NCBI GenBank assembly: GCA_027013095.1
Contig: JALUYI010000023.1
Span: forward strand, 124,001 to 188,000
Origin: Paracoccaceae bacterium
GTDB lineage: Bacteria; Pseudomonadota; Alphaproteobacteria; Rhodobacterales; Rhodobacteraceae
Direction of reading: 5' to 3'
Length of the DNA stretch: 64,000 nt
The notes beneath the pieces were generated by a model, which saw nothing but the letters and a program-made list of their open reading frames with translations, had not been told where the DNA came from and did not search any database. The translations under genes were made by a program, and so were the position numbers. This document shows positions 1 to 64,000 of this stretch, one piece after another (positions within the stretch are counted from its first letter, which is position 1; each line of letters begins with the position of its first letter).

Positions 1-370
1 ACCCTGCAGTGTCGCGCATGCTCTGGCTGAAAACACGCGCACCGCTCTTGCTGTCGACAATCGATACGCTGATCTTGCCGCTCAGGGTGTGGCGCGCAAG
101 GCCGCTGCTGGCAACGAGGGTTAGTTCTGTTTCCGTGATGGACAGATCCAGTGCTGCCCGGTAGCGCGCATCCGGGCGCGGGCGGCCAAACCGTCGTTCC
201 AGCGCCTCAAGCAGAATGAAACCCTCGGGGCTGTCAATCAGATCAAAGCGGATATTTCCTTGCACCCCCCGCGCGGCACTGCCAGCCTTGTAAACGGGCC
301 GGAACCCGCAACCGGCGACCAACACGGCCGGTAGCAAGGCAATCAGGGTTCTGCGGTCAAATGACAACAT
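1..370 (-). CDS. lptE: LPS-assembly lipoprotein LptE (partial, cut by window start)
   Basis: LptE is the outer-membrane lipoprotein that plugs the LptD barrel and helps insert lipopolysaccharide into the outer leaflet. The visible 123 residues start [16 protein letters not shown] and carry a signal peptide ending in the lipobox VAGC with the lipidated Cys at residue 21. It is followed by GFRPVYKAG, the usual start of the mature alphaproteobacterial LptE. The ATG overlaps the end of leuS by 14 bases, the order leuS-lptE seen in related genomes, so the two are co-transcribed. The C-terminus lies outside the window. The call rests on the lipobox, the N-terminal sequence and this context. Confidence 0.85.
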
Positions 371-2912
371 TCACGATCCGTCCGGGCACTATGATCAGCT
401 TCTTTGGCGATTTTCCCGCCAGAAACCTGACCACAGCATCATCGGACAGGACCATTTTTTCAACCTCTTCTTTCGGCGTGTCCCGGGGAACCGAGATTTC
501 AGAGCGCCGCTTGCCGTTGATCTGGATCGGCATCGTGACCATGTCATCAACCAGAAGAGCCGGATCTACAACTGGCCAGGGGGCCTGCGAGACCATCCCC
601 TCACCCCCCAATGCTGCCCAGACCTCCTCGGCCAGATGCGGGGTCATCGGCTGCATCAATTGCGCCATGACCAGCATCGCGCGACGTTTGGCCCCCGGAG
701 CGGCCCCGGATTTGGCGATCGTATTCGTCAGCGCATAGAGGCTGGCAATAGACTTGTTGAAGGCAAAACCCTCGATGCCACGGGTAACCTCGTCAATGGC
801 CCGCGCGGTGGCGCGCTCCAGCGTATCGTCACGCTCTGCGGGCGCGGTCTTGTCGATCAACTCGGCAGTCATGCGCCAGACCCGCTGCAGGTGCTTCCAT
901 GCGGCGTCGGCTCCGGCCGCGGTCCACTCGACATCGCGCTCGGGGGGGCTGTCGCTCATCACGAACCAACGAGCGGTATCCGCGCCGTACTGATCGATGA
1001 TATCCGCTGGATCAACGACGTTCTTCTTGGATTTCGACATCTTGATGATCGGGCCGACCTCAACCGCTTCACCTGTCGCGCGCAAGCTGGCCTTTCCATC
1101 GCCCCGCACGACCTCGTCGGGGGTATGCCAGACCGGGCGCCCGTCAGCGCCCGCCGTGGCATAGGTTTCATGGGTGACCATGCCTTGGGTGAACAGCGCA
1201 TTAAAGGGCTCGATGGCCTTTTTCGGCAGATGCCCGGTCAGGTTCATGGCGCGGGCGAAAAATCGCGAATAGAGAAGGTGGAGGATCGCGTGTTCGATCC
1301 CGCCGATATACTGATCGACATTCATCCAGTATTCGGCATCCTCGGCAACGGTCGGCGTGTTGGCATGTGGCGCCGTAAAGCGCGCGTAATACCAAGAACT
1401 GTCGACAAACGTGTCCATCGTATCGGTTTCCCGCGTGGCAGGTTTGCCACATCTCGGACATGTGGTCTGGCGCCATGTGGGGTGCCAGTCCAGCGGGTTT
1501 CCGGGGCGATCAAATGTCACATCCCCCGGCAGCTCGATCGGCAGGTTTTCCTTTTTCTCTGCGACAACCCCGCAATCCGGGCAATGCACCACCGGAATCG
1601 GGCACCCCCAGAACCGCTGCCGAGACACCCCCCAGTCGCGCAAACGATACTGGGTCACGCCCTTGCCCCAACCGGCCTTTTCGGCAAAGTCTATGGCGGC
1701 GTTGATCGCGTCGTCACCCGTGGCCACGTCCAGCCCGGCAAAATGGTCGATCCATTTCACCGGTTCGGTTTTCGGCGGCACAAAGGCGATGTCCCGAACC
1801 GGCGCCGGGTTGTCCAGCGCCACAAAGGTATCGGTCACCCCAAGCCCGTATTTCCGGGCAAAATCAAGGTCGCGCTGGTCGTGCGCAGGGCAGCCGAAAA
1901 TCGCGCCGGTGCCGTAATCCATCAGGATAAAGTTCGCAACCCACACCGGCAATTCCCACTTGGGGTTCAGCGGGTGGCGGACCCGGAGCCCGGTGTCAAA
2001 GCCCTTTTTCTCGGCTGTTTCAAGGTCCGCTTCGGAGGTGCCCATCCGGCGACAATCGGCGTTAAAGGCGGCAATCTCGGGGTTTTTTGCCTCCAGCGCC
2101 AAAGCCAGAGGATGATCCGGCGAGATCCCGACAAAGCTGGCGCCCATCAGCGTATCAGGGCGCGTCGTGTAAACCTCAATTTCCGCGTGCCCGGCAACCG
2201 GGGCCGTCATCTGAAACGAAAACTGCAACCCGCGCGACTTGCCAATCCAGTTTTTCTGCATCAGGCGGACCTTTTCCGGCCAATCCGTCAGCCGGTCCAG
2301 AGAATCAAGCAACTCCTGTGAGAACGCGCTGATGCGAAAAAACCACTGCGTCAGGGCCTTGCGTTCAACCGGCGCGCCCGAGCGCCAGCCTTTGCCATCT
2401 ATCACCTGCTCGTTGGCCAAAACCGTCAAGTCCACCGGATCCCAGTTGACCACCGCCTGCTTGCGATAAACCAGCCCCTTGTCCATCATGTCGATGAACA
2501 TCGCCTGTTGCTGGCCATAATATTCCGGCTCGCAGGTGGCGATTTCGCGGCTCCAGTCGATGCTGAGGCCCATCGGCTTCATCTGCGCGCGCATGTCGGC
2601 GATATTGGCGCGGGTCCAGTCGCCGGGTTTCACCTTTTTCTCGATCGCCGCGTTCTCGGCGGGCAGACCAAAGGCATCCCAGCCCATGGGGTGCAACACG
2701 TTGAAACCTGTTGCCGATTTGTAACGCGCAACCACATCTCCCATCGTATAGTTGCGCACATGCCCCATGTGAATCCGCCCCGAGGGATAGGGAAACATTT
2801 CAAGGACATAGTATTTCTCACGCCCGGGATCGCGCTCGGCACGAAAGATTCCAGCCTCTTCCCAGGCCTTTTGCCACTTTGGTTCAACCACACGGGCGTT
2901 GTAACGGGACAT
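357..2912 (-). CDS. leuS: Leucyl-tRNA synthetase
   Basis: Class I aminoacyl-tRNA synthetase that charges tRNA-Leu in the cytoplasm. The 851-residue protein has the HIGH-type signature as HMGH at residues 48-51, a connective editing domain in the middle, a zinc-type CPDCG...CPRCG pair in the insert, and the KMSKS loop at 624-628 followed by the anticodon-binding and C-terminal domains. Length is normal for bacterial LeuRS. The start [13 protein letters not shown] was chosen over an ATG 18 bases upstream because GGTGGAAA sits just before it. The gene follows a DUF3576 lipoprotein gene and overlaps lptE, forming a minus-strand operon. No anomalies seen. Confidence 0.97.
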
Positions 2913-2995
2913 CACTTTCCACCTTGTCAAAACTGCGCCGGACGACCTGTCGTCACAGGTCCCGGCGCGTTTCTAATTCGCATTTCAGGTCGGGT

Positions 2996-3496
2996 CTAGA
3001 GCTTGCTGTCGGCAATGCGCAACTGCCGCGCCCGGCTCAGGATCGCATCCTCGAGCGCGCGGACGGTGTCGTGGCTGGCCGGACCCGAGCGGGTCATCAG
3101 CGCCACCCTGAGTGAGCGCGCATCCAGCGCCGGATCCTGAACGTAAATGGTCGCCCGATATTGTCGGGCTGAACCCTTGGCCCGCCCCCAACCCTTTACA
3201 ATCACACCGGAAAACGGGTCCGCGGCCTCGGTTGGTAGAAACGACATGACATCCAGCGCGGCGTTCCAGATATATTTGTTCACGTTGATGGTGACGTTGG
3301 GATTGTCCTTGTTGATGAACAGGGACCAGATCTTTTTGCCGCTGTTGTTTGCCTTTTCGCGCGCACTGACCGCCCCGTCCGTGTTTCCGGCCGCGCCTTT
3401 ACCCTTGAACAGGCCGCTACTGCCGCAGGCGGACAGGGAGAGGGACAAAGACAAGGCCAAAGTCGCAGCCACACTCAATCGCAGTCTGTTGGTCAC
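2996..3496 (-). CDS. DUF3576 family lipoprotein
   Basis: Predicted envelope lipoprotein of 166 residues, function unknown. The N-terminus is a hydrophobic signal peptide with repeated Leu-Ser pairs ending in the lipobox LSAC (Cys24). The mature part contains NVNKYIWNAALDVMSFLP and a C-terminal segment with VKGWGRAKGSARQYRATIY, which I recognise as typical of DUF3576 proteins of alphaproteobacteria. It is the first gene of the minus-strand group DUF3576-leuS-lptE, with 83 bases before leuS. The association with lptE fits an outer-membrane role, but that is inference only. Confidence 0.82.
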   Translation of the reverse strand: MTNRLRLSVAATLALSLSLSLSACGSSGLFKGKGAAGNTDGAVSAREKANNSGKKIWSLFINKDNPNVTINVNKYIWNAALDVMSFLPTEAADPFSGVIVKGWGRAKGSARQYRATIYVQDPALDARSLRVALMTRSGPASHDTVRALEDAILSRARQLRIADSKL

Positions 3497-3659
3497 GCAG
3501 ATATCCTCCAGCGCCGGGCGTTTATCGCTGCTTGTCTGTGTATCGGCTTAGATATAACGGAACAAGTGTTTTCCTGCGCCGGCAATCCCACATGCCGCAC
3601 CTGACTGTGACAAGTCTGCACCAGCTTTGCCAACATTGAAAAACCGCCGGCACTGTTGC

Positions 3660-3751
3660 TTGACGATCAGGCCCCAAACTGTGATCAATCAACCCACTCA
3701 ATTTGGATTCCCTGAATTGAGGTGCACCTTTAACTTTAACGAGGGAAAACA
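3660..3751 (+). promoter_or_regulatory. Probable promoter and leader of the porin gene
   Basis: Upstream of the porin there is a possible -35 TTGACG at 3660-3665 followed about 17 bases later by a weak GATCAA/TCAAT -10. Downstream lie an inverted repeat CTCAATT/AATTGAG (3697-3703 and 3715-3721) and a perfect AGGTGCACCT palindrome at 3720-3729, then the ribosome site GAGGG before ATG. The hairpin could stabilise a porin mRNA or bind a regulator. The -10 is poor, so this is tentative. The rest of the 3497-3659 interval shows nothing recognisable. Confidence 0.3.
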
Positions 3752-4744
3752 ATGAAAAAAGTTCTTCTCACTACTTCAGCCCTGACGCTGATCGCCGGCG
3801 CTGCCTTTGCAGACGTCTCGCTCAGCGGCTCGGCCCGCATCAACATTCAGACGAACGCTGGCTCCACGCCCGCGCACAAAGCGCTTGTTTCAAACCGTGC
3901 TCGTCTTAACGTCAAACTGTCGGGTCAATCCGATGGTGGCCTGAGCTTTGGCGCATCAACCCGCCTGCAGACAACTGGCGGTGCTGGCGGCTCCGTTCAG
4001 GGCGCAACCGTGTTTGTTTCCAACGGCGCAGTCAAACTGTCGGTTGGTAACACCGACGGTGCGATTGCCTCGACTATTGGCATGTATGCGGTCGGCGGCT
4101 GTGGCTGGTCGGCGTCCAACGCTTATGGCAACTACTGCGCCAATGTTCTGGATGTGTTCGACAGCCCGTTCCAGTCGTCGTCAAGCGGCGGTGCTGGCCC
4201 GCAGGTTGCCCGCGTTGACTTCGGTGCGGGTCCGTTGAAACTGTCGGCTTCGACTACCCTTAACAACACAACGGGTGTTGGTACGCATAACGAAGTCGCA
4301 CTCAGCTATTCTGCAGGTGGTTTCGGGGTCTCTGTTGGCGCGAACAACAAAGGGACGCATGCTGCGTATACTGCGACTCAACTGGCGGCTCTTGCTGCTG
4401 ATGGTCTTGTTGCGGCGACGTATACTGGCGGTACATATGCCACTCTGTCATATGGCAACGGTAGCGGCCTGAACGTTGCCTTGACCGGGGTTAGGTACAA
4501 AGGTGGTGCGAACCAAAACGGTAAAACCTCTGCCTACATCCTAAAGGCTGGAATGCCCGTTGGTGGCGGCAATGCCAGCGTTTTTGTCGCGAATGACGCC
4601 GGTGGCAACCGCTCGGGCGTAAACTACAAATACTCGCTGGGTGGCGGTGCAAGTGTTATTGCCGCGGTTACGCACTCTCAGCATATTTTGGCTGGACAGC
4701 GTGCCGGTACAAATGCGTCGTTTGGTATGACTTTCAAGTTCTAA
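3752..4744 (+). CDS. Outer-membrane porin (Rhodobacter type)
   Basis: General diffusion porin of 330 residues located in the outer membrane. A classic signal peptide MKKVLLTTSALTLIAGAAFA is cleaved after AFA, and the mature protein begins DVSLSGSARI. The chain is Gly/Ser/Ala rich with alternating polar and apolar residues, as expected for a 16-strand beta barrel, and ends in FGMTFKF with the C-terminal Phe recognised by the BAM machinery. The ribosome site GAGGG is 8 bases upstream. Base use here is less GC-rich and more A/T at third positions than its neighbours, consistent with a very highly expressed gene rather than transfer. It is monocistronic: a strong terminator follows. Confidence 0.92.
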   Translation: MKKVLLTTSALTLIAGAAFADVSLSGSARINIQTNAGSTPAHKALVSNRARLNVKLSGQSDGGLSFGASTRLQTTGGAGGSVQGATVFVSNGAVKLSVGNTDGAIASTIGMYAVGGCGWSASNAYGNYCANVLDVFDSPFQSSSSGGAGPQVARVDFGAGPLKLSASTTLNNTTGVGTHNEVALSYSAGGFGVSVGANNKGTHAAYTATQLAALAADGLVAATYTGGTYATLSYGNGSGLNVALTGVRYKGGANQNGKTSAYILKAGMPVGGGNASVFVANDAGGNRSGVNYKYSLGGGASVIAAVTHSQHILAGQRAGTNASFGMTFKF

Positions 4745-4771
4745 TCCAACCGGATTGGCAAGAATTGGGAG

Positions 4772-4804
4772 AGAGCGGGCCTTTTGGCTCGCTCTTTTCT
4801 TTTT
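4772..4804 (+). terminator. Intrinsic terminator after the porin
   Basis: A ten-pair stem AGAGCGGGCC / GGCTCGCTCT (one G-T wobble) with a TTTT loop is followed by TTTTCTTTTT, 28 bases after the porin stop codon. Confidence 0.85.
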
Positions 4805-4868
4805 GCGCGGCCTTGTTCCGGGACGCGTGAGCGCATAAAAGATCAGGCAAAACGTCAGGTCCCTTGCG

Positions 4869-5522
4869 ATGTCCCTCTCTGAAATCAAAACCCGCCTGGC
4901 CAAGGCCGAAGCCGCTGCGAACCGCGCGCCCGGTTCTGTCACGCTGATTGCCGTCTCCAAGGTCCAGCCAAACGCTCGCGTTCACGGCGTTCTGGCCGAG
5001 GGTCAGCGGGTCTTTGGCGAAAACCGTGTGCAGGAAGCCGCTGGAAAGTGGCCCGATTTTCGCGCCGAATTCGGGGCAATCCAGCTGCACCTGATCGGCC
5101 CTTTGCAAACCAACAAACTGCGCGCTGCTCTTGATCTGTTTGACGCCATCCACACGCTGGATCGGCCGAAACTGGCCCGAAAGCTGGCCACCGAGGTGCA
5201 GGCCCGGGGCACCTGTCCGCAACTGTTCATTCAGGTCAACACCGGCGAAGAGCCCCAGAAAGCAGGCGTTCTACCCCGCGATGCGGATGAATTTATCGCC
5301 ACATGCCGGGCGATGGACCTGCCGATTTCCGGCCTCATGGTGATCCCGCCGCAGGATGAAGAACCGTCGCTGCACTTTGCCCTTTTGGCCAAGATCGCGG
5401 CGCGCAACGGGTTGAAAAACCTGTCCATGGGCATGAGTGGTGATTTTGAAAAGGCGGTAGCCTTTGGCGCGACGCATGTGCGTGTCGGCTCGGCCCTCTT
5501 TGGCGCGCGCGATTACGGCTGA
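4869..5522 (+). CDS. YggS/PLPHP family pyridoxal-phosphate homeostasis protein
   Basis: Cytoplasmic single-domain TIM-barrel PLP-binding protein of 217 residues that buffers PLP and affects amino-acid and keto-acid balance; the family has no known enzymatic reaction. The PLP lysine is in VTLIAVSKVQ (Lys31). Further family motifs are FGENRVQEA near residue 55, LHLIGPLQTNK near 80 and LSMGMSGDFEKA near 185, which binds the phosphate. Length matches the family. It stands alone between the porin terminator and a convergent L,D-transpeptidase gene that ends five bases away. Confidence 0.93.
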   Translation: MSLSEIKTRLAKAEAAANRAPGSVTLIAVSKVQPNARVHGVLAEGQRVFGENRVQEAAGKWPDFRAEFGAIQLHLIGPLQTNKLRAALDLFDAIHTLDRPKLARKLATEVQARGTCPQLFIQVNTGEEPQKAGVLPRDADEFIATCRAMDLPISGLMVIPPQDEEPSLHFALLAKIAARNGLKNLSMGMSGDFEKAVAFGATHVRVGSALFGARDYG

Positions 5523-5527
5523 GGCGA

Positions 5528-6040
5528 TCAGGGCCGGATAATCAGGCGAGAATCCCCCTGCCAGCGGGTCAGAATGGCGCGCAAGTCACGTGCCAAAAAG
5601 GCAACGCATCCTGCCGTCGGATAGCGCGGGCGGCGCCAGACATGCACAAAGATCGCCGAGCCAGCCCCGCGCCTTGGCTCTGGCGCGTTAAAATCGGTTG
5701 TGGCCAGCAGGTCATAAAGCGGGTCCGCACGCCGCAGCGCCTCATGACCAAAGGCCGAGGCAATCGCCCGCACATGCCGGTTATATTCAGGGTCGCGCGG
5801 ATCATCGGACCATTTATCAAACAACCCGATCCGCCTGAGCGGCAGCGGTGTTCGCGGGGCAGGCATACGATCCGGGCGATAAAAGACCCCCGTCAGGCGC
5901 CAGACCCCGGCGGGGGTCACGCCATCGCCCTCGCCGGTCTTGGGGCCAATCCCGCCCCGCCCGATGGCGCAGGGAAAGATCCGCCCACAAAACCGCGCGC
6001 CAAAGGCGGTGACGACCAGATCCCGGCGGCGCGGGATCAC
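5528..6040 (-). CDS. L,D-transpeptidase-like (YkuD family) protein
   Basis: A 170-residue protein with the catalytic signature of L,D-transpeptidases, which form 3-3 crosslinks in peptidoglycan or attach proteins to it. The motif reads [16 protein letters not shown], with the conserved His at residue 133 and nucleophile Cys at 145. The early part contains [20 protein letters not shown], typical of the short single-domain group. No signal peptide is evident from this start, so either export is by another route, or the true start differs, or the protein acts inside the cell. Its ATG overlaps the ribA stop codon by four bases, indicating translational coupling to ribA. Confidence 0.85.
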
Positions 6041-7143
6041 AGCAGATGCCCGCTTTTTTTTGCCTTTGTGTCCAGATATTTGGTGTTGTGCGCATTGCGG
6101 CCAACAGCCAAGGGAACACGTTCAACCACGCGCAGGCCGGCGGCATTCATCATGGCGATCTTTTTGGGGTTGTTGGTCATCAGCCGGACCTCTGAAAACC
6201 CCATCTTGCGCAGGATCTCTGCCCCCAGTTTAAAGTCCCGCTCGTCGTCCTCAAAGCCCAACCTGTGATTTGCCTCAACCGTGTCAAAACCCTGATCTTG
6301 CAAGGAGTATGCCCGCATCTTGTTGGCCAGACCGATTCCACGTCCTTCCTGATTCATGTAGAGCAGGACCCCCGCGCCCGCCTGACCGATCTGGGCCAAC
6401 GCCGCCCGCAACTGCGGACCGCAATCGCATTTCAGCGAGCCAAGGAGATCCCCCGTGAAACAGGCCGAATGCAGCCGCGCCAGAACCGGGAGGCTGCGCG
6501 ATGGCTGGCCGATCTCGACGGCGTAATGCTCTTCGCCGCCGTCGTCGGGACGGAAGACATGGACGCGCCCGGCCTCGGATACCGCCATCGGCAAACGCGC
6601 CGCCGAAACCTCAAAAAGCGGACTGCTCTGGCTCAGATTGTCGGAAATCTCGGCCAGCGCCAGACGGTTCAGCGCATAAGTCGCCGCCAGATCTGCGCCT
6701 TGCGATACCGACAGGACCAGCGCTGCGGGCAGCAGACGCGCCTGTTTGCAGAGGGTCAAAGCGGCACGGTGCACGCCGACCTCACCGCCGCGCGCCGTTT
6801 GGCAAGGACCCAACAACGGGTGCATGAGGTCGCCCGAGGGATCGGAGACAGCCCGGACCCACGTCGCATCCACTGAATTCGGCACGATGATGCGGGCAAG
6901 ATCGCCGTCATAGGCCCGCGCGCGCAGCGTTTCGGCCCGGCGGGCCGTAACCGCCAGCACCGGGTCCGTGCCGTGCGCACGCGCCAGTGAAAGGCGCTCG
7001 GGCGTCAAGGTTTCGGCCGCCAGAACCAGCGCCTCATGCCCCTCTGAGGCCAGAACCACCGGCAGCCCCATGCGCAAATCGGTCCGCGCCCGCGCGATTT
7101 TCTCGTCCTTACCCGGCCCCAGCGTCATTTCTTGCGGTCCCAT
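6037..7143 (-). CDS. ribA: GTP cyclohydrolase II with divergent RibB-like N-terminal domain
   Basis: Opens GTP to the pyrimidine precursor of riboflavin. The C-terminal domain (about residues 170-368) has the zinc ligands in [19 protein letters not shown] (Cys228, Cys239, Cys241), the [10 protein letters not shown] motif near 263, and TNNPKKI near 323. The first 165 residues resemble the DHBP synthase fold in layout (for example [20 protein letters not shown], then LTPERL) but lack the acidic DREDEGD-type catalytic motif, so that half is probably inactive. The start MGPQEMTL at 7143 has AGGA nine bases upstream; a longer open frame to 7308 has no support and would run through the divergent promoter region. 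Confidence is high for the C-terminal half. Confidence 0.9.
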
Positions 7144-7294
7144 GTTACAATTCCTGCCCCTCCTATATCCGCCATAACGAAAATATGAAACATTACCCGT
7201 AAATTTGACACGAGGGCGTGAGGGAAGTGTCTGAAAACTTGTGAAACCGGCGCGGCAGGCACATGTCTTGACTGAAACGAACGGGAGAGATGAC

Positions 7295-7981
7295 ATGAGC
7301 AACATCAAAAAGATCCTGATGGTTGATGACGATGGGGACCTGCGTGAGGCGCTGGCCGATCAACTGGTCCTGACCGAAGAGTTCGACGTATTCGAAGCCG
7401 CCGACGGCGCGCAGGGCCTCGAAAAGGCCAAGGAAGCGATCTATGATCTGGTCATTCTCGACGTGGGCCTTCCCGATATGGATGGTCGTGAACTGTGCCG
7501 CCTGATGCGAAAACAGGGCGTGAAATGCCCGGTTCTGATGCTGACCGGACATGACAGCGACGCGGATACAATTCTGGGACTGGATGCAGGCGCCAATGAT
7601 TATGTGTCAAAACCGTTCAAGTTCCCGGTTCTTTTGGCACGAATTCGTGCGCAACTGCGCCAGCATGAGCAATCCGAAGACGCCGTCTTTCAGATCGGGC
7701 CATACACGTTCAAACCCTCGACGAAAATGCTGGTCACCGCGGATGACAAGAAAATTCGTCTGACCGAAAAGGAAACCAACATCCTGAAATTCCTATACCG
7801 GGCAACCGATGGCGTGGTCGCCCGGGATGTCCTTTTGCACGAGGTTTGGGGGTATAACGCCGGCGTCACAACCCACACGCTGGAGACCCATATCTACCGC
7901 CTTCGCCAGAAAATCGAGCCAGACCCCTCGAATGCGCGGCTTCTGGTTACCGAAAGTGGCGGCTACCGGCTGGTGGCCTGA
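7295..7981 (+). CDS. OmpR/PhoB-family response regulator, CenR-like
   Basis: DNA-binding two-component regulator of 228 residues. The receiver domain (1-115) has the acidic pair DDD at 11-13, the phosphoacceptor Asp56 in [13 protein letters not shown], and the conserved Lys106 in YVSKPFKF. The C-terminal winged helix (about 125-228) contains [15 protein letters not shown] and [14 protein letters not shown]. The sequence strongly recalls CenR, the essential cell-envelope regulator of Caulobacter and Rhodobacter, but I cannot run a comparison. The start MSNIKK was chosen because GGGAGAG lies directly upstream; an in-frame ATG 54 bases earlier has no ribosome site. No kinase gene is adjacent. 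It is divergent from ribA. Confidence 0.85.
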
Positions 7982-8005
7982 ATTTACGACCTCCCTGTTG
8001 GACTG

Positions 8006-8035
8006 GCCCGGCGCTCTCGTCGGGCCTTTTTTTTG
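8006..8035 (+). terminator. Intrinsic terminator after the response regulator
   Basis: GGCCCG and CGGGCC arms flank a short loop and are followed by eight T residues, 25 bases after the response-regulator stop. Confidence 0.88.
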
Positions 8036-8049
8036 GGTTTTGCGGTGGG

Positions 8050-8078
8050 ATATTGAGTATTTTCACAAAGAAGAGCAG
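8050..8078 (+). repeat. Short dispersed intergenic motif, copy 1
   Basis: The stretch contains GAGTATTTT-CA-CAAAGAAGAG. A closely similar sequence lies on the minus strand at 42661-42686 (GAGTATTTT-GG-CAAAGGAGA), and a weaker one after the amidase gene near 13700-13715. All are intergenic. I recall similar stretches between genes in Rhodobacteraceae genomes, but the function is unknown. Confidence 0.4.
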
Positions 8079-8154
8079 AAGGCGTTGATGCCTGCCCCGG
8101 CCGCGCCTATGGTCCGGCGGGACTTCTTTCCTTGCCGACAGGACACCAGAAAAG

Positions 8155-8943
8155 ATGAGTTTCACGCTTGCCACCTGGAATATCAATTCAGTTCGATTGC
8201 GCGAACCTCTGGTGTTAAAGCTTTTGCGCGAGGAGGCGCCGGATATCCTGTGTCTGCAAGAGTGCAAGTCTCCGGCGGAAAAAATCCCCGTTGATGGCTT
8301 TGCCGCACTTGGCTACCGTCACATGCTGGCCAACGGGCAGAAAGGGTATAACGGGGTCGCCATTCTGTCGCGCCTGCCCATCGTCGAGGTTGCCCGCCAT
8401 GATTTCGTGGCCCTTGGGCACGCGCGCCACATTGCCGGGCGACTGGACAACGGGGTTACGATCCACAATTTCTATGTGCCCGCGGGAGGGGATGTTCCCA
8501 ACCGCGACGTAAATGAGAAATTTGGGCAAAAGCTGGATTATCTTACTGAAATGCAGGATTATTTTCGGGGCGCACCCCCGGAAAGGTCAATCCTTGTGGG
8601 GGATCTGAACATTGCCCCGCGCCCGGACGACGTTTGGTCGCACAAGAGCCTCTTGAAGGTGGTCAGCCATACGCCGGTTGAGGTCGAGCATCTTGAAGCC
8701 ACCCGAGAGGCCGGAAACTGGGTGGATGTCACTCGTGCGGACATCCCCGACGGGCCCCTTTATACATGGTGGTCCTATCGGGCTCGGGACTGGAGCGCGG
8801 CTGACAAGGGGCGGCGTCTGGATCACGTTTGGGCCACAGACGATATTGCCGGCGCGGCCCATTCAAGCCGCGTTCACCGCGTCGCGCGGGGGTGGGAAAA
8901 GCCGTCCGACCATGCGCCGCTCTTTGCGACATTTGACCTCTGA
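8155..8943 (+). CDS. xth: Exodeoxyribonuclease III (AP endonuclease)
   Basis: Base-excision-repair nuclease of 262 residues that cleaves at abasic sites and digests 3' ends. The endonuclease/exonuclease/phosphatase fold is shown by LATWNINSVRLR at the N-terminus, LQECK near residue 41 (metal-binding Glu), LVGDLNIAPRPDDVW near 146 (catalytic Asp and Asn), and the C-terminal GRRLDHVWATD and SDHAPLFA (catalytic Asp-His). Length is standard for XthA. The gene is alone on this strand between the response-regulator terminator and the thioredoxin gene. Confidence 0.95.
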   Translation: MSFTLATWNINSVRLREPLVLKLLREEAPDILCLQECKSPAEKIPVDGFAALGYRHMLANGQKGYNGVAILSRLPIVEVARHDFVALGHARHIAGRLDNGVTIHNFYVPAGGDVPNRDVNEKFGQKLDYLTEMQDYFRGAPPERSILVGDLNIAPRPDDVWSHKSLLKVVSHTPVEVEHLEATREAGNWVDVTRADIPDGPLYTWWSYRARDWSAADKGRRLDHVWATDDIAGAAHSSRVHRVARGWEKPSDHAPLFATFDL

Positions 8944-9025
8944 CTTGCGCTACCCCTTGGGGGTTGGCAAAAGGCTTCCTAAGTAGAGCTATGACACGGC
9001 ATGACGCCGAGCGAGGAGAATGAAA

Positions 9026-9931
9026 ATGTTGGAATTTGGTAAGGACAAAGGCGGTGCCGCCGATAATCTGGTCTTGAACGGTACCGAGGCGACCTTCATG
9101 CAGGACGTGATTGACGCCAGCAAGGAGACCCCGGTAATCGTGGATTTCTGGGCGCCGTGGTGCGGCCCGTGCAAAAGCCTAGGCCCGACACTGGAGGCCG
9201 AGGTAAAGGCGGCGGGCGGCAAGGTCAGGATGGTCAAGATCAACATTGACGAGAACCAGCAGTTGGCGGCGCAAATGCGTATCCAGTCGATCCCGGCCGT
9301 TTACGCGTTCCATGATGGCAAGCCGGTGGATGGTTTCATGGGGAATCAGGCACCCTCGCAAATCAAGGCATTTGTCAGCAAAATCGCAGAACTGGGGCCC
9401 GACGGCGGGCTTGGCGAAGCTCTTGAAATGGCCGAACAGATGCTGGCGGACGGCGCGGCGGTGGACGCGGCACAAACCTTTTCCGCGATCCTTGGGGAAG
9501 ACCCCGAGAACGCGGCAGCCTATGCCGGGCTGGTGCGGGCACATCTGGCGCTGGATGAGGCGGACAAGGCAAAGGGATTTCTGGCCGCGGTGCCGGATGC
9601 GATAAAGGATGCCCCGGAAATCGCCGCCATTCAGGCCCAGATCGACCTTGCAGAGGCGGCGGCGGATGCCGGGCCGATCGCCGAGCTGCGGGCGGCGGTC
9701 GAGGCTGATCCTGACGACCACCAGTCGCGCTTTGATCTGGCGACAGCCCTTGCGGCAACCGGCGATAATGCCGCGGCGATTGACGAATTGCTGGAACTGT
9801 TCCGGCGCGACCGCGACTGGAACGACGGGGCGGCAAAGGCCCAGCTGTTCAAGATATTTGATGTCCTGAAACCCGACGACCCGATTGTGCTGACTGGTCG
9901 ACGCAAGCTGTCATCGATGATCTTTGCCTGA
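9026..9931 (+). CDS. Thioredoxin-TPR co-chaperone, YbbN/CnoX-like
   Basis: A 301-residue cytoplasmic protein combining an N-terminal thioredoxin domain (about 20-125) with a C-terminal tetratricopeptide region (about 130-300). The active site reads FWAPWCGPCK with Cys46 and Cys49, so unlike E. coli YbbN it keeps both redox cysteines. CnoX proteins hold oxidatively damaged clients for GroEL; this role is inferred from the domain order. The start at 9026 (MLEFGKDK) was preferred over an ATG six bases upstream because GAGGAG is seven bases before it. It is followed 26 bases later by the LON-domain gene. Confidence 0.88.
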   Translation: MLEFGKDKGGAADNLVLNGTEATFMQDVIDASKETPVIVDFWAPWCGPCKSLGPTLEAEVKAAGGKVRMVKINIDENQQLAAQMRIQSIPAVYAFHDGKPVDGFMGNQAPSQIKAFVSKIAELGPDGGLGEALEMAEQMLADGAAVDAAQTFSAILGEDPENAAAYAGLVRAHLALDEADKAKGFLAAVPDAIKDAPEIAAIQAQIDLAEAAADAGPIAELRAAVEADPDDHQSRFDLATALAATGDNAAAIDELLELFRRDRDWNDGAAKAQLFKIFDVLKPDDPIVLTGRRKLSSMIFA

Positions 9932-9957
9932 TGCGGCATTTCATCTAAGGTGGGATC

Positions 9958-10608
9958 ATGTTCAATAGAGCCGACCTGCCAGATCGACTTCCGATTTTTC
10001 CACTGCCCGGGGCGGTCCTGCTGCCCCGGGGGAACTTGCCGTTGAATATTTTTGAACCCCGCTATCTGACAATGCTGGACGAGGTTCTGAAAACGCCGCA
10101 TCGCCTGATTGGTATGGTGCAGCCGATTGCGCCATCAGACGCAACCTCGGAAGCTCCGCGCCTGCATCAGATAGGCTGCGCCGGGCGGGTCATCGTCTTT
10201 TCCGAACTCGAAAACCGGCGCTACCGTATCACCCTTGCCGGAAAATCCCGGTTCCGCATAAAATCAGTCGATGAAGGCTTCGCCCCCTACCTCAGCGCCG
10301 AGGTCGAGTGGAACGGCTTTGAACGCGACATGGGGCAGGAGGAAAAGGACGCTGATTTCGACCGCGCCGACTTTCTGAATATTCTGGGCAAGTTCCTGCA
10401 GTCAAGCGGCCTTCGGTCCGATTGGGCCAGCCTGAAAAATGCCGATGACGAATTACTGGTCAACTCTCTTTCGATGATGTTTCCCTTTGAAACCGAGGAC
10501 AAACAGGCGCTGTTGGAGGCCCCGACCCTCTCGGACCGGCGCGAAACGCTACTGGCGCTGATGGAATTTGCAATGGCTGGCAGTGGAGATGCTCAAAGAT
10601 TGCAATGA
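9958..10608 (+). CDS. LON peptidase substrate-binding domain protein
   Basis: A 216-residue protein consisting of the N-terminal (PUA-like) domain of Lon without the ATPase and protease parts. The family hallmark [26 protein letters not shown] is visible at residues 8-33 in overlapping pieces, followed by LIGMVQPI near 50 and [11 protein letters not shown] near 74. Such proteins are common in alphaproteobacteria; their role, perhaps in protein quality control, is not settled. The gene lies between the CnoX-like gene and Trm112, whose ATG overlaps this stop codon, so the three form one operon. Confidence 0.9.
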
Positions 10609-10802
10609 ACGAAAACACCCCACCGATCGATGCAAGAATGCTGGAGGCTCTGGTCTGTCCGTTGACGCATGGGCCGCTGGTTTTTGACCCCGGCCGGCAA
10701 GAGCTGATCTCACGCAATGCGGGGCTGGCCTTTCCGATTCATCGGGGCATTCCGATCATGCTGGTGGACGAGGCCCGGAAACTGGACGAGGACCGGGGTT
10801 AG
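10605..10802 (+). CDS. Trm112 family protein
   Basis: A 65-residue zinc-ribbon-like protein. It has the family pattern [17 protein letters not shown], then [19 protein letters not shown]. Bacterial Trm112-like proteins bind and stabilise methyltransferases, by analogy with eukaryotic Trm112. Only one of the usual cysteines (VCP) is present, as is common in this bacterial group. The start overlaps the stop of the LON-domain gene (ATGA), showing translational coupling. Confidence 0.88.
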
Positions 10803-10850
10803 GGCGCAGACCCATATAACCCAGCGGCGTGGGATGAATGGATCCAGACC

Positions 10851-12077
10851 TTAAATCTGCTGCCCCTGCATCAACAATGGCATGTCGTCAGACAGGCCGG
10901 CCGCCTGTCGCATCAGCCCGCGCCGCAGTGGCGCGATGGCATTGACCGCCCCCAGCCCCAGATCTCGGCCCAACCTCAAGATTGGGTTGTCATTTGAAAA
11001 CAGACGGTTAATCCCATCAGTCGCCGTCGCCATTGCGGCAACATCAAAGCTGCGCCACTGCTGATAGCGCGCCAGAACGAGGGGCGAGGAAATATCTTCG
11101 CCGCGCCGTTTCGCGTGGATCAGAACCTCGGCCAGCGCTGCGACATCACGAAGCCCGATGTTCAGACCCTGCCCGGCAAGAGGGTGCATTCCGTGGGCGG
11201 CATCGCCGACCAGAGCCAGACGCTCGGCAACAAAGCTGTTGGCAAGGGTCAGACGCAATGGATAGGCAAAGCGTTTGCCCTCCAGACCGAAGGCACCAAG
11301 AAAATCGCCAAAGCGCGGGTGCAGCGCGGCCAAAAAATCCGCATCCGACAGGGCCGCGATTTCGGCCGCCCGATCACTCGTTTCCGCCCATACGATTGAG
11401 CTGCGGTTGCCCGGAAGCGGCAATATTCCCAGCGGGCCGGATGGCATAAAGAACTGATGGGCCACACCGTTATGGGGCTTTTCATGGGCAATCGCGCAAA
11501 CCAGACCGGTTTGCTCATACCCCCAGCCAGTGCGGGAAATTCCGGCGCGGCGTGCAGTTGCGCTGTCGCGCCCGTCGCAGCCCACCAGCAAGGCCGCCCT
11601 GAGTGTCTGACCGTCATCCAGCGTCACGCTAGCATGGGTCGGGTGAATGGCCTGCTCAACAACCCTGCGCCCGTTGATCTGGCGAATATTCTCGGCCTCG
11701 TCTAGCGACTGAAGCAGGGCACGCCGCAGAAACCTGTCCTCCAACATATAGCCCATTGGCCCTTCTTCGATCTCGGTGTGGTCGAAATGCAGCGTCCAGG
11801 GCGCGGCCCCCTCACCCGGGCGGCCATCGCTGACGACAATATCCAGAATCGGCTGACTCTGCGCAGCACAGCTTTTCCAGATCCCGAGGGCGGACAGCAT
11901 CTGTTTGGAGGCCAGCGCCAGCGCATAGGCCCGCCCGTCAAAATCGGCACCGGTCAGCCGCCTGCGCTCGAGCGCATCAACCACGCTCACGCGCATCCCT
12001 CCCGAAGCGAGGGCAAGCGCCAGCGCCGGACCATTCAGGCCGCCGCCGACAATCAGAATATCGCTATCAAATGTCAT
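10851..12077 (-). CDS. FAD-dependent ubiquinone biosynthesis hydroxylase (UbiH/UbiF family)
   Basis: A 408-residue flavoprotein monooxygenase that hydroxylates the ubiquinone ring precursor. The Rossmann motif ILIVGGGLNGPALAL is at residues 7-21, the second FAD motif ALVGDAAHGMHPLAGQGLN sits near 290, and LLVGCDGRDSATAR near 164 is the DG motif. Which ring carbon it hydroxylates cannot be read from sequence alone. The start MTFDSDIL was chosen over a TTG nine bases upstream; the G-rich stretch AGGGGA lies unusually close to the ATG. It is divergent from the amidase gene, with leader element A between them, and convergent with Trm112. Confidence 0.88.
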   Translation of the reverse strand: MTFDSDILIVGGGLNGPALALALASGGMRVSVVDALERRRLTGADFDGRAYALALASKQMLSALGIWKSCAAQSQPILDIVVSDGRPGEGAAPWTLHFDHTEIEEGPMGYMLEDRFLRRALLQSLDEAENIRQINGRRVVEQAIHPTHASVTLDDGQTLRAALLVGCDGRDSATARRAGISRTGWGYEQTGLVCAIAHEKPHNGVAHQFFMPSGPLGILPLPGNRSSIVWAETSDRAAEIAALSDADFLAALHPRFGDFLGAFGLEGKRFAYPLRLTLANSFVAERLALVGDAAHGMHPLAGQGLNIGLRDVAALAEVLIHAKRRGEDISSPLVLARYQQWRSFDVAAMATATDGINRLFSNDNPILRLGRDLGLGAVNAIAPLRRGLMRQAAGLSDDMPLLMQGQQI

Positions 12078-12199
12078 TCCCCTCAATATCGCGGATCAAA
12101 CCGGATTGTCCATCCGCCTGCGCTCAGAAGCAAGAATTCGCGCATCCCGACGCAATTTCCGCGCCCCCCGCAGCGATTTCACCCGGATTCACCAGTGCC

Positions 12200-12299
12200 G
12201 CAAAAATATTGCTTGAAAGGTGGCCACTTTTTCTGCGCATTATCGGCAAGCATTGGCGGATTTGGGTGAAAGCCGGTGCGACGCGGTAAACGTCAACAG
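12200..12299 (+). promoter_or_regulatory. Repeated upstream element, copy A (before amidase)
   Basis: First of three related elements. The core is CTTGAAAG (12212-12219), 14 bases, then TGCGCATTATCGG (12234-12246), followed by a further conserved stretch ending AACGTCAACAG at 12299. It ends 39 bases before the amidase start. ATATTGC (12207-12213) and GCATTAT (12237-12243) form an imperfect inverted repeat. A reading frame across it (AKILLER...HWRIWVKAGATR, stop at 12289) resembles those in the other copies, but it has no credible start codon. It could be a promoter, operator or structured leader. Confidence 0.55.
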
Positions 12300-12338
12300 A
12301 CTGTGGCGTTGGCGCGGTGTTTTTCAGGGGAGGGTCAG

Positions 12339-13694
12339 ATGTCGCAGGATTGGTTGTTTCAAAGTGCAAGCGCCTTGGGGCGGGGCATAGAACGGGGCGA
12401 CATCGACCCCGTGCGCCTGACAGAGACCTATTTGGAGGCGATCGAGGCCCACCCTCTGCGGGATCGGATTTACAGCGTCGTGACCTATGAACGCGCCCGC
12501 GCCGAGGCCAAAGCCGCCGCCGCACGCGCAGCCTCGGGGCAGCGACGGGGTTTGCTGGATGGTGTGCCTATCTCGTGGAAAGACCTGTTTGATTCCGCAA
12601 GCATCGCCACCGAGGCCGGATCGGCCTACCTCAAGGGCCGGACCCCAAAGGAGGACGCCGAGGTTCTGGACAATGCGACCAAGGCGGGGCTGGTATGTCT
12701 GGGCAAGACCCACATGTCCGAGCTTGCGTTCTCGGGCCTTGGCTATAACCCGGTGACAGAGACGCCACCTTGCGTGAATGATCCCGCGGCGGTTCCCGGT
12801 GGCTCATCCTCGGGCGCGGCAACGTCGGTTGCCTTTGGTCTGGCGGCCGCGGGAATCGGCTCGGACACCGGCGGCTCAGTGCGAATCCCGTCTGCATGGA
12901 ATGACCTGACCGGACTGAAAACCACCCACGGGCTGATCTCGGTCAAGGGTGTGGTGCCGCTCTGCGAGACCTTCGACACGGTCGGGCCGCTCTGCCGCTC
13001 GGTCGAGGATGCGGCCCAATTGCTGGCCGTCCTGTCGGGGTCGTCCCCGGCGGCCAGCGTAACGCCAGCGCCATCTCTGAAGGGGCGTCGCCTTCTGGTT
13101 CTGGAAGAGGTCGGGATGGAGGAGTTGCGCCCCCAGCCCAAGGCCGCCTTTGAGAGCGCCGTTGAAAAGCTGGCCGCTGCTGGCGCGACGGTTGCACGGG
13201 GCAACGTCCGGGCCGTGGCCACCGCCATGCCGCTATCGGCCTGCCTGTTCACGGTGGACGCCTACGCCCAATGGCATGAAGAGATCGAGGCCGACCCTGA
13301 CCTGATGTTTCACGAGATTCTTGACCGTTTCCGCGCCGGCGGTGCCTTTTCCGGGATCGAATATGTCGAAGGATGGATGAAATTGCGCGCCTTGCGGGCC
13401 GATTACCTGCGCGACACGGCCTCTTATGACGCGGTTCTTGTGCCAACATCGCCGGTCCTGCCCCCCAATCTTGAACGTTTGGCGACCGACAGCAATTTCT
13501 ATGTGTCGGAAAACCTGCTGGCCCTCAGAAACACGCGGATTGCCAATTTGATGGGGCTTTGTGCGTTGAACCTGCCAACCGGTGTGCCCTCATGCGGGCT
13601 GCAAGTCATGGCCGCGCCGTTCACCGAGGGGCGCCTTCTGCGGCTGGGCGCCGCCATGGAAGCGGTCCTGACCCCGGCCACAAACCGGACATAG
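12339..13694 (+). CDS. Amidase signature family hydrolase
   Basis: A 451-residue amidase that hydrolyses carboxamides. It is related to GatA but stands alone without GatB or GatC, so a role in tRNA amidation is unlikely. The Ser-cisSer-Lys triad is Lys81 (VPISWKDLFD), Ser156 (VPGGSSSGA) and Ser180 (GIGSDTGGSVRIP). The start MSQDWLFQSA at 12339 has GGGGAGGG upstream; a longer frame from 12276 would overlap the repeated upstream element. Substrate unknown. It heads a run of same-strand genes (DapC-like, FtsK, LolA), but 162 bases separate it from the next gene. Confidence 0.92.
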   Translation: MSQDWLFQSASALGRGIERGDIDPVRLTETYLEAIEAHPLRDRIYSVVTYERARAEAKAAAARAASGQRRGLLDGVPISWKDLFDSASIATEAGSAYLKGRTPKEDAEVLDNATKAGLVCLGKTHMSELAFSGLGYNPVTETPPCVNDPAAVPGGSSSGAATSVAFGLAAAGIGSDTGGSVRIPSAWNDLTGLKTTHGLISVKGVVPLCETFDTVGPLCRSVEDAAQLLAVLSGSSPAASVTPAPSLKGRRLLVLEEVGMEELRPQPKAAFESAVEKLAAAGATVARGNVRAVATAMPLSACLFTVDAYAQWHEEIEADPDLMFHEILDRFRAGGAFSGIEYVEGWMKLRALRADYLRDTASYDAVLVPTSPVLPPNLERLATDSNFYVSENLLALRNTRIANLMGLCALNLPTGVPSCGLQVMAAPFTEGRLLRLGAAMEAVLTPATNRT

Positions 13695-13856
13695 TGCGTT
13701 TTGCACAAAATACTGAACTGAAAAAAACCTGCCACGCCTTTGGTTTATGGGTCTATGCCCCAATGCCAATTCCCGCATGTCAAGTCTGGACCGAACGGGG
13801 TTCTCGCGGTAATATACTGGCAAAGGGGCACATAGACCCCGACAAATGAGGCATGA

Positions 13857-15047
13857 ATGCAGTTTCCCGAGCGGTTTTCAAACCTGCCAGAATATGCTTT
13901 TCCACGTCTGCGCGCGCTTTTGGCGGGCCATGACGCGGGCGGGCCCGAGATTGCCATGTCAATCGGTGAGCCAAAGCACGCACCGCCGAGCGTTGTCGCG
14001 CAGATTATTTCAGAACACGCGGATGAGTTCAGGCGCTATCCCCCCAATGAGGGAACTGCCGAACTGCGCGCCGCCATTTCAGCATGGCTCTTGCAGCGTT
14101 ATCGCGTCACGCGCGATCCGGAAACCGAAATATTTGCCCTGAATGGCACCCGTGAGGGGCTGTTCAATGCCTGTGTCGCGCTCTGCCCGGAACGGCTTGG
14201 CGCAGAGGTTCCCAAGGTTCTTGTTCCCAATCCGTTTTATCAGGTCTACGCGGTTGCCGCGGCAGCGATCGCTGCCGATCCGGTCTTTATGCCCTGCACA
14301 GCGGCAAATGGTTTTTTGCCCAACTTCGATGCGCTTGATCCCCGGATTCTGGATCAAACGGCGATTGTCTATCTCTGCTCACCGTCCAACCCGCAAGGGG
14401 CCGTGGCCTCGGAAAAGTATTGGGAAAACCTTCTTGGCCTTGCTGAAAAACACGATTTTCGCGTGTTCGCCGACGAATGCTATGCCGAGATTTATCGGCA
14501 TACGCCACCTGCGGGCGCGCTGGAGGTTGCCGATCGGTTGGGTATAGACCGCGAGCGGGTTCTGGTGTTTCACTCGCTCTCAAAACGCTCAAACCTTCCG
14601 GGGCTGCGCTCGGGGTTCGCAGCTGGCGGGGCCGAAACGATTGCGCGACTGAAACAGTTGCGCGCCTATTCCGGCGCACCGCTACCACTGCCCCTGCAAC
14701 GCGTGGCCGAAGCGGTTTGGGCTGATGAAGAACATGTCACAAAGAGTCGCGAAATCTATCAGCGAAAATATCGGATTGCCGATCAGATCTTTGCCGGCGT
14801 CCCCGGATACACGCCGCCCGAGGCCGGTTTTTTCCTGTGGCTGCCGGTTCCGGATGGCGAGGCTGCGACGCTGACGCTGTGGCAAGAAGCCGGGGTCAAG
14901 GTTTTGCCCGGGGCTTATCTGGCGCGCGACGCAAACGGCGATAACCCCGGCCGGGGATATATCCGAGTCGCAATGGTCGCCCCGGAGGCGGAATTGAAAC
15001 GGGGATTGCAATTGATCCATGACTGTATTTATGAACGAGGCAGGTGA
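13857..15047 (+). CDS. dapC: PLP aminotransferase, probable succinyldiaminopimelate transaminase
   Basis: Fold-type I class I/II aminotransferase of 396 residues. In the lysine and peptidoglycan pathway DapC converts N-succinyl-2-amino-6-oxopimelate to succinyl-diaminopimelate. Visible motifs are [10 protein letters not shown] near residue 38, [16 protein letters not shown] near 61, [11 protein letters not shown] near 173, and the PLP lysine Lys243 in [16 protein letters not shown]. Sequence flavour and position before ftsK match genes annotated as dapC in related genomes; other aminotransferase activities cannot be excluded. The ftsK start lies a few bases past its stop, so they are co-transcribed. 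Confidence 0.85.
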
Positions 15048-15049
15048 AG

Positions 15050-17728
15050 ATGGCGTATCAAACCCGACACCGGAATCCATTGCTTGAAAGCGACGTGCAC
15101 GCGGCAATTCAGAAACGCGGGGCCGAGCTGTTGGGGCTGTTGTTGATCGGCTTTGGCGTACTGATCCTGCTGATGTTGGCATCATATACGCCGGATGACC
15201 CAAGCTGGTTGAGCGCAACAGACGCACCTGTTCACAATTTCCTAGGCAAAAGCGGCGCCTCGATTGCAAGCCCTATGTTCGTGACCATCGGTTGGGCCGG
15301 ATGGGGGTTTGTGGTGGTGGCCTTCGTCTGGGGGCTGCGCTTTTTTCTGCACACCGGCGAGACCCGCTTTGTCAACCGGGTTCTGTTCTCGCCAATTGTC
15401 ATTGCAATCGCGGCGGTATTCGCGTCAACCAACGCCCCGGGGGCAGGGTGGCAGCACAGCTTTGGTCTTGGCGGTTTGTTCGGCGACACGGCCCTTGCCG
15501 CGCTTCTGGCGCTGTCGCCATTGGATCTAGGCATTAGCGTCAAGGTCCTCAGCGCCCTCCTAGGCATCGTCACGCTGCTGGCCTCGGGCTTTGTTCTGGG
15601 TTTTGACCGTCTTGAAATTCGTAGGCTGATGCGGTTTTTGCTGTTTGGTGTGATCCTCAGCTACGCATCCATCGTTTCGCTTGTCTCTCTGGTCTCGCGA
15701 CGGGGGGTAAATGCGGCGCGCACCGCAGCCCGGGATCGCCGCCTGAAAACCCGGACCCAACCGGGGCAGTCCGCCGCCCCGGCAGGCGTTGCGCCAAATC
15801 CCGACCTAGGCGCCCTGATCCGTGCCCCGTACCCCACCCGCGCCGGGCAAAATAAGGCGCCAGCCCAACCCTCGATCACGGTGCGCCGCTCGCCGCCCTT
15901 GACCGCCACCGAGCCCGAACTGGTGACGCCAGAAACGCCGCCGATCGATGTGGCCGCCCCCAGTGGCGACCGGGTCCACGCCCGCATCATCGATGCGATC
16001 CGCACGCGTAAAGGCAAGAAACCGCAACCGGCTCACGCCCCGCTGGCCGAGCCTGATATCCACGCCCCGAATCACGCGGGCGACCCAGACCCTTATGTCC
16101 CGCCATCGCCGGAACCCAAGGTGGTGGTTCAAACGCGCCCAACCGCCTCTCTACCCACCAGCAAAAAGGCCGCGCGTGAGGCGCAGCCCACACTGGCCTT
16201 CGAGGATACACCGGCCAGCTATGAATTCCCGCCGCTGTCCTTGCTGACCAACCCCGATGCAATTATCCGCCACCACCTGCCCAAAACTGCGCTTGCAGAA
16301 AATGCCCGCATGCTGGAAAGCGTGCTGGAGGATTACGGGGTCAAAGGCGAAATCAAAACGGTCAGCCCCGGCCCGGTGGTCACCATGTATGAGCTGGAGC
16401 CCGCCCCCGGACTGAAGGCCAGCCGGGTTATCGGCCTTGCCGATGACATTGCCCGTTCGATGTCGGCGCTGGCTGCGCGTGTATCGACGGTGCCGGGGCG
16501 ATCAGTCATCGGGATCGAACTTCCGAATGCGCACCGCGAAAAGGTGCTGTTGCGTGAAATTCTGTCGGCCCGGGATTTCGGCGACTCAACCCTGAAACTG
16601 CCGTTGGCGCTGGGCAAGGATATTGCCGGGGATCCGGTGGTTGCGAACCTTGCCAAGATGCCCCACCTGCTGATTGCCGGGACGACTGGTTCAGGCAAAT
16701 CGGTGGCGATCAACACCATGATCCTCAGCCTGCTTTACAAGCTTCCTCCCGAAGAATGCCGCCTGATCATGATCGATCCGAAAATGCTCGAGCTTTCGGT
16801 CTATGACGGCATTCCACATCTTCTGTCCCCAGTGGTCACCGATCCCAAGAAAGCGGTTGTTGCCCTGAAATGGGTGGTCGGGGAAATGGAAGAGCGGTAT
16901 CGCAAAATGTCCAAGATGGGTGTGCGGAACATCGACGGTTATAACGGTCGGGTCCGCGAGGCGCTGGCCGCCGGCAAGAATTTCAGCCGCACGGTTCAGG
17001 TCGGATTTGACGATGCCACCGGCGACCCGGTGTTTGAAACCGAAGAGTTCGCCCCCGAGGCGATGCCCTATATCGTTGTCGTGGTCGACGAAATGGCCGA
17101 CCTGATGATGGTTGCGGGCAAAGAGATCGAGGCCTGTATCCAGCGCCTTGCTCAAATGGCGCGCGCCAGCGGTATCCACCTGATCATGGCCACGCAGCGG
17201 CCCAGCGTCGATGTCATCACCGGCACGATCAAGGCCAACTTTCCCACCCGGATCAGCTTTCAGGTCACCAGCAAGATCGACAGTCGCACCATTCTGGGCG
17301 AAATGGGGGCCGAGCAGCTCTTGGGCATGGGCGATATGCTCTATATGGCGGGGGGCGGAAAAATCACCCGCATCCACGCCCCGTTCGTTTCCGATGAAGA
17401 GGTCGAGGAGGTGGTCAATCACCTTAAATCCTTTGGGGCGCCCGAATATGTATCGGGCGTCGTCGAGGGGCCGGGCGATGATAAGGAAAACGACATCGAT
17501 CTGGTTCTGGGGCTGGGGGGCAACACCACCAGTGAGGATGCCCTCTATGATCAGGCGGTGGCGATCGTCTTGCGTGATCGCAAATGCTCAACCAGCTACA
17601 TCCAGCGTAAACTGGCGATCGGCTATAACAAGGCCGCACGTCTGGTCGAGCAGATGGAGACAAGCGGTCTGGTCAGCGCCGCCAATCACGTCGGTAAACG
17701 GGAAATTCTGGTGCCCGAGTCGCAATAA
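15050..17728 (+). CDS. ftsK: DNA translocase FtsK
   Basis: Septal DNA pump of 892 residues that clears chromosome ends during division. The N-terminal 190 residues hold about four to five membrane helices, then a Pro/Ala-rich linker runs to about 400. The motor domain has Walker [13 protein letters not shown] (Lys550), Walker [14 protein letters not shown] near 680, and [13 protein letters not shown] near 715. The C-terminal winged-helix gamma domain (about 830-892, [20 protein letters not shown]) reads the polar KOPS sequences. The ATG at 15050 has AGGTGA just upstream; a GTG six bases earlier is less likely. It is coupled to dapC. Confidence 0.96.
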
Positions 17729-17787
17729 TTCGTCAACGACCGGCGCAACGGGATGTGAAATTCCACCAGAGCCGCTATATAGGGGCC

Positions 17788-18396
17788 ATGAACCGTCGTC
17801 GATTTCTTCTCTTTCCCCTCGTTCTGGGCGCGCTGGCCGTTCCGGCGCAGGCCGGGGTTATCCCGATCCAGAGACTCTCGGCCTATCTGAATAGCCTGAC
17901 AACGGTCAAAAGCAAGTTCACGCAGATCAACCCGGACGGCACCATTTCGACTGGTACCCTTTATATCCGCCGCCCCGGACGCATGCGGTTTGAGTATGAT
18001 CCGCCCGAGAAGGCACTGGTCATGGCCGGTGGCGGCACTGTGGCCATTTTCGATTTCAAGTCGAACGAGCCACCGCAACAATTCCCGCTGAAAAAAACGC
18101 CGCTATCAGTCATTCTGGCCAAGAAAATTGACCTCGGCCGGGCCAACATGATCACCGCCCATTTCGGGGATGACACCACAACCACGGTGACCGCACAGGA
18201 CCCCGAACATCCAGATATCGGCCATATTGATCTGGTCTTTACCGCCAACCCGACCGAGCTGCGCCAATGGGTTATCACCGATGAATCCAGTAGCCAGACG
18301 ACCGTTATTCTTGGTGAAACCAAGACCGGGATGAAGCTGAAGGAAGACCTGTTCAGCATTCAGTCCGAACTACAGAAACTGGCCCCTGACCGCTGA
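17788..18396 (+). CDS. lolA: Outer-membrane lipoprotein carrier protein LolA
   Basis: Periplasmic shuttle of 202 residues that carries lipoproteins from LolCDE to the outer membrane. A signal peptide MNRRRFLLFPLVLGALAVPAQA is followed by the mature beta-sandwich with TVKSKFTQINPDGTISTGTL and FEYDPPEKALVMAGGG, family hallmarks. The start at 17788 places the signal peptide at the N-terminus; the longer frame from 17755 would bury it. It follows ftsK by 59 bases in the same direction, the usual neighbourhood in Rhodobacteraceae, and probably shares its transcript. Confidence 0.93.
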   Translation: MNRRRFLLFPLVLGALAVPAQAGVIPIQRLSAYLNSLTTVKSKFTQINPDGTISTGTLYIRRPGRMRFEYDPPEKALVMAGGGTVAIFDFKSNEPPQQFPLKKTPLSVILAKKIDLGRANMITAHFGDDTTTTVTAQDPEHPDIGHIDLVFTANPTELRQWVITDESSSQTTVILGETKTGMKLKEDLFSIQSELQKLAPDR

Positions 18397-18451
18397 CCGC
18401 CGGCCCGATTGAAGCCTTGCCGCGGGGATCGCAAGCAATCCGATCTACGCC

Positions 18452-19030
18452 CTATGACGAGCACTTGGCCAGTTGCCGGCGATACGTCTGCGCACGCCTT
18501 GCGACCTTGCGCGAGATCCGCAACAGCCAACGCTTATGCCGGTGGGTTCCCCGGCGATAACCGGAATGTCCGTCATGGTAGGCAAGATACTGCTTCCGTG
18601 TGCTTTTCTTTGAAATTCCCAATTTCTGGTTGGATTGATCCACATACCAGCCCAGGAAATCCACCGCATCGTCAAAACGGTCGCGCCGTGCGCCAACATT
18701 GCCCGTGTCGCGTTTGTACCATTTCCATGTGCTGTCAATTGCTTGCACATACCCATAGGCCGACGAATAGCGCCCCATCGGGATAACCCCCATCTTGAAG
18801 GACAGCGGTGTGCGTGCATCGCCCCGGAATTTGCTTTCCTGATATATCACGGCCATCTGCAAGGAAATCGGCACTCCCCACTTCTTTTCGACCCGCCCCA
18901 TAGCGGCGAACCACTTGGGCTTTTCGCTCTGGATCGCACAGGCATCATTCAGGTTTTTGGGCGGGGGCGGAACCGAACTGCCGCAGCTTAGCAACAGCAG
19001 TAAAACAGACAGTCCAGCAATTAGCCGCAT
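18452..19030 (-). CDS. Lytic transglycosylase-like SLT-domain lipoprotein
   Basis: A 192-residue predicted lipoprotein: signal peptide with lipobox LLSC (Cys16), then a soluble-lytic-transglycosylase-type domain with AVIYQESKFRGDART, where the Glu fits the catalytic acid, and AYGYVQAIDSTWKWYKRDTG. The final 40 residues are very basic (Arg/Lys/His), which might aid binding to peptidoglycan or anionic polymers. These enzymes cleave glycan strands to anhydromuropeptides. The start MRLIAGLSV was chosen so that the signal peptide is at the N-terminus. It is convergent with lolA. Confidence 0.85.
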   Translation of the reverse strand: MRLIAGLSVLLLLLSCGSSVPPPPKNLNDACAIQSEKPKWFAAMGRVEKKWGVPISLQMAVIYQESKFRGDARTPLSFKMGVIPMGRYSSAYGYVQAIDSTWKWYKRDTGNVGARRDRFDDAVDFLGWYVDQSNQKLGISKKSTRKQYLAYHDGHSGYRRGTHRHKRWLLRISRKVARRAQTYRRQLAKCSS

Positions 19031-19272
19031 GAATACCTCGTCTCGGGCGCTTTGCATCAGACTAGCTGATTTACCGACCCACTGAAACCATTCATTTTTT
19101 TCGCCCGTCCCCGCGCCGCGCTTTGTACGCCACGATACTCGCTGAGCGAATATTGCCCAACAATTAACAATGCCTTTGGATTGTTTCCGCGAAAAATGTC
19201 CCGCGAACAGGCCGTCATATGGACAGCGATTCCATGACAGTTTATTAACAAGGCCGGGGGTATTGGTTGGTT

Positions 19273-19599
19273 ATGCTACGTTCAAATGCAAAATTCTCTA
19301 TCGGGCAGGTGGTTCGTCACCGCAAGTTTCCGTTTCGTGGGGTCATTTTCGACATTGACCCCGTTTTTGCCAATTCCGACGAGTGGTGGGAGGCCATCCC
19401 CGAGGACAGCCGACCCAGCAAGGACCAGCCGTTCTATCACCTTCTGGCAGAGAACGACAATTCCTACTACGTTGCCTATGTGTCGGAACAAAACCTTTTG
19501 GCCGATCACACGGGTGAACCCGTAGAACACCCCGAGGTTGCATCAATGTTCAGCCATCTCAGCAATGGGCGCTACAGCACCGACGCCCCACTGAACTAG
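19273..19599 (+). CDS. hspQ: Heat shock protein HspQ (YccV family)
   Basis: A 108-residue protein of the HspQ/YccV hemimethylated-DNA-binding-like family, known in enterobacteria as a specificity factor for Lon protease. The conserved core is FSIGQVVRHRKFPFRGVIFD, then WWEAIPEDSRPSKDQPFYHL. The ATG at 19273 is preferred over a TTG six bases upstream. The 242-base gap before it (19031-19272) is A/T rich in places; I could not identify a convincing heat-shock promoter there and see nothing else in it. Confidence 0.92.
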   Translation: MLRSNAKFSIGQVVRHRKFPFRGVIFDIDPVFANSDEWWEAIPEDSRPSKDQPFYHLLAENDNSYYVAYVSEQNLLADHTGEPVEHPEVASMFSHLSNGRYSTDAPLN

Positions 19600-19633
19600 C
19601 AACTGGATCTTTCATTGGGTCGGGCCCCAACCT

Positions 19634-20038
19634 TCACCCGTCTTGCCAATCGGCGGGCGCATCAACCGGGCCGCCGGCCTCGCGCCAAGCCTTGAACCCG
19701 CCCTCAAGGTCGTAAATATTGGTCATGCCCATTTCCTGAAGCGTCCTGACCGTCAAAGCCGAGCGCCAAGCACTGGCACAGAAGAATATCTTTTTCTGCG
19801 TCATCGCCAGCGCCGGCTTGTGATAGGGGCTGCTGGGATCGACCCAGAATTCCAGCATCCCGCGCGGGGCATGAAACGCGCCCGGAATGCGCCCCTCGCG
19901 GTCAAGCTCGCGAATGTCACGGATATCGACGAACAAGACATCCGGGTGGCCGTGCAGGGTGATGGCCTCGGACGTCGGGATGATGGAAATTTTCTCCCGC
20001 GCCTCGGCAACGAGCTGTCTGACCGGTTTTATCGCCAT
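19634..20038 (-). CDS. Rhodanese-like domain protein
   Basis: Single-domain rhodanese of 134 residues, a cytoplasmic sulfurtransferase or persulfide carrier. The domain shows LFVDIRDIRELDREGRIPGA at about 35-54, the active-site loop FFCASAWRSAL with the catalytic Cys near residue 86, and YDLEGGFKAWREAGGPV at the C-terminus. The start MAIKPVRQ was chosen because AAGGGAAAG precedes it. It lies 11 bases downstream of the gamma-glutamyltransferase-like gene on the same strand, so the two form an operon. A link through thiol or glutathione metabolism is plausible but inferred. Confidence 0.9.
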   Translation of the reverse strand: MAIKPVRQLVAEAREKISIIPTSEAITLHGHPDVLFVDIRDIRELDREGRIPGAFHAPRGMLEFWVDPSSPYHKPALAMTQKKIFFCASAWRSALTVRTLQEMGMTNIYDLEGGFKAWREAGGPVDAPADWQDG

Positions 20039-20049
20039 GATCTTTCCCT

Positions 20050-21630
20050 TCAATAACCCAGCGCGCAGCCATCCTTGCGCGGATCCGAGGCCCCTTCCAG
20101 AACCCCGGTTTCGTGGTTCACGACAATCGCCTGACCGCCGCCCAGCGGGGCCGGCGGGGTAACCACCTCATGCCCTAGATCGCTCAATTCCTGACGCACC
20201 TTATCAGAATAGCCGCGCTCAACCTTGAGAACACCCTGATCGGCAAAACTGCGCGGCGCATCCAGCGCCTCCTGAACATTCATCCCGAAATCCACGAGGT
20301 TCGAGACAAGGCGCACATGCCCCGTGGGTTGATAGGCCCCACCCATGACGCCAAAGGACATGACCAGACGATCATCCTTTTTCAACATCGCCGGGATGAT
20401 CGTATGCATAGGCCGCTTGCCCGGCCCCGCTTCATTCGGGTGACCAGCCTCCAAGGTGAATCCCGCACCTCGGTTCTGAAAGTTGATCCCGTATTTTTTG
20501 GACGCAAGGCCCGAGCCAAACCCATGATAAATCGAATAGATCAGAGACACTGCCATCCGGTCACGATCAACGACCGTCACATATACGGTATCCTTGTGCA
20601 CGGTCTCGGTCCTTTTGCTCACTTGCGTCATCGCCCGTTTTGGGTCGATCAGGGCTGCCAGTTTGCGCGCAAACTGCATGGACAGCATATGCTCCATCTG
20701 CGTCGCCGGGGTTTCGTGGGCGATGAACCGATTGCGCGCATCATAGGCTAACTTGGCCGCCTCGGCCTCGATATGCGCCCGCGCCGAGCCATAGGGGTCC
20801 ATCGTCGGTAGATCAAACAGCGCGAGGATATGATTCATCAGAATCGCGGTGGCACCCTGACCGTTTGGCGGATGCTCGAGCAGTTCGATATCCTTGTAGG
20901 TACCACTTATTGGCTGCGTGTAATCACATGAATTTTGTGAGAAATCATCCAGCGTATGGACCCCGCCCAGCGCGTTCAGCGAAAAGACCATATCCTCGGC
21001 AATCTCGCCTTCATAAAAAGCCGCGCGCCCGTCCAGCGCAATGCGCTGCCACACCTCGGCCTGTTGCGGCGCCTGATAGATCCGCCCCGGCTGCGGAGTC
21101 TGGCCCTCAAACAGAAGGAATTTCCGTGCATCCCCCCTCAGGAACTCGGCCGAGTTTTGCCAGTCAAACGCGGTTCGCGGCGCGACCGGCACACCCGCCT
21201 TGGCATAGTAGATCGCCGGAGCCAGGCTGGCCTTCAGGCCCAGTTTGCCCCAGTCCTGTGAAAGACGGCAGAACGCATCGACCGCCCCCGGAACCGTAAC
21301 CGCCGCAGCGTCATGCAGAGGCATGACCCGGTGCCCCTCGGCGCGCAACCTTTCCGCCGACAATTTTTCCGGTGCACGTCCTGAGCCATTCAGCCCAATC
21401 ACCTGATCCTGACCGCTGGGCTTCAGCAGGACAAAACAATCGCCGCCAAGACCACACATCAAAGGTTCACAAACCCCCAGCAAAGCCGCAGCAGCAAGTG
21501 CCGCATCAACGGCGTTGCCACCAGAATCCAGCATTTGCACCGCGACCTTGGCCGCCAACGGATGCGAGGTTGCGCACATCCCGTTTGCAGCAAAAACCGC
21601 CGAGCGGCCCGGAAGCTGAAAATCACGCAT
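20050..21630 (-). CDS. Gamma-glutamyltransferase-like Ntn hydrolase
   Basis: A 526-residue member of the gamma-glutamyltransferase family, whose members self-cleave and use the new N-terminal Thr to cleave gamma-glutamyl amides such as glutathione. Family signatures are GGNAVDAALAAAALLGVCEP, GLGGDCFVLL and, near the C-terminus, MGGAYQPTGHVRLVSNLVD. At the processing site the sequence reads DTVYVTVVD where classic enzymes have TTHxSVVD, so the Thr is kept but its Thr-His neighbours are changed. No signal peptide is visible, suggesting a cytoplasmic enzyme. Two start codons 12 bases apart are possible. Leader element C lies just upstream. Confidence 0.85.
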   Translation of the reverse strand: MRDFQLPGRSAVFAANGMCATSHPLAAKVAVQMLDSGGNAVDAALAAAALLGVCEPLMCGLGGDCFVLLKPSGQDQVIGLNGSGRAPEKLSAERLRAEGHRVMPLHDAAAVTVPGAVDAFCRLSQDWGKLGLKASLAPAIYYAKAGVPVAPRTAFDWQNSAEFLRGDARKFLLFEGQTPQPGRIYQAPQQAEVWQRIALDGRAAFYEGEIAEDMVFSLNALGGVHTLDDFSQNSCDYTQPISGTYKDIELLEHPPNGQGATAILMNHILALFDLPTMDPYGSARAHIEAEAAKLAYDARNRFIAHETPATQMEHMLSMQFARKLAALIDPKRAMTQVSKRTETVHKDTVYVTVVDRDRMAVSLIYSIYHGFGSGLASKKYGINFQNRGAGFTLEAGHPNEAGPGKRPMHTIIPAMLKKDDRLVMSFGVMGGAYQPTGHVRLVSNLVDFGMNVQEALDAPRSFADQGVLKVERGYSDKVRQELSDLGHEVVTPPAPLGGGQAIVVNHETGVLEGASDPRKDGCALGY

Positions 21631-21653
21631 GGATTGGACCATCCCTACAGGGC

Positions 21654-21751
21654 CGGTTGAGAATCACCTTGTCGCATCGGTTTTCGCCCTACTCCACCAG
21701 TGCGACCGATATTGCACAGCCGAAGAGCGCGTCTTTCAAGCGGTATTTGCA
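21654..21751 (-). promoter_or_regulatory. Repeated upstream element, copy C (before gamma-glutamyltransferase-like gene)
   Basis: On the minus strand, CTTGAAAG (21740-21733), 14 bases, then TGTGCAATATCGG (21718-21706) match the core in copies A and B. The following 50 bases align with copy A at about three quarters identity (for example CACTGGTGGAGTAGGG against CATTGGCGGATTTGGG, and a shared CTCAAC/GTCAAC). One base is missing relative to A, which breaks the reading frame seen in A and B. It ends 24 bases before the chosen start codon. Confidence 0.5.
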
Positions 21752-21841
21752 TCGAAACGGGGAATTTTCGGCAAAATCTCGGCGGAACACCGCAAAAATT
21801 GCACCCCGCACGCCCCAAAGAATGACGTCTGGTCGAAAACC

Positions 21842-21865
21842 AAAAAACCCCACCATTTGGTGGGG
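21842..21865 (-). terminator. Intrinsic terminator of candidate small RNA 1
   Basis: On the minus strand CCCCACC and GGTGGGG arms with a four-base loop are followed by six T residues. Confidence 0.75.
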
Positions 21866-21968
21866 CCAAGTTTTGGTTGTAGTCCCCGGCATCGCGGATC
21901 TGGGTGGGGGCTGATTAACCGCGATACCGGGGTGAGCCTTCGCTCGCTACGGGGATTGTTATCACATC
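21842..21968 (-). ncRNA. Candidate small RNA 1 (twin of small RNA 2)
   Basis: Read on the minus strand, an 84-base sequence shared with small RNA 2 (plus-strand positions 21881-21964, about 90% identical) is followed by an intrinsic terminator. The shared part folds into a small GAGC-GAAG-GCTC hairpin and then a 14-pair stem (21884-21897 with 21919-21932), whose loop holds the C-rich run CAGCCCCCACCC. The one plus-strand mismatch (C90 against A26 within the stem) becomes a G-U pair on the minus strand, so transcription from minus is favoured. The 5' end is estimated only. No known family is claimed. Confidence 0.6.
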
Positions 21969-22037
21969 CAATCGGGGCCGAAACTTGTGCGGAAACGGGC
22001 AAAATGACGGCAAATCCCCGTTTTCAGGAAATGATAC

Positions 22038-22054
22038 GTTTCCTGTGCGGAAAC
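22038..22054. promoter_or_regulatory. Operator-like inverted repeat between the twin small RNAs
   Basis: GTTTCC-TGTGC-GGAAAC is a perfect six-base inverted repeat. It overlaps a second one, GGAAA-N7-TTTCC at 22027-22043. The right half, TGTGCGGAAAC, recurs 58 bases away at 21986-21996. These lie just upstream (minus strand) of candidate small RNA 1 and may be binding sites of a regulator. No protein is assigned. Confidence 0.35.
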
Positions 22055-22067
22055 AAACAAAACAGGT

Positions 22068-22098
22068 AAAAAAAAGCCCCCGTTTGATCCACGGGGGC
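22068..22098 (-). terminator. Intrinsic terminator of candidate small RNA 2
   Basis: On the minus strand GCCCCCGT and ACGGGGGC arms flank a seven-base loop and are followed by eight T residues: a strong terminator. Confidence 0.85.
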
Positions 22099-22204
22099 TG
22101 TCAGTTTCTAGCTGGTAGCTCCCGGTATCGCGGATCTGGGTGGGGGCTGATTAACCGCGACACCGGGATGAGCCTTCGCTCGCTACGAGGGTCGTTATCA
22201 CCGG
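22068..22204 (-). ncRNA. Candidate small RNA 2 (twin of small RNA 1)
   Basis: Second copy of the 84-base unit (22117-22200 on the plus strand) followed on the minus strand by its own, unrelated intrinsic terminator. The 14-pair stem joins 22120-22133 with 22155-22168. The outermost pair has changed from C-G in copy 1 to T-A here, a compensatory change. The single plus-strand A-C mismatch (22127 with 22161) is a U-G pair on the minus strand. Possible promoter on the minus strand: TTGACT near 22257-22252 with a TAATTC-like -10 about 15 bases on. The C-rich loop is identical to copy 1. Confidence 0.6.
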
Positions 22205-22310
22205 CAATCGCGGCGCAAAAAGGGTTCAGTTCGGAATTATTTCCGACGATTTTCAGTCAAAATTGTGATCCGCGCTTGATTTGGCAGAATTTCGCCGACA
22301 GACTGCCGAC

Positions 22311-22658
22311 ATGGTCACAGAAACCCGGTCCGAGCAGCTTTCTGGTTTGCCGCCACCCCGGCAGGTCAGTTTTCATCGCACCGAACTGGGCGTGATTCTA
22401 TCCCTTTACGGGCGCATGGTGGCAGCAGGGGAATGGCGGGATTATGGAATTTCGTGCCTGCACGAGGTTGCCGTGTTCTCGGTTTTCCGCCGCGCAGCCG
22501 AAACGCCTCTTTACCGGATCGAGAAACGCCCCACCTTGGCGCGAAAGCAGGGCCAATATGCAATCATCGCCATGAACGGACAGGTTCTGCGCCGCGGCCA
22601 CGACCTGAAAACGGTTTTGCGCATCCTCGAGCGAAAATTGATTCGTATTGTCGAATAA
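22311..22658 (+). CDS. DUF2794 domain protein
   Basis: A 115-residue protein, function unknown, of a family confined largely to alphaproteobacteria. Recognisable features are QVSFHRTELGVILSLYGRMV near residue 20, EWRDYGISCLHEVAVFSVFR near 43, and the C-terminal RHxLxxVLRILERKLIRI-type helix. The start at 22311 (MVTETRSEQ) gives the usual length; a TTG 30 bases upstream would also be in frame, and neither has a clear ribosome site. It is divergent from candidate small RNA 2, whose promoter region it shares. Confidence 0.85.
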   Translation: MVTETRSEQLSGLPPPRQVSFHRTELGVILSLYGRMVAAGEWRDYGISCLHEVAVFSVFRRAAETPLYRIEKRPTLARKQGQYAIIAMNGQVLRRGHDLKTVLRILERKLIRIVE

Positions 22659-22678
22659 GGCCGATGGCGTGCTTGCAT

Positions 22679-23509
22679 TCAGAGCCGTCGAATCGCTTGG
22701 ATCGACCCATCGCCAGCGGCCTGACTGCGCCGGTTAACCTCGTCGAGGGGTTCAGAGGTCACGGCCATATGCGTGGCGTTCGCGTGGATCAACATCTTGC
22801 TATCTTGCATGACACCGACATGTCCGCGCCAAAACACCAGGTCGCCCCGCCTCAGCTTATCCCCAAGCGGGATCTCTTTACCCAGCATATTTTGTTGCAT
22901 ATCCGCATCGCGTGGGCCGGGAATGCCCGCGGCATCCAACGCCACCTGCACCGCCCCCGAACAGTCCATCCCCCTCGTCGAATTCCCACCCCAGAGATAG
23001 GGGATGCCACAAAACCGCTCAAAGACGGCGACGAAATCCGGTGCAACCGTATCGATCGCCTGAAGATGGGGGGCCGGGACAAACCCTTCGGTGATTTGGA
23101 AAAATGCCTTGTCCACCCGCTTGGCAGACACCCGGGACATGAACGGAAGGCTCATCACTGCCCCCGATTTCATGTCCGCCCGTCGATAGACATGCGTTGC
23201 AAGGCTGGAAATACGGTGGGTCGGCGGGGTCGGCCCACGCAGACAGGCACAGGGCAGATAACCCACATAGCCGCCCATTTCCGCCTGCCCAAAGGAAAAC
23301 CCGGTTTCGCGATTTTCCTCAAGAACCCGAAAGGTCTGACCGTATAAAAGCTGGCAATCCAACCCGCCGTCAGGTTCACGCAGCAGGTCCGCCACGGGCC
23401 ATGAGACCTCTTTGACCTCGCCGACGCAATAGCGTCGGGCCTTGACCTTGCCTTGCAGGGAGACATGCGCAACCCGCCCGTTACTGGCTGTCAGGCGCGG
23501 GTGCATCAT
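22679..23509 (-). CDS. NlpC/P60 family cell-wall hydrolase with SH3-like N-terminus
   Basis: Peptidoglycan endopeptidase-type protein of 276 residues. The N-terminal half (about 25-135) resembles bacterial SH3 modules, with VSWPVADLLREPDGGLDCQL and GYVGYLPCACL. The C-terminal catalytic domain (about 150-276) has the Cys-His-His triad: Cys183 in GMDCSGAVQVAL, His230 in WRGHVGVM and His242 in LIHANATHM. PYLWGGNSTRG precedes the Cys as expected. No signal peptide is seen, which is common in this short group. Its ATG overlaps the stop of the M17 aminopeptidase, so peptide-cleaving functions are coupled, perhaps for muropeptide recycling (inference). Confidence 0.9.
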   Translation of the reverse strand: MMHPRLTASNGRVAHVSLQGKVKARRYCVGEVKEVSWPVADLLREPDGGLDCQLLYGQTFRVLEENRETGFSFGQAEMGGYVGYLPCACLRGPTPPTHRISSLATHVYRRADMKSGAVMSLPFMSRVSAKRVDKAFFQITEGFVPAPHLQAIDTVAPDFVAVFERFCGIPYLWGGNSTRGMDCSGAVQVALDAAGIPGPRDADMQQNMLGKEIPLGDKLRRGDLVFWRGHVGVMQDSKMLIHANATHMAVTSEPLDEVNRRSQAAGDGSIQAIRRL

Positions 23510-24894
23510 GCTTCCAATCGCCGCAGCAAGGCCTCGAGGATGGCGCGCGCGCCTTGAAACGCCGCGCCTTTTGGTCGTCCGGGGGCGGCCTTTGGCGTCC
23601 AGCCATAAATGTCGAAATGGGCAAACTCGGTCGCTTGGCTGACAAAGCGCCGCAAGAACAGCGCCGCGGTCAGCGAGCCAGCAAACCCGCCCTTTGGCGC
23701 ATTATCGAGATCGGCAATATCCGGTTCCAGCATCGCCTCGTAAGGATCCCAGAACGGCATGCGCCAGACCGGATCGCGCGCCCGCCGACCGGCACGGGCA
23801 ATCGCGTGCGAGAGGCTATCGCTGCCGGTATAAAACGGGACAAGGTCGGGACCCAGCGCAACCCGTGCCGCACCGGTCAGGGTGGCCATACAAAACAGAT
23901 AGTCCGGCGCCTCTTCGTCGGCCAACGCCAGTGCATCGGCCAGCACCAGACGTCCTTCGGCGTCGGTATTGTTGACCTCGATGCTCAACCCTTTGCGCGA
24001 AATCAGGACATCTCCGGGCCGATAGGAATTGCCCGATACCGCATTTTCCACCGCCGGAACCAGAACGCGCAGGCGGATCGGGAGACCCAGAGCCATGATG
24101 ATACGGGCCAGACCCAGAACCGTCGCGGCGCCACCCATGTCCTTTTTCATCAGACCCATGGAGGCCCCGGGTTTCAGGTTCAAACCGCCGGTGTCAAAGC
24201 ACACGCCCTTGCCCACGAGGGTCACCGTCGGATGCCCGTCCCGCCCCCAGGTCATATCAAGCAGACGCGGGGCTTGTGCCGCAGCGCGGCCCACCGCGTG
24301 GATCAGCGGCAGGTTTTCTGCCAGCAGATCATCACCACGCACGACCGAACATCTGGCCTCAAACTCGGCTGCGAGGGCACAAAAGGCGTCCTCCAATTGC
24401 TGCGGCCCCATGTCATTGGTGGGGGTATTGATCAAATCGAGGGTCAGAAAAGCTCCTGCTGCCTCGGCCTCCAATCGGTCCTTGTTGACACCTTCCGGGG
24501 CAACCAGCATGGGCAGGTCGGTCGATGTATCGCGGTAGCGCTCAAACCTGTATCCGGCCATAAGCCAGCCAAGGGCGGCCGCATTCAGATCGTCGGCAGG
24601 CAGGCCGGAATGCAGGCAATATACGCCCTGTGGCAAAACCGTTCGGGCCGCGGCAAAATGAAACCTGCCGCGCGCGCGTGTCGCCGGATGCCCCCAGCCA
24701 AACAGCACCTCGCTCATATTTCCGGCATTGTCCGAGACAATCAGATGCTGGCCAAGGCGTGCCTTGAACCCGTTGGTGCGCACCCAGGTTGCAACCGCCT
24801 CGGTGCGGGTTGCAAGCCACGCGTCTAGCTGGTCCTCGCCAAGAATGGTAATCGGAGTCGGATGCTCGGTGGGCGGGGCAAATCGTGGGGGCAT
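23506..24894 (-). CDS. M17 leucyl-aminopeptidase family protein
   Basis: Metallo-aminopeptidase of 462 residues with a short, divergent N-terminal domain and a typical M17 catalytic domain. Metal and active-site motifs are GKGVCFDTGGLNLKPG near 240, MKKDMGGAATVLGLA near 262, and the family signature NTDAEGRLVLADALAL near 320. It removes N-terminal residues from cytoplasmic peptides; in Rhodobacteraceae this PepB-like subgroup is paired with NlpC/P60 as here. The start MPPRFAPPT has GGAG seven bases upstream. Leader element B lies 57 bases upstream of the start. Confidence 0.92.
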   Translation of the reverse strand: MPPRFAPPTEHPTPITILGEDQLDAWLATRTEAVATWVRTNGFKARLGQHLIVSDNAGNMSEVLFGWGHPATRARGRFHFAAARTVLPQGVYCLHSGLPADDLNAAALGWLMAGYRFERYRDTSTDLPMLVAPEGVNKDRLEAEAAGAFLTLDLINTPTNDMGPQQLEDAFCALAAEFEARCSVVRGDDLLAENLPLIHAVGRAAAQAPRLLDMTWGRDGHPTVTLVGKGVCFDTGGLNLKPGASMGLMKKDMGGAATVLGLARIIMALGLPIRLRVLVPAVENAVSGNSYRPGDVLISRKGLSIEVNNTDAEGRLVLADALALADEEAPDYLFCMATLTGAARVALGPDLVPFYTGSDSLSHAIARAGRRARDPVWRMPFWDPYEAMLEPDIADLDNAPKGGFAGSLTAALFLRRFVSQATEFAHFDIYGWTPKAAPGRPKGAAFQGARAILEALLRRLEA

Positions 24895-24950
24895 GGGTGG
24901 TCTCCAATCAATATTGTGCATCGCCAGATCATCCGATGCGGGGCCCGGGC

Positions 24951-25065
24951 CTGTTGACGTTCACCGGATCGTCCCGGTTTCAGCCAAAACCCGCCAGTAA
25001 CACTCAATCCAGCGCCAGCCGATATTGCGCAGAAAACGCCCCCCCCTTTCAAGCAATATTTTCGC
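24951..25065 (-). promoter_or_regulatory. Repeated upstream element, copy B (before M17 aminopeptidase)
   Basis: On the minus strand, CTTGAAAG (25053-25046), 14 bases, then TGCGCAATATCGG (25031-25019) match copies A and C. Compared with A it has a 15-base insertion after the core and then rejoins, ending with the same AACGTCAACAG. ATATTGC and GCAATAT flank the core as a perfect inverted repeat. The frame AKILLER...RFLRNIG...YWRVLAETGTIR ends with a stop aligned to that of A. A run of eight G residues lies within the 14-base spacer and its edge. Confidence 0.55.
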
Positions 25066-25102
25066 CGCGATGGCGCGTTTTGGCGAATCCCCCGTCGCCG
25101 CC

Positions 25103-25558
25103 CTATGGCAACGCCTGTTCGATGGCCGCAGCCAGAGACGCATCCCCCACGCGGATCAACCGTTCGCCGACCGCCTGCAAGGCAGGAACGCTGCGCCGAT
25201 CCACGCAGCCAATCAAATCCTCGGCAACCCGAGACATGACCTCAAACCCGAACGCCCGGCCGCAGTCCAGCAGGGCCAGCGCGGCGGCGCGCAAGGTGAT
25301 GATATCCTCATCAACAAGCGCCTGCTCCAACATCCCCATGTATCGAGCCACATCGACAACCGCCTGCTCCAGTGAATCATGGACATCATTTTGCGGCCAA
25401 CGCGAGTCCCGCCGGCCAAAGGTATCGCTGCGCACCTCAACATTTTCCACAAATTTCAACAACGCCAATCGATTGGTCACACCTTTCTCCTCACCCCGCG
25501 ATTTCCACTCCCGGGCCAAAAGGTAACGCAGCATCTTGAGCATTTCGTTAGCCGCCAA
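25103..25558 (-). CDS. Hypothetical protein, largely helical
   Basis: A 151-residue protein I do not recognise. It is mainly helical, with no signal peptide or membrane segment. The central part, ALVDEDIITLRAAALALLDCGRAFG, loosely recalls a histidine phosphotransfer helix, but the phosphoacceptor His is missing. Charged N-terminus (LAREWKSRGEEKG). It lies upstream of the M17 gene on the same strand with leader element B between them, and is divergent from the carbonic anhydrase gene. An internal start further downstream is possible because the first Met lacks a clear ribosome site. Confidence 0.6.
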   Translation of the reverse strand: MAANEMLKMLRYLLAREWKSRGEEKGVTNRLALLKFVENVEVRSDTFGRRDSRWPQNDVHDSLEQAVVDVARYMGMLEQALVDEDIITLRAAALALLDCGRAFGFEVMSRVAEDLIGCVDRRSVPALQAVGERLIRVGDASLAAAIEQALP

Positions 25559-25602
25559 GAAAAAAATCTTTCAATGTTTCCAGAAATTGTTAGGGGAGAG
25601 GT

Positions 25603-26271
25603 ATGGAACACGCAAAACCCCTGCCCTCCTATCTTGTCACCCGGTATCTGGGTTGGCGGGCAACCGAATTCTCGGAAAACAAGTCATGGTACAAACATCT
25701 GGCCAATGAAGGGCAACGCCCGCGCGCAATGGTGATCTCGTGTTGCGACAGCCGGGTGCATGTGACCTCGATCTTCGGAGCTGATGCGGGTGAGTTTTTC
25801 ATCCATCGCAACATTGCCAATCTGGTGCCGCCGTTTGAGGGTAACAGCGACCATCACGGCACTTCGGCGGCGATCGAATATGCGGTCACCACGCTGAAGG
25901 TGGCGCATATCCTTGTCCTCGGTCACTCAAGCTGCGGCGGTGTTCATGCCTGCCATAACATGTGTCGCGGCCGCGCACCCGAGCTGGAGGCCAAAGACAG
26001 CTTTGTCGGCCGCTGGATGGATATCCTTCGTCCCGGCTTTGCCCGCGTCAGTAAGATACAGGACGACGCCGAACGCGAGACGGCGCTGGAACAGCAAAGC
26101 GTGATCGTGTCGCTGGAAAATCTGATGAGCTTTCCCATGGTGCAAAATGCGGTGGCCGGTGAAACCCTCAGCCTGCACGGCCTGTGGCATGATATCGGCC
26201 ACGGCAATCTGATGGTTCTTGACGGTGAGCGCCGGAAATTCGTGGCGCTGGCAGATCACGCCAACGCCTGA
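25603..26271 (+). CDS. Beta-class carbonic anhydrase
   Basis: Zinc enzyme of 222 residues interconverting carbon dioxide and bicarbonate in the cytoplasm. The zinc ligands are in ISCCDSRV (Cys47, with the Asp49-Arg51 dyad), His108 and Cys111 in LVLGHSSCGGVHA. Length is standard. GGGGAGAGG lies directly upstream of the ATG. It is a single gene; downstream there is a small GC hairpin (26321-26341) before the next gene. Confidence 0.95.
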   Translation: MEHAKPLPSYLVTRYLGWRATEFSENKSWYKHLANEGQRPRAMVISCCDSRVHVTSIFGADAGEFFIHRNIANLVPPFEGNSDHHGTSAAIEYAVTTLKVAHILVLGHSSCGGVHACHNMCRGRAPELEAKDSFVGRWMDILRPGFARVSKIQDDAERETALEQQSVIVSLENLMSFPMVQNAVAGETLSLHGLWHDIGHGNLMVLDGERRKFVALADHANA

Positions 26272-26320
26272 GATCAGACTGATTCGGTAGCACTGGGCAG
26301 GACCACCGTTCATCGCGATT

Positions 26321-26341
26321 CTGTTGCCCCTTTGGCAACAG
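26321..26341 (+). other. Perfect 8-bp hairpin in intergenic region
   Basis: CTGTTGCC-CCTTT-GGCAACAG forms a perfect eight-pair stem with a five-base loop, 50 bases after the carbonic anhydrase stop. There is no T run, so it is not a standard terminator; it may stabilise a 3' end. The rest of the 26272-26555 gap contains a possible -35 TTGACA at 26439-26444 and nothing else I can identify. Confidence 0.4.
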
Positions 26342-26555
26342 TCCAAAGCCGTCGGTGATATTGTCCCCAGATACATCAGGGAATTAGGCAATAAGATGCC
26401 GAACATCCTGAAAATACTGACAGTTTTATGACTTTTGTTTGACACAAGCCGACCTCTGCCCCTATCCAAAATGCAGTAACAATGCACGCAAGCTGACCGA
26501 TCCCATAAAGACGTGGGGACTTGTCCGAGGTCGTCAGCCCAAGATCGGAGCTTCT

Positions 26556-27458
26556 ATGTTGAAACGTCATCGTCACCTGCCGCAGGGCCTCGCCATCGCC
26601 TCGCAAAGCCCGGAATTCTGGCGCCGTATCGCACCTGAACTGACCATCTCGGACAGCTATCCGGCGATTGCAAACGACGACAGCCAGCCGTCGGCCGAGA
26701 CGCACAGGATGCGCCTTCTGAACACCGGATACCTGCACGTGAAAGTCGCGCAGCCGTATAACAAGTTGCCGAAAATTGCCGAGGCAATGCAGCGGCTGGT
26801 CGATGCCGGAATGCCCGCGGGATTTATCGGCGTCTATGACGAAGTCTGGACCCTGATCGCCCAGTCCAGCAGCCTGATCGCAGCTGTCTTTAACGGGAAT
26901 GGCGGCATGGTTCCCAATTTTTGGGCCAGCCACGGCGATCAGAACATCGATCTGTCCGCCAAACGTCGGCGGCCGGGGAACGGCATTTTTTCAGATGGCA
27001 CCGCCAAGAATATAACCGTCTGTATCCCGGTTACCGATGCAACGGCCGAGAACGGCTGCATCTATGTTGTACCAGCCGGACAGGACCGGAATTATGGCAA
27101 AGGAGTTCCCGATCGCGCCGATGCCAGCCTGTCAGGGATCCGCGCCCTGCCGGCCAAGGCCGGAGATGTTCTGATCTGGACCGGCGAAACCTACCACTGG
27201 CGCGGGCGCAGAGATCCTGCGGCCGACAGCCCCTCCCTTCTCAGTCTGACCTGGGAATTTCAGAGCCGCGAAATTCCGCCGCTCGATGAGATGATCGTGC
27301 CCAGCTTTCCCTATGTGCCGTTTGAAACCCGTCTGGGCCTTTTGGCGCGGCAAATGGCACACCGCCAGGGCGATCACCAGGCAAATCCGGTCTGGCGGGC
27401 CGTTCAGCAGACCCTCGCCAACCGTTTTCCCATGGCTGCGGCGGCATCGCGCGCCTGA
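26556..27458 (+). CDS. Phytanoyl-CoA dioxygenase (PhyH)-like protein
   Basis: A 300-residue protein with features of the PhyH Fe(II)/2-oxoglutarate oxygenase superfamily: ITVCIPVTDATAENGCIYVV in the core and GDVLIWTGETYHWRG, where the His fits the distal iron ligand, plus a basic SLTWEFQSREIP strand. The proximal HxD is best matched by ASHGDQNIDL but this is uncertain. Substrate unknown. The start MLKRHRHL at 26556 was chosen; an open frame continues to 26439, but that part reads like non-coding sequence. It stands alone between carbonic anhydrase and asd. Confidence 0.65.
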   Translation: MLKRHRHLPQGLAIASQSPEFWRRIAPELTISDSYPAIANDDSQPSAETHRMRLLNTGYLHVKVAQPYNKLPKIAEAMQRLVDAGMPAGFIGVYDEVWTLIAQSSSLIAAVFNGNGGMVPNFWASHGDQNIDLSAKRRRPGNGIFSDGTAKNITVCIPVTDATAENGCIYVVPAGQDRNYGKGVPDRADASLSGIRALPAKAGDVLIWTGETYHWRGRRDPAADSPSLLSLTWEFQSREIPPLDEMIVPSFPYVPFETRLGLLARQMAHRQGDHQANPVWRAVQQTLANRFPMAAAASRA

Positions 27459-27529
27459 TTGTTCTTTTACATGGCTGCGGTTTCGGGGTAAGAGGCGCCG
27501 TCCAAACCTAACACCCAGGAGAAACCGAA

Positions 27530-28552
27530 ATGGGGTACAAAGTCGTCGTCGCCGGCGCCACGGGAAACGTGGGCCGCGAAATGCTGAACATTCTGGCCGA
27601 GCGCCAGTTTCCGGTGGATGAACTGGCAGCGCTGGCCAGCCGGAAATCTCTGGGCACCGAATGCAGCTTTGGCGACAAAACCGTGAAGACCGAAGACTTG
27701 GACACCTTCGATTTCACCGGCTGGGATATCGCCCTGTTTGCGGTGGGCTCGGAGGCCACCAAGACCTATGCCCCCAAGGCGGCCAAGGCAGGGTGTATCG
27801 TGATCGACAACTCGTCGCTTTATCGCTATGACCCTGAGGTGCCGCTGATTGTTCCCGAGGTCAACGCCGAGGCAATCCACGGCTATGCCAAAAAGAACAT
27901 CATTGCCAATCCGAACTGCTCGACCGCCCAGATGGTTGTGGCACTGAAACCACTGCACGACCGGGCGCGGATCAAACGCGTCGTGGTCTCGACCTACCAG
28001 TCGGTCTCGGGCGGGGGGAAGGCGGCGATGGACGAATTGTGGAACCAGACCAAGGGCATGTATGTGCCGGGCCAGGAGGTTGCGCCATCAAAATTTACCA
28101 AACAGATCGCCTTTAATGTCATTCCCCATATCGACGTCTTCATGGATGACGGCCAGACCAAAGAAGAATGGAAAATGGTCGCTGAGACCAAGAAAATCGT
28201 CGATCCCGAGATCAAGCTGACCGCAACCTGCGTGCGGGTGCCCGTCTTTGTCGGCCATGCCGAGGCGATCAATATCGAGTTCGAGGACGACCTTGACGAA
28301 GACGAGGCCCGCGAGATCCTGCGCGAGGCCCCCGGTATTCTGGTGGTCGACAAACGCGAAGACGGCGGCTATGTGACCCCGGCAGAATGCGTTGGCGATT
28401 TTGCCACCTTCATCAGCCGTATCCGGCAGGACCCGACGATTGACAACGGCCTGAACATCTGGTGTGTCAGCGACAATCTGCGCAAGGGGGCGGCGCTAAA
28501 CGCCGTGCAAATTGCCGAGGTTCTGGGGCAACGCGTGCTGAAAAAGGGCTAG
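27530..28552 (+). CDS. asd: Aspartate-semialdehyde dehydrogenase
   Basis: Reduces aspartyl phosphate to aspartate semialdehyde, the branch point to lysine, diaminopimelate, threonine and methionine. The 340-residue protein starts with the NADP-binding motif VVVAGATGNVGREML, has the catalytic Cys130 in ANPNCSTAQM, and SVSGGGKAAMDEL near 157. The C-terminal His/Arg region includes VRVPVFVGHAEA near 238. CAGGAG lies nine bases upstream of the ATG. It is convergent with the Hint gene, with only 17 bases between stops. Confidence 0.97.
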   Translation: MGYKVVVAGATGNVGREMLNILAERQFPVDELAALASRKSLGTECSFGDKTVKTEDLDTFDFTGWDIALFAVGSEATKTYAPKAAKAGCIVIDNSSLYRYDPEVPLIVPEVNAEAIHGYAKKNIIANPNCSTAQMVVALKPLHDRARIKRVVVSTYQSVSGGGKAAMDELWNQTKGMYVPGQEVAPSKFTKQIAFNVIPHIDVFMDDGQTKEEWKMVAETKKIVDPEIKLTATCVRVPVFVGHAEAINIEFEDDLDEDEAREILREAPGILVVDKREDGGYVTPAECVGDFATFISRIRQDPTIDNGLNIWCVSDNLRKGAALNAVQIAEVLGQRVLKKG

Positions 28553-28569
28553 GGCGCAAACCCGCGGAC

Positions 28570-29559
28570 CTACAACCCGACCATCGCCATTGCCTCGTGC
28601 GCCTTCAACGTCGGGCAACAGGTTTCGCCCAAGGCATCGGGATCCTCCGCCAACTCTGGAAACAGCGCAAACAATTCGGCGCGGGCGCTGTCCTCGACGC
28701 CGCGGATGGCCTCGGCCCCGGGGAAAAAGCTTTCGCTTTCCAGACCGTTGGAAAAGACGGTGCGATGCCGATCGAACATAAAGTGATAATAGGTCACTTC
28801 ATCGCTGGAATAATCGCGCGTGATATCCCGATCGTTCAAAAGATGCACTGCCGGGACCAGAACGCGCTCCTGCCCGAACAAAAGTTCGGCGCGCCAATCG
28901 TCGATTACGATCCGGTGCTGGGGCGAAACGATCAGATCACGCTCGGGCACGTTCTTGTAAAGGGCATCCTTGGCAATCAGAATCGGCCGGAAATCAGGGT
29001 TGTTTTTCATCTCCGCCGCCGTCACCAGACGCCGCGAAACCCAGCGTATCGGGTAATATTGGCCATCACCGCATTTCACCAGATCGCCGCAGTTGAGGTA
29101 TTCCACCGGGGTAATGCCTTGGGACGTCTCGATCATCGTGCCCGCACCAAAACAGGTGATATTGACCGACACGTCTCCGGTGTCGTTGGTGGAATGGGCG
29201 TCGATCTCCATCGAGTGGGTTTTGTCGTCAGAGCCGATATAGTTGATCGTGTAGACATCCCCCGCATGTGACCACGAGACCGCGCCGGATATGTCAAAGT
29301 GATCGCCTGCAGTCATGCTTTTGACCGAGACGCTAAAGTCGTCGTCAAACCCCTTGAGGTCGAAGGTGAAATCATCGTCGCCCCCGGGGCCCTGTCCGGG
29401 CTCGGTTGCAATACCACTGCCCCAGGACTGAAAGGTGACATGGGTCAGCGCCCCGCCATCGGTTACGGTCACATATTGGGTGTCATCCGGATTTGAGACA
29501 TGGTCGTGCCCGGAAAATTCGCCGTCCGTCAACGGAATAGACAGTGTCTCGGTGGTCAT
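28570..29559 (-). CDS. Hint-domain (Hint_2) protein
   Basis: A 329-residue protein with an N-terminal region (1-130) rich in Asp, Gly and Thr, then a Hint/intein-like domain from Cys136: CFGAGTMIETSQGITPVEYL, then DLVKCGDG and RWVSRRLV. The middle holds VPERDLIVSPQHRIVIDD and the later EVTYYHFMFDRHRTVFSNGL. This arrangement is common in Rhodobacteraceae, often as the C-terminus of secreted calcium-binding adhesins. Hint domains can self-cleave at the Cys. Here the N-terminal part is short, without haemolysin-type repeats, and no signal peptide is visible. Function unknown. Confidence 0.85.
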   Translation of the reverse strand: MTTETLSIPLTDGEFSGHDHVSNPDDTQYVTVTDGGALTHVTFQSWGSGIATEPGQGPGGDDDFTFDLKGFDDDFSVSVKSMTAGDHFDISGAVSWSHAGDVYTINYIGSDDKTHSMEIDAHSTNDTGDVSVNITCFGAGTMIETSQGITPVEYLNCGDLVKCGDGQYYPIRWVSRRLVTAAEMKNNPDFRPILIAKDALYKNVPERDLIVSPQHRIVIDDWRAELLFGQERVLVPAVHLLNDRDITRDYSSDEVTYYHFMFDRHRTVFSNGLESESFFPGAEAIRGVEDSARAELFALFPELAEDPDALGETCCPTLKAHEAMAMVGL

Positions 29560-29681
29560 CGGGATTCCCCCTTAACTCACAAACCGGAAATAAAAAACCC
29601 TAACGCAGCTTGATGCTACCGGTAAAGTTGGTGAGTTTCAGGGCGGAACCGTGGTAAGATGCGGCAATTATATGGCCGAAA

Positions 29682-30479
29682 TCAGGCCCCTTTGACGACG
29701 TTGGCCAGCACCAGAACATTCATGATCTGATCGAAATTCTCTGGCAGGCTGCTGTTTGCATTGGTCAGCCGAAAGCCTCGCAAGAGCGAGCTTGAGATCG
29801 ACTGAAGATCATCCGGGAAGCGTTGGAAAAACGCCCGAGCGGCGGTGAACAGATCCCATCCCTCGGGTTTCATCATGGCCTGTTCAAAATCTATCGCATA
29901 GAGCCGTTTGTCATCCCCAAGGATGAAATTCCCCAGCGCGTTGTCGTTGTGTGCCAAAGCCATATGCGCGGGCTCGGCTGATTTCAACAGCGATCCTTGC
30001 GCCGCCAGCAGCTCGTGATCAAAACCGGTTTCATAATTTGCCAGATAATCCGCCCAGCTCCCCTTGGCCGGTTTTCGCGGTGCAATCCCGGCCATCCGGC
30101 CAAACCACTGGCCCAGAAATTCACTGCGCTGCAGCAGATTATTGACGTCAAGATCCCGCTCAAAGGGCGCCCCCGGAATGAAGCGGGTCAGAATGGCCCG
30201 GTCCCGCTCGGAAACCAGCAAAAGTTTTGGCACATCAAGGCGCTGCAAGCCCGCCAGAGCCCGGTGTTCGCGCGAAAAGGCCAGTCGCCCCTCGAGCGAA
30301 TCGGAAAAGAGTTTCACAATGCCCTCTTTATCCCCGACACTCAGCCGCAGCGTTTTCGCATGGTCCGCCGACTTCAGCGCCACTGCCTCGAGAGATTTTT
30401 CGGTGCGCTCGGGACGCAAAGCGGCAGCGATCGCATCCGCCAGCCGGCTTAGAACCTTTTGCGGGTCAATGTCTGCCAC
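29682..30479 (-). CDS. Aminoglycoside phosphotransferase/choline-kinase-like protein
   Basis: A 265-residue protein kinase-like fold. The catalytic loop reads LAHNDNALGNFILGDDKRLY near 188 (HxDxxxxN type) and the metal-binding motif is AIDFEQAMMKPEGWD near 208. These match the APH superfamily, in which small molecules or sugars are phosphorylated. The N-lobe is short and lacks an obvious glycine loop. Substrate unknown; nothing suggests antibiotic resistance specifically. It lies eight bases downstream of the membrane winged-helix gene on the same strand, so the two are probably co-transcribed and may act together in signalling. Confidence 0.75.
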   Translation of the reverse strand: MADIDPQKVLSRLADAIAAALRPERTEKSLEAVALKSADHAKTLRLSVGDKEGIVKLFSDSLEGRLAFSREHRALAGLQRLDVPKLLLVSERDRAILTRFIPGAPFERDLDVNNLLQRSEFLGQWFGRMAGIAPRKPAKGSWADYLANYETGFDHELLAAQGSLLKSAEPAHMALAHNDNALGNFILGDDKRLYAIDFEQAMMKPEGWDLFTAARAFFQRFPDDLQSISSSLLRGFRLTNANSSLPENFDQIMNVLVLANVVKGA

Positions 30480-30487
30480 GGCGCACC

Positions 30488-31198
30488 TCAGATCATCTTG
30501 ATGACATCCTTGTCTATGGACAGCATATACCCCTTTCGGCTGATTGTCTTTATCAGCAATTCAGATACCAGTTGATTTCCCAGCGCGTCCCGCAACCGCT
30601 TGATTCGGGTGGCCCCGGCGGCCTCCTCGCAATCGCTCTTGTCCTTGCCGGTAATCATGGCCTCAAGGTCAACGCCGGAAATGAACTCATCGTCCATGCG
30701 TGCTTCGGCCAGAACGGCCAGCGCCTCAAACAGCGCGCCAGAGAGGGAAAACTCCATATTGTTGATGTAAACGACCGATTCATCGCGGCTGACGATAAGG
30801 CTGTTGATCTGGATGCCAGCGCGCTCGATCTCGGACATGCGGCGGTTCATTGAAAGGATGTTCAGTAGAAAGACCAAGGCAGCGATCAGGATGGCGGCCG
30901 AGAAGACCAGCAAAACAAAGATGACAATCCGATACGAGGTCAGCGTGTCGGCAAAGGCGGTGCCGGACTGGGCCAGAATCTCGAGCAGCTTGATCTCGGC
31001 CCCCGAGGTCAGATTGTCGTTTTGGACAAAGATTTTCTCGACCCGGTTGTTAAAGGCATTGGCATCGGGCAGGGTGTAAAACAGCACGACTGCCGCGATG
31101 ATCAAAATTGCAATGATCACGGCGACGCCGATGGTTACGGTGGCGTTCCCGCGACCGAAAATGCGCTTTTTAATATTTGAGGTAGAAACGCCCTGCAC
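30488..31198 (-). CDS. Two-helix membrane protein with cytoplasmic winged-helix domain
   Basis: A 236-residue protein with an unusual layout. Residues about 20-42 (VTIGVAVIIAILIIAAVVLF) and 90-113 (IVIFVLLVFSAAILIAALVF) are membrane helices with a loop of about 45 residues between them. The C-terminal 120 residues resemble an OmpR-type winged helix (LSGALFEALAVLAE, then AGATRIKRLRDALGNQLV and ISRKGYMLSI). This is the reverse order of ToxR/CadC, which have the winged helix first. It may be a membrane-anchored regulator. It overlaps the 3' end of the upstream small gene by 29 bases and precedes the kinase-like gene. Confidence 0.7.
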   Translation of the reverse strand: MQGVSTSNIKKRIFGRGNATVTIGVAVIIAILIIAAVVLFYTLPDANAFNNRVEKIFVQNDNLTSGAEIKLLEILAQSGTAFADTLTSYRIVIFVLLVFSAAILIAALVFLLNILSMNRRMSEIERAGIQINSLIVSRDESVVYINNMEFSLSGALFEALAVLAEARMDDEFISGVDLEAMITGKDKSDCEEAAGATRIKRLRDALGNQLVSELLIKTISRKGYMLSIDKDVIKMI

Positions 31199-31463
31199 TT
31201 CGTTGCCTTTGACTCAGTCCTTCCGGTCCGAATACAGACATAACATTAAGAAGCGTCCATCCGCCAACACTAATCCGCCGCGCAACGTTATTGCGGATTT
31301 TTGCGCGGTTGCCGCAGATAGCATTTGGCAGCTTGATCACCCCATAGTGCAGTTGCAGGGGGGCCGCCTTTTTGGCCTTGTAATCGGCATAACAGGCGGC
31401 ATTGGCCTGTGGCACCGCTGCCAGCGCCAGTATGAGGGTGGTGACAAGTTGAATTTTCATCAT
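31170..31463 (-). CDS. Small secreted protein, conserved in Rhodobacteraceae
   Basis: A 97-residue protein with a signal peptide MMKIQLVTTLILALAAVPQA cleaved after ANA, leaving a mature domain that begins ACYADYKAKKAAPLQLHYGV. The end reads GGWTLLNVMSVFGPEGLSQR. I have the impression of a conserved Rhodobacteraceae periplasmic family with these motifs, function unknown. Two mature cysteines could pair. Two adjacent Met codons make the exact start uncertain by one codon. It overlaps the following membrane winged-helix gene and probably heads that operon. Confidence 0.75.
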   Translation of the reverse strand: MMKIQLVTTLILALAAVPQANAACYADYKAKKAAPLQLHYGVIKLPNAICGNRAKIRNNVARRISVGGWTLLNVMSVFGPEGLSQRQRSAGRFYLKY

Positions 31464-31554
31464 GTGATCAATCCGTTCATGGCCTCTGCTGACAATAGGG
31501 CCGATCCCTTCTGATATTCAATAACAAGTGCAAAATCGGCGTCATGAACCGCGT

Positions 31555-31569
31555 GTTATCCGATAACAT
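31555..31569. promoter_or_regulatory. Operator-like 7-1-7 palindrome
   Basis: TGTTATC-C-GATAACA is a perfect seven-base inverted repeat around one base. It lies in the 245-base divergent gap (31464-31708) between the small secreted protein gene (minus) and the His/Arg-rich secreted protein gene (plus), about 90 bases from the first and 140 from the second. It is shaped like a GntR or LacI type operator. Nothing else in the gap is recognisable. Confidence 0.4.
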
Positions 31570-31708
31570 CCAGTCGATATTGCCTAACTTTCCAGCCGCC
31601 GGGCAGGGTCCACCCATCGGCACCGCCAACATGTTTCACCGCAGATGGCACGCCTTCTCAACCGGCCAGATGCGGCCCTGAAATCACGACGAAAAAAGGA
31701 CCAGACCC

Positions 31709-32128
31709 ATGAAACCCAAAATGATCAAAACCCGCACGATTGCTCTTGTCACCGCGACCGCGCTTTCACTGACCGCGGTATCCGCGACGCAGACACAGGC
31801 GAACGAAACCGATAACATCGTCCGCTTCATTGTTGGCGCTGCCGTCATCGGCGCGCTGGTCAATGCCGCAAACAACAGCAACCGCCACGCCCCGGCCCCG
31901 GTGACCCGGCGGTATGATCCCGACCCCGATCCGGTCTATCAACCCGCCCCCGTGTATCATCCCACGCGCCACGTCGTTCGAGCCCGGGATCACAAGCCAA
32001 ACCGCTGCCTGTTCCAGCGCTGGAGCCGCCACGGGTGGAAACAGTTCTACGGGCGCAAATGCATGATCCGCCACGGCTGGTCGCGTGACAACCGCGGCTG
32101 GTACCAGACCCGCGTGGCCTATTGGTAA
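31709..32128 (+). CDS. Hypothetical secreted basic protein
   Basis: A 139-residue protein with a signal peptide of about 32 residues (cleavage near TQTQA) and a short hydrophobic stretch NIVRFIVGAAVIGALVNAA just after it. Then comes a Pro/Tyr linker and a C-terminal region rich in Arg, His and Trp (RWSRHGWKQFYGRKCMIRHG). Two cysteines in that tail could form a disulfide. Similar short secreted proteins occur in Roseobacters; function unknown. A terminator follows 74 bases after the stop. Confidence 0.7.
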   Translation: MKPKMIKTRTIALVTATALSLTAVSATQTQANETDNIVRFIVGAAVIGALVNAANNSNRHAPAPVTRRYDPDPDPVYQPAPVYHPTRHVVRARDHKPNRCLFQRWSRHGWKQFYGRKCMIRHGWSRDNRGWYQTRVAYW

Positions 32129-32202
32129 GGCGCCGGGATCCGGCAGGTGTTTTTTCCCTCGGTTCCCGTGTTCCTCGTCTGACACCTGCATCCCGACACC
32201 CG

Positions 32203-32237
32203 AGCGGGGCGGCCCTGACGCTGCCCCGCTTTTTTTG
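32203..32237 (+). terminator. Intrinsic terminator before rnhB
   Basis: AGCGGGGC and GCCCCGCT arms with a 12-base loop are followed by seven T residues. It ends the transcript of the secreted basic protein gene. Confidence 0.85.
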
Positions 32238-32287
32238 GAGGCCTTTTCGGGCTTCCCCGGACGGAACAAATTTGCCACTGTGCGGGC

Positions 32288-32920
32288 ATGGTGAAGGCAA
32301 CACAAAAGCCGGATTTCTTGCATGAGAGGCGCGCCATCGCTGCCGGAACCTGTCCAGTGGCCGGGGTGGACGAGGTCGGGCGCGGTCCATTTGCCGGCCC
32401 GGTTACGGCGGCCGCCGTTATCCTTGACCCCGACAACATCCCGCCTGGCCTTGCGGATTCCAAAAAGCTGAGCGCGGCGCAACGCGCGCACCTGTTTGAC
32501 ATAATCAAGGCCAGTTCGGCAACCGCGGTCGCCCATGCTTCGGTGGCCGAGATCGACCGCCTCAATATTCTCAATGCCAGCCTCCTTGCCATGCGCCGCG
32601 CGCTGGCCCGACTGAGCCCGGCGCCCGGCCTTGCCCTGATCGACGGCAACCGTCTGCCGGAGCGCCTGCCCTACCCGTCGCAGGCCATCGTCAAAGGCGA
32701 TCAGCGCGTGGCCAGCATCGCCGCCGCCTCGATCATCGCCAAGGTCTGCCGGGATCGCCTAATGCAGGATCTGGCGCGGCAATTTCCCGGCTACGGTTGG
32801 GAGAAAAACGCGGGGTACGGAACGAAACAGCATATTGCGGCGCTGAAATCTCTGGGCGTGACCCCACATCATAGACGATCGTTCAAGCCCATCCACAATA
32901 TCTTGTATCAAGAGAAATAA
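32288..32920 (+). CDS. rnhB: Ribonuclease HII
   Basis: Removes RNA from RNA-DNA hybrids, especially single ribonucleotides in DNA. The 210-residue protein has the catalytic Asp28-Glu29 in [25 protein letters not shown] near 58, LALIDGN near 115, and [19 protein letters not shown] near 135 with the fourth acidic residue in CRDRLM. The C-terminal [15 protein letters not shown] completes the family pattern. It is followed by ccrM 90 bases later, an order common in alphaproteobacteria. Confidence 0.96.
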
Positions 32921-34120
<1,200 letters not shown>

Positions 34121-34175
34121 ATTCCGCCGGTACCTGCGGCCTGTCTGTCGAGGCCAATGCCAAAGGTGCACCCTG

Positions 34176-34205
34176 CCCCGCCCCGATCGGCGGGGTCTTT
34201 TTTTG
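34176..34205 (+). terminator. Intrinsic terminator after ccrM
   Basis: CCCCGCC and GGCGGGG arms with a six-base loop are followed by TCTTTTTTT, 55 bases after the ccrM stop. Confidence 0.85.
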
Positions 34206-34246
34206 CGGCTTTCGACACAGGGCGCCGTTGCGTCAGGCACGCCGCA

Positions 34247-35386
34247 TTAACTGGCCCCTTTGGGCATCGGTGTCCGGGCCGTCTTGTAGGCGGACCAATC
34301 CACGATCTCGGGATAGTAAAGAGCCCGCCAGCGCCGCACCCGTGGGTTCATCAGCCGCCGCCACAGCGGCGGGATCAGGGCAATCGCTGTGGCAACCGGA
34401 TAGCCATAAGGCAACTGCGGGGCCTGTGCGTCGGTATAGTTTTGCAGCAGGGGAAAGCGCCTGTTGGGTCGGTAATGATGATCAGAGTGGCGCTGCAAAT
34501 TGATCAGCAGCCAGTTTGTGGCCCGATAGGCGGCATTCCATGAATGATGCGGCTGCACATGCTCATACCGGCCTTCCCCCAAATATTTGCGCGTCAGGCC
34601 GTAATGCTCGACATAATTCACCAGCTCCAACTGCCAGACCGCCACCAGTGCCTGAAAGGCAAACAGTCCCACGCCCTGCCATCCCCCGATCAGGGCCGCC
34701 GCGGCCAGCATCGCCGCCTCAAGGGCAGCGTAGCGCCAGAATGGGTTTGCCCAGTCGGATACACGGCGCCCCTTGCGCAACAGCCGCGCCCTCTCTGCCC
34801 GCCAGGATGACCGCAGGCACCCTAGCAGAACCCGCGGGAAAAACCGATGGAAGCTCTCGTTATAACGCGCCGTAACGGGGTCGCGCGGAGTACCGACATA
34901 ACTGTGATGAACCAAAAGGTGCTCGGAGCGGAAATGCCCGTAGAGGACGCTGGCCATCAGGATGTCACCAAGCCAGCGCTCGACGCGCCCCTTTTGGTGC
35001 ATCATTTCATGGGCATAATTGATCCCGACGGTTCCCGAGGATATGCCGATCCCGAACATCAGGAATATTTCCTCCCACCAGTGATAGGCCCCGTGGGTGG
35101 CAATCCAGACCCCACCGAAAATGAGGGCCAACTGCATGGGAAGCCATATCAGCGTAACCAGCCGATACCAGAACAGGCGCTCGTCCGGTATTTCGGGGTC
35201 GGCGTTCTCGCCATAAGGGCCGGTCAGGCGATCTAGAATCGCAAACAGCCCCCAAGTATAGAGCGGGGTTACCAGCAGCCAGCCCCCACCGGCCCAAGCG
35301 CCAAACAAAAGGATCGGCGGAAACGTCATTGACAGCCAGAAGGGGAACGCAGGTTCGGGCAGCGCCTTTTCCTTGCCTGTCACCAT
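34247..35386 (-). CDS. AlkB-like membrane di-iron alkane/fatty-acid hydroxylase
   Basis: Integral membrane non-haem di-iron hydroxylase of 379 residues with about six membrane helices. Histidine boxes are NYAHEMMHQ, SEHLLVHHSYVG, LQRHSDHHYRPNRR, and the NYVEHYGL motif, the set that marks the alkane 1-monooxygenase family. The second box is HLLVHH rather than the EHxxGHH of classic terminal alkane hydroxylases, so the substrate might be a different aliphatic chain. No rubredoxin or rubredoxin reductase gene is nearby. It is convergent with ccrM. Confidence 0.85.
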   Translation of the reverse strand: MVTGKEKALPEPAFPFWLSMTFPPILLFGAWAGGGWLLVTPLYTWGLFAILDRLTGPYGENADPEIPDERLFWYRLVTLIWLPMQLALIFGGVWIATHGAYHWWEEIFLMFGIGISSGTVGINYAHEMMHQKGRVERWLGDILMASVLYGHFRSEHLLVHHSYVGTPRDPVTARYNESFHRFFPRVLLGCLRSSWRAERARLLRKGRRVSDWANPFWRYAALEAAMLAAAALIGGWQGVGLFAFQALVAVWQLELVNYVEHYGLTRKYLGEGRYEHVQPHHSWNAAYRATNWLLINLQRHSDHHYRPNRRFPLLQNYTDAQAPQLPYGYPVATAIALIPPLWRRLMNPRVRRWRALYYPEIVDWSAYKTARTPMPKGAS

Positions 35387-35509
35387 AAAACTCCCGTCCT
35401 TTGGTCCTGTGACGCGCCGCCGTCGTCGTCCCTGATCCTCTGGATGCTATACGAAGTCCGCCCTCACGACAACATTTCGGCCTCGATCTCTGCCGCGGGA
35501 CATGGCGGA

Positions 35510-36619
35510 TCAAACCGGATCAAACGCATTTTTCGCCAAATCGTAAACCTTTCGCATCAGCGTTGGCAGATCCTCGCGACAAAACTCTTGCTCAGGCACG
35601 AATTTTCCCACCCGGGGGACCACGTCCGTGGCCACCTTGCCAACCCTGACCCTGAGGCTCAGGTGAAAATGGGTAAAGCTGTGGCGAACCTCATCCGGCA
35701 GTTCGCGCCAGTCCGCCTCAAGTGGCGCGCAGGAGTCTGTCAGGTCGGCCCCGTCCTCATCCTTATCCCAGGTGCTGCCGGGCCAGCCGACCATCCCGCC
35801 CAGCATCCCCGTTCCCGGGCGTCTTTCCAGCAACAAGGCTCCATCCTCGCGTCGGGCAACAAACACCGCCCCGCGTCGGTGGGGTTTGGCCGCCGAGCGG
35901 CGGCGATAGGGCAAATCTGGCGCAATCCCGCGGGCCCGAGCGGCGCAGTCCCGGCAAAGCGGACAGCCCGCACAATTCACTCCACGCGGCGTGCAGACAG
36001 TGGCGCCAAGGTCCATGACCGCCTGTGCATAATCGCCAGCGCGCATCTCTGGGGTATGACGCTGGGCAAGGGCGCGAAGTGCTGCCTTGGCCTCCGGCAA
36101 AGGGGTCGTGACCGCGTGGTAGCGGGCCATCACGCGCTCGACATTGCCATCCACGACCGTCTCGGGGGCGTCATAGGCAATGGCAGCAATGGCGGCAGAC
36201 GTGTAGGGGCCAATCCCCGGCAAGGACTGCAACCCGGCACGGGTTTTCGGAAACACGCCGTCGTGATGCGCAGCGAGCGCACGCGCGCATTTCAGCAAAT
36301 TTCGCGCCCGAGCGTAATATCCCAATCCAGCCCAAGCCGCCATAACCTCGGCCTCGTCGGCATCGGCAAGCACGAAAATATCGGGCCAGCGCCGCGTAAA
36401 GGCGTAAAAATAAGGGACCACGGCAGCAACGGTGGTCTGCTGCAGCATGATCTCGGACAACCAGACGCGGTAGGGATCAGGGCGCTCACCGGCCTTGCGC
36501 CGCGCCGGAGACACCCGCCACGGCAGATCGCGCGCCGCGCCATCGTACCACGCCAGAAGCCGCGCCCAGATCAGCGGGTTTTTGTCACACAATATTTTTG
36601 CCTCATTTTGTGTTAACAT
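35510..36619 (-). CDS. mutY: A/G-specific adenine glycosylase MutY
   Basis: Removes adenine mispaired with 8-oxoguanine. The 369-residue protein has EIMLQQTTV (catalytic Glu) near 50, the helix-hairpin-helix LPGIGPYTSAAI near 130, and VVDGNVERVMARY with the catalytic Asp near 151. The 4Fe-4S ligands sit in CTPRGVNCAGCPLCRDC. A C-terminal NUDIX-like domain (GAVFVARREDGALLLERRPG) reads 8-oxoG. The start MLTQNEAK at 36619 gives normal length; an open frame to 36871 overlaps the divergent DciA-like gene and is not supported. Confidence 0.95.
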   Translation of the reverse strand: MLTQNEAKILCDKNPLIWARLLAWYDGAARDLPWRVSPARRKAGERPDPYRVWLSEIMLQQTTVAAVVPYFYAFTRRWPDIFVLADADEAEVMAAWAGLGYYARARNLLKCARALAAHHDGVFPKTRAGLQSLPGIGPYTSAAIAAIAYDAPETVVDGNVERVMARYHAVTTPLPEAKAALRALAQRHTPEMRAGDYAQAVMDLGATVCTPRGVNCAGCPLCRDCAARARGIAPDLPYRRRSAAKPHRRGAVFVARREDGALLLERRPGTGMLGGMVGWPGSTWDKDEDGADLTDSCAPLEADWRELPDEVRHSFTHFHLSLRVRVGKVATDVVPRVGKFVPEQEFCREDLPTLMRKVYDLAKNAFDPV

Positions 36620-36674
36620 GCTGGTAACCAATCCCGATGCCGCTAGAATGGCGTCGCAGAAGATCTGGATGAGC

Positions 36675-37235
36675 ATGACGCAGCGCGCCCGAAATACCAG
36701 CAAAAACGGATCCGCCACCCGACGCGGGCACGGATTTATGCAAACTGGCGGCATTTTGCAATCACACATCCGCAAGGCCAGCGAAAAACGCGGCTTTGTC
36801 GAGACCCGCCTGCTGACCCACTGGCGAGAAATCGTTGGCGCCGAGACAGCGGCAATGGCACGGCCCATCAAGGTTGCCTACGGGCGAAAAGGCTTTGGCG
36901 CGACCCTGACCCTGCTGACCAACGGCGCCAACGCGCCCATCCTGCAGGCCGAAAGCGCCAAGATCCGCGAGCGCGTCAACGCCTGCTATGGCTATGCGGC
37001 GATCTCTTTGATCCGTATCACGCAGACCTCGGAAACCGGCTTTGCAGACGCACAGACCCCTTATGATCCGCCCTCCGGGCCCTGCCCCGGGCAACAGCGC
37101 GATCCCCGCGACATCGCCCGGATAACATCGGCGGTTTCAGGGACAGTATCAGGCGTAAAGAACGATTCTCTCAGATCCGCTCTTGAGGTGCTTGGGCAAA
37201 ACATTCTATCCCATCGTCAACGCAAACAGACATAA
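36675..37235 (+). CDS. DUF721 (DciA-like) protein
   Basis: A 186-residue protein with a DUF721 domain in its N-terminal half: RLLTHWREIVGAETAAMARP, then TLLTNGANAPILQAESAKIRERVN. DciA proteins of this family help load the replicative helicase in bacteria lacking DnaC. The C-terminal half is low in structure. The start near 36675 (MTQRARNTSK) is a guess among two ATGs six bases apart; open sequence upstream to 36495 overlaps mutY. It is followed 12 bases later by the DsbA-like gene. Confidence 0.8.
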   Translation: MTQRARNTSKNGSATRRGHGFMQTGGILQSHIRKASEKRGFVETRLLTHWREIVGAETAAMARPIKVAYGRKGFGATLTLLTNGANAPILQAESAKIRERVNACYGYAAISLIRITQTSETGFADAQTPYDPPSGPCPGQQRDPRDIARITSAVSGTVSGVKNDSLRSALEVLGQNILSHRQRKQT

Positions 37236-37247
37236 AGGTGTATCCTC

Positions 37248-37934
37248 ATGTTTCGCAACGCCATCTCACTGCTGTTTTTTTTGGTCATCTTCGGGGGCGG
37301 TGGGTATCTCTGGCTCGAGCAGAGTCGACAACTTCCCAAACTGGCTGCGGTTGACTCTCTCGTTGCGGTTCAGGATGTGCAGGCCTCCGATGCTCCCTCG
37401 GTCAAGGTGATCGACCCGGTTCTCGGAAAAAAAGACGCGCCGGTCACAATCATGGAATATGCCTCGTTTACCTGCCCGCATTGCGCACATTTCCACACCG
37501 ATGTGTTCGATGTCCTGAAAAAGGAATACGTCGATACCGGCAAGGTCAAGTTCATCATGCGCGACGTCTATTTCGACCGTTTTGGCCTGTGGGCGGCGAT
37601 GCTGGCACGCTGTGACTCCAGCAAGTTCTTTGGCATTTCCGATCTCGTTTATACCAAACAGCGCGAGTGGACCAAGGGCGATAGCCCGGCGCAGATCGTC
37701 GACAACCTGCGCAAGATCGGCAAGATCGCGGGGCTCAGCGAAGAGCAGATGAACACCTGCCTGACAGACACGAACAAGGCCCGCGCGCTGGTCACGGCCT
37801 ATCAGACCAACGCCGACAAGGACGGGATCAACGCCACCCCCTCATTCATCATCAACGGCAAACATTACCCAAACATGTCGCTGGCAGATTTCAAGAAAAC
37901 CATCGACGGCCTGCTTGCTAAATCGAATGGCTGA
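37248..37934 (+). CDS. DsbA-family thiol-disulfide oxidoreductase
   Basis: A 228-residue periplasmic protein, membrane anchored or secreted by the N-terminal helix (AISLLFFLVIFGGGGYLWL). The thioredoxin-fold domain has YASFTCPHCAHFHTDVF with Cys76 and Cys79, an inserted helical domain, and the cis-Pro loop GINATPSFIINGK near 198. The sequence around CPHC and FDRFGLWAAMLARC is that of the alphaproteobacterial DsbA-like group. It lies between the DciA-like gene and a CoA-transferase gene that overlaps its last eight bases. Confidence 0.9.
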   Translation: MFRNAISLLFFLVIFGGGGYLWLEQSRQLPKLAAVDSLVAVQDVQASDAPSVKVIDPVLGKKDAPVTIMEYASFTCPHCAHFHTDVFDVLKKEYVDTGKVKFIMRDVYFDRFGLWAAMLARCDSSKFFGISDLVYTKQREWTKGDSPAQIVDNLRKIGKIAGLSEEQMNTCLTDTNKARALVTAYQTNADKDGINATPSFIINGKHYPNMSLADFKKTIDGLLAKSNG

Positions 37935-39072
37935 GGCACCGCTGAAGGGCCTCAAGGTTCTGGAACTGGCGCGGATTCTGGCGGGCCCTTGGGCCGGGCA
38001 AACGCTGGCCGATCTGGGGGCCGACATCATCAAAGTCGAAAGCCCGGCAGGCGATGACACCCGCCGCTGGGGGCCGCCTTTTGTAACCCGGGATCAGGAT
38101 ATCTCAGCGGCCTATTTCCATGCCTGCAACCGCGGAAAACGGGCCATTACGGTGGATTTCCGAACCCCTGAAGGGCAGGAGATCGTGCGCAAACTGGCCC
38201 GTGACAGCGATATCCTAATCGAGAATTTCAAGGTCGGTGGGTTGCAGAAATACGGGCTGGACTATGACAGCCTGAAACAGGAGGCCCCCCATCTGATCTA
38301 TTGTTCGATCACCGGATTCGGGCAGACAGGCCCTTATCGCAACCGCCCCGGATATGATTTTCTGATGCAGGGCATGGGCGGGTTGATGAGTGTAACCGGC
38401 GAGCCGGGTCGGCAGCCGCAAAAGGTCGGCGTTGCCCTGACCGACATACTGACCGGCCTTTACAGTGTCATCGCCATCGAAGCCGCCCTGTTGCAGCGCC
38501 ACCGCACGGGGCGGGGACAACATATCGATATGGCCTTACTGGATGTCACCGCCGCCTCGATGGCCAATCAGGCGATGAACTATCTGACAACGGGAAAGCC
38601 GCCGGTCGCGATGGGAAACGCGCACCCCAACCTGACACCTTATCAAGTCTATGACGCCGCCGACGGCTATTTGATCATTGCCACCGGAAACGATGCCCAA
38701 TTCCGGCGCCTCTGCGAGGTTCTGGGCCTGAACGACATGGCCTCTGACCCTGCCTTTGCCAGCAACGCCCAGCGTCTCGCCCATCGCGAAAAGATGAATG
38801 CGCAGATCAATCAGGCCACGCGTCTGCGCTTCAAGGCCGATCTGCTGACAGCCTGCGAGGCCCGGGGGGTTCCTGCCGGACCCATCAACGATCTTGGCGA
38901 AGTGTTTGATGATCCGCAGATCAAGGCCCGAGGGATGCGCGTCGATCTGGATGGCGTGCCATCGGTCCGCTCGCCCCTTGTTTTTTCCGACGCCGATCTT
39001 TCGCTTGGACGTCCCTCGCCGAAACTGGGCGAACATAATGAGGAAATCCTGAGCCCGCTGACAGACAGCTAG
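37927..39072 (+). CDS. Family III CoA-transferase (CaiB/BaiF)
   Basis: Moves CoA between carboxylic acids through an enzyme-bound aspartyl anhydride. The 381-residue protein begins [20 protein letters not shown], a family hallmark, followed by [15 protein letters not shown] and [11 protein letters not shown]. The region [19 protein letters not shown] near 142 is in the active-site zone. It also has [13 protein letters not shown] near 200 and, near the end, [11 protein letters not shown]. The substrate is unknown; neighbours give no clue. The ATG at 37927 overlaps the DsbA-like gene by eight bases. Confidence 0.92.
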
Positions 39073-39536
39073 GACGTAGGCCCATTAATCTTTGACGCCC
39101 TTAGCATCGCGCGCTCAAGCATATCCAGAAAACGAGAGCGGTCAGCCTTGGAAAACCGGCGCCCGCTACCTTGCCGGAACGGGTCCGCCGCTCGCAGGTC
39201 GGACATCAGGTCGCGTGTGGCCAGCTGGTTGCCGATATTGGCCGTCGTCAGAGCGTCGCCATTGTGGCGGATCACCTGCGCCCCCGCCGCAACGCATTTG
39301 GCCGCCAGCGGAATATCTGCGGTAACCACCACGTCTCCTGCAGCGGCACGCGCGGCAATCCACATATCGGCAACGTCGGGGCCTTCGGGCACAATGATGT
39401 TGTGCACCAAGGGATGCGGGTTTGGCCGAAGCCCGCCGTTGGACACGATATAAACCGGCACGCGGTGGCGCTCGGCCACGCGAACCGCCTCGGATTTCAC
39501 CGGGCAGGCGTCGGCATCAACGTAGATCGCACTCAT
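39069..39536 (-). CDS. YaiI/YqxD family (DUF188, UPF0178) protein
   Basis: A 155-residue PIN-like domain protein. The start [20 protein letters not shown] and the central [17 protein letters not shown] carry conserved acidic residues that suggest a nuclease fold, but no activity is established for the family. The C-terminal [18 protein letters not shown] is the usual ending. It is convergent with the CoA-transferase, overlapping by four bases, and lies 42 bases downstream of the AEC transporter gene on the same strand. Confidence 0.92.
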
Positions 39537-39578
39537 CCATCGCCCCCCTTTTCAGTCCAGACCGCGGTTGCCCGCCTT

Positions 39579-40508
39579 TCACCACCCCGAGACCATCGCA
39601 ATAACATAGCTCAACGTCACAATACTCAGCAGCGTCGAGACCAGAATGGTCGAAGATACCCGCATCGGTGCAATCCCGTAATGCTGGGCCAGAATATACA
39701 CGTTTCCCGCCGTCGGCATTGCCGCAGACGCAACCATGACCGCGGCAGTGAAGGGCGGGACATCAAAAACATATTGCGTGGTTATGGCAATTGCCAGCGG
39801 GTGCAGCCCCAGCTTGACCGTGCTCAGCCAAAAAGCGACCGTAACCCGCTCGGCCGATTTGGCCGCCAGTGAGGCGCCGATTGCAAACAATGCACCGGGC
39901 GTCGCCGCCGCGCCCAGCATGACCAGAAACTCATTCCCCACCGCCGGGATCGGCAGGTTCAGCGCCGCCCAACCCAAACCCAGCGCCATCGACATAACCA
40001 TCGGATTGCGCAAAAGGCCCTGAACAACCGAGCCAAGAATCCAGATCGACAGCCGCCCGTCCCGGCGAGCGGAAATCAGGACCACGATCAGGCTTCCAAA
40101 AACGATCAGATCGGTGCCCAGCACAATCATCACCGGACCGATCGCCGCCTTTCCCATCAACAGCGTCAGCATCGGAATACCCAGAAACCCCACGTTCCCG
40201 ATTGCCGCGGATTGCGCTTCGATGGCGGCCTCTTCCATGCCACGTCGCCGAACAAGGGCGACCAGGGTTGCCAGCGTGTAAACGGCCCCGGTCCCGGTAA
40301 GATAGGCAAGCACCGAGGGCAAGTGAAAGACATCCGATAGCGGCAGGCTGGCAGCAAAGCGAAAGATCATCGCCGACAGGGCAAAATAAAAGACGAACCG
40401 GGTCAGACTGGCCGTCGCCTCGGCGCTGAAAAACCTGACACGGGCGGCGAAATACCCAAGGCCAAGAACGGCAAAAAATGGCAGGGTTTTCACAAATATC
40501 GCCAGCAT
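39579..40508 (-). CDS. AEC family (auxin efflux carrier-like) transporter
   Basis: Inner-membrane carrier of 309 residues with about ten membrane helices. Family features include LGYFAARVRFFSAEATASLTR-type N-terminus (in parts), GNVGFLGIPMLTLLMGK near 122 and GNVYILAQHYGI near 268 with the unwound helix Gly-Asn pairs. Bacterial members move small carboxylates such as malonate or malate; the substrate here is not known. The glpK and malonyl-CoA synthetase-like genes lie further along but are on the other strand. Confidence 0.9.
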   Translation of the reverse strand: MLAIFVKTLPFFAVLGLGYFAARVRFFSAEATASLTRFVFYFALSAMIFRFAASLPLSDVFHLPSVLAYLTGTGAVYTLATLVALVRRRGMEEAAIEAQSAAIGNVGFLGIPMLTLLMGKAAIGPVMIVLGTDLIVFGSLIVVLISARRDGRLSIWILGSVVQGLLRNPMVMSMALGLGWAALNLPIPAVGNEFLVMLGAAATPGALFAIGASLAAKSAERVTVAFWLSTVKLGLHPLAIAITTQYVFDVPPFTAAVMVASAAMPTAGNVYILAQHYGIAPMRVSSTILVSTLLSIVTLSYVIAMVSGW

Positions 40509-40562
40509 GGGACATGCTTACGGGGCTTTCACATGGATTGCCAGAGCCGAACCGCATGCGCC

Positions 40563-41042
40563 TCAGAGGGTCTTGTAGAGGACTAGCGCATCGACGAACC
40601 CCCGTGTGGGATGCCGAAAAGCGCGGGGTAACCGGCCGACCTCGGAAAATCCGGCCTGCCGCCACAGGTATAGCGCTGTTTCGTTGGTCTCGACAACAAA
40701 GTTGAATTGCATGGCGCAAAACCGCATCTGCCGGGCCGTCTCCAAAGCATGCGCCAGCATCTCGCGGGCAACGCCCCGACCCCGGGCCTTGGGTGAGGTG
40801 ACAAAGCCACAATTCGCGACATGGGCACCGCCGCCCTGCTGATTGGGACGGATATAAAAGGTACCGACGATCCGGGCATCCCGCTCGGCGACAAACACGC
40901 GGTGATCCCCCCCCATCCAGTGGGACAAGGCCGCATCCCGCGAGATCTCAGGGTCAATCGCGTAGGTCTCACCGGCGCGAAAGACGGGTCGCAAAATATC
41001 CCAGATCGCGGGCTGATCATCAGGGGTTGCCGATCGGATCAT
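40563..41042 (-). CDS. GNAT family N-acetyltransferase
   Basis: A 159-residue acetyl-CoA dependent acyltransferase. The acetyl-CoA binding motif A reads [19 protein letters not shown] near 95, preceded by [12 protein letters not shown], and the C-terminal strand is [17 protein letters not shown]. It resembles the group annotated as phosphinothricin or amino-acid acetyltransferases, but the substrate is not predictable. It is divergent from glpK and lies 54 bases upstream of the AEC transporter gene. Confidence 0.9.
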
Positions 41043-41167
41043 GCTGGCCGCCTCCTCAAGAATCGGTTATCAGTAGCTCGGGGCGCGAAGCCTTGCGGTT
41101 CTTTGGCGTCTCCGGGCACAGTAGCCACCGCATTCGGACAGCGCAACTCAGCAGAAAGGCCGGACCA

Positions 41168-42649
41168 TTGTCCTATATTCTGGCAATAGATCAGGGAACA
41201 ACCTCAAGCCGGGCCATCCTGTTTGATTCCGACTTGCGCCCCACAGCCACCGGCCAGCAGGAGTTCGCCCAGCACTTTCCCAAATCCGGCTGGGTCGAGC
41301 ATGATCCCGAGGACATCTGGCAAAGCGTCCTGTCAACGACCCGCACCGCCCTATCAGCAATCGACGCGCGCGATGTTGCCGCTATCGGCATAACCAACCA
41401 GCGCGAAACCGTCGTACTGTGGGACCGCGACACAGGCACCCCGCTCCACCACGCCATCGTCTGGCAGGACCGACGCACCGCTGACACCTGTGCCGCCCTG
41501 CGCAACTCAGGGCACGAGGATATGGTCCAGAAAAAGACCGGCCTACTTCTTGACCCCTATTTCTCAGCCACAAAATTGGCCTGGCTGCTGGAAAATATCG
41601 AGGGCGCGCGCGCCCGCGCCGAGGCCGGAAAACTGGCCTTTGGCACGATTGACAGCTTTCTGATCTGGCGCCTTACGGGGGGCAAGGTCCATGCAACCGA
41701 TGCGACCAACGCCGCGCGCACGATGCTTTTCGACATCCACGCGCAGGATTGGGACGATGATTTGCTGGCGATTTTCAATATTCCGCGGGCGCTGTTGCCT
41801 GAGGTCAGGGATTGCGCCGCCGATTTCGGCACCACCGATGCCCATCTATTTGGACATGAAATCTCGATCCGGGGCATCGCCGGAGACCAGCAGGCCGCAA
41901 CAGTTGGTCAGGCCTGTTTCCAGCCGGGAATGATGAAATCAACCTACGGCACCGGCTGTTTTGCCCTGCTCAATACCGGAGCAAATGCGGTGACATCGAC
42001 CAACCGCCTGTTGACCACCATTGCCTATCGACTTGATGGTCAGGTGACCTATGCGCTCGAAGGGTCGATCTTTGTTGCCGGCTCGGTCGTTCAATGGTTG
42101 CGCGATGGGCTGGGCATCATAAAAAGCGCCGCGGAAACCCAAGCTCTGGCCGAGGCCGCGGACCCGAGCCAGCGGCTGTATCTCGTCCCCGCCTTTACTG
42201 GTCTTGGCGCGCCCTACTGGGATGCCGATTGCCGGGGCGCAATTTACGGCCTCACACGGGCGACAGGCCCCGCTGAGATGGCCCGCGCCGCCCTTGAAAG
42301 CGTTGCATTTCAAACCCGGGACCTGATCGAAGCAATGCAGGCGGACTGGATCCCGCCCAGTAAAACCGTGCTGCGCGTCGATGGCGGCATGAGCGCCAGC
42401 AACTGGACCATGCAGGCGCTGGCGGACCAACTGGGCGCGCCGGTGGACCGTCCGCAAGTCACCGAAACAACCGCGCTTGGCGCCGCCTATCTTGCCGGTC
42501 TTGCCTCGGGACTCTGCCCCGAGCCGGCGGAATTCTCGTCCAACTGGGCACTTGATCGCCGCTTTCAGCCTGATCTCGACGCGAGCGCACGCAACAAGGC
42601 TTATGCCGGCTGGAAGGATGCGGTCACGCGCACATTGACGCGATCCTGA
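41168..42649 (+). CDS. glpK: Glycerol kinase
   Basis: Phosphorylates glycerol to sn-glycerol 3-phosphate. The protein of about 493 residues begins [18 protein letters not shown] (phosphate-binding), has [14 protein letters not shown] near 77, [16 protein letters not shown] near 160, [13 protein letters not shown] near 260 and [17 protein letters not shown] near 340. The start is a TTG at 41168 with AAAGG eight bases upstream; this gives the normal length, whereas a longer frame to 41027 would overlap the divergent GNAT gene. No other glp genes are in the window. Confidence 0.95.
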
Positions 42650-42660
42650 TCACAGGTCGT

Positions 42661-42686
42661 CTCCTTTGCCAAAATACTCCCGCCGG
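42661..42686 (-). repeat. Short dispersed intergenic motif, copy 2
   Basis: Minus-strand GAGTATTTT-GG-CAAAGGAG, matching the motif at 8050-8078, lies in the 63-base convergent gap between glpK and the alcohol dehydrogenase gene. It is followed by a short CCGGAGG/CTCCG self-complementary run. Confidence 0.35.
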
Positions 42687-42712
42687 AGGCTCCGCCATTG
42701 TCCGCAGGCGAC

Positions 42713-43795
42713 TCATTCAAAAACAATCACGTTCCGCCGGGCATTCCCCGCCGCAGTGTCGGCAATCGCCTCGTTGATCTGCTCCAGCCGATAGCGGCGG
42801 GTGATCAACTCATCCAGCTTCAAACGCCCCTGTTGATAAAGGCTGACCAGATAGGGAATGTCGCGGCTCAGAACCGTATCCCCCATGTTCGAGCCGATCA
42901 TCGTGTGGCTGCTTGCCGCAACCATCACCGGCTCGACGCTGATCTTGGCGCCCGACGGTGGCATCCCCACCATCACCAGCACACCGCCCACAGAGAGATA
43001 ACGGGCCGCGCTCTGATAGGCCGCAACCGACCCAACGGTAACCAGAACATAATCGACTCCGCGCCCGCCATTCAGGGCCTTGACTTGCCTGTGCGGTTTA
43101 TCGGCACTGGCCAGAACCCCGTCGGTTGCCCCGAACTCGCGCGCGACATCCAGCTTGTCAGGCGACAGATCGACAGCGATGATCCTGGCGGCCCCACATA
43201 TCGCAGCCCCCTGAATAGCGTTCAGGCCAACCCCGCCAGCGCCAATCACCACGACTGATGCGCCGGGCCTGATCTTGGCCGTATTGGTGGCAGCTCCAAC
43301 ACCTGTGATCACACCGCAGGACAAAAGACAGGCGGCATCCAGCGCCATATCGGCAGGAATCCCGGCCAGCTGGCTCTGGTCCACGACGACGCGTTCGGCA
43401 AAGGCGGCGGTCTTCAGCCCCTGTTCGATGGCTTCGCCCTTCATCGTGCTGAGAGGGCCGTTATGAACCAGATCCACCCGGGTTTCGCAGCGCGCCGGCT
43501 GGCCACCATGACACGAGACGCAATGCCCACAAGAGCGCAATAGCGTCACCAGAACCTTGTCCCCCACCTGATAGCCGGAAACCCCCGCTCCGATGGCACG
43601 GACATGCCCCGCGGCCTCGTGCCCATAAACCGCCGGAAGGTGACCACCCCAGGCCCCCTCGGCAAACAGGATGTCCGAGTGACAAATTGCAACGGCGCCC
43701 AATTCAACCTCAACCTCACCGGGGTTTGGCGGCCGCAGGGCGACCTCCTCAACCACCAGAGGTTGTCCGAATTCGTGGCAAACGGCGGCTTTCAT
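42713..43795 (-). CDS. Zinc-dependent alcohol dehydrogenase (MDR superfamily)
   Basis: A 360-residue medium-chain dehydrogenase. The catalytic zinc site includes AICHSDILFAEG near 40 and GHEAAGHV near 62. The structural zinc site is CGHCVSCHGGQPARC near 92, and the nucleotide-binding motif is VVVIGAGGVGLNAIQGA near 182 with Asp in IIAVDLS favouring NAD. The pattern fits the class III-like or Zn-ADH group acting on primary alcohols; the substrate is not certain. The start MKAAVCHEFG at 43795 has AGGAG six bases upstream. It is divergent from the acyl-CoA synthetase gene. Confidence 0.9.
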   Translation of the reverse strand: MKAAVCHEFGQPLVVEEVALRPPNPGEVEVELGAVAICHSDILFAEGAWGGHLPAVYGHEAAGHVRAIGAGVSGYQVGDKVLVTLLRSCGHCVSCHGGQPARCETRVDLVHNGPLSTMKGEAIEQGLKTAAFAERVVVDQSQLAGIPADMALDAACLLSCGVITGVGAATNTAKIRPGASVVVIGAGGVGLNAIQGAAICGAARIIAVDLSPDKLDVAREFGATDGVLASADKPHRQVKALNGGRGVDYVLVTVGSVAAYQSAARYLSVGGVLVMVGMPPSGAKISVEPVMVAASSHTMIGSNMGDTVLSRDIPYLVSLYQQGRLKLDELITRRYRLEQINEAIADTAAGNARRNVIVFE

Positions 43796-43988
43796 GCTGG
43801 GCTCCTTTTTCTTGCGTTCAAAGGGAATGATGCGCGCGCCCGCTTGGGAAAACCAGACAAAAATGTGGCGGGTTTCCAACGCTCGCCAAGAATTGCAAAA
43901 CCGGCAGTCTGCCGATAGGTTTGGGCCATGACGCAAGCGGGGCGACCCCGAAAGGGCGCCATAAATTTACGCAGACAGCAAGGCACAC

Positions 43989-45521
43989 ATGATCGAGAAC
44001 AACCATCTGGCATTCAGCATCCGGCGCGCAAGTATCGGGCGCGAGGAGGCCCCTTTTCTGATCCGCCCCGGTGCAAGGCGCGCCCTGTCCTACGGTGAAT
44101 TTTTTGCCAATGCCGAGCGGCTTGCCGCGGGTCTCGTCGAACTTGGCCTTCAGCCCGGAGACCGGGTTGCCATTCAGGCCGCCAAAACCGTCGGGATGCT
44201 TGAACTTTATGTTGCAACGGTGCTGGCCGGAGGGATTTTCCTGCCCCTGAACCCGGCCTATACGGCAAGCGAGGTTGGATATTTCCTGCAGGATGCGCGC
44301 CCTCGCATATTTGTCTGTGCCAGCGCAAATCTGGCCCGGCTCCGCGATATCGCCAGCAGCAGCGGGGTCACCCGAACTCTGACCCTGAACGCCGACGAGA
44401 CCGGCAGCCTGCCTGACCTCAGAGACGCCCACGCGCCGGGGTTTACCGCCCGCCCCCGCGCCCCAGAGGATCTGGCGGCCATTCTCTACACATCCGGGAC
44501 AACAGGGCGTTCAAAAGGCGCGATGCTGACCCATAGGGCCCTAGTCTCAAACTCGGAAACACTTTGCAAGCTCTGGCGCTTTGAGGCAGAAGATGTGCTG
44601 ATCCATGCGCTGCCGATCTTTCACACCCACGGCCTGTTCGTGGCCACCAACATCACCATGATGGCCGGTGGGCAGGCCATCTTTCTGCCCCGCTTTGACG
44701 TTGACGAGATCATCAAGGTCATGCCCCGCGCCACCGCGCTGATGGGGGTGCCAACCTTTTACACCCGCCTGTTGCAATCGCCCGATCTGGGCCGGGCGGC
44801 GCGCAATATGCGGCTGTTCGTCTCGGGCTCGGCCCCTTTGCTTAGCGAAACCCACGCCCGCTGGCGCGCCCTGACCGGGCACGAAATTCTAGAGCGCTAC
44901 GGCATGACGGAAACCAACATGAGCACCTCGAACCCCTATGATGGCGCGCGTCGCGCGGGAACCGTCGGCCTGCCCCTGCCCGGGGTTGAAGTCAAGGTCT
45001 GCAATCCGAAAACCGGCGCCAGCCTGCCCATTGGCGCGGTTAGCGTTCTTGAAGTACGCGGCCCAAATGTTTTTGCCGGATATTGGAACATGCCGGAAAA
45101 AACTGCCGAGGAGCTGCGGGAGGACGGGTTTTTCATCACCGGAGACATCGCCTCTATTGACGCTGACGGCTATGTCACGATCATCGGTCGCGCCAAGGAT
45201 CTGATCATTTCCGGCGGGCTGAATGTCTACCCCAAAGAGGTCGAGATCCTGATTGATGCAGAGGACGGGGTGATGGAAAGCGCCGTGATCGGCGTTCCCC
45301 ATCCCGACCTTGGCGAAGCGGTGGTGGCGGTGGTCGTGCCCGAGGGCAGCGCCGCCCCGGACAAAGCCCAGATCACTGCGGCCCTCAAGCCCTCTCTGGC
45401 TCGGTTCAAACAGCCCAAAGAGATCGTTTTCGTGCCGGAATTGCCGCGTAATGCCATGGGAAAGGTGCAGAAAAACGCCCTGCGCCAGACATATGCCAAT
45501 CTGTTTGATCCTGGCACGTAG
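43989..45521 (+). CDS. matB: Malonyl-CoA synthetase-like AMP-forming ligase
   Basis: Adenylate-forming enzyme of 510 residues. The P-loop is LYTSGTTGRSKGAMLTH near 165, the A5 motif ERYGMTETNMSTSNPYDG near 300, and the C-terminal lysine lies in LPRNAMGKVQKNALR near 493. The run IHALPIFHTHGLFVATN and the TETNM-SNPYDG motif are those I associate with MatB, which makes malonyl-CoA from malonate. No malonyl-CoA decarboxylase gene is adjacent, so a related short-chain acid is also possible. It shares a 193-base divergent region with the alcohol dehydrogenase gene, in which I see no clear sites. Confidence 0.82.
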   Translation: MIENNHLAFSIRRASIGREEAPFLIRPGARRALSYGEFFANAERLAAGLVELGLQPGDRVAIQAAKTVGMLELYVATVLAGGIFLPLNPAYTASEVGYFLQDARPRIFVCASANLARLRDIASSSGVTRTLTLNADETGSLPDLRDAHAPGFTARPRAPEDLAAILYTSGTTGRSKGAMLTHRALVSNSETLCKLWRFEAEDVLIHALPIFHTHGLFVATNITMMAGGQAIFLPRFDVDEIIKVMPRATALMGVPTFYTRLLQSPDLGRAARNMRLFVSGSAPLLSETHARWRALTGHEILERYGMTETNMSTSNPYDGARRAGTVGLPLPGVEVKVCNPKTGASLPIGAVSVLEVRGPNVFAGYWNMPEKTAEELREDGFFITGDIASIDADGYVTIIGRAKDLIISGGLNVYPKEVEILIDAEDGVMESAVIGVPHPDLGEAVVAVVVPEGSAAPDKAQITAALKPSLARFKQPKEIVFVPELPRNAMGKVQKNALRQTYANLFDPGT

Positions 45522-45526
45522 ATCGC

Positions 45527-46000
45527 TCAATCCTTGCGCTTGACCCTCGGAACATTGGAGGCCTGAATATCGGGGATCACGTCGGCATCAGACGCGGCGT
45601 CCGGCGCCCCCTCCTGCAAGGGGTCTGGCCCAAACCGGTTCGGAAAACTGGTCCCCTCCTGTGCCAGCCAAACGATCAGAACAATCATCAGGACAACCCC
45701 CGCCAGTCCGGCAGCCCCGGCCAGTATATTTGCATTGATCGACGCCATCACTCCCGTCAGAACCATCATCCCCGCCGGCGCAACTTGCCACCAGCCTGAG
45801 CGATCAACGTCGTGCAGCCGTCGCGTCGTGACCGCGATGTTGGGAATCAGGGTCACCAGCGTCACCAGAAGTCCAAGGATCGGAATAAAGCCCATCACCA
45901 CCTGAAACAGAACGAACCACCAATACTCGGATCGACGGGCGCGGCCTGAAAAGACGGCATATTTGCCAAAACATGTTTTGATTGACTCAATAAAGCTCAT
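45527..46000 (-). CDS. DUF805 membrane protein
   Basis: A 157-residue inner-membrane protein with about four helices. The hallmark of DUF805 is CFGKYAVFSGRARRSEYWWF at the N-terminus and TTRRLHDVDRSGWW near 68. The C-terminal 35 residues are soluble and acidic. Function unknown. It overlaps the plsY stop by four bases, at the end of the pyrB-pyrC'-plsY operon. The start MSFIESIKTC was chosen because GGAGGGGGAG precedes it and the domain begins there. Confidence 0.9.
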   Translation of the reverse strand: MSFIESIKTCFGKYAVFSGRARRSEYWWFVLFQVVMGFIPILGLLVTLVTLIPNIAVTTRRLHDVDRSGWWQVAPAGMMVLTGVMASINANILAGAAGLAGVVLMIVLIVWLAQEGTSFPNRFGPDPLQEGAPDAASDADVIPDIQASNVPRVKRKD

Positions 46001-46617
46001 TGTTGTCGATCTCCCCCTCCAATTTTTGCTTCTGTCCCCGCAAGAATACGCCTGATATTTTCCGCGTGGCGAATCCAGATCAGCCCGGCCAGCACCACCG
46101 CCAGCGCAACCGCGGCCTTGGGGCCAAGCACCCACAGCCACAGCGGGGATGCCAGCGCGGCCAGCAGCGCCGCAGCTGAAGACATGCGAAACAGAAACGC
46201 CACCAACAGCCACGTTGCCGCCACGCCAAGGCCCGCGACAAACCCCAGCGCAAACAGGGCCCCAAGGAATGTCGCCACCCCCTTGCCGCCCCGGAACCCC
46301 AGCCAGACCGGAAAAACATGCCCTAGGAAAACAAACAGAGCGGCAAGCTCGGCCATGTCCAGGCCGCCATAGCGGCTGGCAATAAGCACCGCCACCGTGC
46401 CTTTGCCGGCATCCAACACCAGCGTCAGCAGGGCAGCCATCTTGTTGCCGGTCCGCAAGACATTGGTCGCGCCGATATTGCCCGAGCCGATATTGCGCAG
46501 GTTTCCCAGCCCCATGACGCGCGCCACCACCACGCCAAATGGAATTGAGCCCAACAGATAGCTGCCACCCGCTGAAAGCAGCAGAAACAGGGCCGGGCTG
46601 GTAAGATCAGGAAACAT
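45997..46617 (-). CDS. plsY: Glycerol-3-phosphate acyltransferase PlsY
   Basis: Transfers the acyl group from acyl-phosphate to glycerol 3-phosphate, the first step of phospholipid synthesis. The 206-residue protein has five or so membrane helices and the three PlsY motifs: GSIPFGVVVARVMG near 22, RNIGSGNIGATNVLRTG near 41, and GHVFPVWLGFRGGKGVAT near 100. The start MFPDLTSP has GGAGGG upstream. It overlaps the 3' end of the pseudo-dihydroorotase gene by 11 bases, so phospholipid and pyrimidine genes share a transcript, an arrangement seen in relatives. Confidence 0.93.
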   Translation of the reverse strand: MFPDLTSPALFLLLSAGGSYLLGSIPFGVVVARVMGLGNLRNIGSGNIGATNVLRTGNKMAALLTLVLDAGKGTVAVLIASRYGGLDMAELAALFVFLGHVFPVWLGFRGGKGVATFLGALFALGFVAGLGVAATWLLVAFLFRMSSAAALLAALASPLWLWVLGPKAAVALAVVLAGLIWIRHAENIRRILAGTEAKIGGGDRQQ

Positions 46618-47890
46618 CTGCCCTCCAATCATAAACCTTTTGGCCCGCGACATAGCTGGCAAGAACCCGCCCCTGCATCCGGGCCCCGTCAAAGGGGGTA
46701 TTCTTTGATTTTGAACGCAGCTTAAAGCGATCCAGAACAAAGGGCACGTCCGGGTCGAACAGCACCAGATCAGCCGGTGCACCGACCGCCAGACGCCCCT
46801 GCGGCAGTCCAAGGCGGCGCGCCGGATTGAGAGAGACGGCGGCAAACAGCGCCGGAAGCGACAGCGCCCCGCCATGAACGAGGCGCAAGGCCGCAGGCAG
46901 CAAGGTCTCAAGGGCGACGGCCCCGCTGGCCGCCTCGGCAAAGGGCAGACGCTTGCTTTCCTCGTCCTGTGGCGTGTGCATCGAGGAAATCATGTCAATC
47001 AACCCGTCGGCCACCGCCTGAACCACCGCCATCCGGTCCTCCTCGGCCCGCAACGGAGGCTTGACCTTGAAGAAGGTTCGATAATCGCCAACGTCCAGTT
47101 CATTCAGCGTCAGGTGATGGATCGAAACGCCTGCCGTCACATTCAGCCCTGCAGCCTTGGCCCGCGCCAGCGCTGGCAGGGCTGCCGCCGTGGTGATCTG
47201 ATCGACATGGTAGCGCGCATCGGTCATCTCGACCAGCGCCAAATCCCGCTCGAGCCCCATGCGTTCCGCCATCTGAGAGACCGCCGGCAGGCCCCTGAGG
47301 GTGGCGAATTTCCCCTGCGTGACCGCGGCCCCGGCGCTGAGGCCGGGATCCTGCACATGGCCGATGACCAGCGCGCCCAACTGCGCAGCATAGCCAAGGC
47401 AGCGCGACAGGATCTTTGGGTCGGTGCAGACCGCATCGCCATCCGAAAAGGCCACCGCTCCGGCATCCTGCAAAAAGCTGATCTCGGTCATTTCGCGCCC
47501 GGCCCGGGCCTTGGTCAGCGCCGCCATCGGCAGCACCCGCACCACGGATTCATCGCGCGCACGGCTCAGGACATAGGCCAGTGTTTCAGGTGTATCAATG
47601 GCCGGCACCGTGTCGGCGCGCATCACGATGGTCGTGACCCCGCCAGCGGCGGCCGCCCGGCTGGCAGAGCGGAAACTTTCCTTGTGGCGCTCACCCGGCT
47701 CACCGATCTTGACGCCGATGTCGACGATCCCCGGAGCCAGACACCGCCCCTTGCAATCTACCCCGGAGCCCTCGGTTACCCCCGGCAGAATATCTGCAAT
47801 CTTGCCACCTTCGATCCGGATCGCCCCTCGCGCAAGGCTGGCCGCCTCTGGATCAACCAAACGGGCATTATAAAGCATCACAGCGCTCAT
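46607..47890 (-). CDS. Dihydroorotase-like protein lacking the zinc ligands (PyrC'/PyrX type)
   Basis: A 427-residue amidohydrolase-fold protein next to pyrB. Where active class I dihydroorotases have HxH before the REPG motif, this reads VDIGVKIGEPGERHKES. The usual NTNP is RADTVP, and the DHAPH metal/catalytic motif is replaced by SMHTPQDEESK. The HH pair of the substrate region (IHHLTLNEL) and KVKPPLR are kept. Loss of the HxH histidines and of the catalytic Asp argues that it is inactive, like PyrC' of Pseudomonas, which holds the aspartate carbamoyltransferase complex together. A separate active pyrC is expected elsewhere in the genome. Confidence 0.88.
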   Translation of the reverse strand: MSAVMLYNARLVDPEAASLARGAIRIEGGKIADILPGVTEGSGVDCKGRCLAPGIVDIGVKIGEPGERHKESFRSASRAAAAGGVTTIVMRADTVPAIDTPETLAYVLSRARDESVVRVLPMAALTKARAGREMTEISFLQDAGAVAFSDGDAVCTDPKILSRCLGYAAQLGALVIGHVQDPGLSAGAAVTQGKFATLRGLPAVSQMAERMGLERDLALVEMTDARYHVDQITTAAALPALARAKAAGLNVTAGVSIHHLTLNELDVGDYRTFFKVKPPLRAEEDRMAVVQAVADGLIDMISSMHTPQDEESKRLPFAEAASGAVALETLLPAALRLVHGGALSLPALFAAVSLNPARRLGLPQGRLAVGAPADLVLFDPDVPFVLDRFKLRSKSKNTPFDGARMQGRVLASYVAGQKVYDWRADVS

Positions 47891-48408
47891 GCTAAACCTG
47901 CCTGCACATCGCGGAACTTGCGATAAACGCCCTCGGCATCGGGGATCAACTCAAACCCCACCGGGATACGATACGTGCCGTTCTTGCCCCGCCGCAGCTC
48001 TTTAGCAAAAAACAGGCTGCCGGGCGTGCCGGGCCGAAAATCAAGCACGGTATCACCATCAATCGGGTAGGATTTCAGACGTTTCCCCAGAAAATCCGTT
48101 GCAATGAACGCGTGTCGGGTGGTCAGCGTGTAATGCGTCTTGCGCCGGGCTGCAGCATCGAGCCAGTGGATGCCGACGACAAGGAAGAGGCCCACAAAAA
48201 CGAACAGCAAACCAACAAACGACGGCATAAATTGGCCCGAACCAACGCCGGCCATAAGCGTCCAGAACAGAGAAAAGCCAAGAAAAAACAATCCGAAAAC
48301 CGAAATTGCAATGTTTTTTCCGCGCAGGCGAAAGGCACCATCGGGCTGTCCCTGCCAGACAATTTTTTCATCGGCTTCAAGAATTCCGTCCCAGCCCTCG
48401 GCGCTCAT
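47887..48408 (-). CDS. Membrane protein with bPH-like domain, pyr operon
   Basis: A 173-residue protein, not firmly identified. Two adjacent membrane helices (about 33-57 and 62-83: [19 protein letters not shown] and [18 protein letters not shown]) are followed by a small beta-rich cytoplasmic domain with [20 protein letters not shown], which recalls bacterial PH-like (bPH2) domains. The N-terminal motif [12 protein letters not shown] also fits that family. It is sandwiched between pyrB and pyrC' with four-base overlaps on both sides, so it is co-translated with them, but no pyrimidine role is known. Confidence 0.7.
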
Positions 48409-49364
48409 GCAATGACCTCCTCTGGACGGGTGCGCGCCTCGCGCAGGTTGCGCGCCAGCAGATGCATGACCGCCATCCGCACGGCCACACCCATCTCGAC
48501 CTGTTCCTGAATGACACTGCGGTTGATGTCGTCCGCCAGTGTTCCGTCGATCTCGACACCCCTGTTCATGGGACCGGGGTGCATGATGATCGCATCCGCA
48601 CTGGCATGGCTCAACTTTTCCGCATCCAATCCGTAACGATGATAGAATTCACGCTCGGACGGGATAAATCCGCCGTCCATCCGCTCACGCTGAAGACGCA
48701 GCATCATCACCACATCTACCCCTTTCAAGCCTTTGCGCATATCATCAAAGACCTCGACTCCCAGATCGGCAATGCCCGCGGGCATCAGGGTTTTAGGGCC
48801 GACAAGGCGCACCCGGTTTCCCATCTTTCCCAGCAGCAGCAGATTCGAGCGCGCCACCCGGCTATGGGCAATATCCCCGCAGATCGCGATGGACAGGCGA
48901 TGCAGTCGCCCCTTGGCGCGCCGGATCGTTAACGCGTCCAAAAGTGCCTGGGTCGGGTGTTCGTGCTGCCCATCTCCGGCATTGATAACCGCGCAATTCA
49001 CCTTTTCCGCCAACAGGTTGACCGCGCCCGAACCGGGGTGGCGGACAACAAGAAGGTCCGGGCGCATAGCATTTATGGTCAGCGCCGTATCAATCAGTGT
49101 TTCGCCCTTTTTGATCGAGCTGGTCTGCATTGACATGTTCATCACATCCGCCCCAAGGCGCTTGCCTGCCAGTTCAAAACTGGCTTGGGTGCGGGTGGAA
49201 TTTTCAAAAAACATGTTGATCTGGGTCATCCCGGCAAGGGCATCGCCATGCTTGTTGGATTGCCGGTTAAGGTCGACATATTGCTCGGCCAGATCCAGAA
49301 TGGAACGGATATCACCCTGAGCAAGGGGCTCAATTCCCAACAGGTGGCGGGCGGAAAAATCCAT
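48405..49364 (-). CDS. pyrB: Aspartate carbamoyltransferase catalytic subunit
   Basis: Joins carbamoyl phosphate and aspartate in pyrimidine synthesis. The 319-residue protein has the carbamoyl-phosphate loop [20 protein letters not shown] near 49, SSIKKGETL near 79, [10 protein letters not shown] near 107, and [13 protein letters not shown] near 267. The start [10 protein letters not shown] was chosen because GAAGAGAG precedes it; an open frame to 49544 would overlap the divergent uracil-DNA glycosylase gene. It is the first gene of a tightly overlapping operon with the bPH-like gene, pyrC', plsY and DUF805. Confidence 0.95.
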
Positions 49365-49477
49365 CTGGCTCTCTTCATCCGTGTTTTTGCGCTTATAGGC
49401 GGCACCAATGCGCCAAACAAGGGATTTACGCCTAAGACCCCGCCGCTTAACTTGCCTTGGGAAAGGAATCGCCGCCG

Positions 49478-50287
49478 ATGTTACCCGATCTTGAACACGC
49501 GCTTGCGCTCGCCCAGCTTGGCTGGCAGATTGATCTGGGCGCAACCGAGGCCATTTGCGAGCACCCCGTCAACCGTTATGACCAACCCGTTACAGCCAAA
49601 AAGCCGGCTGCAAAACCACCCTCTGCGCCAGAACAGGGACAGCGCTCGGCGGCACAGACCGATGCCAACCAGACATTAACCACCGCTGACGCCCTTGCGG
49701 CTGGCGCCACGACTCTTGCAGAGCTGCGCGACGCTCTGGCCGCATTTGACGGCTGCGAATTGGAAAAGGGCGCCCGCAATCTGGTTTTTTCGGACGGCAA
49801 TCCGATGGCGAGATTAATGATTGTCGGCGAGGCTCCGGGCCGCGAGGAGGACATCAAGGGGCGCCCCTTTGTCGGACGGGCCGGACAGTTGCTGGACCGA
49901 ATGCTGGCCGCGATCGAGTTGTCGCGCGACTCACAAGCACCGGACAGCGCGGTCTATATCGCCAATGTCCTGCCGTGGCGCCCACCGCACAACCGCGACC
50001 CCAGCCCGGAGGAAATCGCCATGCTGCTGCCGTTCCTGCGGCGCCACATTGCACTGGCCGCTCCTGATATTCTGGTTCTGATGGGAAATACCGCCTGCGC
50101 GGCCTTGCTGGGTCAGAAGGGAATCACGCGACTGCGCGGCACATGGACCTCGGTGGACGGAATTGCCACATTGCCAATGTTCCATCCCGCATATCTACTT
50201 CGGAACCCAGAGAAAAAGCGCGAAAGCTGGGCCGATCTGCTTGCGGTTTCGGCCCATCTGAAAGGAAATGGAAATGCACAAGATTGA
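49478..50287 (+). CDS. Uracil-DNA glycosylase, family 4-like, without the iron-sulfur cysteines
   Basis: A 269-residue DNA repair enzyme that removes uracil from DNA. Motif 1 is [20 protein letters not shown] near 114, and motif 2 is [10 protein letters not shown] near 232. Family 4 enzymes normally hold a 4Fe-4S cluster through four Cys, two in a CxxC-type N-terminal pair and two after NVV-CRPP. Here the sequence reads [13 protein letters not shown] and [12 protein letters not shown], and only a single Cys ([11 protein letters not shown]) remains upstream, so the cluster is probably lost. About 75 residues of Ala/Pro-rich sequence precede the domain. It is coupled to moaB. Confidence 0.85.
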
Positions 50288-50816
50288 CGAAAGCCGCGCC
50301 TTCATCCCGATGCGGATTGCGGTGCTGACAGTGTCGGACACCCGCAAACTGGAGGATGACAAGTCCGGCCGAACCCTGATTGAGCGGATCGAAGCGGCCG
50401 GCCACATGGTCGCGGATCGCCAGATCATCCGCGACGAACGCGCGCAGATCTCTGCACAGCTGCGTCGCTGGGCCGAAAACCCCGAGATCGACATCGTAAT
50501 TTCAACCGGCGGCACCGGGCTGACCGGCCGGGATGTAACCGTCGAAGCACACCGCGACGTTTATGAAAAAGAGATCGACGCATTTTCTACCCTGTTCACC
50601 ATGATCTCTTACAAAAAAATTGGTACCTCGGCGGTGCAGTCGCGCGCCTGCGCGGGGGTGGCCAGCGGCACTTATCTATTTGCACTGCCCGGCTCTCCCG
50701 GGGCCTGCAAGGACGGCTGGGACGAAATCCTGTCCTTTCAGCTGGATTACCGGCACATGCCCTGCAATTTTGTGGAAATGATGCCACGGCTTGAGGAAAA
50801 CAAACGCCGCAAGTGA
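50274..50816 (+). CDS. moaB: Molybdenum cofactor biosynthesis protein MoaB
   Basis: A 180-residue MogA/MoaB-fold protein that adenylates molybdopterin in cofactor assembly. Motifs are IAVLTVSDTRKLEDDKSG near 13, the nucleotide site STGGTGLTGRDVTVEA near 75, and ALPGSPGACKDGWDEIL near 137. The start at 50274 (MHKIDESR) has AAAGGA at the right spacing, whereas an ATG six bases earlier sits against it. It overlaps the glycosylase gene by 14 bases. No other moa genes are in the window. Confidence 0.93.
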   Translation: MHKIDESRAFIPMRIAVLTVSDTRKLEDDKSGRTLIERIEAAGHMVADRQIIRDERAQISAQLRRWAENPEIDIVISTGGTGLTGRDVTVEAHRDVYEKEIDAFSTLFTMISYKKIGTSAVQSRACAGVASGTYLFALPGSPGACKDGWDEILSFQLDYRHMPCNFVEMMPRLEENKRRK

Positions 50817-50928
50817 TGTAACAGGACTGTCACCGCATAGTGGTGGACTTGGCGAGCCAGTGCATTATCTTGGGGTGCCGGTCATTTTTTGGGTGCAAAA
50901 CCGCATCCTTTTGACAACGCGAGGGCAC

Positions 50929-52392
50929 ATGCGCTTTCTGCAACGCAGCCTGATGGGGCTGTTCCTGTTGGCATTGACATTGGGGATTCTCGCAATCGCC
51001 GGTCTTTCTTTGCGCGATGCCGTTCGCGAGCGGCTGGCACAAAAGCCACCTGCGTTCAAAGCCCGCGAGCGGGTCTATGCCGTGAACGTCCTGACCGCCC
51101 GCCGCCAGAGCGCAACCCCCGTAATCAAGACCTTTGGCGAGATTCGCAGCCGCCGCATTCTGGATGTCCGCGCCCCCGTCGCCGGCACTGTAATCGAACT
51201 GGGCCAGAATTTTGTCGAGGGTGGACGCGTGGCCAAGGGCGACCTTCTGCTTCGCCTCGATCCCTCTGATGCGCTGTCGGCGCTGGCCTCGGTCAGAACG
51301 GATCAAAGCGCCGCCAAAGACGAGCTACGTCAGGCACAGGATGCCCTGTTGCTGGCCCGTGACGATGTCGCCGGCGCAGAGGCACAACGGGCGCTGCGTA
51401 AGGCTGCCCTTGTGCGCAAACGCGCCCTTGCAAAACGAGGCGCCGGAACCGAGGCCGCAGTCCAGACGGCTGCCTTGGCCGAGGCCGCGGCCGCGCAAAT
51501 GGTTCTGGCCAAGCGGCAGGCCCTAGCACAGGCAGTCGCCCGGGTCAGCCGCGCAAAAACATCGCTTGCGCGCATTCAACTGCGCCTGTCCGACGCCGAA
51601 CGCCGTCTTGCAAACACCACCATCCGGGCCGAGTTTGACGGTGTCCTCGGCTCGGTCAATGCCATCAAAGGGGGGGTCATTGGCCGCAATGAAAGGCTGG
51701 CCCGGCTGATCGACCCCAAGGCGCTCGAGGTCGTCTTTCGTGTCTCCAACGCCCAGTTTTATCGGCTTGTTTCCCGCACAAAGGGGCAGGTTTCCGGCCG
51801 TGTTCGCGTGCAGATCGAAGGCACCGAGGGAGGCACCACGCTGCCCGGTGTCATGGACCGGGTCGGGGCCGAGGTCGGCACGGGGGAAACCGGCCGTCAG
51901 ATCTTTGCCCGTCTCAGAGCCACCGCAGCCCGGCTGCTGCGCTCGGGCGATTTTGTCACCGTATCCGTGGATGAGCCACCTCTTTCCAATGTGGCCGTCC
52001 TGCCCGCAACAGCAGTTGGCGCCGATGGAAACATTCTGGTTCTGGGCAAAGACAACCGCCTGAAAAGCCGGCATGTCACGGTTCTGCGCAAGCAGGGAGA
52101 TCGGGTTCTCGTGCGCGGGGAAAACCTGTTTGGGCGTGAGGTGGTCAAGACCCGCTCGCCACTGCTGGGAACAGGAATTCAAATCAAACCCTTGCGCGAA
52201 AAGGTAACGACACAGGCGTCGGCCCCGGCCATGATCCGGCTGACGCCAGAGCGGCGCGCAACCCTTGTCGGGTTCGTCAAGCAGAGCAAACATATCCCGC
52301 AGGACGCCAAGGCACGCCTGCTGGCGCGGCTGAAACAGGACCAGGTTCCGGCCGATATGGTCAAGCGTATCGAATCCCGGATCGGGGGCTAG
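50929..52392 (+). CDS. RND efflux periplasmic adaptor (HlyD/MFP family)
   Basis: Membrane-fusion protein of 487 residues that links an RND pump to an outer-membrane channel. An N-terminal membrane helix (LMGLFLLALTLGILAIAGLS) anchors it. Then come a lipoyl-like half (RRILDVRAPVAGTVIELGQN), a long Ala/Arg-rich coiled-coil hairpin (about 125-225), the second lipoyl half (TTIRAEFDGVLGSVNAIKGG) and beta-barrel. An extra C-terminal segment of about 50 residues (RLTPERRATLVGFVKQ and KARLLARLKQDQVPADM) is not usual for the family. The next gene starts one base after its stop. Confidence 0.9.
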   Translation: MRFLQRSLMGLFLLALTLGILAIAGLSLRDAVRERLAQKPPAFKARERVYAVNVLTARRQSATPVIKTFGEIRSRRILDVRAPVAGTVIELGQNFVEGGRVAKGDLLLRLDPSDALSALASVRTDQSAAKDELRQAQDALLLARDDVAGAEAQRALRKAALVRKRALAKRGAGTEAAVQTAALAEAAAAQMVLAKRQALAQAVARVSRAKTSLARIQLRLSDAERRLANTTIRAEFDGVLGSVNAIKGGVIGRNERLARLIDPKALEVVFRVSNAQFYRLVSRTKGQVSGRVRVQIEGTEGGTTLPGVMDRVGAEVGTGETGRQIFARLRATAARLLRSGDFVTVSVDEPPLSNVAVLPATAVGADGNILVLGKDNRLKSRHVTVLRKQGDRVLVRGENLFGREVVKTRSPLLGTGIQIKPLREKVTTQASAPAMIRLTPERRATLVGFVKQSKHIPQDAKARLLARLKQDQVPADMVKRIESRIGG

Positions 52393-52393
52393 G

Positions 52394-55300
52394 ATGGCTC
52401 CGCGCGGATTTCCGACACGTCCGGCCAAGGACCTGCTGGATTATTTCACCCGCCACGGGACCGCTGCCAACCTGCTGCTGATCATGATGCTGGTTCTCGG
52501 GGTGATCTCGGCAACCCGGATCCGCTCGCAATTTTTTCCCGATGTGGTGATTGAAACGGTTACCGTCTCGGTGCGTTGGCCCGGCGCGGGCCCTGAGGAT
52601 GTTGACAACGGAATCGTGCAGGTTCTGCAACCGACCCTGCTGGCGGTCGAGGGAGTCCAGACCACCTCGTCCACATCCGAGGAGGGGCACGCATTGATCC
52701 GCCTCGACTTCAGCCCCGGCTACAACATGGCGCGCGCCGCCGATGACGTCAAAGCCGCGGTCGATAGTGTCACCAACCTACCCGCCGATGCCGATACGCC
52801 TGTTGTCCGGCGAGTCGTCTGGCGCGACCGGGTGACGGATGTGGTGATCACCGGCCCGGTCTCGACAGATCAGTTGGCGCGCTTTGCCGATGAGTTCACC
52901 GCACGGCTGTTTCGCGCCGGAGTCACCCGCGCCTCGATCCGCGGTGTCAGCGCACCGGAGACACTGGTCGAGCCTCGGGAGAGCGCCCTCATACATAACG
53001 ACGTCACCCTGCGTCAGATTGCCGATGCCATCGCTCGCGAGGCCGCAACTAGCCCGGCCGGAGATATCGCTGGCGGCGCAGCGCGGGTCAGCACCGGCAT
53101 TGCCAAGCATTCCGCCGATCAGATCAGGCGTGTCGTTGTCCGGGCGCGCGCCGATGGCTCAAAATTGCGGGTGGCCGATGTCGCACGCGTCCACGTGACT
53201 GGGGTAACCCGGGCGCGCAGTTATTTTGTTGGCAACAATCCGGCCATCTCGATTCGGGTGGATCGCTCGAATCAGGGGGACGCGATCAGCCTGCAGAAAA
53301 CCGTGCGTCAGGTTGCCGAAAAGATGGGAAAAACCCTGCCCAAGGGGGTCTCCATCCGGCTGATCCGGACCCGCTCCGAGGCAATCTCGAACCGCCTTGA
53401 CCTGCTTTTCAACAACGGCCTAATGGGGCTGGGGCTTGTGCTGGCCCTGTTATTTCTGTTTCTCGATGTCCGAACCGCCTTTTGGGTGGCGGCGGGAATT
53501 CCGGCCTCGGTCGCGGCGGCAATCGCGCTGATGTATGTGACCGGATTGACCATCAACATGGTGTCCCTGTTTGCCCTGATCATCACGCTGGGGATTATTG
53601 TCGACGATGCGATCGTAGTGGGAGAGCACGCGGATTTTCGCGCCCGTCACCTTGGCGAAGGCCCCGTTGAAGCGGCTGAAAACGCCGCCCGCCGGATGGC
53701 GCTGCCGGTGGTCTCGGCGACGCTTACGACGGTCATCGCGTTCTTTGCGCTGACCGCTATCCGGGGCAAGTTCGGGACACTTATTTCTGACATTCCCTTC
53801 ACCGTCATTGTCGTCCTGCTGGCCTCGTTGATGGAGTGTTTTTTGATCCTGCCCCACCACATGAGCCACGCGCTGGCCCACGCGCGCACACGGCGTTGGT
53901 ATGACTGGCCAAGCTACGGGTTCAATATCGCATTTTCGTGGTTTCGCCGGACCATTTTCCGACCCCTGATCGCACTGGTCATCCTGCTGCGCTATCCGGT
54001 CATGGCCGGAATCGTTCTGGTGCTGGTCAGCCAGGTCAACCTGTTCCTGAAGGGCGACGTCAGATGGCGATTTTTCAATGCGCCGGAACGCGGCTCGGTC
54101 ACCGCAAATTTTGCCATGGTCCCCGGTGCCACGCGCGCCGATTCACTGGCCCTGATGCATGAGCTGCAACGCGCGGTCGCTGCGGTTGGCAAGACCTATG
54201 CCACCAAATACGGCACGAACCCGGTCAAGTTCGTCATGGCCGAAGTCGGCGGCACGGCTGGGCGCGGACTGGCCGGGGAATCACACAAAAACAAGGATTT
54301 GCTGGGGGCAATTTCGATCGAGTTGATCGACGCGGATTTGCGGCCCTATTCATCGTTCAAGTTTCTCGCGGATTTCAAAAAGGCCGTCCGCCGTCCGCCG
54401 CTTCTGGAGACCCTCAGCTTTCACGGCTGGCGCTCGGGACCCGGTGGGGATGCCATTGACGTTCAGTTGTTCGGTGCCAGTGCGCGCGTTCTGAAATCCG
54501 CCGCAGAGGCCCTGAAATCCGCGCTTGCCCAATACCCCGAGGTCTCATCCCTGCAAGACGATCTGGCCTATGACAAACAGGAGTTGGCGCTGGAGCTGAC
54601 CCCGCAGGGGCGGGCGCTAGGCTTTACCATAGACGGTCTGGGCCGGGTGCTGCGCGCGCGTCTGAACGGGATCACCGCGGCCAGCTACCCGGTGGGGGCC
54701 CGCTCGGCCGACATAACGGTAAAGCTGCCCGACAGCGCAATGAGCGCCGATTTTCTGAACCGAATGATGCTGCGCACGCCAAAAGGGAAATATGTCCCGC
54801 TGGCCGATATCGTGACCGTCAGCAGCAAGGCGGGGTTTGCCTCGGTCCGGCGCGAGGACGGGTTGCAAGCCCTCTCGGTGACCGGCGATATTTCCGGCGA
54901 CGATGCCAAGCGAGCCAACGAGATCAAGACCGCCCTTCAGGCCGAGATCCTGCCCCGAATTGAATCGAACTATGGCGTGTCTTTTCGCCTCGCCGGCCTC
55001 TCGCAACAAGAGAGCGCCTTTCTTGCCGATGCCAAGCTGGGGTTCATGCTGGCGCTGATCGGAATCTTTCTGACGCTGGCCTGGATATTTTCAAGCTGGA
55101 CACGCCCTCTTGTGGTCATGGCGATCATCCCCTTTGGTCTGGTCGGCACGATCTACGGGCACCACGCCTGGGGGGTGCCGCTTTCGTTGTTCACCGTGAT
55201 CGGCCTGATTGGCATGACCGGAATCATCATTAACGATTCCATTGTTCTGGTCAGCACTGTTGATGAGTATGCCAGAACCCGGGACATGAGGCGCGCCATC

Positions 55301-55804
55301 ATTGATGCAACAGCCGACAGGCTGCGGCCGGTTTTGCTGACCACGCTGACAACCGTTCTGGGCCTTGCGCCGCTGCTGTTTGAGACCTCAAAACAGGCTC
55401 AGTTCCTGAAACCCACGGTTATCACCCTCAGCTATGGGCTGGGGTTCGGGCTGGTTCTTGTTCTGCTGCTGGTTCCGGCGCTGCTGGCCGCACAACGCGA
55501 CATCTCGCTGCGTTTGAACGCCTTTCGGCGGATGCTGCTCGGCCGCCATCTGGTCTGGTCTCAGCGGCTGGCCCTGATCGCTGCGGTGGTGGCCATTCTG
55601 GTGGTATTTTCTGGAACCTTTGGGTATCTCGCGATTTTCGGAGACGTCATGCCAATATTTCGGCATCTGGTGTCGGGCGCAGGACAAATGGCCCAGCAGA
55701 TGTTGTTACTGGGGATATTTGTCGGAGCAAGCGCTATAATTTGCGTAATCGCCGCCTTGATCCCGGCATTGGTGCTTTACGTTCAGCACAGGGCTCAACC
55801 ATAA
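52394..55804 (+). CDS. RND-family efflux permease
   Basis: Proton-driven inner-membrane pump of 1136 residues. It has a first membrane helix near 22-40, a large periplasmic loop with FSPGYNMARAADDVKAAVD, helices 2-6 from about 340 with the motif LGIIVDDAIVVGEHADF, and a repeat of the layout with LIGMTGIIINDSIVLVSTVDEY near 955. RLRPVLLTTLTTVLGLAPLLF near 976 matches RND helix 11. After the usual last helix it continues with two more predicted helices near 1063-1086 and 1108-1130, which is unusual. No outer-membrane factor gene is nearby. Convergent overlap of ten bases with the DegT gene. Confidence 0.92.
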   Translation: MAPRGFPTRPAKDLLDYFTRHGTAANLLLIMMLVLGVISATRIRSQFFPDVVIETVTVSVRWPGAGPEDVDNGIVQVLQPTLLAVEGVQTTSSTSEEGHALIRLDFSPGYNMARAADDVKAAVDSVTNLPADADTPVVRRVVWRDRVTDVVITGPVSTDQLARFADEFTARLFRAGVTRASIRGVSAPETLVEPRESALIHNDVTLRQIADAIAREAATSPAGDIAGGAARVSTGIAKHSADQIRRVVVRARADGSKLRVADVARVHVTGVTRARSYFVGNNPAISIRVDRSNQGDAISLQKTVRQVAEKMGKTLPKGVSIRLIRTRSEAISNRLDLLFNNGLMGLGLVLALLFLFLDVRTAFWVAAGIPASVAAAIALMYVTGLTINMVSLFALIITLGIIVDDAIVVGEHADFRARHLGEGPVEAAENAARRMALPVVSATLTTVIAFFALTAIRGKFGTLISDIPFTVIVVLLASLMECFLILPHHMSHALAHARTRRWYDWPSYGFNIAFSWFRRTIFRPLIALVILLRYPVMAGIVLVLVSQVNLFLKGDVRWRFFNAPERGSVTANFAMVPGATRADSLALMHELQRAVAAVGKTYATKYGTNPVKFVMAEVGGTAGRGLAGESHKNKDLLGAISIELIDADLRPYSSFKFLADFKKAVRRPPLLETLSFHGWRSGPGGDAIDVQLFGASARVLKSAAEALKSALAQYPEVSSLQDDLAYDKQELALELTPQGRALGFTIDGLGRVLRARLNGITAASYPVGARSADITVKLPDSAMSADFLNRMMLRTPKGKYVPLADIVTVSSKAGFASVRREDGLQALSVTGDISGDDAKRANEIKTALQAEILPRIESNYGVSFRLAGLSQQESAFLADAKLGFMLALIGIFLTLAWIFSSWTRPLVVMAIIPFGLVGTIYGHHAWGVPLSLFTVIGLIGMTGIIINDSIVLVSTVDEYARTRDMRRAIIDATADRLRPVLLTTLTTVLGLAPLLFETSKQAQFLKPTVITLSYGLGFGLVLVLLLVPALLAAQRDISLRLNAFRRMLLGRHLVWSQRLALIAAVVAILVVFSGTFGYLAIFGDVMPIFRHLVSGAGQMAQQMLLLGIFVGASAIICVIAALIPALVLYVQHRAQP

Positions 55805-56889
55805 AACGCCCTGATCGCCGCCGTCACCCTATCAACCTGCGCATCCGTCAGCTGGCTGGCCGAGGGCAGCCAGAGGCCCCGCGCGCCGACCTCTTCGGAA
55901 ATGGGGTAGCTGCCGGGCAGACTGTAAGCCTTCTGCCGGTTGATCGGCGGATACATGACGCGGGTGCCGATGCCGGCCGCTTTCAGATGCGCCTGCAGGG
56001 CCTCGCGGTCGTCAACCATCACGTCGATGAACCAGGGTGTGGTGTGGTCGAGATCCTGATCGAAGAACGAGACCTGCGAAACCCCTGCCAGCCCTTCCCG
56101 ATAGCGGCGGTAGATCTCGCGCTTGCGTTCGACCCGCCAGGGCAGTTTCTTCATCTGCTCCTGCCCGATCACGGCCTGAAGCTCGGTGAACTTGAAGTTA
56201 TAGCCGATCACGTCATGGATATCGTTCCCACCCTGCGCGCGGCCGAAATCCTTGAGGCGGCGCAGACGCGCGGCGACGTCGTCATCATCGGTGATCAGCG
56301 CACCACCCTGGCCTGTGGAAATGATCTTGGGCGCCGAAAAGGAAAACGAGCCCACCGCCCCCTTGCGCCCGATATGGGTGCCGTCGGGATAGCGTGAGCC
56401 CAGCGATTGCGCGCTGTCCTCGATCAATATCAGGCCGTGCTCAGTGCACAGATCCTGAAACGCCTCGATCCCGGCCTTGGGGTAGCGGCCATTGGCGCTG
56501 ACCAGCATGATCGCGCGGGTCTTTGGCGTAATTGCGGCGCGGGCGGCGTCGATATCCATGCACAGGGTTTCGCGCTCGACATCCACAAATACCGGCCGGG
56601 CGCCGAACAGGCGCACCGAATTGGGGGTCGCGATCATGGTGAAATTGGGCACGATCACCTCGTCGTCCGCCCGCACGCCGGTTGCCAGCGCCGCCAGTGT
56701 CAGGCTGATCGTGCCGTTGTTGGTGACGATACAATGGCGCGCGCCAGTATATTCGGCAATCGCGTCCTCGAACGCGGCCGTGCGGCGGAATTCGGTCAGA
56801 AAGCCGTCTTCCTCCATATATTCGGCCAGCGCGCGCTTTTCCTCGGGCCCGAACCAGGGGCGCATCTGCATGATGAATTCTTCAGACAT
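55795..56889 (-). CDS. DegT/DnrJ/EryC1-family sugar aminotransferase
   Basis: PLP enzyme of 364 residues that transfers an amino group to a keto-sugar nucleotide. Key features are VTNNGTISLTLAALATGVRA near 55, LILIEDSAQSLGSRY near 152 with Asp158, and the PLP lysine Lys188 in SFSFSAPKIISTGQGG. GYNFKFTELQAVIGQEQM near 225 is the substrate-region motif. With gmd in the same operon it may act as a GDP-perosamine synthase-like enzyme on GDP-4-keto-6-deoxymannose, but this is inference. The start MSEEFIMQM overlaps the methyltransferase gene by eight bases. Confidence 0.88.
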   Translation of the reverse strand: MSEEFIMQMRPWFGPEEKRALAEYMEEDGFLTEFRRTAAFEDAIAEYTGARHCIVTNNGTISLTLAALATGVRADDEVIVPNFTMIATPNSVRLFGARPVFVDVERETLCMDIDAARAAITPKTRAIMLVSANGRYPKAGIEAFQDLCTEHGLILIEDSAQSLGSRYPDGTHIGRKGAVGSFSFSAPKIISTGQGGALITDDDDVAARLRRLKDFGRAQGGNDIHDVIGYNFKFTELQAVIGQEQMKKLPWRVERKREIYRRYREGLAGVSQVSFFDQDLDHTTPWFIDVMVDDREALQAHLKAAGIGTRVMYPPINRQKAYSLPGSYPISEEVGARGLWLPSASQLTDAQVDRVTAAIRAFYG

Positions 56890-57436
56890 TCTTGGTGGCC
56901 TCGACATTCAGGCTGATGAGCAGGCCGTTTTCCTTGTCCATATGGGGAAAATAGGCCTGGCTGTGATCGTCGTAATCCTTGTGGATGGTTTCTTGCCAGT
57001 CATAGCGGCGCACATCCGTGAACCCGTTTTCGACAAGCAGGGTTTCAAGCTCGGCGAAATTGTAAACCGTCTTGTGATACAGGATTTTCGGCCCTTGCTC
57101 GGTTTCGATTTCCATCCGCCCGTAAAGTGGGCCCAGGATGCGACCAAGTTCGCCCGTCTGCGCATAGACCTTCAAGAGCGCGTCAAAATCGGGCACCGCA
57201 AGGCGCAGCGTGCCGCCGGGCCTCAACACGCGCCGCCATTCGGCCAGCACATGGGCGGCCTGCTGGCGGTCGAAATATTCGAAAGAATGGCTGGAATAGA
57301 TCAGTTCGGCCGAGGCGTCGTCGAACATCGACAGATCGTCGATCGAGGATTTGTAATCGATATGTGGCATGTCGCACAGATCGACATGCACCCAGCCGGG
57401 GATATGACGATGCCAGCAACCGAGGTGGAGTTTCAT
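56882..57436 (-). CDS. SAM-dependent methyltransferase, sugar operon
   Basis: Class I methyltransferase of 184 residues. The SAM-binding strand starts at once with MKLHLGCWHRHIPGWVHVDL, an abbreviated motif I, followed by AELIYSSHSFEYFDRQQA, AEWRRVLRPGGTLRLAVPDF and a C-terminal part with KTVYNFAELETLLVENGFT. Short family members like this often sit in surface-polysaccharide clusters and methylate sugars or lipids. It overlaps the DegT aminotransferase gene by eight bases, so the two are coupled. Target unknown. Confidence 0.85.
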   Translation of the reverse strand: MKLHLGCWHRHIPGWVHVDLCDMPHIDYKSSIDDLSMFDDASAELIYSSHSFEYFDRQQAAHVLAEWRRVLRPGGTLRLAVPDFDALLKVYAQTGELGRILGPLYGRMEIETEQGPKILYHKTVYNFAELETLLVENGFTDVRRYDWQETIHKDYDDHSQAYFPHMDKENGLLISLNVEATKNV

Positions 57437-57471
57437 ATTGATGTCGTCCCTTCGTCGCCCTGTATTCCATC

Positions 57472-57522
57472 GCCCGGGATGAAATCCCGGGCAGCGCCCG
57501 CCCCGCCCCCCAGGCGGGCGCT
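57472..57522. repeat. Tandem GC-rich hairpins (REP-like)
   Basis: GCCCGGGAT-GAA-ATCCCGGGC (57472-57492) is a perfect nine-pair hairpin, immediately followed by AGCGCCCGCC / GGCGGGCGCT (57493-57502 and 57513-57522), a perfect ten-pair hairpin with a ten-base loop. There is no T run. They sit in the 138-base gap between the cupin and methyltransferase genes of one operon, and may attenuate transcription or protect mRNA. Similar hairpins are, to my recollection, dispersed in Roseobacter genomes. Confidence 0.6.
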
Positions 57523-57574
57523 ACGCACCCCCCTCGGGGCAGGCGCTGCCCTCATGTGGGTCGTTTCCATCCCC

Positions 57575-57982
57575 TCACCCCTCGAATTTCGTCTTGTCGG
57601 TTTCGACATCCACAAAGGGGCCGTTCTTGCTCTCGATGATCTGGGTGCCGTCCTCAAGGATCTCGTATCCATGCCCGCCATAGGCAAAGACCGCCAGATC
57701 GCCCTCGTTCAGAATGTAATCCTGCAGGAATGTCCGGTCCTCGGCATAAAGCAGCACCCGCATGGACCCGCGGCGCACATAGACGCTCTCCATCGTGCGG
57801 CCGCCGGGGCGGTCGAAATCATTGTGGATGTGGCTGGCCAGCTTCTTGCCCTTGTCATACCACCAGGTGCCGACCTGCACGAACAGATCATTGGGGGTGA
57901 TGAAATCCAGCCCCTCTTTCCAGTCGTCATTACGATGGATGATCGAAATGATCTTTCCGTCATGTTCGATGATCTCTGTCAT
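57575..57982 (-). CDS. Cupin-domain protein, sugar operon
   Basis: A 135-residue small beta-barrel. Cupin-like features are GKKLASHIHNDFDRPGGRTM near 45, with the two His and a Glu (MESVYVRRGSMRVLLY) as possible metal ligands, and LNEGDLAVFAYGGHGYEIL near 92 with a further His. It is related in fold to sugar isomerases or epimerases such as FdtA/WxcM, but I cannot name the reaction. It overlaps the epimerase-like gene by four bases. The next gene downstream, the methyltransferase, is 138 bases away behind two hairpins. Confidence 0.75.
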   Translation of the reverse strand: MTEIIEHDGKIISIIHRNDDWKEGLDFITPNDLFVQVGTWWYDKGKKLASHIHNDFDRPGGRTMESVYVRRGSMRVLLYAEDRTFLQDYILNEGDLAVFAYGGHGYEILEDGTQIIESKNGPFVDVETDKTKFEG

Positions 57983-58512
57983 GCAAGCCTCGCGTCGCGC
58001 GCCGAAAGGATGGGGTCATCCGTCGGCCAGTCGATATTCAGGCGGGGGTCATTCCACGCCACGGTAAATTGCTGATCGGCGTCGATATAGTCGCCCTCAT
58101 AGGCCAGCTTGTAGTGATAGACCGCCTCGGGCGAGCTGACATAATAGGCGTTGCCCATGCCCGGCGGGATCAGGATCAGCCGCTGGTTCTGGCGGTTGAT
58201 CACGAAACGCTGGAATTTCAGATATGTGGACGAGCCTTCACGCATGTCGGCCACCACCTGATGCACCTCGCCATAGACGCAGGTGACCAGCTTCCACGAT
58301 TTGTGATCGCCATGCAGCCCGCGCAGCACGTTGTTGTAGGATAGCGAGAACTTGTCATGCTTGAAGCGCAGGCCTTCAGGCAGCAGCGCACCGATCTGAT
58401 CGTCGAGATACGATGTCCAGATCGTGCCGCGGCTTTCTTCAAACACGTCGGGGGTGATGATCTTGACGCCGTCCAGAACGGGGCTGTCCTCGATCACGAA
58501 ATCGAAGCTCAT
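57979..58512 (-). CDS. dTDP-4-dehydrorhamnose 3,5-epimerase-like protein
   Basis: A 177-residue RmlC-type cupin. The pattern [20 protein letters not shown] near 16, the catalytic His region [20 protein letters not shown] near 60, and [20 protein letters not shown] near 112 fit the RfbC family. Since the neighbouring dehydratase is Gmd and not RmlB, the substrate is more likely a GDP-linked 4-keto-6-deoxy sugar than dTDP-linked (inference). It overlaps gmd and the cupin gene by four bases each, so the three are translated together. Confidence 0.85.
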
Positions 58513-59546
58513 TCCTGCCCCCCGAAGCCGTCATTCTCCAGATCGTATTTCACCATGCAGGCGACGAGTTCACGAAAGCTGACCTCGCGTTTCCAGCCAA
58601 GCTCGGCCTCAGCCTTTGACGGGTCGCCCAGCAGAAGCTCGACCTCGGCCGGGCGGAAATATTTCGGGTCGATCTCGACCCTGAGCTTGCCGGTCGCGGC
58701 ATCATAGCCCTTTTCATCGACGCCTTCGCCGCGCCATTCAATCGCGACGCCGATCTCGGCAAATGCCGCCTCGACAAATTCGCGCACCGTATGCGTTTCG
58801 CCGGTGGCAATCACATAGTCACGCGGCGCGTCCTGTTGCAGCATCAGCCACATCGCCTGCACATAGTCGCGGGCATGGCCCCAGTCGCGTTTGGCGTCGA
58901 TATTGCCAAGGCGCAGCACCTCTTGCCGGCCCTGATGGATGCGGGCCACCGCCTGGGTGATCTTTTTCGTGACAAAGGTTTCGCCGCGCCGGGGGCTTTC
59001 GTGATTGAACAGGATGCCGTTGCAGGCATACATCCCGTATGCCTCGCGATAGTTGACCGTCACCCAATAGGCATAGAGCTTGGCGGCGCCATAGGGTGAT
59101 TTGGGGTAGAACGGGGTGGTTTCGCTCTGGGGCTCGGTCCCCGGAATGCCGCCGAACAGCTCGGATGTCGAGGCCTGGTAAAAGCGGCATTGCACTTTGC
59201 TGTCGCGGATCGCGTCCAGCAGGCGCACGGTGCCGATGCCGGTGACCTCGGCCGTGTATTCGGGCACCTCGAAGCTGACACCAACATGGCTTTGCGCGCC
59301 GAGATTGTAGATCTCGGTCGGGTTGATCTCGGAGATCAGCCGATGCAGGTTCGAGCTGTCGGCAAGGTCGCCATGATAGGTATGCAGGCGCGGATGCTCC
59401 AGCAGATGGTCGATACGCGGCGTGGTAAACACGCTGGCCCGGCGCTGGATCGCGTGAACCTGATAGCCCTTGTCGAGCAGTAGCTCGGCCAGATAGCTGC
59501 CATCCTGCCCCGTGATACCGGTGAGAAATGCGGTTTTTTCTGTCAT
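58509..59546 (-). CDS. gmd: GDP-mannose 4,6-dehydratase
   Basis: Converts GDP-mannose to GDP-4-keto-6-deoxymannose, the precursor of fucose, rhamnose, perosamine and colitose. The 345-residue SDR protein has the NADP motif [21 protein letters not shown] (in two parts) at residues 6-25, STSELFGG near 127 with the catalytic Ser/Thr and Glu, and [20 protein letters not shown] near 152 with Tyr and Lys. Near 183 is [18 protein letters not shown], the Gmd hallmark. It is first in the sugar operon. Confidence 0.95.
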
Positions 59547-59660
59547 GTCGTCGCTTTAAATTACTGTCGCGACACCAAAACCACATTTCGCTCGGACATG
59601 CCACCCGTTTCCCGCAACCCATAACACCATGTTGTCATGAACAGCAGCGCGCGACCCGTT

Positions 59661-61046
59661 TCAGGCGTGGATTGCCCCATCGCCACAGGCCAAAGCGGCC
59701 TCTCGCATGGCTTCGGAGAACGTCGGATGGGCGTGACAGGTGCGGGCGATATCCTCGGCGCTGGCGCCAAACTCCATCGCGACACAGATTTCGTGAATCA
59801 GCTCACCCGCAAACGGCCCCATCAGATGGCACCCCAGAACGCGATCGGTTTCTGCGTCGGCCAGAATTTTCACAAACCCCTCACCGGCAAAAACGGCCTT
59901 GGCACGCGCGTTGCCCATGAAGTTGAACTTGCCGACCTTGTAGGCGCGACCGTCATCCTTCAGTTGCTGCTCGGTCTTACCGACGCTGGCCACCTCGGGG
60001 GTGGTATAGATTACCCCGGGGATAACGTCGTAATTGACGTGACCTTTCTGCCCGGCGATGGTCTCGGCAACCGCAATCCCCTCATCCTCGGCCTTATGGG
60101 CCAGCATCGGGCCCGAGATCGTGTCGCCGATCGCCCAGATGCCGTCCACGTTGGTGCGCCAGCCCTCGGTCTGGATCTGGCCTCGAGGGGACATCAGGAC
60201 GCCGAGCTCCTCCAGCCCCAGCCCGGTCGTGTAGGGGCGTCGGCCAGTTGCAACCAGGACCGTATCCGCCTCGACCATACCGGCGCTGTCATCTTTTCGC
60301 AGCTTGTAGGATATCTTGGCCTTGGTTTTCAGGCGCTCAACCGATTGAACCGCCGCTCCGAGGATGAATTTCAGGCCCTGCTTTTTCAGGCTCCGTTGCA
60401 GGGTCTTGCAGATTTCCGCATCCAGACCGGGGGTGATCTGATCCAGAAATTCGATGACCGTAACCTCAGCGCCAAGGCGGGCGTAGACCGAACCCAGCTC
60501 CAGCCCGATCACCCCGGCCCCGATGACGACGAGGCGCTTGGGAACCTTGGGCAGGCTGAGCGCGCCGGTTGATGTAATTACCATCTCTTCATCCACCTCG
60601 ACGCCGGGCAAGCTGCTGCTTTCCGAGCCGGTAGCAATAACAATATCCTTGGCATGGTGGACTTCGTCGCCCACCGTGACCTCGCCCTTGGCGGTGATCT
60701 TGCCCCAGCCCTTCAGCCACTCGATCTTGTTCTTTTTGAACAGAAACTCGATCCCCTTGGTATTCTGGTCAACGACGCTTTGCTTATAGGCCACCATCGC
60801 CGGGAAATCGACCGACGGGGATTTTCCCATCAGGCCCATCTTGGTGAAATTGTGGGTCGCTTCGTGATATTGATGGCTGGCGTGAAGCAACGCTTTTGAG
60901 GGGATGCAGCCGACATTCAGACAGGTCCCACCCAAGGTTTCGCGCCCTTCGACGACAGCTGTTTTCAGTCCCAGTTGCGCGCAACGGATGGCACAAACAT
61001 AGCCGCCCGGCCCGGCACCAATGATGATTACGTCATAGTCAGCCAT
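59661..61046 (-). CDS. lpdA: Dihydrolipoyl dehydrogenase (E3)
   Basis: Reoxidises the lipoyl groups of 2-oxo-acid dehydrogenase complexes using FAD and NAD. The 461-residue protein begins [20 protein letters not shown], has the redox disulfide Cys42-Cys47 in [16 protein letters not shown], and the NAD motif [20 protein letters not shown] near 177. The second FAD motif is [21 protein letters not shown] near 305, and the C-terminal HAHPTFSEA has the catalytic His-Glu. It is the last gene of the odhA-odhB operon, after the small VOC and MAPEG genes. Confidence 0.97.
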
Positions 61047-61152
61047 GTCGTTTCCTTTGCTGTTGTGCTTGTGCGTTACAGGTCACAAGCCGATTGAACA
61101 AATGGTTCTTGGGGATACAACAGACCCCCAGAGAGGTATGATTGGATAGGGA

Positions 61153-61542
61153 TTACAAAAGCGCGACACCGTATAAATAGATGGCAGACACCAATCCGAT
61201 TCCCCATGAAATTGTCCGCAACCAAGGTACCCCAAGGGCGTAGAAGCCGACGTACACAATCCTCGCGAACAGGAATATTTGTGCAGCAAGCAAGGCCGCC
61301 GCAGTGGTTTGCCCGTGAACAGGCGTCACCAGAACGGCAGGGGCGAAATAGGCCAAGGCCGTGACATTATTTGTACTCGCGCGAGCGAGGCGGCCAGCAA
61401 GACCGTTTAATTCTCGCGTCTGATCACGCGGGCCTACCAAATAGGACAAATCATACTGCGGGAGCGTTGCCAGAACTTGCAATACTATCGTTAGTATTAT
61501 CACCAGCCCATAAACCGCGAGGACTTCGAGTTCGGATGACAT
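61153..61542 (-). CDS. MAPEG family membrane protein
   Basis: A 129-residue protein with four membrane helices of the MAPEG family (eicosanoid and glutathione metabolism in eukaryotes). The hallmark ELNGLAGRLARASTNNVTALA near 43 includes the conserved Arg-Asn pair, followed by FLFARIVYVGFYALGVPWLR near 88. Bacterial function unknown. It sits between the VOC gene (36 bases) and lpdA (106 bases) within the 2-oxoglutarate dehydrogenase operon. I see no clear terminator in the gap before lpdA. Confidence 0.9.
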   Translation of the reverse strand: MSSELEVLAVYGLVIILTIVLQVLATLPQYDLSYLVGPRDQTRELNGLAGRLARASTNNVTALAYFAPAVLVTPVHGQTTAAALLAAQIFLFARIVYVGFYALGVPWLRTISWGIGLVSAIYLYGVALL

Positions 61543-61578
61543 GTGTCTGTTCCTTTTGTTTCAGATTTGATCGCAGGG

Positions 61579-61985
61579 TCATGCTGCTCCAAACGACCAG
61601 CTATGGCCAAACGGGTCAATCAGGCGGCCATTGAAGGCCCCCCACGGCATCTGATCCGGGCCCATCGTTACTGTCGCATCTGCCTGCGCGGCCTTGGCCA
61701 TCGTTTCGACAACGTCGTCGCGGCTCGGTAGGTTGACATGCGTGGTCACACTTGTCCCGCCAAGAGTTGGCGGTGCGACAACCGTCTTGTCATATTCTGG
61801 AAATTCATCTGACAGCATAATCTCGGCCCCAAAAACCGCCAGCGTCGCATGCAGCAATCGCGCGCGATCATCGGCCATCTTGCGCATCGTGACGATTGCC
61901 CCGAATACCTTTTCATACCACGCGACAGCATCAGCACCGCCGCGCACGGTCAGATAAATCTGGATCGGGCAGGTTGGCGACATTG

Positions 61986-61989
<4 letters not shown>
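61579..61989 (-). CDS. VOC/PhnB-like glyoxalase superfamily protein
   Basis: A 136-residue protein with the PhnB-type vicinal-oxygen-chelate fold. Features are [21 protein letters not shown] at the start (in parts), [20 protein letters not shown] near 43, and [19 protein letters not shown] at the C-terminus, all common in PhnB-like proteins. The reaction is not known. Its first ATG overlaps the odhB stop codon; a second ATG two codons on is also possible. It is part of the odh operon. Confidence 0.88.
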
Positions 61990-63587
<1,598 letters not shown>

Positions 63588-63591
63588 GGGA

Positions 63592-64000
63592 TTACTCTCC
63601 GTCAATTCCAAGCGCATCGTTCACGAGCGCGGTTTGTTGCTGTTTGTGTTGCGAGGCCAACCCTGTCGCCGGTGAGGCCGCGGCGGCGCGCCCGGCATAA
63701 TCCGGGCGTTTGGATTTTGCGCCGATCCGCCCGAGGATCCATTCGATATTGGGTTCGACAAAAGTCCAACCGCCCTGATTCTTGGGCTCTTCCTGACACC
63801 AGACCACCTCAGCCTGTTTGAACCGCCCCAGCTCCTTGGACATCGACATGGCCGGGAAGGGATAGAATTGTTCAAGGCGCAGAATATAGACGTCATCCAG
63901 CCCGGCCGCGTCCCGAGCGGCCAAGAGGTCGTAATAGACCTTGCCCGAACATATCACGACCCGGCGGATATCCGCGTCCGGGCGGAGGGTGACGTCCGAC
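63592..64000 (-). CDS. odhA: 2-oxoglutarate dehydrogenase E1, C-terminal part (cut by window end)
   Basis: Only the last 135 residues are visible. They read [20 protein letters not shown], then [19 protein letters not shown] and [19 protein letters not shown], the standard end of the thiamine-diphosphate dependent OdhA/SucA. E1 decarboxylates 2-oxoglutarate and passes the succinyl group to OdhB. It is the upstream gene of the operon, four bases from odhB. The N-terminal part and promoter lie beyond the window. Confidence 0.95.

Follow-up and report, generated by a model that had tools for sequence, protein, structure and literature searches.

Two hairpin units on the minus strand of the window

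The window (the whole 64,000-nt stretch of DNA that was analyzed, from a Paracoccaceae bacterium) carries two similar units on its minus strand, located between a divergent DUF2794 gene and a downstream gene for gamma-glutamyltransferase (ggt). Between positions 22246 and 21842, each unit runs from GTAGC through a short hairpin and then the 14-bp stem, whose loop is TTAATCAGCCCCCACCCAGAT, to an intrinsic terminator of its own. The features of the locus, including the predicted RNA parts, are as follows.

22281 to 22658, plus strand: divergent DUF2794 gene, which marks a D-type locus (see below); PF10984, E 1.4e-40
22192 to 22246, minus strand: region upstream of copy 1, in the register of an 11-bp array, with a putative GATAAC -10-like element at about 22194 to 22199; array analysis
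22119 to 22186, minus strand: conserved core of predicted small RNA copy 1 (5' hairpin and main stem-loop); RNA model R1, 77.6 bits, E 1.6e-15 in the own genome
22155 to 22168, minus strand: 5' arm of the copy 1 stem, 14 bp, pairing with 22120 to 22133; alignment and covariation
22134 to 22154, minus strand: apical loop of copy 1, TTAATCAGCCCCCACCCAGAT, including the nearly invariant GCCCCCACCCA; loop columns of 93 distinct sequences
22120 to 22133, minus strand: 3' arm of the copy 1 stem; alignment and covariation
22068 to 22099, minus strand: intrinsic terminator of copy 1, 9-bp stem and 8 T; sequence and terminator scan
21956 to 22010, minus strand: region upstream of copy 2, in the same array register, CCGTCATTTTG CCCGTTTCCGC ACAAGTTTCGG CCCCGATTGGA; array analysis
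21883 to 21950, minus strand: conserved core of predicted small RNA copy 2; R1, 77.4 bits, E 1.8e-15 in the own genome
21919 to 21932, minus strand: 5' arm of the copy 2 stem, pairing with 21884 to 21897; alignment and covariation test
21898 to 21918, minus strand: apical loop of copy 2, same letters as in copy 1; alignment
21884 to 21897, minus strand: 3' arm of the copy 2 stem; alignment and covariation test
21842 to 21867, minus strand: intrinsic terminator of copy 2, 6 T; sequence and terminator scan
20050 to 21642, minus strand: downstream ggt, whose true start is likely at about 21630, judging from relatives; PF01019, E 1.7e-126

Beyond the DUF2794 gene, the window contains NlpC/P60 and M17 peptidase genes; on the downstream side it contains ggt and genes for a rhodanese, a YccV-like protein (HspQ), and a transglycosylase. 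The units form a gapless direct repeat of 105 nt (21879 to 21983 and 22115 to 22219; 87% identity, spacing 236 bp), within which the 84-base unit of a preliminary description would fall.

That description, made from the two sequences alone, had claimed two minus-strand hairpin copies with separate intrinsic terminators of 8 and 6 T. The sequence and a terminator scan confirmed this. The copy 1 terminator reads AGCCCCCGT-GGATCAA-ACGGGGGCT followed by 8 T and ends at 22068, and the copy 2 terminator reads GGCCCCACC-AAAT-GGTGGGGTT followed by 6 T and ends at 21842; both were among five sites found on the two strands of 21600 to 22450, where shuffled sequences led us to expect 1.3. A promoter scan of the same interval listed no sigma70-type promoter (0.5 expected). 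The alignment also bore out that the 14-pair stem is kept in both copies, with a different outer pair in each (U-A in copy 1, C-G in copy 2), and that G-U pairs arise on the minus strand only: an A-U pair of copy 2 is replaced by G-U in copy 1, and a U-A pair of copy 1 by U-G in copy 2. Folding z-scores were -4.8 and -5.9 for the minus strand and -3.5 and -3.0 for the plus strand.

The element is widespread in the bacterial family

A DNA search of 149 genomes of the window's bacterial family matched 19, the own genome counted. The candidate L014 was rejected as a member because its match lies in a different part of the query. Alignment A2 and model R1 were built from 20 members, namely, the two window copies and 18 members from 17 other genomes; a further model, R2, was built from 53 members. 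In the own genome, R1 found the window copies with E values of about 1e-15, the copies themselves being part of its training; together with the conserved family, these matches place the window feature far beyond chance.

The RNA-model search that had been proposed across the window's bacterial family yielded R1 matches in 296 of 394 sampled genomes (about three quarters). Across a sample of the class, R1 matched 5 of 385 genomes, four of them in the same family and one weak and doubtful. This match outside the family, in G435 (E 7.5e-4, 30.6 bits), contains AACAGCCCCAACCCGG and was judged by eye to be due to chance. R2 recovered all 80 of the weaker carriers. When 40 of the 98 genomes without an R1 match were searched again with laxer filters, 8 gave a match at E 0.05 and 2 at E 0.001. 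Of the nine weak places from this search, L059, L060, L062, and L063 look by eye like diverged relatives, and the remainder look like chance. Thus, a recognizable copy is perhaps missing in between one-fifth and one-quarter of the species sampled.

A scan of named genomes, which used a gap of 15 to 19 where 13 is typical and found only 10 loci, served for names only; all 10 loci were confirmed by R2. The named carriers are Rhodovulum visakhapatnamense, R. kholense, and Silicimonas algicola, along with metagenomic Silicimonas (3), Boseongicola, Tropicimonas, Paracoccaceae bacterium, and Rhodobacteraceae bacterium; the two carrier species looked up at NCBI fall in the Rhodobacterales, Paracoccaceae, which suggests that the window's family corresponds to the Rhodobacteraceae taken broadly. 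Copy number reaches four, in a row, in G169, a genome of the window's genus. A further 80 loci, hand-picked from the listed places, were fetched and contained 94 members.

The preliminary description could not match the RNAs to a named family, and an Rfam search likewise gave no family at cut-off in the window or in seven homologous loci. The units belong to a small RNA family that is new, has no Rfam match, and is of an ordinary type, but stands out for a loop that is nearly invariant, for its placement at two fixed loci, and for the phased array upstream. The family-wide distribution, the two loci, the loop, and the array all go beyond what had been described.

A covarying stem on one strand

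In a model-fitted alignment of 52 distinct rows, 11 of the 14 stem pairs were changed on both sides (98 such cells), and 98.5% of the cells were paired. On every measure, the observed value exceeded all 500 shuffles, and when the stem partner was slid, the paired cells fell to 34 to 51%. An unfitted MAFFT alignment of 20 sequences had double changes at 7 of 14 pairs (27 cells) and 97.4% paired cells; by the number of double-changed pairs, 6 of 500 shuffles were equally good. RNAalifold recovered 13 of the 14 pairs unaided. Homologues whose changes break the stem had been named beforehand as a finding that would speak against paired RNAs; with 98.5 and 97.4% of cells paired, neither alignment bore this out.

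Among 93 distinct rows drawn from the 80 further loci, the stem pairs on the strand equivalent to the window's minus strand comprised 1,134 Watson-Crick, 108 G-U, and 10 A-C pairs. The excess of G-U over A-C shows that the RNA strand is the window's minus strand. With the homologues added, the pairing, the G-U bias, and the covariation support the earlier view of two paralogous minus-strand RNAs. A conserved, covarying structure on one strand, as sought for a small RNA gene, is present, and the units are very probably real small RNA genes, whose copies would be expressed.

By their 5' hairpin, members with GCTG within the first nine letters were assigned to type G and all others to type D, giving 61 G and 33 D members among the 94 (35 D with both window copies). 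At least four perfect pairs of the 5' hairpin were present in 29 of 35 D copies (5.2 in shuffles), and the letters differ among D copies while the pairing is kept (GAAGC/GCTTC, GTCTC/GAGAC, and CAGC/GCTG). A 4-bp G-type hairpin was found in 26 of 61 copies (10.2 in shuffles). The outer GTAG/CTAC helix seen in the window occurs in 10 of 35 D copies (1.7 in shuffles) and in 6 of 61 G copies (6.5 in shuffles); it was rejected as a family trait because G copies stand at the shuffle level.

Copies occupy two kinds of locus

D loci lie by the divergent DUF2794 gene in 29 of 30 cases, about 90 to 340 nt from its aligned part, and 26 of the 30 have no ggt in the fetched stretch. The sole D locus without DUF2794, L135, sits before ggt. 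At G loci, ggt follows on the same strand in 45 of 52 cases, at a distance of 52 to 510 nt. Two loci, L104 and L114, carry both types and were counted in both sets. All 15 genomes with two separate fetched loci have one D and one G locus. The window and G169 represent both loci merged, with DUF2794, the copies, and ggt; in G169, three D copies come first and then a single G copy adjoining ggt, and the window's genome has two matches only, both D-like.

Upstream of 40 of the 52 G loci and on the same strand, we observed an RsbW-like (HATPase) gene at a median distance of 179 nt, preceded by a STAS gene (e.g., L099:2885-3725 and L107:3479-3946). The pair is likely a partner-switch module, and a functional link between it and the small RNA is possible.

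Seven of the 52 G loci lack an intact ggt in the fetched stretch (L089, L099, L101, L107, L123, L131, and L139). In all of these except L107, hspQ lies 49 to 367 nt past the element; in L101, a ggt start is followed by an early stop, and L107 has a DUF805 gene where some other genomes have DUF805 after ggt. With the window GGT as the query, two of the seven genomes gave no match and five gave at most 42% identity, versus 59 to 72% for the GGT at 47 element-bearing loci, indicating that this ggt was lost in these genomes and not moved. The element nevertheless scores 70 to 85 bits at the seven loci. Since G copies persist without ggt, the element is not simply a ggt leader, and we did not find it to be a cis-leader or riboswitch of the ggt 5' UTR.

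The loop is nearly invariant

Of 93 distinct sequences, 88 carry the loop core GCCCCCACCCA unchanged. By column, all 93 have CCCCC and the two C residues that follow the A; the leading G, the A, and the third C are each conserved in 92 sequences and the last A in 89. Because the search models reward the loop, this near-invariance is partly an effect of selection by the search. Altered loops were found in the four diverged places named above and in a weak second copy in L012 (30.6 bits). Free change in the stem but not in the loop argues for the loop as the working part.

A crude search of the own genome for loop complements with two mismatches gave 108 sites, two of which are the elements themselves, versus 105 for the reversed pattern, and thus no enrichment; 15 of these loci were viewed and had no obvious preference for gene starts. 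The window ggt has TGGGTGGGGCC over the residues GVMGGAYQP, a tempting site for pairing with the loop. At 35 ggt loci, however, the two glycine codons of this site read GGCGGC in 17 cases, GGCGGG in 10, and GGTGGG in 2. Pairing of the loop with ggt mRNA was rejected because the site is not conserved.

A phased array precedes most copies

Upstream of the predicted start, C-rich positions recur at -59, -48, -37, and -26, each with A/T after it, giving a consensus of CC-N2-AWW boxes at 11-bp spacing, with the array as a whole at -60 to -16; the window's own boxes are weaker than this consensus. The autocorrelation of C upstream peaks at 11 and again at 22, and CC pairs 11 apart within -77 to -10 have a frequency of 0.046, compared to 0.013 in shuffled sequences and 0.010 to 0.016 in three control regions. 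The pattern was noticed first and then tested on the same related sequences, in which at least three of four CC boxes are in phase in 68 of 95 members versus 5 of 475 at control offsets.

In ten genomes, the array pattern with one mismatch gave 87 sites (two being the element's own promoters and a few overlapping) versus 37 with the pattern reversed; the regulon may thus be wider. Individual matches precede the gene for an RNase D-like 3'-5' exonuclease in L200 and L213 and a PPK2 gene in L198; in L202, a match lies between the gene for PEP carboxykinase and a divergently oriented gene for an OmpR-type response regulator. The window has a further match, with one mismatch, at 29658 to 29686 on the minus strand, 98 nt before a 329-aa ORF.

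Phasing of 11 bp is typical of OmpR/PhoB-type regulators; intrinsic bending is an alternative reading of the array. Compared by eye and as far as the consulted texts give the motifs, the CC-N2-AWW array looks different from the CenR sites, TGA-N8-TGA (PMC9275681), from the NtrX motif, GCA-N9-TGC, and from Sinorhizobium inverted repeats.

A promoter pattern set after the sequences had been seen, TTGRMN-N16-18-TANNNT, occurs between the element and ggt in 25 of 96 members (24 of G type and L135; 0.7 in shuffles). Within 90 nt upstream of the elements, it was found in 0 of 96.

3' ends of the copies

Strict U-run terminators follow 18 of 35 D copies, including both window copies, and 2 of 61 G copies, these two being the first copies of tandem pairs; some G copies may thus read into ggt. 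Further D terminators appear imperfect by eye. Among the members without a U-run terminator, many G copies have a C run (CTTACCCCCC and similar) 5 to 15 nt past the stem, which may mark a Rho-dependent or processed 3' end. CCCC occurs within 30 nt in 37 of 61 G copies; as a mark of type G it is weak because 18 of 35 D copies have it too.

Proposed mode of action and alternative explanations

On balance, we consider it somewhat more likely than not that the units are independent, activator-controlled genes for trans-acting small RNAs with the C-rich loop as a seed. Each gene would give a minus-strand transcript of its own, of about 110 to 120 nt if the predicted start lies near GTAGC (22186 and 21950). 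The transcript would fold into the short 5' hairpin and the 14-bp stem that displays the C-rich loop and would end at its own terminator, and the two window units are sibling copies of a multicopy Rhodobacterales small RNA family. The single-stranded loop (AGCCCCCACCCAG) would most likely pair in trans with G-rich stretches of several mRNAs and alter their translation or decay, the covarying stem only presenting the loop, and the copies would act additively. A putative DNA-binding activator on the phased 11-bp boxes would probably switch the transcription of most copies. For the loop itself, the chance that it acts as a base-pairing seed is a little better than even. We prefer base pairing over protein binding by precedent. 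The C-rich terminator-hairpin loop of RepG from Helicobacter pairs with a G-rich mRNA stretch, and it works as we propose for this loop, although its bacterium and sequence are unrelated.

A near-invariant loop of 11 nt is unusual for a seed that serves many targets and fits protein binding equally. The RNAs could be decoys or scaffolds for an RNA-binding protein, with the loop as the protein site and the copies raising the titrating capacity, as CsrB-type RNAs titrate CsrA. Consistent with this are the contrast between loop core and freely varying stem, the tandem copies (up to four per genome), and the lack of enrichment of loop complements. Each RNA, however, offers a single loop site and not many, and no candidate protein partner for the loop was identified; we regard this explanation as rather unlikely. 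In a more far-reaching version, which we hold to be unlikely, the RNA would be a family-wide global riboregulator at two fixed loci, without an Rfam match, whose loop would be the dock for an unrecognized RNA-binding protein or for one very conserved RNA, and an uncharacterized activator would read the 11-bp CC-AWW arrays, which are found before other genes too.

The remaining explanations tie the element to its neighbors or to the DNA. A cis-acting ggt leader (attenuator or riboswitch), with the D copies as by-products, would suit the 45 of 52 G loci with ggt 52 to 510 nt downstream on the same strand and the rarity of U-run terminators in G copies (2 of 61). It is very unlikely, given that the element is kept at 7 of 52 G loci without an intact ggt, that a sigma70-like promoter separates the element from ggt in 25 of 96 members, and that 29 of 30 D loci lie by DUF2794, 26 of 30 having no ggt in the fetched stretch. 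The RsbW-like gene upstream of 40 of 52 G loci (same strand, median 179 nt) could in turn suggest that an mRNA from upstream ends in the hairpin, as a 3'-UTR terminator or a processed RNA of this gene. At 29 of 30 D loci, however, the upstream gene is divergent, so that no mRNA leads into the first D copy, and the phased array lies upstream of 68 of 95 members, making such an origin highly improbable. A DNA-level element, i.e., a repeat, a mobile hairpin (REP/MITE-like), or a protein-binding site, would account for a repeated and palindromic sequence that lies mostly behind an array resembling phased protein sites. Yet 108 G-U versus 10 A-C pairs are expected only for an RNA from one strand, the 80 loci fall into two kinds of place and are not scattered, and terminators follow 18 of 35 D copies; this last explanation is extremely improbable.

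The Rhodobacterales abound in the sea, and among them are model organisms of anoxygenic photosynthesis. Because about three quarters of the sampled genomes of the family carry the RNA, at two fixed places and with a loop that hardly changes, deletion and pull-down are feasible in several laboratory species. The near-identity of the loop in many marine and photosynthetic relatives, together with the lack of a match in the RNA library, points to a probable, widely shared regulator whose targets can now be sought, and the phased array offers a handle on the controlling transcription factor.

Relation to known RNAs

In a lax Rfam scan, suhB/MmgR had the lowest E value, and BjrC174 came next among small RNAs of related bacteria, both far below cut-off. 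For suhB/MmgR (RF00519), the lowest E was 0.27 and that of copy 1 was 0.77 (18.2 and 16.4 bits versus a cut-off of 41). Like the window units, this bacterial small RNA combines a single-stranded stretch containing C with a strong terminator, but mostly the terminator aligns well, and the 14-bp stem and the loop motif lie outside the RF00519 model. For BjrC174 of Bradyrhizobium (RF02355), E was 0.5 (18.3 and 16.6 bits versus a cut-off of 45). Both have a long stem, a loop rich in C (in the BjrC174 model, CAGCCCCCAGCCCC), and a terminator; the BjrC174 stem, however, is longer and unlike that of the window element. According to the part of the source consulted, BjrC174 is abundant and had the highest promoter activity among the tested starts without a mapped promoter (PMC4842269). 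In 289 genomes of the class, the BjrC174 model gave one subthreshold match (33.5 bits). This long, BjrC174-like hairpin (L058:1501-1585, minus strand) comes from a different family of the class, has the loop CCCCCAAGCCCCCAGCCCCC, and adjoins, by eye, an ABC transporter-like gene. Its architecture is similar to that of the element, perhaps by convergence, but its neighbor is neither ggt nor DUF2794.

Among tandem small RNAs, the CcsR/cuckoo RNAs have the loop motif CUCCUCCC and a DUF1127 gene upstream. They resemble the window units in belonging to the same order and in forming rows of similar copies with C-rich loops. They differ in the loop, CUCCUCCC versus GCCCCCACCCA, and in their DUF1127 neighbor, the window having DUF2794 and GGT; moreover, the two window copies have separate terminators and upstream regions. 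CcsR1-4 of Rhodobacter are described, in the text available to us, as Hfq dependent and cut by RNase E from one cotranscript (PMC7866481). AbcR1/AbcR2 are also two similar tandem small RNAs of an alphaproteobacterium, as far as the portion consulted tells (PMC3712013); the window units were set apart from them by the lack of an Rfam match at cut-off, not by direct sequence comparison.

In the portions of the open-access literature that were consulted (PMC9561847 and PMC7240162 included), no paper could be tied to the element. The terms DUF2794, glutamyl, transpeptidase, and CCCCCACCC are absent from the main texts of PMC5107571, PMC4809877, PMC8307010, and PMC7866481, and glutamyltrans and DUF2794 are absent from PMC8625941. 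An RNA-seq screen may contain the element as a numbered entry. One possible counterpart is the Paracoccus RNA "intergenic 100," which, according to the part of the source seen, is 137 nt long, is conserved in two Rhodobacter species and Celeribacter, and shares its context with an RNA of R. sphaeroides.
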